Positions 1-64,000 of a stretch of DNA of 64,000 nucleotides are shown here, piece after piece. This stretch comes from Brachionus manjavacas. Taxonomy: Eukaryota > Rotifera > Eurotatoria > Ploima > Brachionidae. Location: NCBI GenBank assembly GCA_019054805.1, contig JAHQIY010000027.1, positions 124,001 to 188,000 on the forward strand. Reading direction: 5' to 3'. Each line of letters starts with the position of its first letter. Position 1 is the first letter of the stretch. Position numbers and translations under genes: made by a program. Under the pieces are notes generated by a model. It made no database searches. It was not told the DNA's origin and saw only the letters and a program-made list of their open reading frames with translations.

Positions 1-105
1 TGAAAGTTAAAAAGACATAGGTTTTTACATGTGACACATGTTTACATTGTTCAGGTTTCAGGAAAAAAAGAGGAAATAGTAAGGGAGCAATTGACAAATT
101 TAAGT
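1..105 (-). repeat. LINE family-1 3' UTR fragment, cut by window edge
   Basis: The stretch with TACATGTGACACATGTTTAC followed by GAGGAAATAGTAAGG is repeated near 15600-15700 and 59660-59755. In those copies it lies just upstream (minus strand) of a retrotransposon tail containing AGCT..AGCT. It is therefore read as the 3' untranslated part of the same non-LTR family, on the minus strand and continuing off the left edge. No coding sequence is left here. Confidence 0.6.
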
Positions 106-408
106 TTTTATTTTATTTATAAAACAAAAATTGAACTTATAAACAATTATTTTTGATTTTTTAAATTATTTTAATGCAAAGCTATTTAGTCCGAAATCAA
201 CTAGTTTCATTACTTAGAGACTAGATAATTAAGTGATATTTGATTAATAAGAGTTCTATGATTAGTATGTTTTTGTGACGTATTCAGGAGTGGAAGTACT
301 CTGTTCAAAATAATTTCTTAATATTGGGTCTCTGGTCTAAGCTAATTTAAACATTTTAATCGAATCTTCTTTCACCTTCTCTCACTTTGTCTTGTACATT
401 CCACTTAC

Positions 409-469
409 GTCAATTTCATCTCATACGGCATTGAAAGGTTGCTGGTTGTCAATTGGCAGCCGTAGGGGG
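409..469 (-). CDS. Candidate internal exon of an unrecognised minus-strand gene
   Basis: On the minus strand a 61-base block lies between an acceptor (TTCAATAG, just above 469) and a strong donor (GTAAGTGG, just below 409). Only one frame is open, giving 19 full codons that read PYGCQLTTSNLSMPYEMKL. The block needs two bases to complete an incoming codon. This is exactly what the upstream candidate first exon at 11936-11948 (ATG GAT GTA AAT G, then GTATGT) would supply. The joined reading would begin MDVNA-PYGCQ. The base composition is richer than the surroundings. Any further exons lie left of the window. I do not recognise the protein, and a chance open block remains possible. Confidence 0.35.
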
Positions 470-559
470 CTATTGAAATTAATTATATTGCCATAATAAT
501 CAATAAATAATTAAGGTTTTAGTTCAAATATTATTTATTTAATAAACAAGTAAAAACAG

Positions 560-830
560 AAATCTTTCTCTTTCTCTCGCTCTTCAGCTCAGCTTCTTAT
601 AAGAAAGCAAGCAATCCTTGCTTGATGTGATACGTATGTTTGGCGTCGCATGTGCACGCGGATCGGAGCTGACTTGCTTATATGAGAAGCTAGTAATGTA
701 ATGTAGTGTTTGATTCGCTTCATTACATGGTATATCCCTCAAGGACATAAAGTGCTTGTAGACTTGCAGGGTTCATGCAAACTCTTAATTTAGTCCATGA
801 ATATTTTGTGTCAGCTGAAACATTTTGAGT
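560..830. other. GC-richer island without a clear gene
   Basis: This stretch has higher complexity and GC than its AT-rich surroundings, including GGCGTCGCATGTGCACGCGG near 641. It starts with a CT-rich run (TCTTTCTCTTTCTCTCGCTC). The longest open frame, about 45 codons on the minus strand, has no recognisable motif and no good splice borders. It could be a conserved non-coding element or an exon whose limits I cannot fix. If the candidate gene at 409/11936 is real, this island lies inside its long intron. Confidence 0.3.
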
Positions 831-1555
831 AACTAGTTTTAAAACCAAACAAAAAAAGTTGTTTTAATTTTAAATATTTTGTTCTTGTTCTCAGTTCAAC
901 AATTAGCAATGTACAGATTCAAAATTATTATAACAATTACAAATTCAAAATTTGGACAAATTGAAGTTTGAGATCAAAATCAAAAGATCAAAATGTAAAA
1001 TGTAAATTTTTTTTTAAATAATAGAAAAAAATAATTTTTTCTAAAGCATTTACTTGACATGTTGTAGAATTTTAAAATATCCCTTTTATATCGAACTTAA
1101 AAAGGTTCTAATTTTTTAATTGATTTTAGTAAAAATTTTTAGAAAAAAATTTAAAGTTTAAAAATCTAAAATTTGCTTAAGTGGAAAAAAAAATTTTAAG
1201 TTTGAATGAAAGAATAAAAAATTTCTTAATTAACTCAACCCGAATCATTACATTAATGATTGTTTTTGTTAAAATAAATTAGAGGTCCATAATTTTGATG
1301 TTAATTTGGTAATGAAGCATTATTAGACATATGATCCATAGTAATGTTTTAGTAATTATTTCTTAAAAATTATCAAAGTCATTTAATTAATTAAGTTTTA
1401 AAAGTTTAAAAGATTTAAAAGAGTTTTATCTTAAAATTTGATCCGATTTGGACTTCTTTTTTCACTTTTTTTTTCGTTTTTCTATTTTTTTACTAAATAT
1501 TCAAAACTTAATTATTTGTTTTAATTTTAAACTCTGAAATATAACCCTAAGTTGG

Positions 1556-1879
1556 GGTTGTGAAGTTCATTTCAATTCAGAAAAAGTTAAATAAATTTTT
1601 TACTAAAAGAGATAGTTTAGTTCTGTAAAATGCTTAATTATAAGCAAATTTGCTTAATGCAGTAATAAAAGTCTGCAAATTACTCTGCAATTTTCTGCAT
1701 TTTGCACCCCAATAAAAAGTATTCCAATCAAGTGTGCAATTAAATTGCAGAGTTTTTGCAGACTTTATTTTTGGATTTAGCAAAGTTGCTTAACCATTAA
1801 GCATTTTACCGAACTAAAAAAGCTATTTAACTTTTTCTAAATTGAAAAGATCGAATTGAAATGAACTTCACAACCCCCC
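1556..1879. mobile_element. Foldback element (copy 1), 9-bp target duplication
   Basis: The two halves are inverted copies. GGTTGTGAAGTTCATTTCAA at the left pairs with TTGAAATGAACTTCACAACC at the right, with further paired blocks inward. The flanks carry the same 9 bases, CTAAGTTGG, at 1547-1555 and 1880-1888; a run of extra C sits at the right end. The core contains TCTGCAAATTACTCTGCAAT and its inverted partner. No coding capacity is seen. Size, ends, duplication length and core agree with three other elements in this window. Confidence 0.8.
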
Positions 1880-1888
1880 CTAAGTTGG

Positions 1889-4800
1889 AACAAATACCAA
1901 AAGTTGAAGTGTTGAAAATTTTAAGATTGTCGTGTTTGATTCAAAAAGAAGTCATTAAAGTATAGAGAGTTTCTAAAAATAATGATGTCTGATAAAGATA
2001 TTTTTGATTGCCTTTTATGTGACTAAGAAATGTGTAAAAAACAAAAAAATACGTGAAATTGGTTAAAAAAAAATTTATATTTTCAAGATGAATTTTAATT
2101 TAATAGTAATAATTTTCTAATATATATAATATATTTTTTGTTTTCTCATTCTATGAATATTTAATCTAAATTTGAAACTTTTGTGGTAATTATGTAAAAA
2201 AAAGGAAAAATTTATTTTTATATTTTAATTTCTTAAACATAATTGTGAATTTAAAAAAATGGGAAAACAAACAGTACTAAACTTCCTTCTTTTGTTTTAA
2301 TTTTAACATTTCCGAATCTGGCGTAATTTTATTAATAAATAATAATAATAATATTTAATGCTTTGTAGGCTGGCTTGGGTTTTTGTATAGACAAAATTGG
2401 TGTGATTCAAAGTTTGAACCATTTTGTATACATTTTGCAGGAAGAGTTAAAGATCTATACAAAAAAGTTTTTTAATTTAAATTTTTTTCTTTTTTTCTTT
2501 GGTACAAAATTCACCATGTCTTTTATTTTCTGGTCACATCGGTTCTGGCCATATGAACAACCAAGTAATTGTATCACCAGACAAAAGTGCTTGTAAAAGA
2601 GAAAAAAACAAGATACAAAAATGTTTGCTCTGTTTTATTTTCTGAAAATAAAGGAGTGAGTCTTCAAAAAATTTAGTTTTAATTTAGAAAATAAAAGTTA
2701 GCTTCTATTAAACTTGGCAAAAAAATGTAGAGTTTTTGTCCAGAATGAACATTTTTTGAGAGTTTTTGATTTTAAAAAATAGACCTCAATTATTTAGTGA
2801 AAAGAATTTAAAAATTCTAATACGACATGCCACTCGATTCAGAATTTTTTAGGCTTTTGAAATATGTCAATAGTTTTCTTAATTTAATATTATTTTCAGC
2901 GAAAAAACAAAAATTTAATTATGTAGAAACTTGACCCCCTAGTGACCCCTAATTTTATACCACTAGTCCAAACTTTACCCCCATTATTCTTGTTGTTTTT
3001 GTCCGGGAAGTAATTAAAAAATTAAATATTACAAATTTTTTTTATATATCTCAAAAACTTTACTTCCTCGAAAGAAATTAAATTTTGGAAAATAAATTTA
3101 ATTTTCATAAAGATAATTTTTGAGGTACTCAAAAAAATTTTGTTAGCTTCAACTTGACTCGAATATGATTCCCAAAACTTGTCTTTATTCCAAAACAGTA
3201 TTGCCACAAGTAATAATTTACTCCATGAAGCGATTAGTTAAACATCTCGTTAAATGGGAGTATAAGGTAGCATTGAGTGATTTAGTGAGTGATTTAGTAG
3301 TTGGTGTTGGAGATTTAATTCAAAAAATAATTTTAAATGGAATTCAGGTTGTTGAAAATTGTAATTCATTTAGAAATGATTAAAAGTCTGACTAGAAGAT
3401 GATGAATGGAATTTTGAGTTTATGAAAGTGACGTTTGAATTGGAATTGTGCTTAGTTGTTAGGGTTGAAAACCAAAATCAATTTGAATCAAGTGCTTTTG
3501 AGTCACAATATTTTTGCGAAAAAATAAATCTAGTTAATTTAATATTAACGTTCTAAGTGAGTGTTGCTATAGTTCAGCAACAAAAAAATTACAAATTCAT
3601 CAAGTAATTTTGGAGAAAAAAATATTTTTTTTAATTTTTAATAAAATTTTATTCAATTAGTTTTTCTGCAAGTTTTTGCTGAATGTTTGCTTTTTGACGA
3701 AACCCCATTTTGATCTAATTAGAAAACTTTCAAATTTCTCACTAATCTGTGAGATTCAATGTCTTTTCTCTTTCTCTCTTTCTTATTTAGAATGAAAAAC
3801 CCTCCAGAGATTCACATGCATTCTCTCTGGGAGATTTTAAAAGGGTTTCTAAAAAAATAGGTTATCAAAATTTGAGTTCAAGTTATCAGCAAGTGATTAA
3901 GAATTAAATAAACAAAGCTGATCAATTCATGTTTGTTTAGTTGGTCACGTTTAATTGAATTTTTTTTATTGAGCTTATTGACCTTGAAATAACACTGGAC
4001 ACAATACAAGATTAGTATTCATCCCAACTTGTTCAATAATCGATTTTTCTCTTCTAAAACCATGCACCAATTCCTTAAGACCACTTGAAAATTCATTTGG
4101 AAATGTATGTGGTTTATTTCATTTGGTAGTTCACCAATATAATTTTGATTCTTGATTTTTTTTGTTCAGCAGACATTAGTTTTAAAATTTAATTTCAGCA
4201 GCATTTTGGTAGATTATTGGTATAATTGAAAAAAGAAGCCTTAAGGGCAATGTTTATCAATGTTAAATTGCTAAAAGGATTTGCTAGTTTCTTATTGCTT
4301 CTCTTCAATAGCACAATTCGACAAAAAATTTGCTTACCTTTTGAATAGAATATGATTTAAGTAATTATCTCTGTGTGATTACAAAAAGATGAGAGTACAT
4401 TTATTCTATTAATAATAAATTAGACTAGGATTTGATACTTTCTCTTTTTTTTTATTTATTTTGATGTAGATTTTTTAAACAATTTCAATTAAATTTTTCT
4501 TTTAGGTAAAAAATAAATAGTAGTTTCAAAATTGGGATTTTTTTTTGAAATCGTGTTTTTAAAGTCTAGATTTATTTGAAATTTTATTATAATTTTATCT
4601 TTTTTTTAGTCAAAGTAATTTCTTTTTTAAGTCATTCATTTTTACATACACATGAGTGTATCTGAAATTCGGGCTTGAAGTTGAAATGAGAATTTTTAAG
4701 TAATTTAATTTTAAATTTTAAGTAATGTTTAATTTATTTCTCATTTAAATAATAAATGAGAAGTAGTTATTACTACAATTTGGAGCTAGTCCAAGCAAAG

Positions 4801-5030
4801 TAAGTTTAGTGTGTTTCGCTATTCAAGTCATGAACTGAAAAAAATGGTTGATTAATTTCCTCTTCAATGATAAAATATTAAGCCGCCATAAAAAAAAAAA
4901 ATTAAAAACGGGGTCCGGTACTGAACCCTGGTTTAGGGATTTGAGTATGTTGAAGATTAGATAACTATTAGTTAAAAATTTAATTTTCTAATTAATGGTA
5001 TACAAAACTTTTCAGAAATTCAGTCAAATA
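1889..5030. other. AT-rich DNA, no gene seen
   Basis: I find no exon with coding composition, no RNA gene and no clear transposon boundary. The short open frames at 2375-2596 and 3165-3383 are AT-rich, match nothing I recognise and lack splice context. Confidence 0.5.
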
Positions 5031-5840
5031 TTGGCAAATTTAAATTCATGATCAGGAATAAATTCAAATCAAAATTTTAAGTTTTAAATTAAAAAAAAAG
5101 TTATCAATTTTTAATACTAAATGATCAAAATTTTTTTAACATGATTTTCTAAATCATTAACTAGAAAGAAAATTATATAAGTTTTTGCGTAATTAAAAAT
5201 TTATTTCTAATTAAGTATATATTTAATACGACTCTATTTTTTTTAATTAAAATAATAATAAAAAATATACCAAATATTAAAATTATAAATTAAATTTTCT
5301 CAATTAAGATGAAATCATTTTAAATTATCAAAAACTGTATTTCTTGGAGAAAACTAAGCACATTTTTAGAAAGCTCGTTTAATTTTCTTCAAGGAAAATG
5401 GGGGTCAGTTGGGGGTCAGGTTTATAAAATTATAAAAATATTCAGTTTTCACAAAAAATAAAAATTTTGCGGAAAAACTAGTTTAGTTTTCAAAAAATTG
5501 AGAAAAATTCAAACTAAATGATATATTAAAACTTTTAAAAATATTTTTGCTTTGCAAAAAAAATGAGTTTCAGGAAATTTTAAGGACCCATCGAAACAAA
5601 CATGGATTTTTGATGTTTACCACCTTGATTGTTTAAAGTTGGATTTATTTATTTTTATTTATTTATTTATTCAATGAACGCCTTGTAGGCGATGTAAAAA
5701 AAACAAAAAAATTAAAATAGAATTAATAAAATTAATTTTAAACAAAACAAAAAAATGCAAATTTTATCTTTTTTATTTAGATTTTAATCAATTAAGCTTT
5801 AATCATGTGATCGTGATCATAAACTTCAAGTTGCTTAAAA
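5031..5840. mobile_element. Non-autonomous element of the GATCATGATC inverted-end family
   Basis: The left end TTGGCAAATTTAAATTCATG-ATCAG (5031-5055) is inverted relative to the right end, GATCGTGATCATAAACTTCA-AGTTGC (5810-5834). Similar ends and interior (TTTAACATGATTTTC..AATCATTAACTAG) occur at 20530-21175, 22490-22925, 11515-11770 and 10960-11165. No open frame is present. A LINE tail has been inserted at about 5645-5710. Confidence 0.5.
5645..5710 (-). repeat. LINE 3' tail, second family (TACATCGCC..GGCGTTCATTGAATAAAT)
   Basis: Read on the minus strand, TTTACATCGCCTACAAGGCG, then TTCATTGAATAAATAAATAA. The same hairpin-plus-AAAT-repeat pattern recurs at 12195-12250, and in decayed form near 55800-55850 and 63725-63750. 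It marks the 3' end of a 5'-truncated non-LTR element. Confidence 0.6.
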
Positions 5841-7930
5841 TATTTTAAATTAATTTATAATTTAATCTTATAAAATTTAGCAATTTTTTGTTCAGATTTT
5901 TGTAAACTAATTACTTCAACCTTAAAGAGTATGACAAAGTTTGGACAATAATTAATTTCTTGGGGCATCTGGAGCCTACAGAGTGACTCATAATTAAGAC
6001 TGTAAAAGAATAAATTTTGAATTAAAAACTGATTTTATATGTACATTTTATAAATAAAATAAACGTGTATTTTTTTAATTTCTGAACTGTTTTTAAGCAA
6101 TTGACGCCAAGCTTCCTCTTAAGATTCGAGAGCTGTTCGCAAATTGAGTTTAATAATTTGAAAATTCTTTTGATTGTTGAGAGGTCGTTTGATATTTGCA
6201 GCTTGGTTTATTCTAATTGAAGCAATTTGCTAGAAATATCTTTTAGAGTATTATCAATTCTTTTTAGTTTGAATTTATTTTTGAAAATAATAAATATTTC
6301 TCTTTTCAAAGTTGAAAATGCGTGAATCATTTCTCAAAAAGGAACTTTTAAAATCATTCTTTTTATTCATAAGTAAGCTGTTTAAAATCCATTATGTAAA
6401 ATATGTTTAAAAATTCTCTTTTTTTATTGTTATTTGAAATATTAAATTAATATTCAAAGTGATTGCTGGCAAACAAGGACAAAAATTTTATTTTTTTCCC
6501 CTGAGTAATTCTATTAAAAAAGTCGAATTCTAATATAAAGAATTGAAATCAAGTGAAAAATTAGCTATATTTTGTCAGTTTGGTTTGATAAATGTATTTT
6601 TTATTTTTTCCTAATTTTTCTCGTCTATGAAGTTGATATTGTTAAATAAATACTGATTCAATTTAAAACTAAAACATATTCAATAGAGAAATAAAGAAAA
6701 AGTCGAGCAACATGAAAACGAAGTACAAAAATAAAAAAGTAAATTTTAAGTTATCCAAAATTGTAATTGAAAATTTTTAAATCTTAAGCAAATTTAAATC
6801 TTTGATTTTTTTAAAAAAATTAAAAAAAAGTTTTCACATTCCATACATTCAATTATTAATTAAGGTTGTTAAAAAGCCACACGTTTCAAACAATTCCAAG
6901 TCGGGACTTTTAAATTTTTTATTAAAAGTTCGAGCCAAAGACTTATGTTTTCATTATTTTTAAATAAAAATTAATTTTTATTACTAAACTGAGTCAATTT
7001 CTGCCGTTTCAGGCAGTTTCAATGTCAGGACTTTTAATCAATTTTGTTATTAATTTCTAAATTTAATTATTATTAATATTTATTTCAAAAATTACGCCAG
7101 ATTTGGCGATGATAAAAAAAAATTATTATAAAAGAGAAATATTAAAAAAGGGAAATTTTATAACAATAAAGACTATGTATATTTGTTTTTTTTTTTCTTT
7201 TAGAAACATCGAATTTCAGGTCGTCATTAAAAGGTCGTCGTTAAAGGAGAGAGGTCCGCTGTTAAAATCAAAATTAAATTTAATAAAAAAAAAATTTTAA
7301 ATTTGAATAAAACAAACTTGTTTTTTTAATATTAAATATTTTCAATTATCTTTTTTTATTTTTCACTAAAGATTCTAATGATCAAAGAGCCGAGTATTTA
7401 TTTCACGAGATTCCTCTCGGATTTTAAAGCCAACTATTATGCTGAAACAAAAATTACTTTTTATTTACAAAAAAAATTAAAATTTATATTTTAATAAATT
7501 TCTAAGATAATAAAAAATCTTTGTCCTAGTTTGAAATAGGTTTAAGATAATAAAAATTTTATTTTAAATCGTTTTAATTATTAATTTTTTTTCTTATTAA
7601 AAAACAAATTCTCATTATGAATAGATCGAATCTTTAAAATTTACTTTTCTTAATTTTGAATAATTTAAGATAACTGATAGAAAATTAAATAATTTTTTTA
7701 ATTAAAAAATAAATTTTTTTTGTGGTAAATTACAATTAAGTGCATATTATTTCTTTTATATTTCTATTCTTTATTCTATTTTGTAAATATTTGTATTTCC
7801 TATGAAGCTGAAATTAATAAATAAATAATTGAATATAAACCTTTCGCCAAGCTTCTTATCAATGAAAAAAAAGTTGAGATCAAATTCAATTAAATCTTCC
7901 GTAATTTTAAAAAATAGATAATTTATTTTT
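5841..7930. other. AT-rich DNA, no gene seen
   Basis: Nothing codes convincingly. The open frame at 7103-7300 is A/T-driven and has no recognisable motif. Confidence 0.5.
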
Positions 7931-7934
7931 AAAA

Positions 7935-8180
7935 GCTCTGTTAGAATTATTTTTTCGATTTCATACAGGAGCTTAAGGTGAATGGTAAAAGTCAAGTTAT
8001 TAAATATTAAAATTTATTCAAAACCATCTAGCATTATTGATCATGAGGCTGTTGATATACCAAAGCTCCAAACAATAGCTTATTTGTCTATGATCAGGTT
8101 GGCAAGTGAGTACAGGCAAGGTTCAAGCAACGTCTTGATCAAAATTTTGAGAATTTTTTTCTTCCATCAAAAAATCTAAA
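7935..8180 (+). pseudogene. LINE family-1 reverse transcriptase tail, fragment
   Basis: The frame beginning MVKVKLLNIK includes SSIIDHEAV, then IPKLQTIAYLSMIRLASEYR and QGSS. It resembles in order the C-terminal end of the family-1 reverse transcriptase at 15711-15905 (ASIIVYHED..RLVEEYKQGFES) and 43970-44130. It is diverged and lacks the catalytic part. It is a decayed fragment, not a host gene. Confidence 0.45.
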
Positions 8181-10955
8181 AAATGGTATAATTAACCAAT
8201 TTTGTTTTCCAGCAAAATAGAAAAATATTTGAGACAGAAGAGGATTTTTTGGGCCTTACTGTCACTATTTTTCATGATTTTTGAATTCCCAGAGATAAAT
8301 TTTAAATTAGATTGTACGAACTGTCAAATAAATTAGTAAAGGAATTAATGCAAACATTTTGAGGAAAAAAAAATTTTCCGGCATCATTTTCAAACTTTTT
8401 ATTTGTAATAATTTCAGTTTTTTACTTTAAAAATAGCGAGAATTTTTTTTTAATTTGACAAAAAAATATAAAAGAAAACTCACTTTTGCATTCTGTAGCA
8501 TTTTTAAAGTATATTTGAAAAAATAATGCTGTATCACTCTAAAAGTCGATACGGGCTTTAAAATAAATAACTAATATAAAAACTGTGATTCAGACCGAGA
8601 CATAGCTCTTTTAGGGAAAAAAAAATGTTGGGTTTAGTAGAGGAATTTGTGTATTCAGATTTAAATTCTTTTCCAAGAATGGCTAAGTCGAACCCAGCCC
8701 GTAAAAACCTCGAGATTTGATCACTTTGATATAAAAAGTTAATTTTTATTGTTTATATTAAAAAAAAAAAACACTTCACATATTATTGTGAAAAAATTAT
8801 GAAAAATATCAGAAATTTTCATTTTAATTATTAACACGCATTTTTCCTTTTTTTTTAATTTCAAAATATTCAAAAAAATATTAATAAAGTAATTTTTAAG
8901 AAAAATAACTTTTTAAAAGAAAAAGTTAAAATTTACATAATTCAAAAAAAGATTTATTCATTTGAAAAACTTTCTCAAAAGATATGAGGATTTAAATTTT
9001 TAAAAAATTGTATAGTTCTTCTAGTGTTTCTCGCAGAATAACAATCTTAAAAAAACATAACAAGTCTGAAATTTGATTTTTTTGAAAACATCTTAAATTA
9101 TTTTTTAAAAATATTGTGAAAAAGTTAAGAGTTGAATAAAGTTCTTAACTTAATAGCAAGTTTAAAAATTTTCATTTTTCTAACACTCGCCAATTCTATC
9201 TGAAATTGAGTCTCCTAAATTTTCAAAAATGGATTTTGGTACATTATTAAGAATTTTTGAGGTATAGACAATGGGAATATTAAAAAGTAAAAATTCTTTC
9301 TGTACTTTATTACAATTTCTAAAATTTTTGAACTAAAAGTTTTTTTTTTATTTTAACAAATAGTTCTCTATTGCGTCAAATAAAGAAAAAATTCCTAGAC
9401 CACAACAGCTCATACAGTACTAAATTTTTCTCTGTTGTCGACTTCAATAATTTCATTTAGCCTTGCTCCTTGATTAAACACTGTGCTAGGGTATGTGATG
9501 GTGAAATTCCATTATTTGTACCAAATGGACTAATCGACGATCATCTTTTTCAGTTGAGACCTGAGGACTTAAAGATCTTATGTTTAGTTTAGATCATTCC
9601 CTATTTTTGTGATGAATAACAGCCTTCAAACTGTCCTCTTTACAAATATGAGAAAGATTATGAGTTTGAAAAAGCAATTTTATTTTTTTGTTAATTATAT
9701 ATCTAAGAGTTTATTTAATAATTATTAAATAAAAATGGATGTTAATCAAAATGTTTAGTTAACGGACTGCTTTTGTCACAAAGAAAAACGAAGAAAAATT
9801 TTTCCTCTTTATTGACTTTTCAAAATTCAGAAAATTTAAAAATTTGAATTGTCTTTGTCTCTTTTGAATAAAAAAAGGATTGTCACTTTGATCCAGTTGT
9901 TCTGATAAAAATAAAATTTTTAAAAAATTGAATAAAAATTAGATATAGATAAATATTTTAAGATAAGTTGAGATTGTCAAAGACATATTTAGCGTTTTCA
10001 AAATTATATTTTTCTATTTCTATTTTTTTCATTGTGATAGTTTTTAAAATGATGATTGTTAGCAGCTAAATTTAAATTGAAAATTTTTAATTTGTAAAAA
10101 AATGGTAATTTTTATATATTTTTTAAAGGAATAAATTTTTAAAATTAAAATCTTAATCAATATTTAGAAATTTTTCAATACAAAATTTAGCTTTGTTTCG
10201 CTATAATATATTTTTATTAATATTAAAATTTTGTTTAGAACCATAATTTCGAAACCTAATTTATTAATCATGATCGTAAATCACAAGTTGTCATCTTAAT
10301 TGAGTGGCAGGTAAAAATAAATCGTATTATTTAGAACATTATTATTTTTGGGCTGAAAAAAAGAATTGAATTAATTTTAGTTCTTTGAGGTTTGGGTGGC
10401 CTTTTGCTTTAAAACACAAAATAACAGGAACCTTTTTTAATTTTTTTATATAACATTTCAACTTAATTTACTTCTATTTTATTTTACTTTAGATTTTTAT
10501 TTTATTTTTTCTTAAATTTTTCTTTTTTGTTAATTTGAAGGAGTTTTAGCTTGGCTAAATGGTAAAGAAAATAAAATAATTACATATAAAAATATTAATG
10601 ACCCTACGCAGTTTTAAATATTATCAAATTAGTAAATGATGATGTAGCTATTAAACAATTACAACAGATGATCTAAATTATTTTCAAAGTAGGTATTTTT
10701 TATACTCGTTTTTATCTATATTTTATTTTGTTTTATTTTATTTTGAATTTATATTAATATTTATATAATTTTTTCAAGTTCATTTTTAGACTGAAAGAGC
10801 TTTAAACAAATAATTATCTTAAATTTTTCACAATACTGTAGCTTGAATAAGTGATAATAAAGGACTAGACTTTTTTGATAAAAGAATGTCATCAACAATT
10901 TTTAAAGCAATTTAAAAATTTCTAAATTTCGGTAAAAGCAACTCTGTAATAGTTT
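8181..10955. other. AT-rich DNA with decayed repeat ends only
   Basis: There is no gene. A decayed right-type end of the GATCATGATC family is at 10262-10292 (AATCATGATCGTAAATCACA). A possible plus-strand LINE tail is at 10537-10600 (GAAGGAGTTTTAGCTTGG). The block 9400-9640 is slightly more complex but full of stops on both strands. Confidence 0.45.
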
Positions 10956-10959
10956 GGAT

Positions 10960-11165
10960 ACCTTAGTCGGGATTTTAAATTTGTCTTTAAAATTTTCAAG
11001 TAAGGATTTTAGAGGAAGCAATTAAAGATTAATTAGAAAAAAATATTTGTTTTTTTTTTAATTAAAAAAAAAATTAAAAATGCTAATTTCATCATTTTTA
11101 TTAAGATTCTAATCAATTCAGTTTTTATCATGTGGTCATGATCATGAGCTTCAAGTTGCCGTTTT
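10960..11165. repeat. Right half of a GATCATGATC-family element
   Basis: The block TTTTAATTTGTC..AAAATTTTCAAGTAAGG..AATTAAAGATTAATT and the end GTGGTCATGATCATGAGCTT-CAAGTTGCC align in order with 20945-21175 and 22830-22925. The left half is missing. Confidence 0.5.
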
Positions 11166-11514
11166 AAGTATTTTGAAGTTATATGTAAGATGTGAAATAT
11201 ATATATTTAAAATTAAATTTAAGATATTACATTAGATTGAAAACTAAAATATTTCAAAAACAAAAATAACTTTATAATCAGTCTCTTTTACTTAAAAAAA
11301 AAAGAATATGATTAAATAATTTAAACAAAATTTTATTTATTTTAATAAAATGTAATAAAATAATATATAAAAGCTTAAGTTTTTTTTTATAATTGAAATA
11401 GCTGTTTTGTGTTGGAAATCGTGAACGCGACATTTGGACTTTTCATTCAGGGTCAAATTAAAATATTCATTCAAAAAATAATTAAATTAATTGTTATTTT
11501 TTGATAAATATTGC

Positions 11515-11770
11515 CTCTAAATTTGGATTATTGTTAATTATTTGGAAGTTTATGATCAAATGTAAATTCCAGATTAAAATTTCTAGTTTTTGATTTGAAA
11601 AAAAAGGTATTTTTAATCGATTTGAATACTAAATTTTTAAACTTTATTTAACATGATTTGTTTAATCTTTAATTAGGAAGATAATTAGGTAGATATTATT
11701 TAAAAATTGAAATTTCTAATAAGTATAAATTAAAAAAATTAAATTTTGTTATCATTTTTTTCAAATGATA
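11515..11770. repeat. Left half of a GATCATGATC-family element
   Basis: TTGGAAGTTTATGATCAAAT and the following TTTAGTTTTTGATTT, then AACATGATTTGTTTAATCTT and TAATTAGG align with 20540-20800. The right half is missing, so this is a truncated copy. Confidence 0.5.
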
Positions 11771-11935
11771 AGCATAATTCAAGTATCCAGAATTGAGGTC
11801 TGATGTAAAAAGGTTTTTTCTTATTTGCAAAATTCTGATCGAGCTCCTTCAACAAAAAAAATTTTTACATAATTACAGAAAAATGCTAGTAGAATTAACA
11901 AAAAGCTACTAACAAAAAAGGCGTTAAGTACATAC

Positions 11936-11948
11936 CATTTACATCCAT
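11936..11948 (-). CDS. Candidate first coding exon (MDVN-)
   Basis: The minus strand reads ACTCAACG-ATG GAT GTA AAT G followed at once by a donor, GTATGT. It lies in a locally GC-richer segment (11930-12050) unlike the flanks, which suits a 5' leader plus a very short coding exon. The phase (one base left over) fits the exon at 409-469 exactly. The 11.5 kb intron this implies is long, but other genes here have 4-6 kb introns. Without transcript data the link is only suggestive. Confidence 0.3.
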
Positions 11949-12194
11949 CGTTGAGTGTAGTGTATTGAAAATGCCTCTCTCCTAACTCGACTTGATTGCC
12001 TCCTGGATCGACTTGGCAAACCGGTTTCGAATAACTTTATCCAAAAAAAAAAAGGGGAAGCGAAAAGAGAAAAGAAAAATAGTAAAAAAAAAGAATAATA
12101 ATTATTGAAATTATAATAAAGTAATAAACATTAACATTTAAAATTAAAATTATTGGATGTTTCAATTCTTTTGTCTTAAGATTATTAATTTTAT

Positions 12195-12250
12195 TTTTTT
12201 TTTTTCTACATCGCCTTCAAAGCGTTCATTGAATAAATAAATAAATAAAA
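12195..12250 (+). repeat. LINE 3' tail, second family
   Basis: TCTACATCGCCTTCAAAGCG, then TTCATTGAATAAATAAATAA. This is the same tail as at 5645-5710 but on the plus strand. Only the tail and an upstream T-run remain. Confidence 0.6.
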
Positions 12251-13235
12251 ATTAAAAATTATTAAATAGTTTATTTAGAAAATAATAATTAGAAGAAAAT
12301 TGTAAAATTTTTTGTCTCTAGTTTAAAGAGAAAGTTGAGCTTTGTAGAAAGAAAATTAGTTTTAGTAAGCTTCTTATTTCTGAGTTTCGGATGACTTTAA
12401 GTCAACGGACTAAATGTTCCGAAATTAAATTAATGCATGGGAAATAGAAGTCTAAAATGTATCTAATTAGTGATTTTTATGTTGTGAATTAGATTTGTTT
12501 GCTGATTGCTCATTTTGAGTTTGAGAGAATTTTGCATGAGAGTTTTAGAATTTTGTGACTCGTCAAAGGTCAGCCTGGCAACTTCATTTTTTTTTGTTTG
12601 AAATCTTGGATGATATATCAAAGTATTGAAAAAAAATTTAGAAAAAGTAAATGTCGAAAAAAATATAGAAAATTAAAAAACATCTATTTTAAAGGAATGA
12701 AAATATAAAAAAACTTGCTTATTTTAATGAAAAACTCTTAAGTAAATAATTGGTATTGTGATGGCACTTTCGATACACAAATTCAATACACATTAAGATA
12801 TCGTACTCGGCTTTGCCTATGGTCTATTGTTTATTGCCAAATAAAAAAATTGCAACTTGTATTTTGTATATTTTTTCTACATTTTGATTATCCCCCAAGT
12901 TGCCTATATTGACAAAATTAAAAGAAGTAACAAGAACATGGTCGAATAAAAGTAAAAAGTTGTTAGAAAAATTTATTTAAAAAAATCAAAAAAAAAATCT
13001 ATTTATCATTTTTCAAATTTTCACACATGTCATTTTTTTAAAATAGTTTATTTAAATTTGAAATGACTCTGAGTAATAAAACTCCTTCCGTCATTAGATA
13101 AGAACAAGATGATATTTTTAAATTGTTAAAGTAAACATAAAAATTTTGATAAATAAAGTTCAAGAAAAGGATAAATTAGTAAATTACTGGAAAAAACGAT
13201 GGCAATATTTTTTTTTGTTTTAATTTTAAATGAAA
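12251..13235. other. AT-rich DNA, no gene seen
   Basis: No supported coding, RNA or repeat boundary. Confidence 0.45.
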
Positions 13236-13239
13236 TAAA

Positions 13240-13800
13240 AAAAAAGAAAAAGATCGAAAATCAGAGAGATAATCCCTTTTCATTTAGCCATTCACTGAAT
13301 TCATTCCATAAATTACATAATGGGTCTTTTTCCTTACGGGATCGGTTGAGCCATTTACAAAAGCACTGACATAGTCTTTGATTAATTCAATAATTTTTAA
13401 ATATGCTATAAATAGTTTATTTAGACGAACTTCCATGTTATCAAGCTTAATGTCATCTAAGAAATTTACCAGGAGATCCGATGGAAATATGTTGAAATAT
13501 TTTGGAGAACTTGAAGCCTAGAGAGGTTGGTCTTTGAGACTAGGATAGGAATGACAAAACTTTAATCAATAATAGAGCCAATTAATGTTTTATATATGTT
13601 AACATTATAAAACATTTTTGAGGCTTAATACGATCAACACATTTTGATCTAATAAAGTCTAGATGCGAGTCGCAGCAAAGGTTTTCATCGAAAGTTATGG
13701 TTAGAAATAAAAACTTTTTTTCATAAGGTATTTTTCAATAGCAAATGGTATGGCTTCACTTTTCAAGGGCCAAACTTCAATCTTTTTCAAAATGCAATTT
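13240..13800 (-). pseudogene. LINE reverse transcriptase C-terminal fragment
   Basis: On the minus strand, broken frames read WPLKSEAIPFAIEKYLMKK, then a piece resembling NINWLYY..SYPSLKDQ. They continue with SPKYFNIFPSD, LDDIKLDNMEVRLNKLFIAY and DYVSAFVNGS. The layout (last part of the reverse transcriptase followed by the 'root cause' style C-terminal helices) is typical of jockey/CR1-like elements. Several stops and frame changes show it is dead. Confidence 0.45.
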
Positions 13801-13825
13801 ATTGATGTCCACTAAATTAAATTTA

Positions 13826-14450
13826 AATCCACTATTTTTAACTTATTCAAACTTTTTATTAAAAAATGATAACAAATTTAAGAAAAAGTACCTAAATTTT
13901 GTAATAAAAATAAAGTAATGTTCTACTTTTTGTTTTATCCAAAGTTTACGAAACATGAAGAAATTTACATTTTACAATTAGCTCACACAAAAGACGCCAA
14001 AGCTCTTAACGTGAAATCAGCGTAAATTTTAAATCTGCTTCACCTAAAGTTTCAGTGTTAAATTATCTTATTTTCTCAATTTTTCAAAACTTAATAGAAG
14101 ACTTTTCTAGCTATCAGATCCGTAAAAATATACTCATTTATTTGGCTTTGCTTTGATTATTGTTCCACTCTTGAATGCTTTTTTTCAAAAAATGCAATAA
14201 TCAAACTTGCTAAAAGTTATTATTTTTCGATTTTTAAATTATTTAAATTTAAAATTGAAGCTAATAAATTCAATGACATAAACAACTTTCAGAAAAATAT
14301 GACTGACATAATTTTCAGCATAAAACTCGTTTGAATATTATCTTTTTTTCTAACAAACACTCTCTTCTCACAATTTAGGTACTTTTTCTTAAATTTGTTA
14401 TAATTTTTTAATAAAAAGTTTGAATAAGTTAAAAATAGTAGATTTCAATT
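13826..14450. mobile_element. Inverted-repeat (MITE-like) element with 75-bp ends
   Basis: TTTTTAACTTATTCAAACTT-TTTATTAAAAAAT..AAATTTAAGAAAAAGTACCT near 13836-13905 is repeated inverted at 14374-14440. The interior of about 470 bases is AT-rich without an open frame. Target duplications are not clear, so the superfamily is unassigned. Confidence 0.65.
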
Positions 14451-14764
14451 TTATTTAGAGTTAATTAATTTTTTAATGTAAAAACCTAATAATTGAGGAA
14501 TTTTTTTAATATTTGGAAAAAAAAAAATTTTGGGTATATTACTCAAAATTTGTGGTACTCGAACTAAACTCTCTTTTTTTAACTTCTTCTTTTTGAAGAA
14601 AGTCGTTTACGCTTAGGCAAATGATTAGATGTTTTGTATACTTTTGCAGCATTTTTGCTAAGGCGTTCTAACCGATACATTTTAAAATTTTTAATTTCAA
14701 ATTTTTTCAATATAAAAAATATTTATAGGACAGCGATCAAAGGATTAAACTTCTGTATTTTTAA

Positions 14765-14875
14765 AGGTGCAGTAGCCTCTGTGTCAGATCGGAGCCGTTG
14801 CTCAAAAAGGTACTTGAAAAGAGATGAACGCCTTCCCATTATCCACTAGGATAGAATAGGGACAATTATTATTTT
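14765..14875 (+). repeat. Dispersed ~105-bp repeat, copy A
   Basis: GCAGTAGCCTCTGTGTCAGA, then TCGGAGCCGTTGCTCAAAAA, and ending CATTATCCACTAGGATAGAA-TAGGGA. The same order, with few changes, occurs inverted at 46743-46860. It is far more GC-rich than its surroundings. It could be a SINE or the end of a larger element; no tRNA-like promoter boxes are obvious. Confidence 0.6.
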
Positions 14876-14889
14876 TAAAAATGCAGTTT

Positions 14890-15025
14890 GAATAATATTT
14901 TTAAATTCAAAAGACGAAAATCAATAAATAGAAGATAATAGAATCTATTAATTAGTTGTCAATTTTTTATTTCCGGAAGAAAATTTCGAAACTAATAAAA
15001 GTCAGAAAAGACCGATTAATGCTGC
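14890..15025. repeat. Direct repeat, partner at 16508-16630
   Basis: TTCAAAAGACGAAAATCAAT..TAATTAGTTGTCAATTTTTT-ATTTCCGG..AATTTCGAAACTAAT matches 16508-16612 in order. The two copies bracket the LINE fragment at 15443-16510. Confidence 0.6.
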
Positions 15026-15442
15026 CTTTATTTGATTTTAAAATCTTTAAAAAAAAAGAAAAAAAAGTTGTTATTAAAATCATTTAATATTAAATAAATT
15101 TTATTGAATATACAACCAAACTTAAACATCTCTTGATCACAAAGCTACTCATCAGTCTTGTATAAAAGAATTCTTATGTTTTTTCACTAAGTGCTGTTTT
15201 TAATGCTGGTTCAATCAGATTCTCCTTAAATTATAACAGTGGAACAGTAATCAAAATAAGGCAAAATAAACGTCTTAAAACACTTTATTTTCACAGAAGC
15301 TGACAGATAGAAAAGTCTCTTAATATTGAATAATTTTTATTTAGAACTAATGAGATGCTACAAGTAAGCCTAGAAAAGTTCAGATTTTGATACCGAGCCT
15401 GAAGGCACCCCCAAATTAATTGCAGTAAGTTTAGAATTTTCG

Positions 15443-16510
15443 TTACCTAGACGTACTATTTATTTTTAATTGTTTTCTGAAACGAGCTAGAGCTCCTTCA
15501 GAATAAATTATAAAATAAAATAAAAATAGATTTAAAAAAATAAGATAAAAATAAAAATAAAGTAAATAAGCTAAAAAAAAAAGAATGTAAAGAAAGTTTA
15601 AAAGACAAATATTGAAATAGGTTGTTACATGTGACAGATGTTTACACAGTTGAAGCTTCATGAATAAAAGAGGAAATAGTAAGGTAGCAATTACACAATA
15701 GAGTTGGATATTAAATATATCTTGATTCAAAACCTTGCTTGTATTCCTCCACTAGTCTGAGAACTAATGGAATGGAATGAGCCGACATATCCTCATGATA
15801 CACGATGATGGAGGCAGTATCATATTTTAACTTAAGGATAGATCTTACTGCTGTATTCTGAATTGCTTGTAGTTTTTTGATATTATTTTCTGAAAATGAA
15901 TTCAAGCAAGGAAAAGAATAGTCTAAGATTGATCCGACTAAAGATTTATTAAATTTTCTAGTGTGTTTTGATTAAGACCCAATTTTTGTTTGACAATATC
16001 TTAATAATATTTAACCTTTTATTGCAGCGTTCTTCGGTTTACCAGTATATTAAAATTTAACTTAGAATCAAATCTAATACCAAGAAACTTGATTTCTTTT
16101 TGGCTCATTATTCTGTTTCCATAAATTTTTAAGTTTAGATTATCACTCTCTTTTTTGTACCTAGAGAAGGCTGCTGAACACGACTTTTCAACTGATATCT
16201 TCATTTTCCATTTGATAAGCCATTGTTCTAGTTCGTTGGTGTATTTATTTATCTTTTTTTCTAGGCTCCCTTTTTGTTGTAAATGAAGAATGTAACTAGA
16301 TCACCTGCCAAAAGCAGAGAGTATTCATTATTAGTTTTGTTTCTTTTGGGGATACTATTATTTGTGATCTATTGGTAAAATAGCCTAAAGGCAAACCTAA
16401 TGAATTATTGTCGAACTCAAAATGAAATAGATTTAAAAAAAGGAAATTAGAATCAATCACATCAAAAGCTTTTCTAAAGTCTATTAAAGTGATAAACTAG
16501 TTTCCGTATT
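15443..16510 (-). mobile_element. 5'-truncated LINE (family 1), reverse transcriptase remnant
   Basis: On the minus strand from 16500 downward, frames read ITLIDFRKAFDVIDSNFLF (the palm motif around the first catalytic aspartate), then EYSLLLAGDLVTFF in place of the usual F-A-D-D box. They continue with ELEQWLIKWKMKISVEKSC, EIKFLGIRFDSKLNFN and, after a break, IKKLQAIQNTAVRSILKLKY and VEEYKQGFESRYI. The second catalytic aspartate appears to be G, and stops and frame shifts separate the pieces. The 3' UTR and the AGCT..AGCT tail end near 15475. The order is that of a jockey/CR1-type reverse transcriptase. Confidence 0.75.
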
Positions 16511-16630
16511 TTTAAATTCAAAAGCCAAAAAATAGAAAAAATAGAAGAGTCGATTAATTAGTTGGCAATTTTTTATTTCCGGGAGTAAAGCAAATTTCGA
16601 AACTAATCAAGCCGAAAAAAAAAAACTAAG
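16508..16630. repeat. Direct repeat, partner at 14890-15025
   Basis: This is the second copy of the block containing TTAATTAGTTGGCAATTTTT-TATTTCCGG. See 14890-15025. Confidence 0.55.
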
Positions 16631-16779
16631 ACAAGAATAGTGTCCGTGCACTTTTTCTGTGTTTATTTACTGTATCAATTACCTCAAAATTAAAAAATCT
16701 AATCAAAAGTGCTTGGCTTATTGATTGATTATTAATTATAATAATTTTAACTATAATCATTTGTGCAAATAGACATTAT

Positions 16780-17090
16780 TTCGCCATACTTCACACACAC
16801 ACACATATACATACACAATCGATTCAGTGCATGCATGCGTCACTCTAGCTCGAATATGCTTGATCATAATTTATGCACGCACATAATCTCCCATCACAAC
16901 ACAACTCTTAACGTTTCAATACAGCAATGTGTGTCTATGCGTGTGTATGCGTGTGTTTGTGTGTGAGTGTGTGTGTCTGTGTTTGGCTGTGCATAGGAGA
17001 ATGCTTGATCATGAACCAATTTAGTGCGTGTGTGTATATGCGTGAGAAAGTGAGAGAGAGAGAGAAAGTGAGAGAGAGAGAGAGGAATGA
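16780..17090. repeat. CA/GT and GA microsatellite region upstream of par-1
   Basis: An ACACAC run lies near 16792, GTGTGT/GTATGCGTGT runs span 16925-16990, and GAGAGAGAGAAAGTGAGAGA lies near 17049-17083. The open frames over these runs are low-complexity artefacts. The region sits 400-700 bases upstream of the kinase start and may belong to its promoter or leader. Confidence 0.7.
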
Positions 17091-17390
17091 ATTAAATTTT
17101 CAATTTAATAACTACGGACACATAATTAGTGTGTCGCTCGACTATGCCTATGCACAGAGCAACTGCTATTTAGCCATGCATCTACCTATGCATTTGGAGC
17201 TAGTTTTAAAAGCTCCAAATTGAAATAATTGAGGTCATCGATACAAAAGAGCGATCGATTGATCATAGGCCACCCACTCATTGCTAACTAACTCTAAATT
17301 TTTGTTGTTGTTGTTGTTTAGAATATTTGTGTGCATTTGGATTTAGATTAAATGGCCTATTGTTGATCGCGAATAAAAATACTAATAATT

Positions 17391-27266
<9,876 letters not shown>

Positions 27267-28505
27267 ATAGTACAAAAGAATATTATATTTATAATTTTGA
27301 ATTAATTAATTTTTTTTCGTTTTTTTTCTCTTCTCTTTTTATTATGATTTTTTAGAATTTTCAATTGAACTAGAAATTGATGTAATTTTATTTCTACTTT
27401 TTAAACAACAAAAACCTAAAAAAAAAGAAAGAATCAGCATACAATGAGCAAAAAAGTGTCTTTTTTATTGTTCGGATTTCAAGAGCGAAATGTGTCTAGT
27501 GTTCGAGTCCGGGTGGTGCTTGACTAAACTAGGAAATAGAGTGTTTTATGTTGTCGCACACGATTTTGACCAGGCTTATGAGATTGGCGAGTGAGCAGGC
27601 TTTATTTATTGTTTTGGTTGGAATGGAATGGCGAGCTTGATCATCATCATGTTGGGTTAATCGTTGCTGTGGTCGTTTGTTTGTTCGTTTGTGGCCAAGA
27701 GAAATATGCGAATTATATAAAACGATTTTTATACAATTTTTTTTTGTTTATTTTAATATCAAAATTTAACTCTATTTTATTTTATTATTTTTTTTCATTC
27801 AAATTTACATAAATTCCTAAATAAAATTCGTAAATCGTTTTTATTCAAACTCATGCGCGTTTTCATGTTTGTTAAATAATCTAATAAATTTAATCATTTT
27901 TGCTCTTGTTTAAAATTGTTATTCATTTTTTTTGTCGGCTTATTTAACTAGTTAAGTTTATTAATTTTGTTTTATCTAATAAAAACACTAAAAAAACGTC
28001 TTGAGTAAATTGATATTTTTTTTCTTCTTTTCTCTTTTTACAATTTCTAATCTCACATAGTCGATATTTAAACTAATAAAAAAAAAATATTTTTTTGATT
28101 AATTTATTTGAAATTAATTCTCAGTTAATTTTTTCTTTTAATTTACCAATTTCGAGTCTGATTGAGAGTCTTGAGTCTCATTTTTTTTCGGGACTTGAGT
28201 CTTGAGTCTGAGTCTCTAAAGAAAATTTTAACTATATTTACAAAAAAATTATTTATTAAAGTCAAATAGAATGAAATTTTTTTAATTATTGTGAAATTGA
28301 TTGAAAAAATCTTAATTTAAAAAAAAACTAAACAAAGATGCTTAAAAAAAAGCTTCATTTTTTTTAAGGAAGAATAAGTTCTGAGCCGTTTTGTCCTTCA
28401 TTTGGCGTCTATGTTGTCTTAAAATCCTGTTTTACCGTGGAAACGCTCAATTGAAGCGTTGGTAACAGGAACACTCACAATAATTCTTGCCAATTTTGAA
28501 TGCTA
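27267..28505. other. par-1 3' UTR then AT-rich DNA
   Basis: No gene. An AATAAA at 27820-27825 could end the par-1 transcript. A tract of repeated GAGTCT/CTTGAGTC (28155-28215) is a simple repeat of unknown origin. Confidence 0.45.
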
Positions 28506-29607
28506 ACGGGTGACAACATAAAATCGAGACGAATTTTAAAAGGTCATAACTCCTTTAATATTTATCAAAATAAAACAAAATTTTGAGAGAATATAGCATT
28601 CTTATTCTAGTTTTTATTTATGCTTTTATTTTTTTCTCAATAAGTCCATTTCTTCGAATTTTATTGAGTCGTTTGGATGTAGAGGCCAAAAGGTCCTGTA
28701 CGAGATTTTGGTCCATATTTCTTGTACAAAGTCGTATTTTATTCCTTAGTTTATCTAAGTTTTTTGTTCTTCAGCCATTCTCATACACTTTCCCCTTTAA
28801 AATGGACAAAAAATCTTCATTGGTCGTACTTCTGGCACATTTGCAGGGTTTTCGCATTTTTGCACAAATTTGATATTTTGGTCAATAAAGTAGTTGACCA
28901 CTGTATTGGCATAATGAGAGCTCGCCAAGTCGGGCCAGAACTTATAGTTGTCATCTGAATGATGCTTTTAAATAAACAGAATGACTCCACGCGTTAAAAA
29001 ATCTAAATAGACAGTTTGGTTAACTGCAAGTCCACTTTTTCGTATGATTGCCGTCGAAATACCCCTCACAGAAATGACCAACCAAACAAGTAATTTCTGC
29101 TCAAATTTCCATTTCTAAGTGTTATTTGAAGCTTCTTCAACAATTTTGAGACCATTTGCTGGCTTATATCAAACTTTTTGGCTGCTTGACGCTGACTGAT
29201 GTTGACTTTGTGATCAAAAGCCTTTTTTAGCTTGTTGAGTTTTTCTTTAGTCATTTTTTTCGGTGTTTGACCAGATCCTTGTTTTCTTTCTGGTGAAAAA
29301 TATTCACTACGTTTTTAAATTCGGTATACAGTACTCCTTGGATTTTTTTCTGCCATAAAATGCCTCACAGTGAATATCTTTCCAAGTGATCTATTTTCGT
29401 TGAAAAACGCGTACACGCGAATTCTTAGGGCCTCTTCTTTAGATGAGTTATTTTGGTCTTTTTTAATTCAAATTGAATTATTTTTTTTTTCCATCGTATT
29501 TAAAATTAAATTTATTACAAAAATATGGAAAGAGATTTAAAAAAAAATTTTAAATAGCATTGCAAATGATACTTAAAAGTTCGTCTCGATTTTAAGTTGT
29601 CACCCAT
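28506..29607 (-). mobile_element. mariner-type transposon, decayed, intact terminal repeats
   Basis: The terminal repeats ACGGGTGACAACATAAAATC-GAGACGAATTTTAAAAGG (left) and its inverted partner ATGGGTGACAACTTAAAATC-GAGACGAACTTTTAA (right) are each bordered by TA. On the minus strand are transposase pieces: a helix-turn-helix region (ISQRQAAKKFDISQQMVSKL) and FWPDLASSHYANTVVNYFID, continuing NPANVPEVRPM. These resemble the region around the second catalytic aspartate of mariner-like enzymes. Stops and frame breaks make it non-functional. Length is 1102 bases. Confidence 0.85.
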
Positions 29608-29859
29608 TATGTCACTGAATCTCAAAAACGATTACCACAATCATGCTACCAATACCATTTCTTAAGAATAATTAATCATCTAACACTTCTTTTAAGCTTT
29701 TTTAAAAATGACATACCAAAAAGAGACAAAACAAACTGAAAATACTCTCTCCTTTTTTCGATGATTTAGCTATGTTTTTTTTATTTTAAAAAAGATAGAA
29801 AATCTTGAAAACGTGAAAAATAAGTACCTGAAAGAAATTGAAAATGTCTTTTGAAAATT

Positions 29860-30057
29860 TATGTCACATGATCTTTGAGAAAAAAACTAAAGTTAAAATC
29901 AATTAATGATTTTTGTTACCTTAAAATTAATGGTAACAATTTAAATAATGAGGAAATATCCAAATTGTTAGGCATCACATTGGACTCAAAACTTGCTTTT
30001 GGTACATTAGTAATTACTTGCTTTTGGAACTTTTGGTACCTTTCTGGCAAAAAATGA
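29860..30057 (+). pseudogene. LINE reverse transcriptase fragment
   Basis: KKLKLKSINDFCYLKINGNN and KLLGITLDSKL match in layout the 'K..LKINGK..KDLGI' segment of the second LINE at 44512-44640. The copy is short and isolated. Confidence 0.4.
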
Positions 30058-30069
30058 GAGCTAATTATT

Positions 30070-30310
30070 TATTTATTTGATTATCTGTATCGAGCTAATG
30101 CTTCTTCAGAATAAAATATTTAAATAACGAAAAATTAAATATAAAAATATAACAAATAAGTTTAAAGAAAATACATAGAAATTTAAAAACAAACTATTAA
30201 AATATCTAGAGATTAGACATGTTTAAATTTTTGATATTTCAGGAGAAAAAGAAGAAATTGTAATGTAGCAATTGCACAACGGAGTCGCATATTCGATATC
30301 ATTCTCATAG
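30070..30310 (-). repeat. LINE family-1 3' UTR and tail
   Basis: ATCTGTATCGAGCTAATGCT-TCTTCAGAATAAA is the tail on the minus strand. The 3' UTR block GAAGAAATTGTAATGTAGCA-ATTGCACAA at 30250-30280 also matches the other copies. Confidence 0.65.
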
Positions 30311-30559
30311 ATTATTGTCTAACTCAAGCTTTTTATATTAAGTATTATTGAGTAAATATACAAAAGTCAAAAAAATTAAAATATAAGGAATTTTTAATAA
30401 GTTTCAGGTTTTCCTAATCAAAAAATTTTCAATTTTAAATAAAAACCGCTAACCACGATTTTCTGATTATTTAAGTGTTAATTTTTTTAGTTGTTTTTTT
30501 CAATAAATGTGTCATTTACTTAATATTTGTGATATCATTTTAAAAAATTATGTTTTACA

Positions 30560-31150
30560 AAAAAAGTTCTCGATTAATTTAAATAATAGGAGTCTTGCGA
30601 AACTAAATGTGTACAAAGCCCCTGGCAATGATGGTTTGTATCCATATGTTTTTAAGAAATGTCAAACTTAACTTTCAAAACACTTGCAGAATATTTTAAT
30701 GAAATCTTTCGAATCTGGTGAATTACCTGATAGCTGTAAAGAAGCCAATATTCCACCAATTTTTAAAAAAGGAAAAAAAACTGATGCTAATAACTATAGG
30801 CCGGTTTCCTTGACATCAATAGCTTCTAAGATAATGGAGAGATTAATTAGGGATGTTATGATGAATCATCTTGAAAAATATAGTCTAATTGTAAAAGAGC
30901 AACACGGATTTGTACATAAAAGATCTTTCTTGACAAATTAACTCGAAACCATCGATAAAATAACCGAGACTTCAAACTGTGGATTTACGTCTATACTTGT
31001 ATTCATGGACTTTGCAAAGGCTTTTGATAAGGTATCACATCGCAGGCTATTAGTAAAGTTAGAGACTTATGGTTTTGATAATAAACTAATAAGATGGATT
31101 AAAAACTTTTTGATTGGAAGACGTCAACGAGTGGTAATGGGAGTATTTTT
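30560..31150 (+). pseudogene. LINE reverse transcriptase N-terminal half, broken
   Basis: The frame reads NVYKAPGNDGLYPYVFKKCQ (stop), then ESGELPDSCKEANIPPIFKK, NNYRPVSLTSIASKIMERLI and EQHGFVHKRSF (stop). It resumes as SILVFMDFAKAFDKVSHRRL and IRWIKNFLIGRRQRVVMG. These are motifs 0-3 of a CR1/jockey-type reverse transcriptase, including the D of the FAKAFD box. There are in-frame stops near 30669 and 30939. The catalytic F-A-D-D part is missing, and the element ends abruptly near 31150. Confidence 0.75.
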
Positions 31151-31429
31151 GGTATAAATTTGCTTACACCTCTGTGAAATGTTCCATTAAAGCGTTAAAA
31201 GCCATATTAACATCTAAGCGTTCCGAGTAAAATGAATCTGAACTTTAGTAATCGTCGAGTTTTTTTTACTCGCCCTTGGTAAAGCGCACTTTCGTGTCCA
31301 AATTTTCGATGGGTTGACTTTTTAATAAATATTCCCAATGGAGTACAACATGCTACTTATTTTTTTTAGAATTACCAAGTTGATGTTGAAGTTTAAACAT
31401 TAAAAACAAAACAATACTGTCCTTTACAA

Positions 31430-31760
31430 TATTTAAAAGTTCTATTCGATCAAACTTCGACTACGCATTCACACCATTGCTCGTAGCAACACAAAAATCT
31501 CTGACGAAATTCAAAAGATTCAAAATCGGATACTGAAGACGATTCACTTTTTCCCAATCAGGACCAAAATCAACTCCATCCATGACAAACTAAAATTAGA
31601 CAAAGTATTAGTTAGAGCTAACAAATTATTCGACAAATTTGTGGAAAGCAAATTAACCCACACACTTATCGTAAAAGAAACAGAAGAGTATCAAAAAAGT
31701 TCTAATCAAAAATGGAAAACCCCTTTCGACCTATTTAAAGAAAAAATTCAAATAAAATAA
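31430..31760 (+). pseudogene. LINE C-terminal fragment
   Basis: After a frame change the plus strand reads SDEIQKIQNRILKTIHFFPI, RTKINSIHDKLKLDKVLVRA, NKLFDKFVESKLTHTLI and ends FDLFKEKIQIK-stop. 'IQKIQNR.L' followed by helices is the typical end of a jockey-clade reverse transcriptase. It comes from a different family than the fragment just upstream. Confidence 0.5.
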
Positions 31761-31999
31761 ACAATCTTTTATGCTTTTACAATTTTTATTTTTCTTTTTC
31801 AAGCAATATTTCAAGAATATTTAATTTAATTAATTCAAAATTATTCAATTCTTTTGTTTAACATTTACTTTTTGCTCTAATTTATGTGTTTTTTCAATTT
31901 TTAAAAAAATCAAAAATAACTTTTACAAATTCCAAAATTAACGCTAATGTGGCTGAAAGGGAGAATTAATATTCATTCCAAACAGCCAGGGAATTTTCC

Positions 32000-32790
32000 C
32001 AAATTATTTTTTAAATAAATAAATACCAAGTTGATGTCCGACTTGAACTTCGTAAATTCTATCTGGGTCGTTGGATATAACAAGGTCCAGTAAGTTTCTG
32101 TTGAAGATGGGTTCTTTTCCATGCTGAACTAAGAAATTATCCTCAAGCATAAGTTTTAATTTTGAACTCACAATACCAGCATTATTATTCCCTGAACGAA
32201 ACCATGCTTGTTCAACCACTTAATGCTTGGATAATTGAAATCTCCTGCTATTAAGAGTCCACTATAATTATTATTTTCAACAAGTTTTTTTGCATGGCTA
32301 ATTGTTGTTATGATGTCCTCACTTGTTTCAAATTTAGAAAATGGTGGTCGGTTTATGCACCCAATCACAAGCTGCTCGTCACTAGCTGTGTTCCCTCCAG
32401 GTGTTATAGGCATTCCACTAATCACCACATTATTTGCTTTCGCATTTCTTTCCTTGATCTCTTCAAAGACTTTTTCTACTAGCATAACTTCATCTTGAGA
32501 ACTTTTATCATAGCAGCCTTTTTTTAAAAAGTTATTCCATTTTTCACTTGAAGCCTCGGGACTTGTTTCTTTTCTCTTATATAGCTGATTTCTTAAGTTG
32601 ACGTTATCATTTCTAAGTCTCAGATTGTCTTACTCCAAATTGTTGCCTTTATTAGAAAGATTTTCTAAGAATGATTGAATGTCTTTCAAGTAGTCTGACA
32701 CTTTGAATGAAGCTTGACCATGATTGCCCTGCCCCAGTCGCGACCAAACTGGTATTGCAATGAGTTCGATGTCACTCGACATAAAATATG
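32000..32790 (-). pseudogene. LINE ORF1 joined in frame to endonuclease by an internal deletion
   Basis: The minus strand starts MSSDIELIAIPVWSRLGQGN and continues with a coiled-coil-like stretch (one stop) to KANNVVISGMPITPGGN, a LINE ORF1 style end. Without a gap it runs into SDEQLVIGCINRPPFSKFET and LLIAGDFNYPSIKWLNK, the APE-type endonuclease with its GDFN motif. It then continues LLDLVISNDPDRIYEVQVGH. The region between ORF1 and the endonuclease core is missing, so the frames have been fused. Confidence 0.65.
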
Positions 32791-33769
32791 CCAAATGAAA
32801 AATATTTAAATATTATTCCTTTTTTGAAATTTAATGATTATTAAATTTTGTTCATAATTAAAATTAAAAGACTGTATTCCCTCGTTGTATTATGCTGCAT
32901 TTTAAGCTAAAATATCAGCTTTTGCTAAAAAATATTTAATTTGTTATTTTTATCGGTATATCTTTGTTTATCTCATTTAGCATGGAGTTGAATTTTTTTT
33001 TTTATTTAGAATTGTGTCTAAGTAAAGATTAGTTCATTGTTGATTTACATCATTTATTAATAATTTACAATAAAAATCATGAATTAATTGACATTGTTGA
33101 ACTGCGGAATATTATAAACAATGTTTAAAATAATAAAAAAAAAATTTTCTTTTTGTTTATTCTGATATAATATTCTAAGAAAAAAAAGTTTGATTATATC
33201 ATATAACCACTGTGTCTCATTTGACGCATTTCTGGTCATGCTGAAATTATTTATATTAAGAAACACTTCAAGTAAAGAAATTAAAAAGAGTAAAAAAAAA
33301 ATTAGAATTAAGAGGAATTTTACCAAATTTGAATTTTTAATAAAATAAATTTATTAATCAGGAAAAAATCAGATATGCGCATATATCTTTTAGTCACAGT
33401 CTAAATTCTATAATTTGTATCAAAATATTTACACTTTTAATAATATTTACACTTTTAAAAGAAAAAGTTTTCAATTGTGAATTTTTACATCAATTGTTAA
33501 ATTTTTATTGATAAAATTTTATAAAATGTTTAATGTAAGATTAATAGTTTTGATCATAAAAATAATATTTACAATAATTAACAGTTAATCTTATTAGTAA
33601 AAAATTTTTTTTTTAATTGAGCAAAAATTTTGAAACGAATGAAAGTTTATCACTCGAAACGATTAAAATCTTAAAATAAAAAAAAGCTTAAAAAAGATTA
33701 AAAACTAGATTAGATTAAAATGTTAAATTAGATTTTATTTTTTAAATAATAAAATAATATTGTTTAAAA

Positions 33770-34186
33770 CTAAAATTTAAAACTAAAAAATAACATAAAT
33801 AAAAACAATAAATTTAGTTTCATGCTAGTTTTTGTTAATTTTTTAAAAGACTTTTTACCTTCTAAATAATTGAATGAATTTGAAAAATTTGCCCTTAATT
33901 CTATTTCATAGAGTTGGTTTTGAGTTCGAAGATTTCCGTTGATTTCTTCAAGTTCGGTTATTCTGCTCTGTTGTTGTATAATCTGAGCTTGCTGTCGTTC
34001 TATCTGAGCTTGCTGTCGTTCTATCTGAGCTTGCTGTCGTTCTATCAGAGCTTGCTGCTGATCAATTCTTTTTTTAGCCTGATCTAACTGACCCTAAATA
34101 TTGATAATATATTTATAAATTTTGTTATTAATCTAAGTTAGATAATTTACTTTTAGTTCTTGAATGGTATCTAATATTTTATCCAT
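33770..34186 (-). CDS. Small coiled-coil protein with IERQQAQ repeats
   Basis: Exon 1 (34151-34186) gives MDKILDTIQELK. A 57-bp intron with proper GT..AG ends (34094-34150) leads to exon 2 (from 34093), which gives GQLDQAKKRIDQQQALIERQ and three copies of a 21-bp unit encoding IERQQAQ. It continues SRITELEEINGNLRTQNQLY. If read on, the frame stops at 33770, for 119 residues ending in a hydrophobic stretch. Alternatively the donor AAG-GTAAAA at 33858 splices it to an unseen exon, possibly near 33250. Glutamine/arginine-rich heptads predict one long helix. I do not recognise a family. Confidence 0.5.
33985..34068 (-). repeat. 21-bp tandem repeat inside the coiled-coil gene
   Basis: Three near-identical units of GAGCTTGCTGTCGTTCTATC-T (plus strand) follow each other, and a fourth has diverged. 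The unit length is a multiple of 3 and of the heptad, so copy-number change would keep both frame and coiled-coil register. Confidence 0.85.
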
Positions 34187-34347
34187 TTTTGAATATCTAA
34201 ATTAGAGTATAAAATGAAATTAGTTTGGACAATTTATATTCTGAATGAAAAATATCTAGAATGCTATTTTTGATCTAACAAATATTATTCAAACATAAAT
34301 TAATAAATTATCGTTTATGTATAAATAAAATAGTCTTATAAATAAAT

Positions 34348-34695
34348 CAGAGTTGTTTAAAAGTCCCAAAAAAAAGTCCAAGTCAGGCCTTTTTTTTTTT
34401 TTTTTCAAAAGTCCCACCAAAGACTTTAATTTTTTTTTTCAAAAAAAAAGTCCCACCAAAGAGTTTTTTTTTTTTTTTTCTAAAATAAACGAGCTGCCAA
34501 AAAATAAATTAAAGAAAATAAAATTTATGATTTTTTATTTCAATTTTAAAATTGGATCAACAGAGATGTTCCGCTTTTTTTTGACTTGGACTTTTTTTTT
34601 GAAAAAAAAATTTTAAAGTCTTGGTGGGACTTTTAAAAAAAAAAAAAGTCTTGACTTTGACTTGACTTGAGACTTGTGACTTTTAAAAAACTCTG
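34348..34695. mobile_element. hAT-like miniature element, 8-bp target duplication
   Basis: The ends CAGAGTTGTTTAAAAGTC and GACTTTTAAAAAACTCTG are inverted, and AAATAAAT is duplicated exactly at 34340-34347 and 34696-34703. A CAG..CTG end with an 8-bp duplication is the hAT signature. The interior is T-run and AAGTCCCACCAAAG repeats without coding capacity. A related end is seen at 63698-63722. The open frame over it is low-complexity. Confidence 0.8.
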
Positions 34696-35145
34696 AAATA
34701 AATGCATTCTAAAATTTTAAATAAAATAAAATTTTATTTTTTAAAGGCTTAAAACAATTTAAAGATCTAAAAAATGTATTTAGAAATAAATTTTATCGTT
34801 TTGGTTAATTTATTTTTTGATTTTATTTTTAAAACAAAAAATTGCGTTAAAATACAAATTTTAATTTTTTTTAATATTTGTGTATATTTTTAATATTTTT
34901 GGCTATTTTGATAAACTTTTGTCAGGAAACTTAAAAATTGTGTACATGATTTTAATGGGCCAAAATTATGCTTTTGTAGAAAAAATTAGAAAATTAAAAA
35001 CCTAATTAGCCTTCTAATTTTTTAAATATTTTATTTAATGAAGCATTTATTTTAAAAATAGAGTTTGTGCAAATTTTTTAAAATTTATTAATTCAATTAA
35101 ATTTGAAAAAAAACGATTTTTTTTATCATCTTGAATTTCGATTGT

Positions 35146-35588
35146 TTATGAGACAGTCAATTTTCCTGGAGGTGGATTAGCAATCTTTCTCATCGGAGTT
35201 CCGAGCTGGTATGTATGCGGGTTCGCCGATGAACTAAAACCAGCTGAAGAGACATAATGGTTTGTGGACCTTTCCATCGTATCGTTATAAATTTTCTTAT
35301 TAAAAAGATAAGTTTAAATGTCTAATAAGTTTAGCTTAGAATTGTACCCTTCTGTCTGTCCTGTTTCTGGCAGTATTGTAAGGCACACTTTCCAAATCAC
35401 TCGACATATTCTCGATCTGCATTCGTTCAAATTTTTCAATCGCATCTTCCTAAAACAAATCTGTATTAAGTTTTACTTGTATAAAGTTTAGCTTACATAT
35501 TGCTTAAATACACCACTTCCAAAATTTCCTTCATGGTCTTTGTAAAGTCCAGAACTTAAATAAGTCTCGTTGTACCAAGCGTCAAATT
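35146..35588 (-). CDS. kif9: kif9 terminal exons 10-12
   Basis: These three small exons lie 4.7 kb beyond exon 9. Exon 10 completes a codon as E-FDAWYNETYLSSGLYKDHE, matching the EFD.WYNE segment of KIF9. Exon 11 reads EDAIEKFERMQIENMSSDLE. Exon 12 reads KIYNDTMERSTNHYVSSAGF and ends PPPGKLTVS-stop. The introns are 47 and 52 bases with GT..AG ends. Frame and family match are good; the last 40 residues are not conserved in any family I know. Confidence 0.8.
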
Positions 35589-38500
35589 CTTAAGGAAATA
35601 AAAACTCTTAACATTTTTTTTTATTATTTCAATAGATTCAGTTAAATTTTTTAGTGAACAAAAATTGCTATCAAGGTATTTGGTAATTCTGAGAAATTAT
35701 TTAAATTTTTTTAGGGTTGGAAAATCTAATAAATGTTGAAAATAATCAAATATATTTTATTTGAAAGCTTTAATAACTAAATAAGAAATTGAATTTCTGT
35801 AATTTTTTTCTTTTAAAATTCATTTGTTATACATAAATTATCTGACAATAATCTTATCGTGTATTCTTGTTCGATTTTACAAAAATTTATATTTCAAATA
35901 AATGACAAATAAAGAAATTAAATCAAATTTAATTTAAGGTTTATAATATTTTTAGAAATAAGACTAGAATTTTTTTCAATTTAATAAAGACTCAAATTTT
36001 TTTAATAAAAAATTATCATTTTAAAAATAAGATGAACTAAAGCACCTTCAGTTGCCTTTTGTTTTTTGTTACCTAAAGAAATATAAATCCCAATAATTTT
36101 TGAGGCGTTGAAGTTTGGAGCTAAAAAAATTAAAGCAAAGCAAAATATTTGAAAAATTATAAAATAAATTAATAATTTTGAAAATTTTTATAATAAAAAT
36201 CACAAAAAAAGTCAAAATAACTTAAGATTTAGTACTGTTTCTATCAATATTCGATCTTTTCTCTACAGTGCTGCTAGCGTAATGCCGTGCGTTCTAGTTC
36301 AATGCATTAAACTTGTGGTTTCGGGAATAGATGCGGCACTAAACACGTGTTTTTCAATATTTCGTGACTTGGGTTTTAATGCAGCATCTAAAGTTAAGTT
36401 AGAAATAAAATTTGGGAATAATTGCGGCTTCTATAACTGAAGCTCTTAAAATAATGCAGCATCAAAAGTTGAAATTTAAAGAAAAAAATATTCAATATTT
36501 TTGAATTTTTTTGAATTTTTTTTTTATTTTTGAATTTTTTTTAACTTATAAAAACACAAATTTTTATTATTAAAAACAAATATTCTTGAAACAAAATGAG
36601 TAAAATTGAAAATATTTCAAGACAAATGACAAAAAATAGAAAAAGATACTCAATGGAGTTTAAAACTAAGGTAATAATGAAATATAAATCTTTGCAAAGT
36701 GATGAAACAAGTGAAAAAATCGAAAAACTTAAACAAGAATTAATTGAACTTGAGAAAAATTGAAATTTTGTTTATTTATTTTATAAATTAAATCGAAATC
36801 TAAAAAAAATCATAAAATTGCCTAAATCGATTTTTTTTTATCAAAAAAATTAAAAAATATTCAAATTTTGTTTTTAAAAATTTTCGAATAAAGAAGCAGC
36901 ATTTAATACAGAAATTTAATAATAAGACCGGCATTTAAATTTAGGAGCTTGGCTTTTAATGCAGGTCTTAAACCTAGGTCATGAAAAATTCAAAAACACA
37001 TGTTTAGACCATGCACTTAATTTCGAGTGCCACATGTTTAATGCTGCCTTTATTCGCACGGCATTACGGTATGATACGATGAATTCACAATATTTTACGT
37101 AAAATTACGTTAATTCACCAAATTTGACGATAAATTACGTGAAATGACAAATTCTAGAAAACGTAATTTGACGTAAAATTTCGAAAATTAACGTTTTTTT
37201 GCGTAATTTTTCGTAATTTGTCATTTGACGTCAAACACAAAATTGCCAAAATTTTTGGAAAAAACGAAAATTCCGTAAAAAAAAATTTTTTTTTTAATTT
37301 TTTTTCATTTAAAGTTTTTAAACTCAAATTTTTTTTGACCAAAATTTACGTAAAATATTGTTATTTTCGGCTAAAAAAAGTCAAATAAAGTCAAAAATGG
37401 AAATTTCAAAATAGACTGGTAAAATAATGAAAGAGAACAAATATTCTAGAACAAATTCACTTGAGAGAATGTTCAATACTATGAACGACAACTTGTGTAA
37501 ATTCATTTATTCTATTGCTTGTGTTTAACAAATTTTGTTTAAAAATGTTTAACAGTAATTTTTTAGAACAATTGTCAATAATTAAAATAAATCTGGGATT
37601 CAATTTAATAAAAATTTTTCTACAGTTTTTGCTCCAATCTTCACCACCGCAAATTATTCTTTCTTGATAAGTTATAATTTACATTTAACTCCATTTATTT
37701 CTTCTGAAATTGTGGTGTCTACCTCATCATTACTTAAAATAATTATAGCTTGAAAAAATTTTTATTTCATTAACTTTATTTATTGTTTTGGCACTCATTA
37801 TAGTTATTTGAAAATATTTTTTATTTTTTTTCGTTATAGCCTTAATTTGGCAATGTGAAATATTAGTACAAAAATTACAGTACAAAAAGTAAAAACGCTA
37901 TAATTTTTTTTCTAATTGTGTAAAAATGGTTCTGTAAACATTACAATATTGTACAAATTTTTTAGAAACGAATACCAAGCTCTGCAAAAACTCTGCAATT
38001 TATTGCATATATTAATCATATATTTTTTGATGGTGTGCATTTTACAGAAAAATGCAGAGTTTTTGCAGAGCTTGGTATTCGTTTCTAAAAAATTTGTACA
38101 ATATTGTAATGTTTACAGAACCATTTTTACACAATTAGAAAAAAAATTATAGCGTTTTTACTTTTTGTACTGTAATTTTTGTACTAATATTTCACATTGC
38201 CCCTTAATTTAATTTTAGTTATTTTGTAATCGTGATTAAGACAAAGTGTAAAGCTTTGGAATAAGTTTAATAATTTTTAGTTTTTTTTTTAATCCAAGAA
38301 GTACCTCTATGCTTTAAATTGCTTGTTGTATTTATTTCAAATTTATTCATTAAAGTATTTGTTCCCACCCTCTTTTCAAGTTTACGGTACTACAAAAGTG
38401 GCATTTTTATTTATAGCAAAACGAGTTTATGTGGCAGGTAGCATCTTCGGGGAAATTGGCTTTAAAAGCTTTTTTGGAGGAAAACAAAAAAGTTCAGATC

Positions 38501-41500
38501 AAAAAAATGTCAAAAAAAATTCCATTCCTTTTTAAAGATGGTAAATAATTCAATACCGATATAGATAGAGGAAAAATGTTTGGCGATCTTTTAGCCACTC
38601 CTTTCAGTCATCATCTCAATCTTGTAGAGTCGGAGGATAGCTGTGAGGTGTCACAAGAAATAAGAGATTTCTTGAAAAATTAAGTACAAAATAATTTAAA
38701 CGAGCCTATCACTCTATTAGAAATTACAAATGCCTTAAAAAAACCTATAAAAAATTGCTAAAAAAAATAAAATAAAAACTTTTTAAAAAACTTTTTAAAA
38801 AACTTCTAGTCCTTATTAATACCAAAAAATATGGTGAAATATTTGATAATAATCTTGAATTTTTACCTCAAAATATTCTAAAAGTCATTATATATCTTTT
38901 TAGCTAAAGTCTGTGGTAGGAGTATTAGGAGTAGTAGTTTGACTGCAGCATGACAATTATTATGCGAGCGCGTCAAAGACGCCCTGGGGCAGTTTTAAAA
39001 ATGTATCCAGTTTATTTTTGAACTCGTTCACGGTTTTGGACACAATGACTTCATCAGGAAGCAAGTTCCATTTGTTTACTATTCTGTTGTTTTTATTAAT
39101 AAAAATAAAAACTTTAAAAGAAATAATATAAATGGTGAATACTCTCTTCTTTTTGCTGACGACTTGTTCACATTCTATATTTTTAAGGAAAAAGGAAATC
39201 TAGATAATTAGATAAACAAATACTTAGACGAATAAGAAAAATGGCTCTTCAAGTGGAAGATGAAAATATACCTTGATGACAGTTTTTGATGGGATAATTG
39301 TTTCAGCATACGCAAAAAACGTTTCGGCACACACTTAAAATCTAACAAACACACTCACTTAATAACACCTCAAAATCAGTGTTCTGCACACTCAAAAAAA
39401 TTTTTACAAACTGAAAAATAATTAACTTAATTTTTCAATTTTTCAAAGTCTAAATAACAATCTTTTCTGGTAAAGTAAAATTTTTGATCTAATTAATTTT
39501 TCTTTTTTTGCCCACTTTTCTAATTATGAAAAACACAAAAAGATTATTTACGTGTTTGGCGCCTGGCATTTATCAGTTCGATAATCATGATGAATACCAT
39601 GGAACCTGTCAAATCAGGAATCGTGCTGGAATATGTAGCTGCAAATATCATTTGAAGTTTTAGATATGTAGCCATCTATGTAGGTTGAATGGGAACCATT
39701 CAAGAAATCGGTCAAAAAAAAATCAATATTTTAAGCTTTATATTAACTTCTTAGATTACAATGTTTATTTAAAAAGGCATTACAAAAATTTTGTTCTAAA
39801 TAAATCTATGGAGTACTAGTTCTTACTGCTATAGCTGTACGTTACTACGCTACAGCTTGTGGATAAGATCCACGCAGTTATACTAGTACTACTACTATCT
39901 ACACGCATTGACATTATTTAAAATTAAATTATCTGAAACTTTTGTTAACATGCCTAAAAAAAGGTCGACTAAAAAATTCTTCTAAAGCCCTAGAATATTA
40001 ATAATATTAAACTAAAATTAATGATAAGGCTAATATTTGATTTCTTTATCACTTTATTAAATAATTAAAAGTCTGAACAAAACACCATAAAAAGTGTGTT
40101 AAAAAGTTTTCTATGAATTTTTTTGGATTTACTAAAAATTCCTTAAAAAGGTGTGTATAACAGTGTTAAGGGTGTTTTCAAGAGCCCTAAACCTCAGCCT
40201 AAAAAATGCCATCAGGGTTAACTTAGATAGGTGATTTTAGCCATGTTTACGTGGTAAAATCGTTCTTAGAATTTAACTAATTTTTTTTTTCATTTCTGAT
40301 CAAAAATACTCTACCTTGAATTAAACGCTGTCGACATTGTTCTACTAAATTTTGGCAGTAGACAATTTCGGCTTTAAGTTCTCTCCATCTGTCAAAATCA
40401 TCTCTGTACCTCGACTTGAGATCTTGAAGCTTGTTGATCAAAGCAAACTCTTCTTCGTCAATAACAGTCTCTCCCATTTCGTTCACAAACTCTCCCAACG
40501 AGTATCTCTCACTGCGTTTTCTTTCCACCTCACCTCTAGTGTGATCAATGAGCGACTTTGTTTCGTTGATCTTGTGCGCCAAATCACTGTACTGGCGTCT
40601 CTTGCTTGACAAAATATCTTAAAAAATTTAATATTAAGCCTTTTCATTTCCTCCAAACACACCATCTAAATCAACTACCTTTATTCTCATTCCAGATGCG
40701 ATTAATTTCATTGCCTCTTTCTGCTTTGAATTCTTCAAAGGCCGCATTCTTAGTCGGCGGTGTTCTTTAAGATAAAAAAATTAACTTGACTACAGATTAA
40801 ATAGGATATAATCTCACGATAAACGCTGAAAGTCTTTCGATGTTTGAGTCAAAGAGCCGGAGTCTTTTTTGAGCGCTTCGGCAAAGTCCTTGCTAGCAGC
40901 TTTGGTCGATGACTTGGCGTCAGGCACAGGCGAAGAGCTTTTATTGTTTGCTTTGAGGCGATTTTTCTTGGTAAGCTTTAAAAGATCGTTCTTGGAAACT
41001 CGCGAGTCTTTGCCAGCGTAGCCGACACCGAATCCTTGTCCATCGGTGTCGCCGACAAGTGATGAGTCATCGACCATTGAGTATCCGGCCTTTTGAGCCT
41101 CGGTGATCTGGTCCATGTCATTTTTGTCGAACAGAGCGTACTTTTCTCTCAGTCTCTGTTCCACATCTTTTTCCATTACTTTGCATATTCGCTTAAAAGC
41201 GCTAAAAGTCGCTCTAATTTGTCTCACATTAACAACCTCTATTTCATCCAAGCTTCCCTCAATGTAGCGTCGGCACTGATTCTCAATTTCGTACAGCTGA
41301 TGCTCGGACAAAGGTTCGTAAGAGTGGTTTTTTGTATTTGTCAGAGTGTCGTGCATTGCCAGCTCTTGGCGCAGCATTTTAACCTCACTGTCCAATTTTT
41401 GCATCATTCTCTTTAGGAAAATTACTTTTATTTCAGGTGTTTTTATTTTTTGTTGTGTTCAGGTTTTATTTTGATAGCAAATATTTAATTTTTAGACTCA

Positions 41501-44500
41501 GTCCAAAGGTTTGTTTCAATTAAACTCTTCAAATTTGCTCACTAAGGATTCGAAACTTAAAAAAAGTAAAGCTTCGGGTCCTAACTTGAGCCTTATAGTC
41601 AAAAATAATTAATTTTTTTAAATTTTGCAACAAAAAGTTGATTTTTAATTTCAGGTTTAGATTAAAAAGACAGGAAAATTTATTGTTTTTTACCTAACCA
41701 CTCACCATCTATGGCAAATAAAACTTTTGTTGTTTTTTCTTAATCAGTTAGTTTCAGCTAAATTCTTTTTTCATATTTCAAGGTGAATGATACCATTTGG
41801 ACATTCTAATGAAATTAATGACTGTAGCATTGTGAAGTTTTGTTCAAAAAGTTCAAGAAAAAAGTTCTTAATTCAAATTTTTTGATGAATGAAAAAAATT
41901 TGCACCTGTAAAATATGTAACAATGTTAAACAAAAGTTGTTAAATCAAGTAGCCTTGAAAATAAATTCTGAAAGTTTTCTTTTAATTAATCATCGACTTT
42001 TAAAATCAATCGAATTTAAGACAATTTATTTGTCTTTGTAAAAAAAGAAGTTTTATTTGCAATATTGTAAAATTTTTGTAAGTGTTTAATTTCAAATTTC
42101 GAAATTTTTTATTTCAAAACCAACTTAACATTCATTCAGTTCAAAAAAATTCCATTCAAAATATATACGAATTTAAGATTTTGAACTGAACTTTATGAAC
42201 GAAACTTCACAATGCTATGACTGTACGGTATGTTGCAAAAATTTAGAAATTAATTATTTTTTTTAATTTTGACGAAAAATTGAGTGAAATTAATTCAAAC
42301 TCTAATTTGTAGAATTAAATACACTAGACATGAAAAATTTTAAATATTTTTTATCAAAAAACTTCCTATAGAAATTAAGGACGGTAGTAGAATATTACCT
42401 CAAAAGATAATTTTACCTATAATTAAATAAAAATTTATCAAAATAAAATAAACAAATTAAACTCAATAAATATAAAATTGACAAAATCTTAATAATAAAT
42501 TAACAAAAATAATTAATTAATAATGAACCGCAAATAAGATAATTATTTTAATTATAAAATGACACTTTTTGGACTATTTAAAATTACCAAATTTTTTACC
42601 GCTTAAACAAAAATACATGGTTAACATTAACCAAAAACTTTCCAAAGAGAGTATTTTAGAAGATCCTTCGAATCAAACAGTTAATGACGCAGAAGATGAC
42701 ATGCAAGATGTCCTAGAACCACCAAAGCAAACAAGAAAAAGAGGCAAAGCTTTTACTTATTATCTTTACAAGAGGTTTGACAATTTTGACGATATAATCA
42801 ATTAGATGAATTACCGAAAAATAAAGTCGAAAGGCAGTTGAGTTAGTTTGGTATCGAATTTGATTAAAAAATGTAAATCATGCGAAATGCCGCTAAAAAA
42901 GAGAAAATATTTTTACTGTGTCAATAAATGCAAAAATATTTTTTGATTTTTTCAAAAATTTTTTTTTGGTTTTTTTATTAATTTTTTGGGAGTTTCGTTA
43001 GAAAAAAAGGCAAATGTTTTTTTTTTGTTCTATTTTTATTAAATTTATGGTAATAGAATGAATTTGCTTTAATTCAACAAGGTGCAGTTCCTAAAGCTTG
43101 GAAAAGTGCCAATATCACAATGATACCCAAGAAATCTTCTTCTACACAAGACCCGTCGTATTATCGATCAATTAGTATTACTAGCTGTCTGGGTAAACTG
43201 CTTGAACGTTCTATTTTTTCAAGATTATATGATTTTTTGGAAAAAAAATTGCTGCTAATCCAGGAACAATCTGGTCTAAGAAAACATCGAAGAACAGCAG
43301 ATTTCCTTGAATTTAGTTTTCCTTATCCAACAATTTGTCGAATCATTTAATAGAAAGAAAAAAGTATGTTGCTTATTTTTTGGAATTTCCAAAGCTTTCC
43401 ACAAGGTCTGGCATGAGGGTATAATTTACAAACTGATAAAGATAAATACACCTGCCTATTTAAATTTATTGGATTAAATCATTTCTTAACTGTAGAACAT
43501 TTAAAGTAAATATAAGTAATCACATTAGTGACGAATTCAAAATATCTGCTGGCGTTCCTCAAGAATCAGTTATTATTTAACCCTATTTATTAATGATATT
43601 CCGGAAAGAAATAAATCTAATAATGAATATTCACTTATCTTTGCAGACGATCTTGTCACTTTTTTATTTATAAAAAAATGGAAATATAGAAAGTAAGATG
43701 AATAAGTGCGTGGTTGAATTAGAACAGTGGCTTTACAAGTGGAAAATGAAGATTTTGGTTGAAAAGTTTTGCTCAATGATTTTTACTAAAAACAACAAAG
43801 AAAGTTCTATGTTTAATTTAAGGATTAATGGGAATAAAATCGAAACCTTAAAAGAAATAAAGTTCCTAGGTATTAAATTCTCTTTCAGAAACAAATATCA
43901 AAAAGTTAGAAGTAATCCAAAATTCAGCAGTTGGTTCTATACTAAAACTAAGATATGATACTCCCTGCAACATGGTACATCATGAGACATTTTTTAAAAT
44001 TAAATTACTAAGAGTCTCGAATCGGCTTTTTGAGTTGAGTGAGAGATATGTTAGAGCAGGACCGAGTCACTCTGTTCCATTAACTGCTAGACTGGTGGAA
44101 GAGTATAACAAAGGTTTCGAATCAAGAAATATCAAGTACCCAACTCAATTGTGTAATTGCTACCTTACTATTTTTTCTTTTTTTCCTGAACTATCAAATA
44201 TTCAAAATATGTATTCTGTTACTTTCTATCTAAATTTATCTAATTTTAATTTTAATATTTCTCTATTTTTTAACTTATATTATTTTTACTTATATTTTTT
44301 TTTTATTTTTTTCTTATTTTTTATTTTTTTATCTTTAATTTTTTTTAATTTTTTTATCTTTAATTTTTTCTAAAGGAACTTTAGCTCGGTACAGAAAACA
44401 AATAAATAAAATAATAATAATAAATGGAAAAATTGGAAAAAATGTGTCTAGCCCGCTAGAATGAAGGATCGTGGGTTTGCTAAAAAGTGGGGATAAAAAG

Positions 44501-47500
44501 CAAAATGAGAGATGATCTTAGAGAAAAAAACTAAAATTAAAATCAATCTTGACCTCAAAATTAATGGTAAGTTAGTTTGTGAGAAAGATCTTGGGATATA
44601 TATAAATCATGGCTTAAAATGGAACGTCCAAATACGAAACTGTACAGCAAAAGCAAACAAAATATTATCTATGATTAGGAAAGCATTTAAATTCCGAGAA
44701 AAATATAATATCAAGTTTCTTTATGCATCGTTAGTGGGACCGCACTTAGATTAGGCTATTAGAATATGGTGTCCGTATCTCGAGAACGACGTTATCGAAC
44801 TAGAAAAGGTGCAAAGAAGAGCCACAAAACTTATTTCTTAAAAACCTTGACTATGCGCAACGCTTAAAAGAACTTGGACTTAGTGATCTAAATACAAGGA
44901 GACTACGGGGAGATCTAATTCAAATGTACAAATTGACAAACAATTTAGAGAAAGTGAATTTTGTAAATGGACTAGATATCGGTTATGAATCAAGCTACAA
45001 TTTAAGAAGGCACATAAAATCAATGCATCGAGAGCAAACTATGAATTGTTTACCAAGATTTAACTTTTCTGTTAATAGGGTTGTGAACGTTTGGAACAGT
45101 CTGCCGGTGGATGTGGTCGAAGCAAGAATTTTGAACTGTTTCAAAAGTGGCTCATTTAAAATCATGAAGTATCTGCTACAGCTCATTAGAGCTTGCTTGA
45201 ATCTTATTCAAGTTTCAGATTATTTTTACTACTACTACTAATACTATTATGCAACAAGAGGCTTTCAATAAACTTAAACTACTAACAGTTTCAAATTGAC
45301 TGGTGGAAGAATATAGAGAAGGTTTTGAATCAAGATTTATCGAATATCCAACTCGATTGTGCAATTGCTACCTAACAATTTCTTCTTTTATTCCGGAATT
45401 ATCAAATATTTAAACAAGTCTAACCTCTAGCTATTTCAACTTTTTTAATATTTTTTTATGTATTTTTATTCCGAAGGAGCATTAGCTCGATACAGATTTA
45501 CAAATAAATAAATAACAAGGTTAAATCTTAATTTTATGGTAATTTTATAGTATGGATTCCTTCTAAACCTTTTTTATGAACTAAAGTTTGGAAATTATTT
45601 GATTGTTTTTTGACTTAAAAGAAGGTAAGAGGAAAAATAAAAAAACATACCATAGGATCTATAATTTCATTAACAGCAGGCTCTACAGTTACATTCATCA
45701 TTCTGCTTGCGAATCTTAAAGTTGATACCTTTGAAAATATTTAAAAAAATTTTTAATTAATTAAAAAAATAAGCTACTGTTTCTTCCATATGCCTTCCTT
45801 CGGGCCATATATTGGCAATCATTCTTGTCATACAATTACCGCCAATAGAGTCTTTTAGTAAATGTGTTAACTTGGACTGTCTGAATTGAACAAAAGGCTT
45901 TCTGGAGTCGGATAAGCCGATTACTGCCTGTTCAAGAAAAGACAACGACTTATTAATATATTGAGCTTCTTTTTGAGTTATTCCTTGAGACTTGAGCAAA
46001 AAATTATTTTTGAAAAAAAAATTTAAATATTTATTTGATACCTGAGTTTTGGCCAGTCGCTCCGAACCTGCCAAATCGACCAAGTTCAACTTAGACAAAG
46101 TGTATTTGTCACTAGATGATGAAATTGGTTTGCTCTCGACCCTAATGGTAAAAATACAATGCGATCTAGAGCTCACTTTGTTCAAAATGTGAGCTCCTAT
46201 CGATCTGTTTGTTTCACCCTTAAATACGGAATTTATTTATTTAATTAACTTCCTAGATTAAAAAAATACTTCGAATAAAAGATTCAAAGCCTCTTCTTCG
46301 GACGAACACATTTGATATGTAAGTCCTTTGACAAAAACATCGCCTCTGTCATCGTAAATCGAAAGACCTGAGCTGAACTCAGTCGCATTCGATAGTGGAA
46401 CAGGAGATAATAAATCATACAATTGCTCGTTATATATTTCTATATAACCGATTCTTTAAAAAAATTTTTTTATAATTATAAATTAAAAATTATCAAGGAT
46501 TATTAAAAAACAAAAAGAATCATTTTTTATGCTCATCTAAGCCTTTGATTACAGATTTTTTTTAATCATTACAACAATGATACAGAAAAAATGTCAACTT
46601 TTATTTTTGTTTTATGATCTGTGAAATCCAGTACAAAAAATAAAAAAAATAATTTAAAATTTTTTTTTTTAATTTTTTTTACATCTTTACTTTATTTTAA
46701 AAAAGCATGTTGAAAATTAAAAAAAAATCAATTTTTTAATAATTATCCCTATTCTATCCAAGTGGATAATGGGGAGGCACTCATCTCCTTATCAAGCGCC
46801 TTTTTGAGCAAAGGCTCCGATTTGACACAGAGGCTACTGCATCAAGAAATGTTGATATTGTAGCAATTGTTCTATTATTTTTATTGTCATTTTTCTTTTC
46901 CAATTTTTCCTATCTTTTCCTTCTTTATAAATTGTATTTTTCTTTAGGCCAGAAGTTAAGATTTAAAAAAAACATGTTCCCATAAACTAAATTTAATCAA
47001 ATTTTGTCCAGTTATTTTGTATCATCTAATATAAAATAATTGAAAAAATATAAAAAACTAGTTGTTATTAACTAAAATTTTTATTAACAGTAATAGGCCA
47101 TCTTTTCGTAAGATAAAGCAAAAAGCATATTGATACGAAAATAGAGGAAATTTAAAAAGTCAAATTTTAATGTTCTTTTAAAAATTACTTTTGATCAAAA
47201 AATCTTTAAAAAATGATCGGGGGCTCATTTTAATCTGTTTTTTTTGCTCTTTAAAATTAACTATTAAACATATATATTTATTATAAAAACATCAAAGGAC
47301 ACTCGTCATTTTTAGGCAGAGGTGTTCCAGATGGCCTATTTCTGTTAATAAAAATTTTAACAACTAGTTTTTTATATTTTTTTAATTATTAGATGATATG
47401 ATTTTTAAACGTGATTTTCATGCTTTGATTTTACAACAATTTTAAAAAGAAACTAGCCCTAAATTTTATTTTTCATTTATCTAGATACTATAACTTTGAA

Positions 47501-48724
47501 AGTTTTGGTTCACCGGTACTGCCACATCTATACTTTTTCATTCAGTTGTTAAGGTTCACATATTTGAAAGGAGTAAAACAATTGTTCATTTTAATCCAGC
47601 ATTAATTCAAAGAAGCAAAGATAAAAATAAGATTTAAATGCGCCATAACTCTGCCGTTAGCCGGTCCCAAGCCCAGGATGAGAAAAGAGGAGGGTGGTGG
47701 CAGCCACACAATGTGGTCTTCTACGAGTCTGAAGAAGAGCTGTATTACGGGTACATAGATCTACGGGTCTTTGTCCTAGTCTTGTCGTATGAGGGTGCCG
47801 CTGGCTTTGACCATCACCCAGTATAGAATCTTAACAGAGCAAGAACTTGTTTTACAGCTGACCCTCTTTGGATAGCCGTAACTTTGGAAGCGCTAAAGTT
47901 AAGGCATTCTCTCGTAAAGAGAATGTCGCTTGGTTTGTGGTTCCAAGCTAGTCTAAATAGTTGTCGAGTTCGCAGCCTTTTAGTGCTCGGATGAGTGGCG
48001 CTGTTTATGATGAACGTCCCACGTGCTTCTTAGGGGAAGACGCCGTCATAACTATGCCGTTTGCCGGTCCCAAGCCCGGATGAAAAAATAGGAGGGTGAC
48101 AAGCGATCAAGAGAAATCATTATTTTAAAATATTAAATAGATCATTAAAATTAAGAAAAAAAATATTTTTTCTTTCTTAAAATCGTTAGAAATATTTTTC
48201 CAGAATCTTATCTGCTATTAATTTTTAAGATTAAAAGTGATCAGAAAAAGTACCTGACTGTAAAAGACCTATCCTGATTATCGTGAATTTCTTTAAATAT
48301 GTGTTGAATAGTTCTGGGAATTATTCCGCGTTGTTGGTAGTTTTCAGTTGCGCCAGTCATGGAAAAAGTTTTACCAGCTCCCGTCTGTCCATAGCACATA
48401 ACTGTACCATTGTATCCGTCGAGAACACTCAGAGCAATGTCTTTGACCACTTTATCATAAACAGAATCCTGTGACACATTATGTAGTATGCCGTCGACTT
48501 TAAACGACCAGTCGTTTATTTGATTGTTGACATAAGCCTGACTGTTTGTCTTTTTTCTATTATAAATATTTACAGCCTTGAATTAAAGGTTTAAAAATCA
48601 AGAACAAAATTTTCCAAACACATACTTTTCCATCGGAGCCAAATTCGATCATATCATCAGCAAAGTTATCACATGGTCTACTACGCAAGTAAACCTTAAC
48701 TTTGGTCTGTCTAGGTCCGGGCAT
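35146..48724 (-). CDS. kif9: Kinesin family 9 (KIF9-like), complete, 12 exons
   Basis: This is a ciliary/flagellar kinesin. Exons in transcript order: 48626-48724, 48254-48549, 46270-46453, 46042-46218, 45778-45990, 45651-45728, 40818-41410, 40679-40764, 40315-40617, 35497-35588, 35348-35449 and 35146-35295. Phases agree at every junction and sum to 790 residues, the length I recall for human KIF9. Visible are the P-loop GQTGAGKT (87-94), switch I SSRSH (209-213), switch II DLAGSE (241-246), RQSKLTHLLKDSIGGNC, the KIF9-type neck and tail (YEPLSEHQLYEIENQCRRYI; VIDEEEFALINKLQDLK; CRQRL..EFDAWYNETY). An upstream in-frame ATG at 48769 would add 15 residues. Introns 2, 6 and 9 (1.8, 4.2 and 4.7 kb) hold transposons; the others are short. 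The exon 1/2 acceptor (AAAAAG) is the least certain border. Confidence 0.9.
36277..37069 (+). mobile_element. pogo-like TA element with ~100-bp ends and HTH-only ORF
   Basis: The inverted ends are CGTAATGCCGTGCG then GCATTAAAC(T/A)TGTGG and TAAACA(C/T)GTGTTTTT, paired between 36277-36390 and 36950-37069, each bordered by TA. Inside, a 55-codon frame (36596-36763) reads NRKRYSMEFKTKVIMKYKSL, the usual start of a pogo/IS3-type helix-turn-helix, then a short coiled coil and a stop. No catalytic domain is present. It sits in kif9 intron 9. Confidence 0.65.
37080..37240. repeat. Cluster of TTACGT/ACGTAA motifs
   Basis: About ten near-palindromic units (TTTTACGTAAAATTACGTTA, ATAAATTACGTGAAATGAC, AACGTAATTTGACGTAAAAT) are packed in 160 bases beside the pogo-like element. 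Some pair as inverted repeats. This is not a regular tandem array. Confidence 0.55.
37849..38201. mobile_element. Foldback element (copy 2), 9-bp target duplication
   Basis: GGCAATGTGAAATATTAGTA..AAATTACAGTACAAAAAGTA at the left is mirrored almost perfectly for about 150 bases on the right, ending TTTCACATTGCC. CCTTAATTT is duplicated at 37840-37848 and 38202-38210. The core has CTCTGCAAAAACTCTGCAAT and its inverse. The near-perfect arms imply a young insertion. It lies in kif9 intron 9. Confidence 0.9.
38323..39290 (+). pseudogene. LINE family-1 fragments (pre-RT linker and FADD box)
   Basis: The plus strand reads MFGDLLATPFSHHLNLVESE, then VSQEIRDFLKN and NLNEPITLLEITNALKK, the linker ahead of the reverse transcriptase. 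After a gap come NGEYSLLFADDLFTFYIFKE and DEQEKWLFKWKMKIYLDDS-type sequence with stops. An antiparallel LINE piece lies between the two parts (38930-39100). Confidence 0.6.
38930..39100 (-). pseudogene. LINE C-terminal fragment, another family
   Basis: The minus strand reads NRIVNKWNLLPDEVIVSKTV-NEFKNKLDTFLKLPQGVFDAL-stop. 'R.VN.WN.LP..V..A.....FK..LD' is the conserved last segment of CR1/L2-like ORF2 proteins. The trailing ACTACTACT sequence resembles the end of the element at 44480-45285. Confidence 0.6.
39300..40300. other. kif9 intron 9 remainder, no feature
   Basis: AT-rich. A short imperfect hairpin (GTACTAGTTCTTAC..ATACTAGTAC, 39814-39885) is the only structure I see. Confidence 0.4.
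40315..41410 (-). CDS. kif9: kif9 exons 7-9, coiled-coil tail
   Basis: Exon 7 begins RMMQKLDSEVKMLRQELAMH and covers the 'LTN..YEPLS' box shared by KIF9 and KIF6. A lysine/serine-rich linker follows. Exon 8 reads TPPTKNAAFEEFKAERGNEI-NRIWNENK, and exon 9 continues SSKRRQYSDLAHKINETKSL to CRQRLIQ. The introns between them are about 54 and 61 bases. Confidence 0.9.
41826..42216. mobile_element. Foldback-family relative with weaker arms
   Basis: The ends GCATTGTGAAGTTTTGTTCA and TGAACGAAACTTCACAATGC are inverted, and ATGACTGT(A) is duplicated at 41818-41826 and 42217-42225. The ends match copies 1-4, but the arms inside have largely lost pairing and the CTGCA core is not recognisable. An older or divergent member, in kif9 intron 6. 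Confidence 0.7.
42569..42960 (+). pseudogene. Probable transposase N-terminal remnant
   Basis: The frame includes VLEPPKQTRKRGKAFTYYLY, KRFDNFDDIIN (stop), then IKKCKSCEMPLKKRKYFYCV-NKCK. The K/R-rich lead-in, 'KRF.NFD...' and a Cys/Tyr-rich end resemble the zinc-finger N-terminus of MULE/FLYWCH-type transposases. The match is by general pattern only. Confidence 0.3.
43060..44430 (+). mobile_element. LINE family-1 copy, 3' half, in kif9 intron 6
   Basis: The plus strand reads QGAVPKAWKSANITMIPKKS, DPSYYRSISITSCLGKLLER, EQSGLRKHRRTADFLEF and IFADDLVTFLFIKK (catalytic box kept). It continues with FNLRINGNKIETLKEIKFLG, IKLLRVSNRLFELSERYVRA and RLVEEYNKGFESRNIKYPTQ, and ends with the tail GGAACTTTAGCTCGGTACAG-AAAACAAATAAATAAA. 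Several stops and frame changes make it dead. It lies opposite to kif9 transcription. Confidence 0.8.
44480..45285 (+). mobile_element. Second-family LINE, C-terminal part
   Basis: The pieces are INLDLKINGKLVCEKDLGIY, INHGLKWNVQIRNCTAKANK, REKYNIKFLYASLVGPHLD (stop) and [15 protein letters not shown]. They continue with LIQMYKLTNNLEKVNFVNGL, RFNFSVNRVVNVWNSLPVDV and ILNCFKSGSFKIMK. This is the CR1/L2-like ORF2 end. The tail ACTACTACTACTAATACTAT-TATGCAACAAG closes it. The related broken copy is at 59809-61460. Confidence 0.75.
45290..45515 (+). repeat. LINE family-1 3' end
   Basis: LVEEYREGFESRFIEYPTRL-type sequence (one stop upstream) is followed by the 3' UTR and the tail CCGAAGGAGCATTAGCTCGA-TACAGATTTACAAATAAATA. 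Confidence 0.7.
45651..48724 (-). CDS. kif9: kif9 motor-domain exons 1-6
   Basis: Exon 1 starts MPGPRQTKVKVYLRSRPCDN. Exon 2 carries the P-loop. Exon 3 was not obvious as an open frame: it joins in phase after a 1.8 kb intron and reads IGYIEIYNEQLYDLLSPVPL, then DVFVKGLTYQMCSSEEEAL. Exon 4 carries switch I and II. Exon 5 carries INKSLSFLEQAVIGLSDSRK, and exon 6 STLRFASRMMNVTVEPAVNE. Together they form one uninterrupted kinesin motor followed by the neck, so the catalytic core looks intact. Confidence 0.9.
46743..46860 (-). repeat. Dispersed ~105-bp repeat, copy B
   Basis: On the minus strand it reads GCAGTAGCCTCTGTGTCAAA-TCGGAGCC..TTGCTCAAAAAGG..CATTATCCACTTGGATAGAA-TAGGG. It is co-linear with 14765-14875. 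It lies in kif9 intron 2. Confidence 0.6.
47024..47400. mobile_element. Inverted-repeat (MITE-like) element with 75-bp ends
   Basis: TCATCTAATATAAAATAATT..AAAAAACTAGTTGTTATTAA..AACAGTAATAGGCCAT at the left is inverted at 47332-47398. TA lies outside both ends, which suggests a Tc1/mariner-type miniature element. It sits in kif9 intron 2 and has no coding capacity. Confidence 0.6.
47637..48105. repeat. GC-rich inserted block bounded by two copies of a CCGGTCCCAAGCCC motif
   Basis: GCCATAACTCTGCCGTTAGC-CGGTCCCAAGCCCAGGATGA (47641) and GTCATAACTATGCCGTTTGC-CGGTCCCAAGCCCGGATGAA (48048) lie about 410 bases apart in direct orientation, each followed by AGGAGGGTG. The block is far richer in GC than the kif9 intron it occupies. 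It has no reverse transcriptase motifs. It may be the 3' untranslated end of a non-LTR element inserted in tandem, or part of a satellite. The open frame at 47638-47826 is not supported. Confidence 0.55.
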
Positions 48725-48769
48725 TTTTTGGCAATATGCAGATAGATTTTGTTTTATCCGTTTATTCAT

Positions 48770-49430
48770 ATGAGCAAAAGCTTGCTTTTAGTAACTAATA
48801 AACTTTGTGTTTCTTGTAGCCATGACAACCGTACATAAAACCAAACATATTTAAAAACTTGTAAAATTGTTTACTTAAAATTGAGTGACGAAATAATTCA
48901 AGCCTGTAGGAAGTTTTGAGCCTTGGAACCTAAAATTCTAATAAATTCATAATTTTGTCTCGATCATGAATCCAAATATTTAATTTTAAACATTAAAAAT
49001 ACTATGGAATTTTGTTTACTTATTATAATAAAATAATATAGATTTTTAAGTATTTTTTTTTAAAGGAATTCTATATTAAAATTTTTAATTTTATTTTAGA
49101 TTTAAAAAAATGATAAAAAATATTGAATCATTAAGACTTGAAAATTTCCTGAAAATTTTTACAATATTTTTACACCTTAAATAATTTTTATCATGAGCAA
49201 AAAAGAAAAAAAATTAGACATCAATCAAAATTTTGATTAATAAATTGAATTGATTGATTTAAAGAAAAAAATATTTTTCAGACATGAAAAGCAAAGACTC
49301 GTGTTACATCTATTCCAAATAAACATTTCTCAATTTTAACTTTTTATCTATTAGATTCACAAATATTTTTTACTAAAAAATAAATTCAATCTACATTAAA
49401 AAGACTTAGTTATTTCATTTATTTAAAAAA
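48770..49430. other. kif9 upstream region, AT-rich
   Basis: No feature is seen beyond the likely promoter and leader of kif9. No TATA-like motif can be singled out in such AT-rich sequence. Confidence 0.4.
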
Positions 49431-49431
49431 A

Positions 49432-49870
49432 TTAGTAAAATTTAGAATGGTCTCCAGCAAAAATTGGCCAAGCTGGAGGATCAGCTGTAGAAGTGAATCT
49501 AGTGATGAAAGTTAAAACTGTTTTAAAAAGTTCCAAGCTTAGTAATATATTGGGTGTATACAAATAATAAAGACTAAATACAAATAATTCATTATTCTTT
49601 CCTAAATTCAGTTTTATACTAAGGAGTTCGGAATTGAATTCCTCGTAATAAAAATCTTGTATAAATTCAATTCCTTTTTTAATTAAAATAGCTACTCCTT
49701 CTACATACTTGTTGCGTGATTTCGTTACGGACTGATAATTTTGAAAATCAAGATAAATATTTGCTTCACTCAAATCTATTTTTAATTCATTGAGCAAAAA
49801 AATGTCGGGACATTTTTGAGAAAAAAAATTGCCTAAGAGATGAACCCTACTGCCTTATTTGATTAAAAAA
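49432..49870 (-). pseudogene. LINE family-1 endonuclease fragment
   Basis: The minus strand reads CPDIFLLNE, then LNELKIDLSEANIYLDFQNY, GVAILIKKGIEFIQDFYYEE, SELLSIKLNLGKNNELFVFS and WPIFAGDHSKFY. This is the APE-type endonuclease order (E in 'LNE', 'GVAILIKKGI', and 'GDHSKF' where GDFN.. is usual). It is broken at both ends. Confidence 0.6.
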
Positions 49871-50830
49871 GGTACACTTTGCTTTTGGCAAATTTTTAAA
49901 TTTTGTAAAGTTATAATATTTAGATTTAATAAGTAACATTATAATAGTTTAAATTTTATTAATAAATTAATAAAATCTTACATTAATCTAATACAGACTT
50001 GTGCATAAGTCACAAAAATTTAAGTCAAAGTTATTAGTTGACTTTAAGTTTTTTTTTACAATTAACAATCAGAAAAACCATATAATTTTAAAAAATTAAA
50101 TTCTATTTCTTTAAGAAATGTATCGCCTATTTATTCATGTGCGTTATTCAACGTAATATATTTTTTGTCTAAAGGCTGAACCTTATGGATAAATTTAGAT
50201 AACTCTGACCAATATAATTATAATATTATGGTTAATTTAGAAATTTATTTCATTAAATAAAAAAATTTAAAGCATTGACTTGACTTCAAAAAAATTATTG
50301 ACTATTATTATTGCTTTTATTTTGATGCTATTTTTAGCACTTTCTTTTTACGCTTCCTAGAACTCAGGTAAAAAAATGTGAATGCTAAATAAAAAATTAA
50401 TTAGTTTATAATTGTAGTCTTGTTTTGTAAGGAAGTAAATTTTGATTCATTAATTCTAATTTTATTTTTAAATCTTTGAAATCAAAATAATACTCTGAAT
50501 AATTCAAGTTTGAAAAATATTTCAGAGTTTATATAAAACAATTTAAAACTATGATATTAATTTAAAAAAATATTAGTTTTAAAAAATGTCTTTTATTAAA
50601 TATATTTAAAAAAATGACTTTTGAATGTAAATTGTCAAATTAAAATCACAACAAAAAAAAATTTAATTCTTTTTTGGAGTGCATGCCCATTTCTCTAACT
50701 AAAAAATATAAAAAGAATATATTTAGGCATTATAAATCTAATTCACAAATTAGATTGGATTATTAACAAGTTCGATTTTCAACAAGAAAGATAAAAAACT
50801 TTAAAATAGAAAAATATGTCAATCAATTTT
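49871..50830. other. AT-rich intergenic DNA, no feature
   Basis: No exon, RNA gene or repeat boundary recognised. It contains the 3' flank of the WD40 gene. Confidence 0.45.
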
Positions 50831-50831
50831 T

Positions 50832-52541
50832 CTAAATAATTGAAAAAAAATATAAACAGTTGAAAAATGTCTTATCAAAAATTAAAATTAGATTGTTTTC
50901 ATATCCTGAAATTACATTACCATTTTGCATTATTGCCAAACATTCAACCGAATAATTATGACAATTGATAGTCCTTATGCATTCGAAACTTTCTTCATGC
51001 CATATTTTAATTGTTTTATCCCGTGATCCGGATACTATATTACCGTTTTGCATTATTGCTAAACAAAGAACCCAATTAGTGTGACCTTTTAAAGTCTTTA
51101 TACATTCGAAATTGTCCTTGTCCAAAATATATATTGTATTATCCCATGATCCCAAGACAATATTACCGTTCTGCATTATTGCTAAACATTCAACCGAACT
51201 ATTGTGACAATTGATAGTCTTTAAGCATTCAAAAGTGTCCTTGCACCATATTTTTATTGTTTTATCATCTGAACTTGATACAATGTTACCATTCGGCATT
51301 ATTGCCATACAAACAACACATTCATTATGACCATATAAAGTTTTTAAACATTTAAAAGTGTCTTTGTCGAATATTTTAATTGCTTCTTTATCTGATCCCG
51401 AGACAATGTTACCGTTCTGCATTATTGTCAAACACATTTCCCCAATATTCTGACCATTTATAATCTTTAAACATTCAAAAGTGTCTTTATCAAATATTTT
51501 AATTATTTCATCGTCACAAACTGAGACAATATTGCCGTTCGGCAGGATTAATAAACAAAATATCCAATTTGTGTGCCCTTTAATGATCCTTAAGCATTCG
51601 AAATTGTTTTTATCTATTATTTCTATTGCATTGCCCAATGATCCTGACACAATGTTGCCGTTGTGCATTATTGACAAACATTCAACACACTTATTATGCT
51701 CATTTATGGTCTTTATACATTCAAAAGTGTTTTTGCACCATATTTTTAATGTTTTATCTGGTGATCCTGAAACAATATTACCACTCTGCATTATTGTCAA
51801 ACATTTTACAGAACTGTTATGCTCTTCTAAAGTTTTTAAGCATTCAAAATTGTCTTTGTCCCATATTTTTATACTTTTATCATCGGATCCAGAAACAATA
51901 TTACCAATATGCATTATTGTCAAACATTTTACACACTTTTTATGCTCATTTATAGTCTTTAAGCATTCAAAACTTTCTTCATGCCATATTTTAATTGTTT
52001 TATCCCGTGATCCGGATACTATATTACCGTTTTGCATTATTGCTAAACAAAGAACCCAATTAGTGTGACCTTTTAAAGTCTTTATACATTCGAAATTGTC
52101 CTTGTCCAAAATATATATCGTATTATCCCATGATCCCAAGACAATATTACCGTTCTGCATTATTGCTAAACATTCAACCGAACTATTGTGACAATTGATA
52201 GTCTTTAAGCATTCAAAAGTGTCCTTGCACCATATTTTTATTGTTTTATCTTTTGATCCTGAAATTATATTACCGCCATGCATTATTGATAAACATCTAA
52301 CCGAACTATTGTGACCATTTATAGTTTTTAAGCATTCTAAGGTAAATTTGTCCCATATTTTTATTGTGTTATCATCTGACCCTGACACAATATTCCCGCT
52401 TTGCATTTTAGCCAAACAAGATACATTGTCTTTATGGTAACTGTTAAATTCCTCAGCATATGTTGGATGATGTTCTCTATTAAAATTATTTTCTTTTTTT
52501 TTCCATTTTTCCCAAAGTTTCTCAATTTTTAATTCTATCAT
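50832..52541 (-). CDS. WD40-repeat protein, about 13 repeats, single exon
   Basis: The 569 residues are an N-terminal basic/acidic helix (about 1-39, KIEKLWEKWKKKENNFN) followed by about 13 units of exactly 41 residues. The unit pattern is V.CL.IM..GNIVSGS.D.TIKIW....FECLKTI..H..., and the thirteenth is cut short. This forms one or two beta-propellers for protein-protein contacts; no enzymatic domain is visible. Repeats 2-4 and 10-12 are almost identical. Repeats 8 and 9 have lost key residues (IF or II for IW). The frame stays open for some 27 codons upstream of the first ATG with no other ATG, so an upstream spliced exon is possible. The regular units and lack of introns fit a lineage-specific expanded family. 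I cannot assign an orthologue. Confidence 0.85.
   Translation of the reverse strand: MIELKIEKLWEKWKKKENNFNREHHPTYAEEFNSYHKDNVSCLAKMQSGNIVSGSDDNTIKIWDKFTLECLKTINGHNSSVRCLSIMHGGNIISGSKDKTIKIWCKDTFECLKTINCHNSSVECLAIMQNGNIVLGSWDNTIYILDKDNFECIKTLKGHTNWVLCLAIMQNGNIVSGSRDKTIKIWHEESFECLKTINEHKKCVKCLTIMHIGNIVSGSDDKSIKIWDKDNFECLKTLEEHNSSVKCLTIMQSGNIVSGSPDKTLKIWCKNTFECIKTINEHNKCVECLSIMHNGNIVSGSLGNAIEIIDKNNFECLRIIKGHTNWIFCLLILPNGNIVSVCDDEIIKIFDKDTFECLKIINGQNIGEMCLTIMQNGNIVSGSDKEAIKIFDKDTFKCLKTLYGHNECVVCMAIMPNGNIVSSSDDKTIKIWCKDTFECLKTINCHNSSVECLAIMQNGNIVLGSWDNTIYILDKDNFECIKTLKGHTNWVLCLAIMQNGNIVSGSRDKTIKIWHEESFECIRTINCHNYSVECLAIMQNGNVISGYENNLILIFDKTFFNCLYFFSII
50986..52250 (-). repeat. 123-bp tandem coding repeats with a 281-bp duplicated block
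   Basis: The plus-strand segments 50986-51266 and 51970-52250 differ at only one base that I can see (T at 51135, C at 52119). They are offset by 984 bases, exactly 8 x 123. Neighbouring units differ far more. This points to recent gene conversion or unequal exchange within the gene. Confidence 0.9.
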
Positions 52542-52599
52542 AATTGATCTATGTTTTAAAATACTTTGTATCCTCTTTTTTAATTCTAATTCTTTTCTG

Positions 52600-53225
52600 T
52601 TTCTATGGAAATTTTTTAGTCGGTTAATTTATTTATTTATTTTAAATTTTTTCTAAGTCATCAAATACTTGAATTTGAATAATAGAAATTGAGCAATTTA
52701 TGCACAAATGAATATGCACCCCCAGTAAAAACATTAATGCATATTTTATTGCGGATTTAGATAAGCTGATTCGAACACATAATTTTTTAATTTTTTGACC
52801 ACTAGTTCAGAAATATGGCATCTAAAAATTTCAAAGAGTCAAATTCGTTAAAAATTCTTAGTCATATTTCAAACAATACACTTCAATTTTCACCAAAATA
52901 CTCAAAATTGAATTATTAAAAAAAATTTTTTTTAATTTTAAATTTTCTGTTATTTTTAAAAAAATTCATTAAATACTGTAAGAGATATTTTGTGTTTGAG
53001 GTCTTGTTTGTTTTAAAGCATGGCATTGTGAATTTCTATACAAACCTTTCAAAAATTAGAAAAATAAAATTCTATTACATTGTTTAAATTAACAAAATTG
53101 AGCTTTTTAAATTTTGATGATTTACCAGCATGACAAAAAAAAAAAAAAAAAAATTAATTTTAATCCACAAGGAAATATTAATGATCAAATAAAATATCAA
53201 TATCAATACCAAATATTATCAATTT
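52600..53225. other. AT-rich upstream region of the WD40 gene
   Basis: No gene. GGCATTGTGAATTTC at 53025 looks like a single foldback-family end without its partner. Confidence 0.4.
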
Positions 53226-53229
53226 AAAT

Positions 53230-53400
53230 ATCACCGGTGTTACTTGGCCTTGGTTTTTTAATGACCGCCGAGACAGCAGCGCCGTCTCCACTCCAAGTAT
53301 TAAAGAGATAAAAGCAACAATTATTTTCTAAGGTCAATGTAAAGTAGCTACCATGGACGGCACCCGTAGTAAGTCGTCTCCGCAAGTATTATTATTATCA
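53230..53400. other. GC-rich islet with open frames on both strands
   Basis: Around CCGCCGAGACAGCAGCGCCG (53264) and ATGGACGGCACCCGTAGTAA (53353) the composition jumps. The plus strand could start MDGTRSKSSPQ and then meet a donor-like GTATTA. The minus strand carries an open run including NTWSGDGAAVSAVIKKPRPS-NTGDI-stop. Neither matches a family I know. It could be a single exon, a SINE-like insert or a promoter. Confidence 0.35.
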
Positions 53401-53849
53401 TTATTATATTATCAATTTATTTATCTTCTGAGTCATAAATTACTCAATACAAGACAACCTTTACTTGTACCACTTAAAACTGGTTTTGTTTTTAAATCAC
53501 TGATTCTAATCCGAATAGAATTCAGCTATTCATCAATCTTGTGTAAAAATATTCAAAGATTTATACCATTAGCCGTTGTTGACCTTGGTTCAATCAGATT
53601 GTCAGTGTTCCTTAAATTATATTTTAAATTCCTTGAGTCATTTTTATTTAGTTTCATTCTTAAATTTTGGGGCGAATTACGAAAAAAAAAAGTTTTAAAA
53701 GCAAAAGATAACATTCTATAAAGAATTCTATGCTGAAAAGCAAATAACCCATATTTTTCTAGATAATTATTAATATCATTGAATTTATCAACTTAAAATT
53801 TAAATTTAAATAATTTAAAAATTGAGAAAAAATTATCTATTTATTTTTT

Positions 53850-54060
53850 TGTATATTTGTATTGAGCTAAGGCTCCTTCAGATAAAAAAAAAAAAATCAA
53901 AATAAAATAAAGTTTAAAATGGGATAAAATATATAAAAAAAAAAAAAAAAAAATAAATTAAAAAAAAAATAAATAAAAAAAAAAAAAGAATAAAATAAAA
54001 TAAAATAAAAAAAAAAAAAAAAAAAAAAAAAAATAAAAAAAATAAAATAAAATAAAATTA
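53850..54060 (-). repeat. LINE family-1 tail and A-rich 3' UTR
   Basis: GTATTGAGCTAAGGCTCCTT-CAGATAAA is the family tail on the minus strand. The following long A-rich run (AAAATAAAATAAA units) corresponds to its U-rich 3' untranslated part. The body is missing. Confidence 0.65.
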
Positions 54061-54452
54061 GATATATTGATATAGAGAAATAATAATTTTTAGCAAGTTA
54101 AATTATTGCGTCTTTTGAGCATGATCATAAATTTAAGTTTTAAGTGTCAGCTTCTCCAGTTTAATCAGCAATAATACTTAATGAATAAATTAATTGACAT
54201 TTTTAATTTAACTTCCCAAATTTTCAACAAAAAACTCAAAATCCTAATTTAAATGTTCTATTGCCTAGGCCTAGAGTTAATTTTATGTTACTTAATATTG
54301 ATCGATTCATAATTACACTCGCTGACAAAGACACTCACACAATTTACATAATCACATGCACACATACTCTAAACTAAAGCCTAATTAAAATTAATATAAA
54401 AAAACCCAAGTACTTAAGATAATTTTAGCTAAAAAAGAACAACAAAAAGAAA

Positions 54453-55643
54453 ATGAATTTCCTAAGCTCGACATTTGCCGAATTGGGCTTGTTCTCGCAA
54501 CCGCTCTCCTCCTATGAACAACTCTACCAGTTCAGTGTTGACAAGAGCGACGAGTTTTGGTCCGTGCTGGCCCAAAATCGTCTCGAATGGACAAAAAAAT
54601 TCGACCAAGTTCACTCAGGCCTAGGCTTTGGTGAGGCCGATTTTGAGCAAAAATGGTTCATGAACGGGACTTTGAATGTGTCGGTCAATTGTGTAGACCG
54701 ACATTGCCGGGCTAATCCGGACAAAACAGCGCTTATCTGGGAAAAAGACGAGCCTGGTCAGCACCAGTCCGTTTCTTACTCCCAATTAAGCCTGTTGACA
54801 AACAAATTCTCCAATTTGCTTTTGTCAATTAACGTGCAAAAAGGAGACACGGTCATAATCTACATGCCGACTTGTCTCTATGCAGTAGTGGCAATGCTGG
54901 CCTGTGCTCGCATTGGAGCGGTGCACAGCGTGGTCTTTGGCGGCTTTTCATCCGAATCGTTGGCTGCCAGAATTCACACCTGCAAATCCAAAGTGGTGAT
55001 CACGTGCAATCAGGGTTGGCGAGGTGGCAAATTGATTGAGTTCAAAAAAACTGTTGACAAGGCTCTGCAAGGCTGTGATTTTGTCAAACACGTTCTAGTC
55101 TATAGGAGAACACCTAATTTGTTTGAGCTTAGCCCACTTGATCTTGTCATCGATGAAGTGAGGGGTTAAGAAGAAAAATTTTTTTTTTCTATTTTATTAC
55201 AAAGGCGATGGAGACAATGTGTGATGTTTGTGAGCCTGTGGAAATGGACGCGAATGACCCGTTGTTCGTTTTGTTCACATCGGGAAGTACTGGCAAGCCC
55301 AAAGGCCTGGTTCACTCGAGTGCTGGCTATCTACTGGGAGCTAGTGTGACACACCAGATGGTCTTTGACTATAAAGAGAATGATGTTTTCGGCTGCTTGG
55401 CCGATATCGGATGGATCACTGGACACAGCTATGTTGTGTACGGGCCTTTGTGCAACGGAGCGACTAGTGTGCTCTTTGAGAGTACACCCACATATCCTGA
55501 CCCTGGTCGCTATTGGCAATCAGTCCAAAGCCTCAAGATCAATCAGTTGTATTTGGCGCCGACTGCAATCAGACTTTTGATCAAGTATGGAAATGACTAT
55601 GTGCAAAAATATGATCGCTCCTCACTCAAAACTCTTGGATCAG
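54453..55643 (+). CDS. acs: acs exons 1-2, N-terminal domain
   Basis: Exon 1 ends VIDE at donor GTGAGG; reading through gives a stop after RG. A 47-bp intron ends ACAAAG, and exon 2 continues [20 protein letters not shown] to SSLKTLGSG. It ends at G-GTAATT in phase 1, just before the family's 'VGEPIN' segment. Confidence 0.93.
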
Positions 55644-58600
55644 GTAATTTTGGCATTTATAGTTTAACAGTTTTTTTTTCCATAAAACTCTTTCTTCTAA
55701 AAAATTTCTTTTTTCTTTTGTTTGTTTCTTTTTTTTAAATTATTCTATTAATATATAATTAAAAAGCATTAATGAATCTTATTTTTCTAGCATACTATTA
55801 TTTTTATTATTTATTCAGTAAACACCGCGAGGGTGATGTAAAAAAAATAAACAAAATAAAATAAAAGTGAAGTTTTGTCTTTCTAACTGAATATAAAAGT
55901 TAGAGTCAATTGTGTTTGTCACATGAAAAATTGTAGGATTTTTTTGTTTTTCTTTGGTCATTGATCCAGAAATACAAAACTATATGGACTCAGTTATTCC
56001 ATCTTTCTTACATTTTCGATTGTATTAAGGAAATTTCTTTAATTTTTTCATTTATTTTTCTTCAGGGTCTTCTAGGTTTTCAATGCTTTCATTTTCACTT
56101 CCTAGTGTTTCGTTTAATCCATTGAGGACCGATTTCTTTTCCCCCGTTTAGTTTTGATTCTTTTAATAGACAGTCCACAAGTTATCTTGTTAATTTGTTG
56201 ACCATCAGCCTTTTCAGAAAATATAGTTTTCTTTTTAGTAGCATCATTTCATTTGTTTCCATTCCTAGGCCATGCATGAGTTTGAATTTTTTGGCTATAT
56301 TTCTAGTATATAAATTGCTTTTTTTAGTTTTGATTTAGATTTAAAAGCTTTTTAAGGATGTAATAAAAAAGTGAAATAAATTTTTGCTTTTAAAAATTGG
56401 CCGCATATTAAAGCGTCATTTATTTTGATTAAAAGTCAATAAAATTAATGTAAATTAAATGTATTAATTGTCATTAAAAAGATTAAATGTTACTTAAATG
56501 TATTAATTGTCATAGTCAAAATGGTAACTTATTTCAATGAACCATGGCTCGAATCTTACGACCCCAATAAATAATTTTATGGGGGATCGGGGGTTTTGAA
56601 GATATTCATGAGGCTTTCGACGAATAAATCGAAGCTCAAGACAACTTAAGGAACACTTTAATTGAAACTGAGGTAGAAGAAGGTAATAATGAGACTACCC
56701 TAGCAGCAAATTCCTACAATAGCGCTGTAATCCCATTTAATAATGTGGAAGCATATAATTGGTGTTGATTAAAGCCAAGGATTATTCGAGTCCTTTCCAG
56801 CTGAAGCTTGCGACATACCTTTAGGAAAATAAAGAGGAGTAGGACGACCAAAAAAAGAATTAAAATCATTAGTAATGAAATAATTGAAAATATTTTCTTA
56901 TGATTAAATTTTTTTTTTGTGACTCTTTACTTTATAACATTTAATTTTATCATGTGATAACTAATTACTTAAAATGACAACTATTACTTTTAATTTACGA
57001 TTCATACATTCAATTGACTAATTTTTATGTTGACTAATTAATATAAATAAATGACGATTTGATCTTTTTTTAGTTGACGTTTAATCAGAATAAATGACAC
57101 TTTAATATATTTTCTTAAAAATTTTATTAAAATACTGAACCAAAAATTTTTTTAGTAATTTTCCTAGCAAAATTTATGAATTTTTAATTTTCTACTGCAT
57201 GATAAATTCTGACTTTTCTATTTATTTTTCTTGAGTTTGAACAAAAATTTTTGAAATCCTTGATATCTCTTTTGTGATATTACTCTTTTTTTTTACATCA
57301 ATCCTTTCTTAATTTACATATTTTTTTAAATTTCAAAGAAACAATTTGGCTTTTCTAAAAAGATTATCAATCTTAAATATTTAAGATAAACAAAATAAAA
57401 GACTCTGCTGTTCATTAATTAAGCCGTTTTGAAAGAAATTAAATGGAAAAAAGGAATTATTTTCTTTTGTGCAAAATCAAAGAATTTTATGAATTAAAAA
57501 CTTAATTGAAAAAATATTTAAATTAAATTTTGAGCTAACTTATCAAATTTTCAGAATTTGCGTTTAATTAGTTTCGCTTGTTATTTATTTTATTTTGACT
57601 TAAACTTAAGCTAAAAAAAAGAAAAAAGATCGTTTATACAAATAAATGAGTTAGGATTTTTTTTAAATTCAAGTCGAAACTTTGAGTTTTAAAAAAACCT
57701 CTTTTACTTGAATTAAGGCTTTTTTGAGATTCGGTCGCCAAAAATATTACTTATTTTATTTTTCAAATTTTTTTCTGCAAACTAAAATTAAAATTTTTCA
57801 ATATTTAAAAAAAAAATTTTTTGAAACATTTTTTGTTTAGATAACCTTTATTTACCAATATATTGGATTTTTTTAAATTTAATTAACATTGATTTGTTCC
57901 GATTTGTTCCGATTTGTTCCGATTTGTTCCGATTATTTATCTATTATTTTACTAGAATTTTACTAAAATTTTGGTAAATTTGGTAAAAAGATGGAAGCTG
58001 GTCAAAATACTAAAATTTATGGCATTGTGAATTTTGAAGCAAAAAACAAAAACAATAATTTTAAAATGAAATAACTTTTTTACTAAAAGTCTAAAAATAG
58101 TTCTGCAAAATGTTTCAGCCGGTACAAACTTTGTACCACCCAAATTTAGTCTCTGCAATAACTCTGCAATTTAATTTTAATGATTTTCTAATACTTTTAG
58201 TGCTTTGCAAACTTGCAGAGTTTATGCAGAGACTAAATTTGGGTGGTACAAAGTTTGTACCAGCTGATACATTTTGCAGAACTATTTTTAGACTTTTAGT
58301 AAAAAAGTTATTTCATTTTTAGATTATTGTTTTTGTTTTTTGCTTCAAAATTCACAATGCCAAAATTTATAGTATTAGTAGTAGTAGTATCTGCAGTATA
58401 GATATTTCTATCTACATTAACGCTCATAAGCGTTTAGCCTTATAAAACTACAGGCGAACCTCGTTATAACGATTCGCTCCGTTCCAAAAAAACGCGTTCG
58501 TTATATTGTTGAAAAATTGAATTTTATTTAAAGAGAAAAAAATTTATTGATAATGAAAACAAAGGTTTTGTGAAGTTCAGTACAAAAGAACAGAACAAAG

Positions 58601-61600
58601 TATTAAAAAATTAATAACTTTTTATCTAAAAGTTTAAAATAAATTCTGTATATCCAGCATGGTGCAACATTCAAAGTTGCATCAACTGTAAAAGTCTGCT
58701 AATGGTGTGCAGAATCTCTGCAAATTGCACCACGCTCGATTATATTGAAATTAAATTTCTGCATAACTCTGCAAATTTAGCAGGCTTTGATATTTGATGC
58801 AACTTTGAAAGTTGCACTATATTGCATTTACAGAACTAAGTTTAAACCTTTAGAAAAAAAGTTATTCAATTTTTTTTACATTTTTTCTGTTCTTTTTTTC
58901 ATTTTGTACTGAATTTCACAAAACCGAAAACAAAAAATTAATTGGATTTTAAAAAAGTTGATATTTTTGATTGCTTAGGTTCAGACTTGTTTTTAAGTCA
59001 AATTTAAGTCATGACTTTGACTTAAATTTTTGTGACTTAGACTTAAAAGTTAAAACTTTTAAAACTGTGAGTTATAAACTAGTCTGCTTAAGTTGGACTC
59101 TATTGCCGATTTCAAATTCGACGAGCTTTTTCAATAAAAAACGATTATCATTGTCATCTGCTAGTAAAAAATCTTTTTGTTTTTGTAACATTTCCAAAAA
59201 TTCTGCTTTCGAAATAATTTGCTTAGGTTCGTCTTCTTATTTTAAAGCTTGCTGTTGTATATCATGACCAGACAATGATAAATTTGGATGTGATTTTGCA
59301 TCGTTAAACCACATATCTATTGCGTCTTCTAAATCTTGATATTTTCTTTTTCTAATTCGCTTACTATCCGGTTGAACGATACTGCTTTGATAATTTTCTA
59401 CAATTTTTTCTTTATTTGATAAAATTGTCGAGTTTGAAAGGCCGAATTCTTGCGCGATTGATGATGTAGAATTTAGATCTTTACTCTTATTGATTATCGC
59501 AATTTTAGTATTTATTTATTTGTTTTCTGTAACGAGCTAAAGCTCCTTCAGAATAAATAAAAAATAAAATAAAAAAATAAAATAAAAATAAAATTAAAGT
59601 TAATAAAAATAGATAAAAAAAAAGAATCAAAATAGAGTAAATAAGCTAAAAAAAATTAAAGTTGAAAAGACATAAATTGGAAAAGATTGTTACATGTGGC
59701 ACATGTTTAAATAGTTCAAGTTTCAGGAAAAAAAGAAGAAATAGTAAGGTAGTATAGATATCAATTTTTCTTTTTTCTGCTTGACTATTCATTGTTTGAT
59801 TGTTCATTTTATTTGATTTGATTTATTTCTCGGACCAATCTATTATCATGTGGTCTTCTTAGGCTTTTTACTCCACAAGCGAAATTGATACCATTTGTTA
59901 ACGATACTTTTTCAAAACCTTTTAAAATTATGTATATTTGAATTAAGTCTCTCTTTAAACGACGATTTTCAAGTTTTATTGGATTTAAGTATTTCCATCT
60001 GTCTTCATGAGACTTGGTTCTGGTATAATCAATCAGTTTTGTCGCTCTTCTTTGCAATTTTTCAACAATTAAAATGTCTTTTTTTGGGGGTGTATCTTTT
60101 CATAGCATGTAATGTTTTATAGCATCTGAAATTATTTTCATAGCATTTTTTTCATAGCACAAATTAAAAAAAAAATAAAAATAATTGATTGAGTAAATAA
60201 TACATTTTATTGATATTTTATTGATAAATTAAATGATTATAAATGATTAATTATAGTTTATTGAATTAATTTAATTGATTGTAACTAAGCTGATATTTTT
60301 TAAATATCCCAAGCAATCATAAATAAATAAATAACAATAATAAGCATATTTTTGATAGCCAGGAACAAAATGGAAAATACGTTTGTCGTACTTGACTTGG
60401 TTCTCATCGCGAGCAAATTCTTTTCCACTTTTAATTAAAGTGATTAAATTCTCTGTATTTGATTGCTCTTTTCGGAGTTTCTCAACTAACGAATTAATAG
60501 TTAAATGTTTTTTTTCTTAAGAGCTAAACGCACCATGCCAAGCTTCAACCGTATTATTGGTACGAGGCAAGTCGCTTGATACTCTTTTATAAAGATTCCA
60601 CGTTGGGATTGGGTATCTTGCATTGAAATTTATGGTGCCTATATAATTCTTCTCAACATACTTTATTAAAGGTTTTAAAGAAGAGTGAAGACAGGACTTT
60701 AAAATTTTTATAGCAAACTTAATATCTGATTCCGGTACATAAGCTAAAGACTTTAAGACAAAAAAATCAGCTTTAAATTTACGATCATAAAATTTTTCAA
60801 GTAGACCAAGTTTGACTAATCTTTTCCATAAGTTTTGTGCTAAATGAAAAAAGCAACCATAAATGTGAGTTTGATTATCAAAAAACTATATTTGTGGCAT
60901 TAAATACGGCTTTTTCTAAATCAATATTTATTGACTTAGGGTCGCTACTAAGAAATCCTTTTAAAATCCTGAAAAATTTTAAATAAGTTGTCTGTTGTCA
61001 ATTTATTTATTTGTTTTAATTTATAATTAATTGCTATGAAAAAAAGTGCTATGAAATTTTCGACAAATGCTATGAAAATTTATTTGTCTGCTATGAAAAA
61101 TGCTATGAAACATTACACCGCCCTTTTTTTATATACGGACTCCAGGTTTCTAATGCATACTCCAGGTGGGGCCTCACAAGTGATGTTTAGAGAACTCTTA
61201 GTGATTCTCGGCCGAAAGAATTTCAAATTTGACCGAGTATTCGGTTAGCTTTCATAGCTGCTACAGTACATTGTTTATTCCATTTCAAATCATTTGTAAT
61301 AAAAACACCCAAATCCTTTTCTTCTGTTATCTCCTCTAGAAAATGAGATATATTTTGTTTTGATAATAAGTATTTGGCTCTTTCTTTTCTCTTTCCTAGA
61401 AACATTGATTTACGTTTGTTCAGGTTTAGATTTGTTGACCGATTTTCTGTCCATTCCATTAGGAGATCGAGGTCTCTCTGAAGTTCTAATGATCCTACGT
61501 TGGGGAATTCGGAGAGACAAATTTATTATAAGTCATCAGCATATCCAAGACAGAAACTGTTGTAGCTCTCAGAGAGATCATTTTGCTTTTTTTCACTAAA

Positions 61601-62914
61601 ATCAATAAAAATTTGCGAAAAAAGTGCAAAAATAAAAAAAGTTTGGATTTTTTTGACTCTTTTTGTTTTTGAAATTTTAAAAAATTCTTGTGTAAATTAG
61701 CAACGAGCCAAAAAAAGAGGATTTTAGGCCTATTTTGTTAAATTTCAGCAAATTCAAAATATTTTTTTAAATCTTCATTTTAGTAAATTTAATTTAAAGT
61801 TTTGAGTTTAAACAAAATTGAAATTTAGGAAAATAGTACGAAAATTTTCCAAAAATTTTGAGTCAAATCAATACTGTACGTACATCTTTGACCACAATTT
61901 TTAAAGCTTTTTTTCTTACTTTAACGATGAAAGATCAAGATCATCCAAGTGAAAAATAATTAAAAAAATAAAGAAATTTTTTTAACTAATTTTAAAATTT
62001 ATTTTTCTTAAAAAAAAAAGTGGGTGAGCCGATAAATATAGAAGCTTGGAATTGGTATTACGAAATAGTTGGTGAAAAGCGCTGCAAAATAGCGGACACA
62101 TGGTGGCAGACAGAGACAGGCAGTCATTGCATTACGCCTTTGCCATGCGGAATGCACGACCCAATCAAACCTGGTATGGCCATGCGGCCTTTCTTCGGTA
62201 TTCATCTAGCTCTCCTGGACGAAGCTGTACTTTATTTTACACTCTTTTTAGTTCCGTAAAATTTTTATTAAAAAGGGAAACGAAATTGAGATGAAAAACA
62301 ACAGAGGTATTCTGTGCATAAAGAAACCTTGGCCTAGTATGGCAATGACGGTCTATGGAGACCATGAACGCTTCCTGCAGACATATCTCAAGCCCTACAG
62401 GGGATATTTTTTCACTGGCGATGCTGCACTCGCCGACCAAGACGCTCATTTGAGAATAACAGGCCGCGTTGATGATGTAATGAATGTTAGTGGACACAGA
62501 GTCGGCACTGCCGAAATTGAGAGTGCTCTAAACGAGCATGAAGACGTGGCCGAGTCAGCTGTGGTCGGCTTTGCCCATGAGATGACTGGTGAGGCCGTGT
62601 TCGCCTATGTTGTCCTTAAAGAGCAAACAAAAAGCCAGAATATTCCGGCAGAGCTAAAAAGTTTGGTCAGACAAAAAATTGCCGCACACGCTGTCCCAAA
62701 TAAAATACTTGTAAAAAAAAAATAAAATTTTTCTAAATTAACTTTATTTTGTGTCAAGATAACCAAACATTTACCAAAGACCAGATCTGGTAAAATAATG
62801 AGAAGAATATTGAGAAAATTTGCCAACAACGAGTTCAATGAGCTTGGCGATTTGTCAACTCTATCCGAACCACAGGCTATTGAAGAAATAAAAAATTTGC
62901 TTTTAAACAATTAA
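54453..62914 (+). CDS. acs: Acetyl-CoA synthetase (ACSS-type), 5 exons
   Basis: It makes acetyl-CoA from acetate, ATP and CoA through an acetyl-adenylate. Exons are 54453-55157, 55205-55643, 62021-62226, 62276-62710 and 62759-62914, all in phase, giving 646 residues, close to the usual 650-700. The start [11 protein letters not shown].. is followed by [20 protein letters not shown], the usual N-terminal segment. Visible motifs are the P-loop-like [10 protein letters not shown] (260-269), DTWWQTETG (407-415), YFTGDAA-type [10 protein letters not shown] and [20 protein letters not shown]. The catalytic TRSGKIMRR has K607 at the position regulated by acetylation in bacterial homologues. Introns 1, 3 and 4 are 47-49 bases; intron 2 is 6.4 kb of transposons. 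AATAAA is at 62935. No mitochondrial targeting signal is evident, so a cytosolic ACSS2-like role is likelier. Confidence 0.94.
55800..55860 (-). repeat. Decayed second-type LINE tail
   Basis: TTATTTATTCAGTAAACACC-GCGAGGGTGATGTAAAAA resembles the tails at 5645 and 12195, with changes in the hairpin. Confidence 0.4.
56140..56345 (-). pseudogene. Probable LINE C-terminal fragment
   Basis: The minus strand reads [40 protein letters not shown] and [19 protein letters not shown] with stops between. Positive, helical 'KRKL.FL.RL' endings are seen in some non-LTR proteins. The assignment is tentative. Confidence 0.35.
56520..56900 (+). pseudogene. Transposon-derived remnant ending [10 protein letters not shown]
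   Basis: Short broken frames ([36 protein letters not shown]) end in an AT-hook-like [10 protein letters not shown]. They suggest the tail of a DNA-transposon protein or an exon of one. Nothing intact. Confidence 0.3.
57891..57934. repeat. 10-bp tandem repeat, 4 units
   Basis: GATTTGTTCC occurs four times in perfect tandem, then GATTA. A young slippage product beside the foldback pair. Confidence 0.9.
58021..58361. mobile_element. Foldback element (copy 3), 9-bp target duplication
   Basis: GGCATTGTGAATTTTGAAGC at the left pairs with GCTTCAAAATTCACAATGCC at the right. AAAATTTAT is duplicated at 58012-58020 and 58362-58370. The arms pair for about 140 bases, through TAAAAATAGTTCTGCAAAAT and GGTACAAACTTTGTACCACC. 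The core is CTCTGCAATAACTCTGCAAT. Confidence 0.92.
58564..58925. mobile_element. Foldback element (copy 4), 9-bp target duplication
   Basis: GGTTTTGTGAAGTTCAGTAC and GTACTGAATTTCACAAAACC are the paired ends. GAAAACAAA is duplicated at 58555-58563 and 58926-58934. The core contains AATCTCTGCAAATTGCACC and TGCATAACTCTGCAAATTTA. It lies 200 bases from copy 3 and within the Tigger-like remnant. Confidence 0.92.
59515..59754 (-). mobile_element. LINE family-1 3' end inserted in the Tigger-like gene
   Basis: The tail GTAACGAGCTAAAGCTCCTT-CAGAATAAA and 3' UTR block (TTACATGTGGCACATGTTTA, GAAATAGTAAGG) are flanked by TAGTAT on both sides (59509-59514 and 59753-59758). Removing it restores the continuous frame of the Tigger-like protein. 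Confidence 0.8.
59809..61460 (-). pseudogene. Second-family LINE reverse transcriptase end, split by a MULE-like insert
   Basis: The minus strand reads [53 protein letters not shown], then [20 protein letters not shown] up to about 61128. It resumes at about 60085 as [40 protein letters not shown] to REINQIK-stop. The two parts join in frame once the intervening insert is removed. Confidence 0.8.
60085..61128 (-). mobile_element. MULE-like element with TGCTATGAAA subterminal repeats
   Basis: The ends GGGGGTGTA (60086) and TACACCGCCC (61113) are inverted. Each is followed inward by four or five spaced copies of TGCTATGAAA. The target is an A/T run duplicated for at least 7 bases inside the LINE frame. 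The minus-strand interior has broken frames, including [13 protein letters not shown], like the 'R.NN.VE.WH' box of MULE transposases, then [20 protein letters not shown] and [20 protein letters not shown]. About 1.04 kb, no intact frame. Confidence 0.7.
62021..62914 (+). CDS. acs: acs exons 3-5, C-terminal domain
   Basis: Exon 3 starts [20 protein letters not shown] and ends LALLDEA. Exon 4 starts [20 protein letters not shown] and ends HAVPNKIL. Exon 5 reads [20 protein letters not shown] and ends [11 protein letters not shown]-stop. The introns of 49 and 48 bases have GT..AG ends. The swinging C-terminal domain looks complete. Confidence 0.93.
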
Positions 62915-63031
62915 ACATAACATTTTAGAGATTTAATAAAAAATTTTTTTCAAATTTTTTTATTCTAATTTATTTTTTTGATGGGTTTAAGTTAAATAAA
63001 TCAATTTTTGCTGACACAATAAAAAAAGAGC
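62915..63031. terminator. Shared 3' region of acs and the small minus-strand gene
   Basis: AATAAA on the plus strand at 62935-62940 lies 21 bases after the acs stop. AATAAA on the minus strand at 62969-62974 lies about 60 bases after the other stop. The two poly(A) signals lie back to back, so the transcripts probably end close together or overlap slightly. Confidence 0.6.
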
Positions 63032-63370
63032 CTAGTGCTTTTGGCTGTGATCGATTGGGTATCGTTGATGCTCCAAATCATGGGCGAATTTGTGCCCAAT
63101 GCTGTGATGCACAGCGCTGTAAGGAGTGAAAGACACATCGACACCTAAAACCAAAAATTTGAGCTGTTCTTTGCCAGAGCTAATTTAGCTATTGAGAAGA
63201 TTACCTTTGGCAATGATGTAGACCCATCCACTAGCTAGAGCGAGACCGGTGGCGCAGAAGGCTCTAAAGTACATCGAGTTGTGGTAGAATTTTCGCCATG
63301 GAAAAGTGGCGAACTGCTGGCTTAATGACATTGGATACAAGACACGTCTTCCGTGATCGCCTAGAACCAT
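63032..63370 (-). CDS. Small single-pass membrane protein (92 residues)
   Basis: Exon 1 (63205-63370) starts MVLGDHGRRVLYPMSLSQQF, with ATG in good context. It has a hydrophobic segment at about residues 38-54 (FCATGLALASGWVYIIA). It ends in phase 1 at G-GTAATC. A 60-bp intron leads to exon 2 (63032-63144), which reads VDVSFTPYSAVHHSIGHKFA-HDLEHQRYPIDHSQKH-stop. Size, one membrane span, basic N-terminus and His-rich tail would suit a mitochondrial inner-membrane accessory protein, but I cannot name it. It converges on acs, with 117 bases between the stop codons. Confidence 0.7.
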
Positions 63371-63925
63371 TCTGAACGGATTTTAATGTCTAAAAAGGAC
63401 AAGAATTAGTCAAAAAGCATTTATTAGTACCAATTTGATATTTAAAAAAAAATTAAGATTGTGAATAGCGTATTGATGCAAACAATGCTATGAATGCAAA
63501 AAGCGTCTAGAGAAAAAAGTAAAGCTTGGTAGAAATTGCAAAACTTTAGCTTCTAAAACTCAAATTAAAATTATTATTAAATTAACAAAAGAATTAAATT
63601 TTATATTAAATTAAATTGTAGAATTAATTCAGCTTCAGACATTAATTTTATTTCAAATATTATTGTTATTCAAATTAGCATCAGATTTGTTTCGTCAGAT
63701 TCGGAACTTTTAAACAACTCTGATTAGCACCTTATGAGCGATGTAAGAAAAGCTAAAAAATAAAATGAAGATTAGGAAAAATTGATTTTTTTTCAATTTT
63801 AAATTTTATTAAAAAAAATTATTAAATAAACGAAAATTTTTGCTTTCCTTTTTCTTCATTTTTCGCTCCATGAATAGACAATGAGATTCGACTTTTTAAA
63901 GATATCATGAGAGGTAAATTTTGGA
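63371..63925. other. AT-rich DNA with a hAT-like end
   Basis: GGAACTTTTAAACAACTCTG (63702-63721) matches, inverted, the hAT-like end at 34348. A decayed tail of the second LINE type follows (CACCTTATGAGCGATGTAAG). No gene is seen. Confidence 0.45.
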
Positions 63926-63929
63926 ATGA

Positions 63930-64000
63930 TTATTCTCTAGCAATGACCTCCAACTGCGCCAGCTGGGCCTTCTGACCTTCCTTCTTATAGATAGTCTGGT
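63930..64000 (-). CDS. 3' end of a gene entering from the right
   Basis: The minus strand reads QTIYKKEGQKAQLAQLEVIA-RE-stop from the window edge. Composition is clearly coding (GC-rich, polar helix). Only 22 residues are visible. I do not recognise the protein; a helical C-terminus is the only thing that can be said. Confidence 0.5.
   Translation of the reverse strand, partial: QTIYKKEGQKAQLAQLEVIARE

Follow-up and report, generated by a model that had tools for sequence, protein, structure and literature searches.

Hairpin MITEs of a rotifer genome and the likely copying of their arms onto each other

Arms that pair within a copy and diverge between copies pose a question about how an inverted repeat is maintained. 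Several short elements of this kind lie in a 64,000-nucleotide stretch of Brachionus manjavacas DNA, hereafter the window (bases 124001-188000 of contig C27, in a genome of 114,169,980 bases and 61 contigs; GC content of the window, 28%). A first-pass annotation asked whether each copy restores its own palindrome or was made from a different master. The puzzle is real, and its answer is likely to be arm-to-arm copying. We put a probability of about 0.85 on a model in which the elements are MITE hairpins, presumably moved in trans, whose arms are recurrently copied onto each other in place by template switching or gene conversion.

The window elements and their subfamilies

The window contains four hairpin elements and a weaker relative (Table 1). 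Each of the four is flanked by exact 9-bp repeats, as had been annotated; the chance rate of such a match at the element spacing is 0.00013 in the window. Two of the four rank first and second among the inverted repeats of the window, with arms of 167 nt (94% complementary) and 153 nt (99% complementary). The folding energies of the four elements range from -130 to -238 kcal/mol, compared with means of -50 to -59 kcal/mol for shuffled sequence (20 shuffles each). For these four, folding and inverted-repeat rank exclude chance AT-rich pairing, the alternative that had been named at the outset.

Two further family traits proposed for the window stand in part. The element at 41826-42216 folds beyond shuffled sequence (-89 versus -54 kcal/mol), but its ends are AG..CT, where most MITE copies have GG..CC, and its duplication is 8 bp long. 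The loop-proximal pair of CTCTGCAA words is found near the loop at 37980/37991, 58151/58162 and 1671/1683 (the 1671 word being GTCTGCAA), but is degenerate in the 58564-58925 element. The 1556-1879 element has four additional C at its right end.

Table 1. Hairpin elements of the window with their target site duplications and loop-proximal words (window coordinates)
Feature	Coordinates	Strand	Details
MITE copy, diverged member	1556..1879	.	self-complement 70.8%
Target site duplication CTAAGTTGG flanking 1556-1879	left 1547..1555, right 1880-1888	.	exact 9 bp
MITE copy, subfamily e37849	37849..38201, 353 bp	.	arms 37849-38001 and 38049-38201, loop 38002-38048
Target site duplication CCTTAATTT flanking 37849-38201	left 37840..37848, right 38202..38210	.	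exact 9 bp
Loop-proximal CTCTGCAA pair	37980..37998	+	mirror word TTGCAGAG at 38063
Weaker relative	41826..42216, 391 bp	.	ends AGCATTGTGAAG..CTTCACAATGCT (AG..CT), self-complement 61%
Target site duplication ATGACTGT of weaker relative	left 41818..41825, right 42217-42224	.	8 bp
MITE copy, subfamily e58021	58021..58361, 341 bp	.
Target site duplication AAAATTTAT flanking 58021-58361	left 58012..58020, right 58362-58370	.	exact 9 bp
MITE copy, subfamily e58564	58564..58925, 362 bp	.	consensus arms about 85% paired
Target site duplication GAAAACAAA flanking 58564-58925	left 58555..58563, right 58926-58934	.	exact 9 bp

Elsewhere in the window, 751-911 and 2325-2518 are decayed 58021-type relatives (about 71-72% identity). 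Further inverted repeats lie at 47035-47390 and 13801-14469 (arms of 33 nt, 97% complementary, and 101 nt, 90% complementary, respectively), with no obvious direct flank repeat seen at either. An Rfam RAGATH-11 match occupies 47908-48027 on the plus strand (108.2 bits against a gathering score of 79.4; the family is listed as an sRNA gene), and a 598-residue open frame with WD40-like repeats, as judged by eye, runs from 50832 to 52628 on the minus strand within 123-bp tandem DNA units.

We searched the genome with each element and scored the best 40 places per search, from 556, 1057, 726 and 788 first-look candidates. The scored copies are 93-100% (37849 type), 96-100% (58021 type) and 94-100% (58564 type) identical to the respective window copy. 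The best full-length relative of the 1556 copy is 89% identical, with one partial match of 252 bases at 93%; 39 relatives at 85-93% are found among its best 40 scored places. The suggestion of different masters is borne out to this extent: three window elements belong to homogeneous subfamilies of their own, and the 1556 element belongs, as a diverged copy, to a further group. One relative of the 1556 type, at positions 1127-1483 of locus L021 (357 bp), adjoins a Merlin transposase fragment.

Ends of the 37849 type number 150 genome-wide with at most one mismatch, those of the 58021 type 144 with at most two, and a broad end pattern has 487 exact matches, mostly of the 58564 type in the part listed; the reversed-pattern control gave 0 for each. 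At two ends per copy, the 37849 and 58021 types comprise at most about 70-75 copies each, and some of their listed ends have no partner end. The elements are non-autonomous TIR DNA transposons of the MITE kind, nearly all arm and divided into several subfamilies: they are 324-362 bp long and non-coding, with inverted-repeat ends, 8- or 9-bp duplications and many similar copies. This is an ordinary kind of transposon, and arm-to-arm copying is a known mutational process, of which these copies are an unusually well-resolved record.

Over the aligned half, the two arms of an element are 78-92% identical. Between subfamilies, arm identity falls to about 51-66%, except in the close pair L021/1556, in an alignment of the elements other than 41826; the arms do differ between elements, as had been noted, in the manner of diverged relatives. 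Of the 61 arm columns at which the e37849 and e58021 consensuses differ, 47 are changed jointly in both arms; in three other element pairs the fractions are lower, at 45/86, 37/76 and 50/79. Several blocks are largely conserved across subfamilies, namely the TGTGAA end, a ATAACTTTTT..CTAA block, TTCTGTAA and the loop-proximal TCTGCAA pair; these are candidate transposase contact sites.

Mirrored changes, tracts and inverted flanks

To follow the arms at the level of single copies, we aligned the copies of each subfamily, took the majority sequence and paired the arm positions. If the two arms mutated independently, few pairs would be altered on both sides, and the two alterations would not be expected to correspond. 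In the 37849 type (39 copies), 60 of 63 double-changed cells are mirrored, against 158 one-sided cells; the 58021 type (40 copies) has 27 mirrored among 28, with 139 one-sided, and the 58564 type (28 copies) has 4 among 5, with 131 one-sided. When partners were shuffled among copies (1000 shuffles), the means for the three types were 8.56, 6.66 and 0.73 and the maxima 19, 13 and 4, and a control in which the partner was displaced by 1 to 5 columns left 0 to 8 double changes, mirrored or not. The excess over chance is thus clear in e37849 and e58021 and weak in e58564, where the observed count equals the shuffle maximum, so that this subfamily alone proves little. The first 69 copies gave the same picture.

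The 91 mirrored cells of the three subfamilies count related sequences rather than events, and private changes therefore weigh more. Distinct mirrored mutations, counted from the table of changes, number 30, 12 and 4 in the 37849, 58021 and 58564 types, and those confined to a single copy number 12, 3 and 0, against expectations of 0.147, 0.041 and 0.157 (in total, 15 against about 0.35). Copying is not universal, since one-sided cells outnumber mirrored ones in every subfamily. Deletions occur in both forms: one 37849-type copy (L128) has matching 8-bp deletions in its two arms, and in six others a deletion affects one arm only, with a length of 14 bp in four and 8 bp in two. The 14-bp deletion, in L127, L130, L131 and L133, lies between short direct repeats and occupies one arm in three of the four copies and the opposite arm in the fourth, which could reflect arm swapping or independent slips.

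The subfamilies differ in the quality of their hairpins. The 58564-type consensus has 25 of 168 arm pairs mismatched, and in the 37849 and 58021 consensuses the first mismatch does not come before pair 139. The poorer-armed subfamily has fewer mirrored changes, and this contrast between mirrored and one-sided cells across the three subfamilies fits hairpin-dependent copying. The retained mismatches and the few mirrored cells of the 58564 type also speak against the idea that the hairpin is necessarily rebuilt each time the element transposes.

Partial tracts are visible in the 58021 type. A pattern of arm differences at sites 40, 42, 94, 100 and 168 is common to five of its copies, or four insertions given that L085 and L151 are duplicates. 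Five relatives of this sublineage (L075, L077, L138, L155 and L156) are mirrored at only a subset of the sites. The window copy differs from the sublineage at site 168, and its arms have exchanged their states at the outer sites 40 and 42 relative to the inner sites 94 and 100. This single case looks as it would after inversion of the inner segment, which resembles a known outcome of template switching (PMC8604942).

In two copies the inverted repeat extends beyond the element. In five copies (L079, L081, L082, L145 and L147), site 5 is altered but its partner in the other arm is not. A sixth, L083 (C19:397761-398101), shares their other changes, carries in addition the mirror of the site-5 change at site 337, and has an exact inverted flank of 17 bp in place of its target duplication. 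The simplest reading is a single tract, copied from the left arm, that covers the outer right arm and continues for another 17 bp; this is the one case in which the direction of copying can be read, because sampled relatives show the likely prior state. L150 (C2:323935-324275) likewise has no target duplication, with an exact inverted flank of 15 bp, and four differences between its arms persist, the outermost at site 54, so that the tract, if real, was limited to the outer part. At site 110, L083 itself has a change that is private and limited to one arm, and neither copy was therefore copied whole. The inverted flank runs of the other 107 of 109 copies are at most 4 bp, in a scan that misplaced the ends of several copies by a few bases; with the ends set otherwise, L083 and L150 are again the only copies to reach at least 6. 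Among 11,772 flank pairs drawn from different copies, inverted runs do not exceed 10, except for two of 24 that presumably reflect the duplicated-locus pair L085/L151. A third inverted flank, of 12 bp as judged by eye, is found at L167, outside the sample. The 609-bp inverted extension of L058, which is probably an insertion inside another hairpin, was not counted as conversion.

The proposal that each copy restores its own palindrome thus gains support from mirrored substitutions, the L128 deletion, partial tracts and two inverted flanks, with the proviso that many one-arm differences persist. In our model, a cut-and-paste transposase acting in trans presumably moves the elements and makes their 8- or 9-bp duplications. 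A growing strand that encounters the hairpin during DNA synthesis or repair may switch to the opposite arm, or the arms may undergo gene conversion, and a mutation in one arm would then be written into the other or erased. Such copying would take place at the resident copy, in place, and would work best on near-perfect hairpins; an occasional tract running 12 to 17 bp beyond the element would put the inverted opposite flank in place of one target duplication. Where a donor may have lain outside the sample (40 copies read of at most about 70-75 in each of two subfamilies), copying within a copy and copying between genomic copies cannot be told apart.

An alternative we consider unlikely is that arm copying is part of transposition, for instance gap repair after excision, rather than of ordinary replication. 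It is compatible with the mirrored changes common to several copies. The mismatches of the e58564 consensus, however, together with e58021 sublineage arm differences that persist unchanged across several insertions, make obligatory hairpin rebuilding unlikely, and the inverted flanks are events at resident copies, although gap repair there is conceivable. A stronger version, in which excision or insertion gap repair repeatedly rewrites arm from arm as a built-in part of the life cycle of the element, seems to us more doubtful still; if true, the hairpin would be self-correcting, and new subfamilies would arise from mutations written into both arms at once.

We regard an assembly artefact as very improbable. 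Near-identical arms do let reads map to the wrong arm, and short-read polishing or hairpin reads could in this way have made arms alike, but many one-arm differences survive, mirrored changes recur at different loci, and the inverted flanks are sequence outside the repeat. Pure descent from different masters, with a perfect hairpin at the origin of each subfamily and mutation without arm copying thereafter, accommodates the three homogeneous subfamilies and the near-perfect arms of many copies. It predicts almost no mirrored substitutions, in conflict with the mirrored cells and private mirrored changes counted above, and leaves the inverted flanks and the both-arm subfamily changes unexplained; we rate it highly improbable. 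Least probable of all is selection for the hairpin (as double-stranded RNA or transposase substrate, for example) fixing compensatory second mutations, which would suit the conserved loop-proximal words and arm blocks but not single-copy mirrored changes that, at a few percent divergence, far exceed independent hits (12 versus 0.147 in the 37849 type), nor inverted flanks beyond the element.

Target duplications and the class of transposase

Target duplications were read in 40, 40 and 29 copies of the 37849, 58021 and 58564 types, window copies included, nearly all of them being among the 40 best-matching places for the respective window copy. Of these 109 copies, 50 carry an exact duplication of 8 bp, 47 one of 9 bp and 2 one of 7 bp, and the 9-bp duplication put forward as a family rule does not hold genome-wide. 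In the 37849 type, 29 are of 8 bp, 24 of them called by script and five read across an indel by eye; a further 9 are of 9 bp and 1 is of 7 bp. Allowing small end shifts, the corresponding numbers are 9, 27 and 1 for the 58021 type and 12, 11 and 0 for the 58564 type. The enzyme yields 8 and 9 bp about equally overall, with a balance that varies by subfamily.

An exact duplication of 7-9 bp is missing from 1, 3 and 6 copies of the 37849, 58021 and 58564 types, respectively. By eye, L144, L093 and L161 look like 9-bp repeats that contain a single mismatch; two others are the copies with inverted flanks, and L058, L091, L105, L159 and L160 show no exact repeat. L127, L130, L131, L133 and L062 initially appeared to be duplication-less and were rejected as such, having 8-bp duplications by eye once an internal indel is allowed. 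The L085 and L151 loci are duplicated and do not represent separate insertions. An absent target duplication may stem from arm copying rather than decay.

The 9-bp duplications had been taken to suggest a MULE-like enzyme. As stated, that argument lacks support: the duplications measure 8 or 9 bp, transposase domains of the Merlin and the MULE class are both common in the genome, and the MITE ends are somewhat more Merlin-like. We find 60 matches to PF12762 (Merlin, DDE_Tnp_IS1595) and at least 150 to PF10551 (MULE). Merlin elements (IS1016/IS1595-related) and their non-autonomous derivatives are described with a terminal 5'-GG and target duplications of 8 or 9 bp (PMC8101967); here, 97 of 109 copies have exact duplications of 8 or 9 bp, in addition to the prevailing GG..CC ends. 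Animal Mutator-like elements share the duplication length: Muta1, a MULE of Aedes aegypti, is reported with 8 or 9 bp (PMC5225508), and the MITE duplications also fall within the 8-10 bp attributed to Mutator-type elements.

We read 15 of the 60 Merlin loci with 1.5-kb flanks, found no TTGTGAA-type ends at these 15, and obtained ends for seven, all of which carry 8-bp duplications. The first 8 bases are identical at both ends in 6 of these 7 Merlin loci, as in the MITEs, and in 0 of 8 local MULE loci, whose duplications are of 8 or 9 bp; most of the compared ends come from a scan that required 17 or more matches in 24 bases, a condition that biases both classes towards similar ends. Among the flanks of 20 of 150 scored PF10551 matches, and in longer stretches at four loci of two families, no MULE lies between paired TTGTGAA-type ends. 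One locus (L029) has a single TTGTGAA-type word outside its own MULE ends, and the two MULE families read out to their ends were rejected as partners, their ends not matching those of the MITEs. Alignment scores of the MITE ends against Merlin and MULE ends gave a clear match to neither.

The MITE ends, including those of a 520-bp relative without long arms, are alike from base 1, which leans to Merlin, though in long hairpins arm copying could yield the same likeness; the mixture of 8- and 9-bp duplications leans to MULE. On balance, Merlin is slightly favoured over MULE: we give it roughly even odds, hold a MULE to be possible but rather doubtful, and think a class other than these two unlikely. 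A Merlin transposase fragment (C27:122409-122624) and a 520-bp-type MITE with GGCATTGTGAA ends (C27:123165-123694) lie just left of the window.

The annotation reported no attached enzyme, which is correct as far as the transposase loci and genome-wide ends were searched: no autonomous partner was found in a scan of the transposase loci for MITE ends or among genome-wide end patterns (487, 108, 150 and 144 matches, about the first 100 of each inspected for pairing). Among the ends listed, none of the pairs more than 700 bp apart looks like an intact autonomous element. The 714-bp pair is a nested copy (L050, C12:1181101-1181814), in which a 37849-type element with the 8-bp duplication ATAAATTG sits in the loop region of another copy of its subfamily. 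The 763-bp pair (L115), scanned for ends only, has no visible target duplication, the 1,085-bp pair (L167) contains a LINE-like insert by eye, the 1,314-bp pair (L122) seems to hold another insertion, and the 5,689-bp pair (L166) is a MITE split by a CENP-B-domain piece and a LINE. A search with the 520-bp relative returned elements of that size alone among its best 40 scored places.

Relation to known inverted-repeat systems

Hairpin MITEs are easily taken as static, with pairing that merely decays after insertion. The copies described here are natural replicates of a template-switching assay, in which mutation and arm transfer can be counted and tract ends are visible. They also imply that mirrored ("compensatory") changes in transposon hairpins are, by themselves, no evidence of a selected RNA structure.

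We found no report of mirrored arm conversion in MITEs among the titles and abstract openings of the matches listed in one literature collection. The process itself has precedents. The arms of inverted repeats are reported to co-evolve within a locus and to diverge between species (PMC1803023), and template switching is described as perfecting arms and as able to invert the spacer (PMC8604942; PMC8794818). In the excerpts cited, the homogenised inverted repeats (short ones of yeast, intergenic ones of Caenorhabditis, and RNA-gene hairpins) occupy intergenic regions of gene pairs, coding genes and RNA genes. The MITEs differ in offering about a hundred dispersed transposon copies as replicates, with tracts that enter the flanks.

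Among foldback transposons, Tm1 of Meloidogyne, a Mutator/Foldback family, includes MITE-like foldback elements whose duplications are 8-10 bp long (PMC3169594); tandem repeats in its arms and asymmetric end motifs distinguish it from the MITEs. Galileo and Tetris of Drosophila have long inverted repeats for which exchange among copies has been proposed (PMC3573991; PMC4079207). Galileo, whose target duplications are 7 bp long, has arms that contain tandem repeats, and the accounts cited propose exchange between copies rather than mirrored copying inside a single copy.
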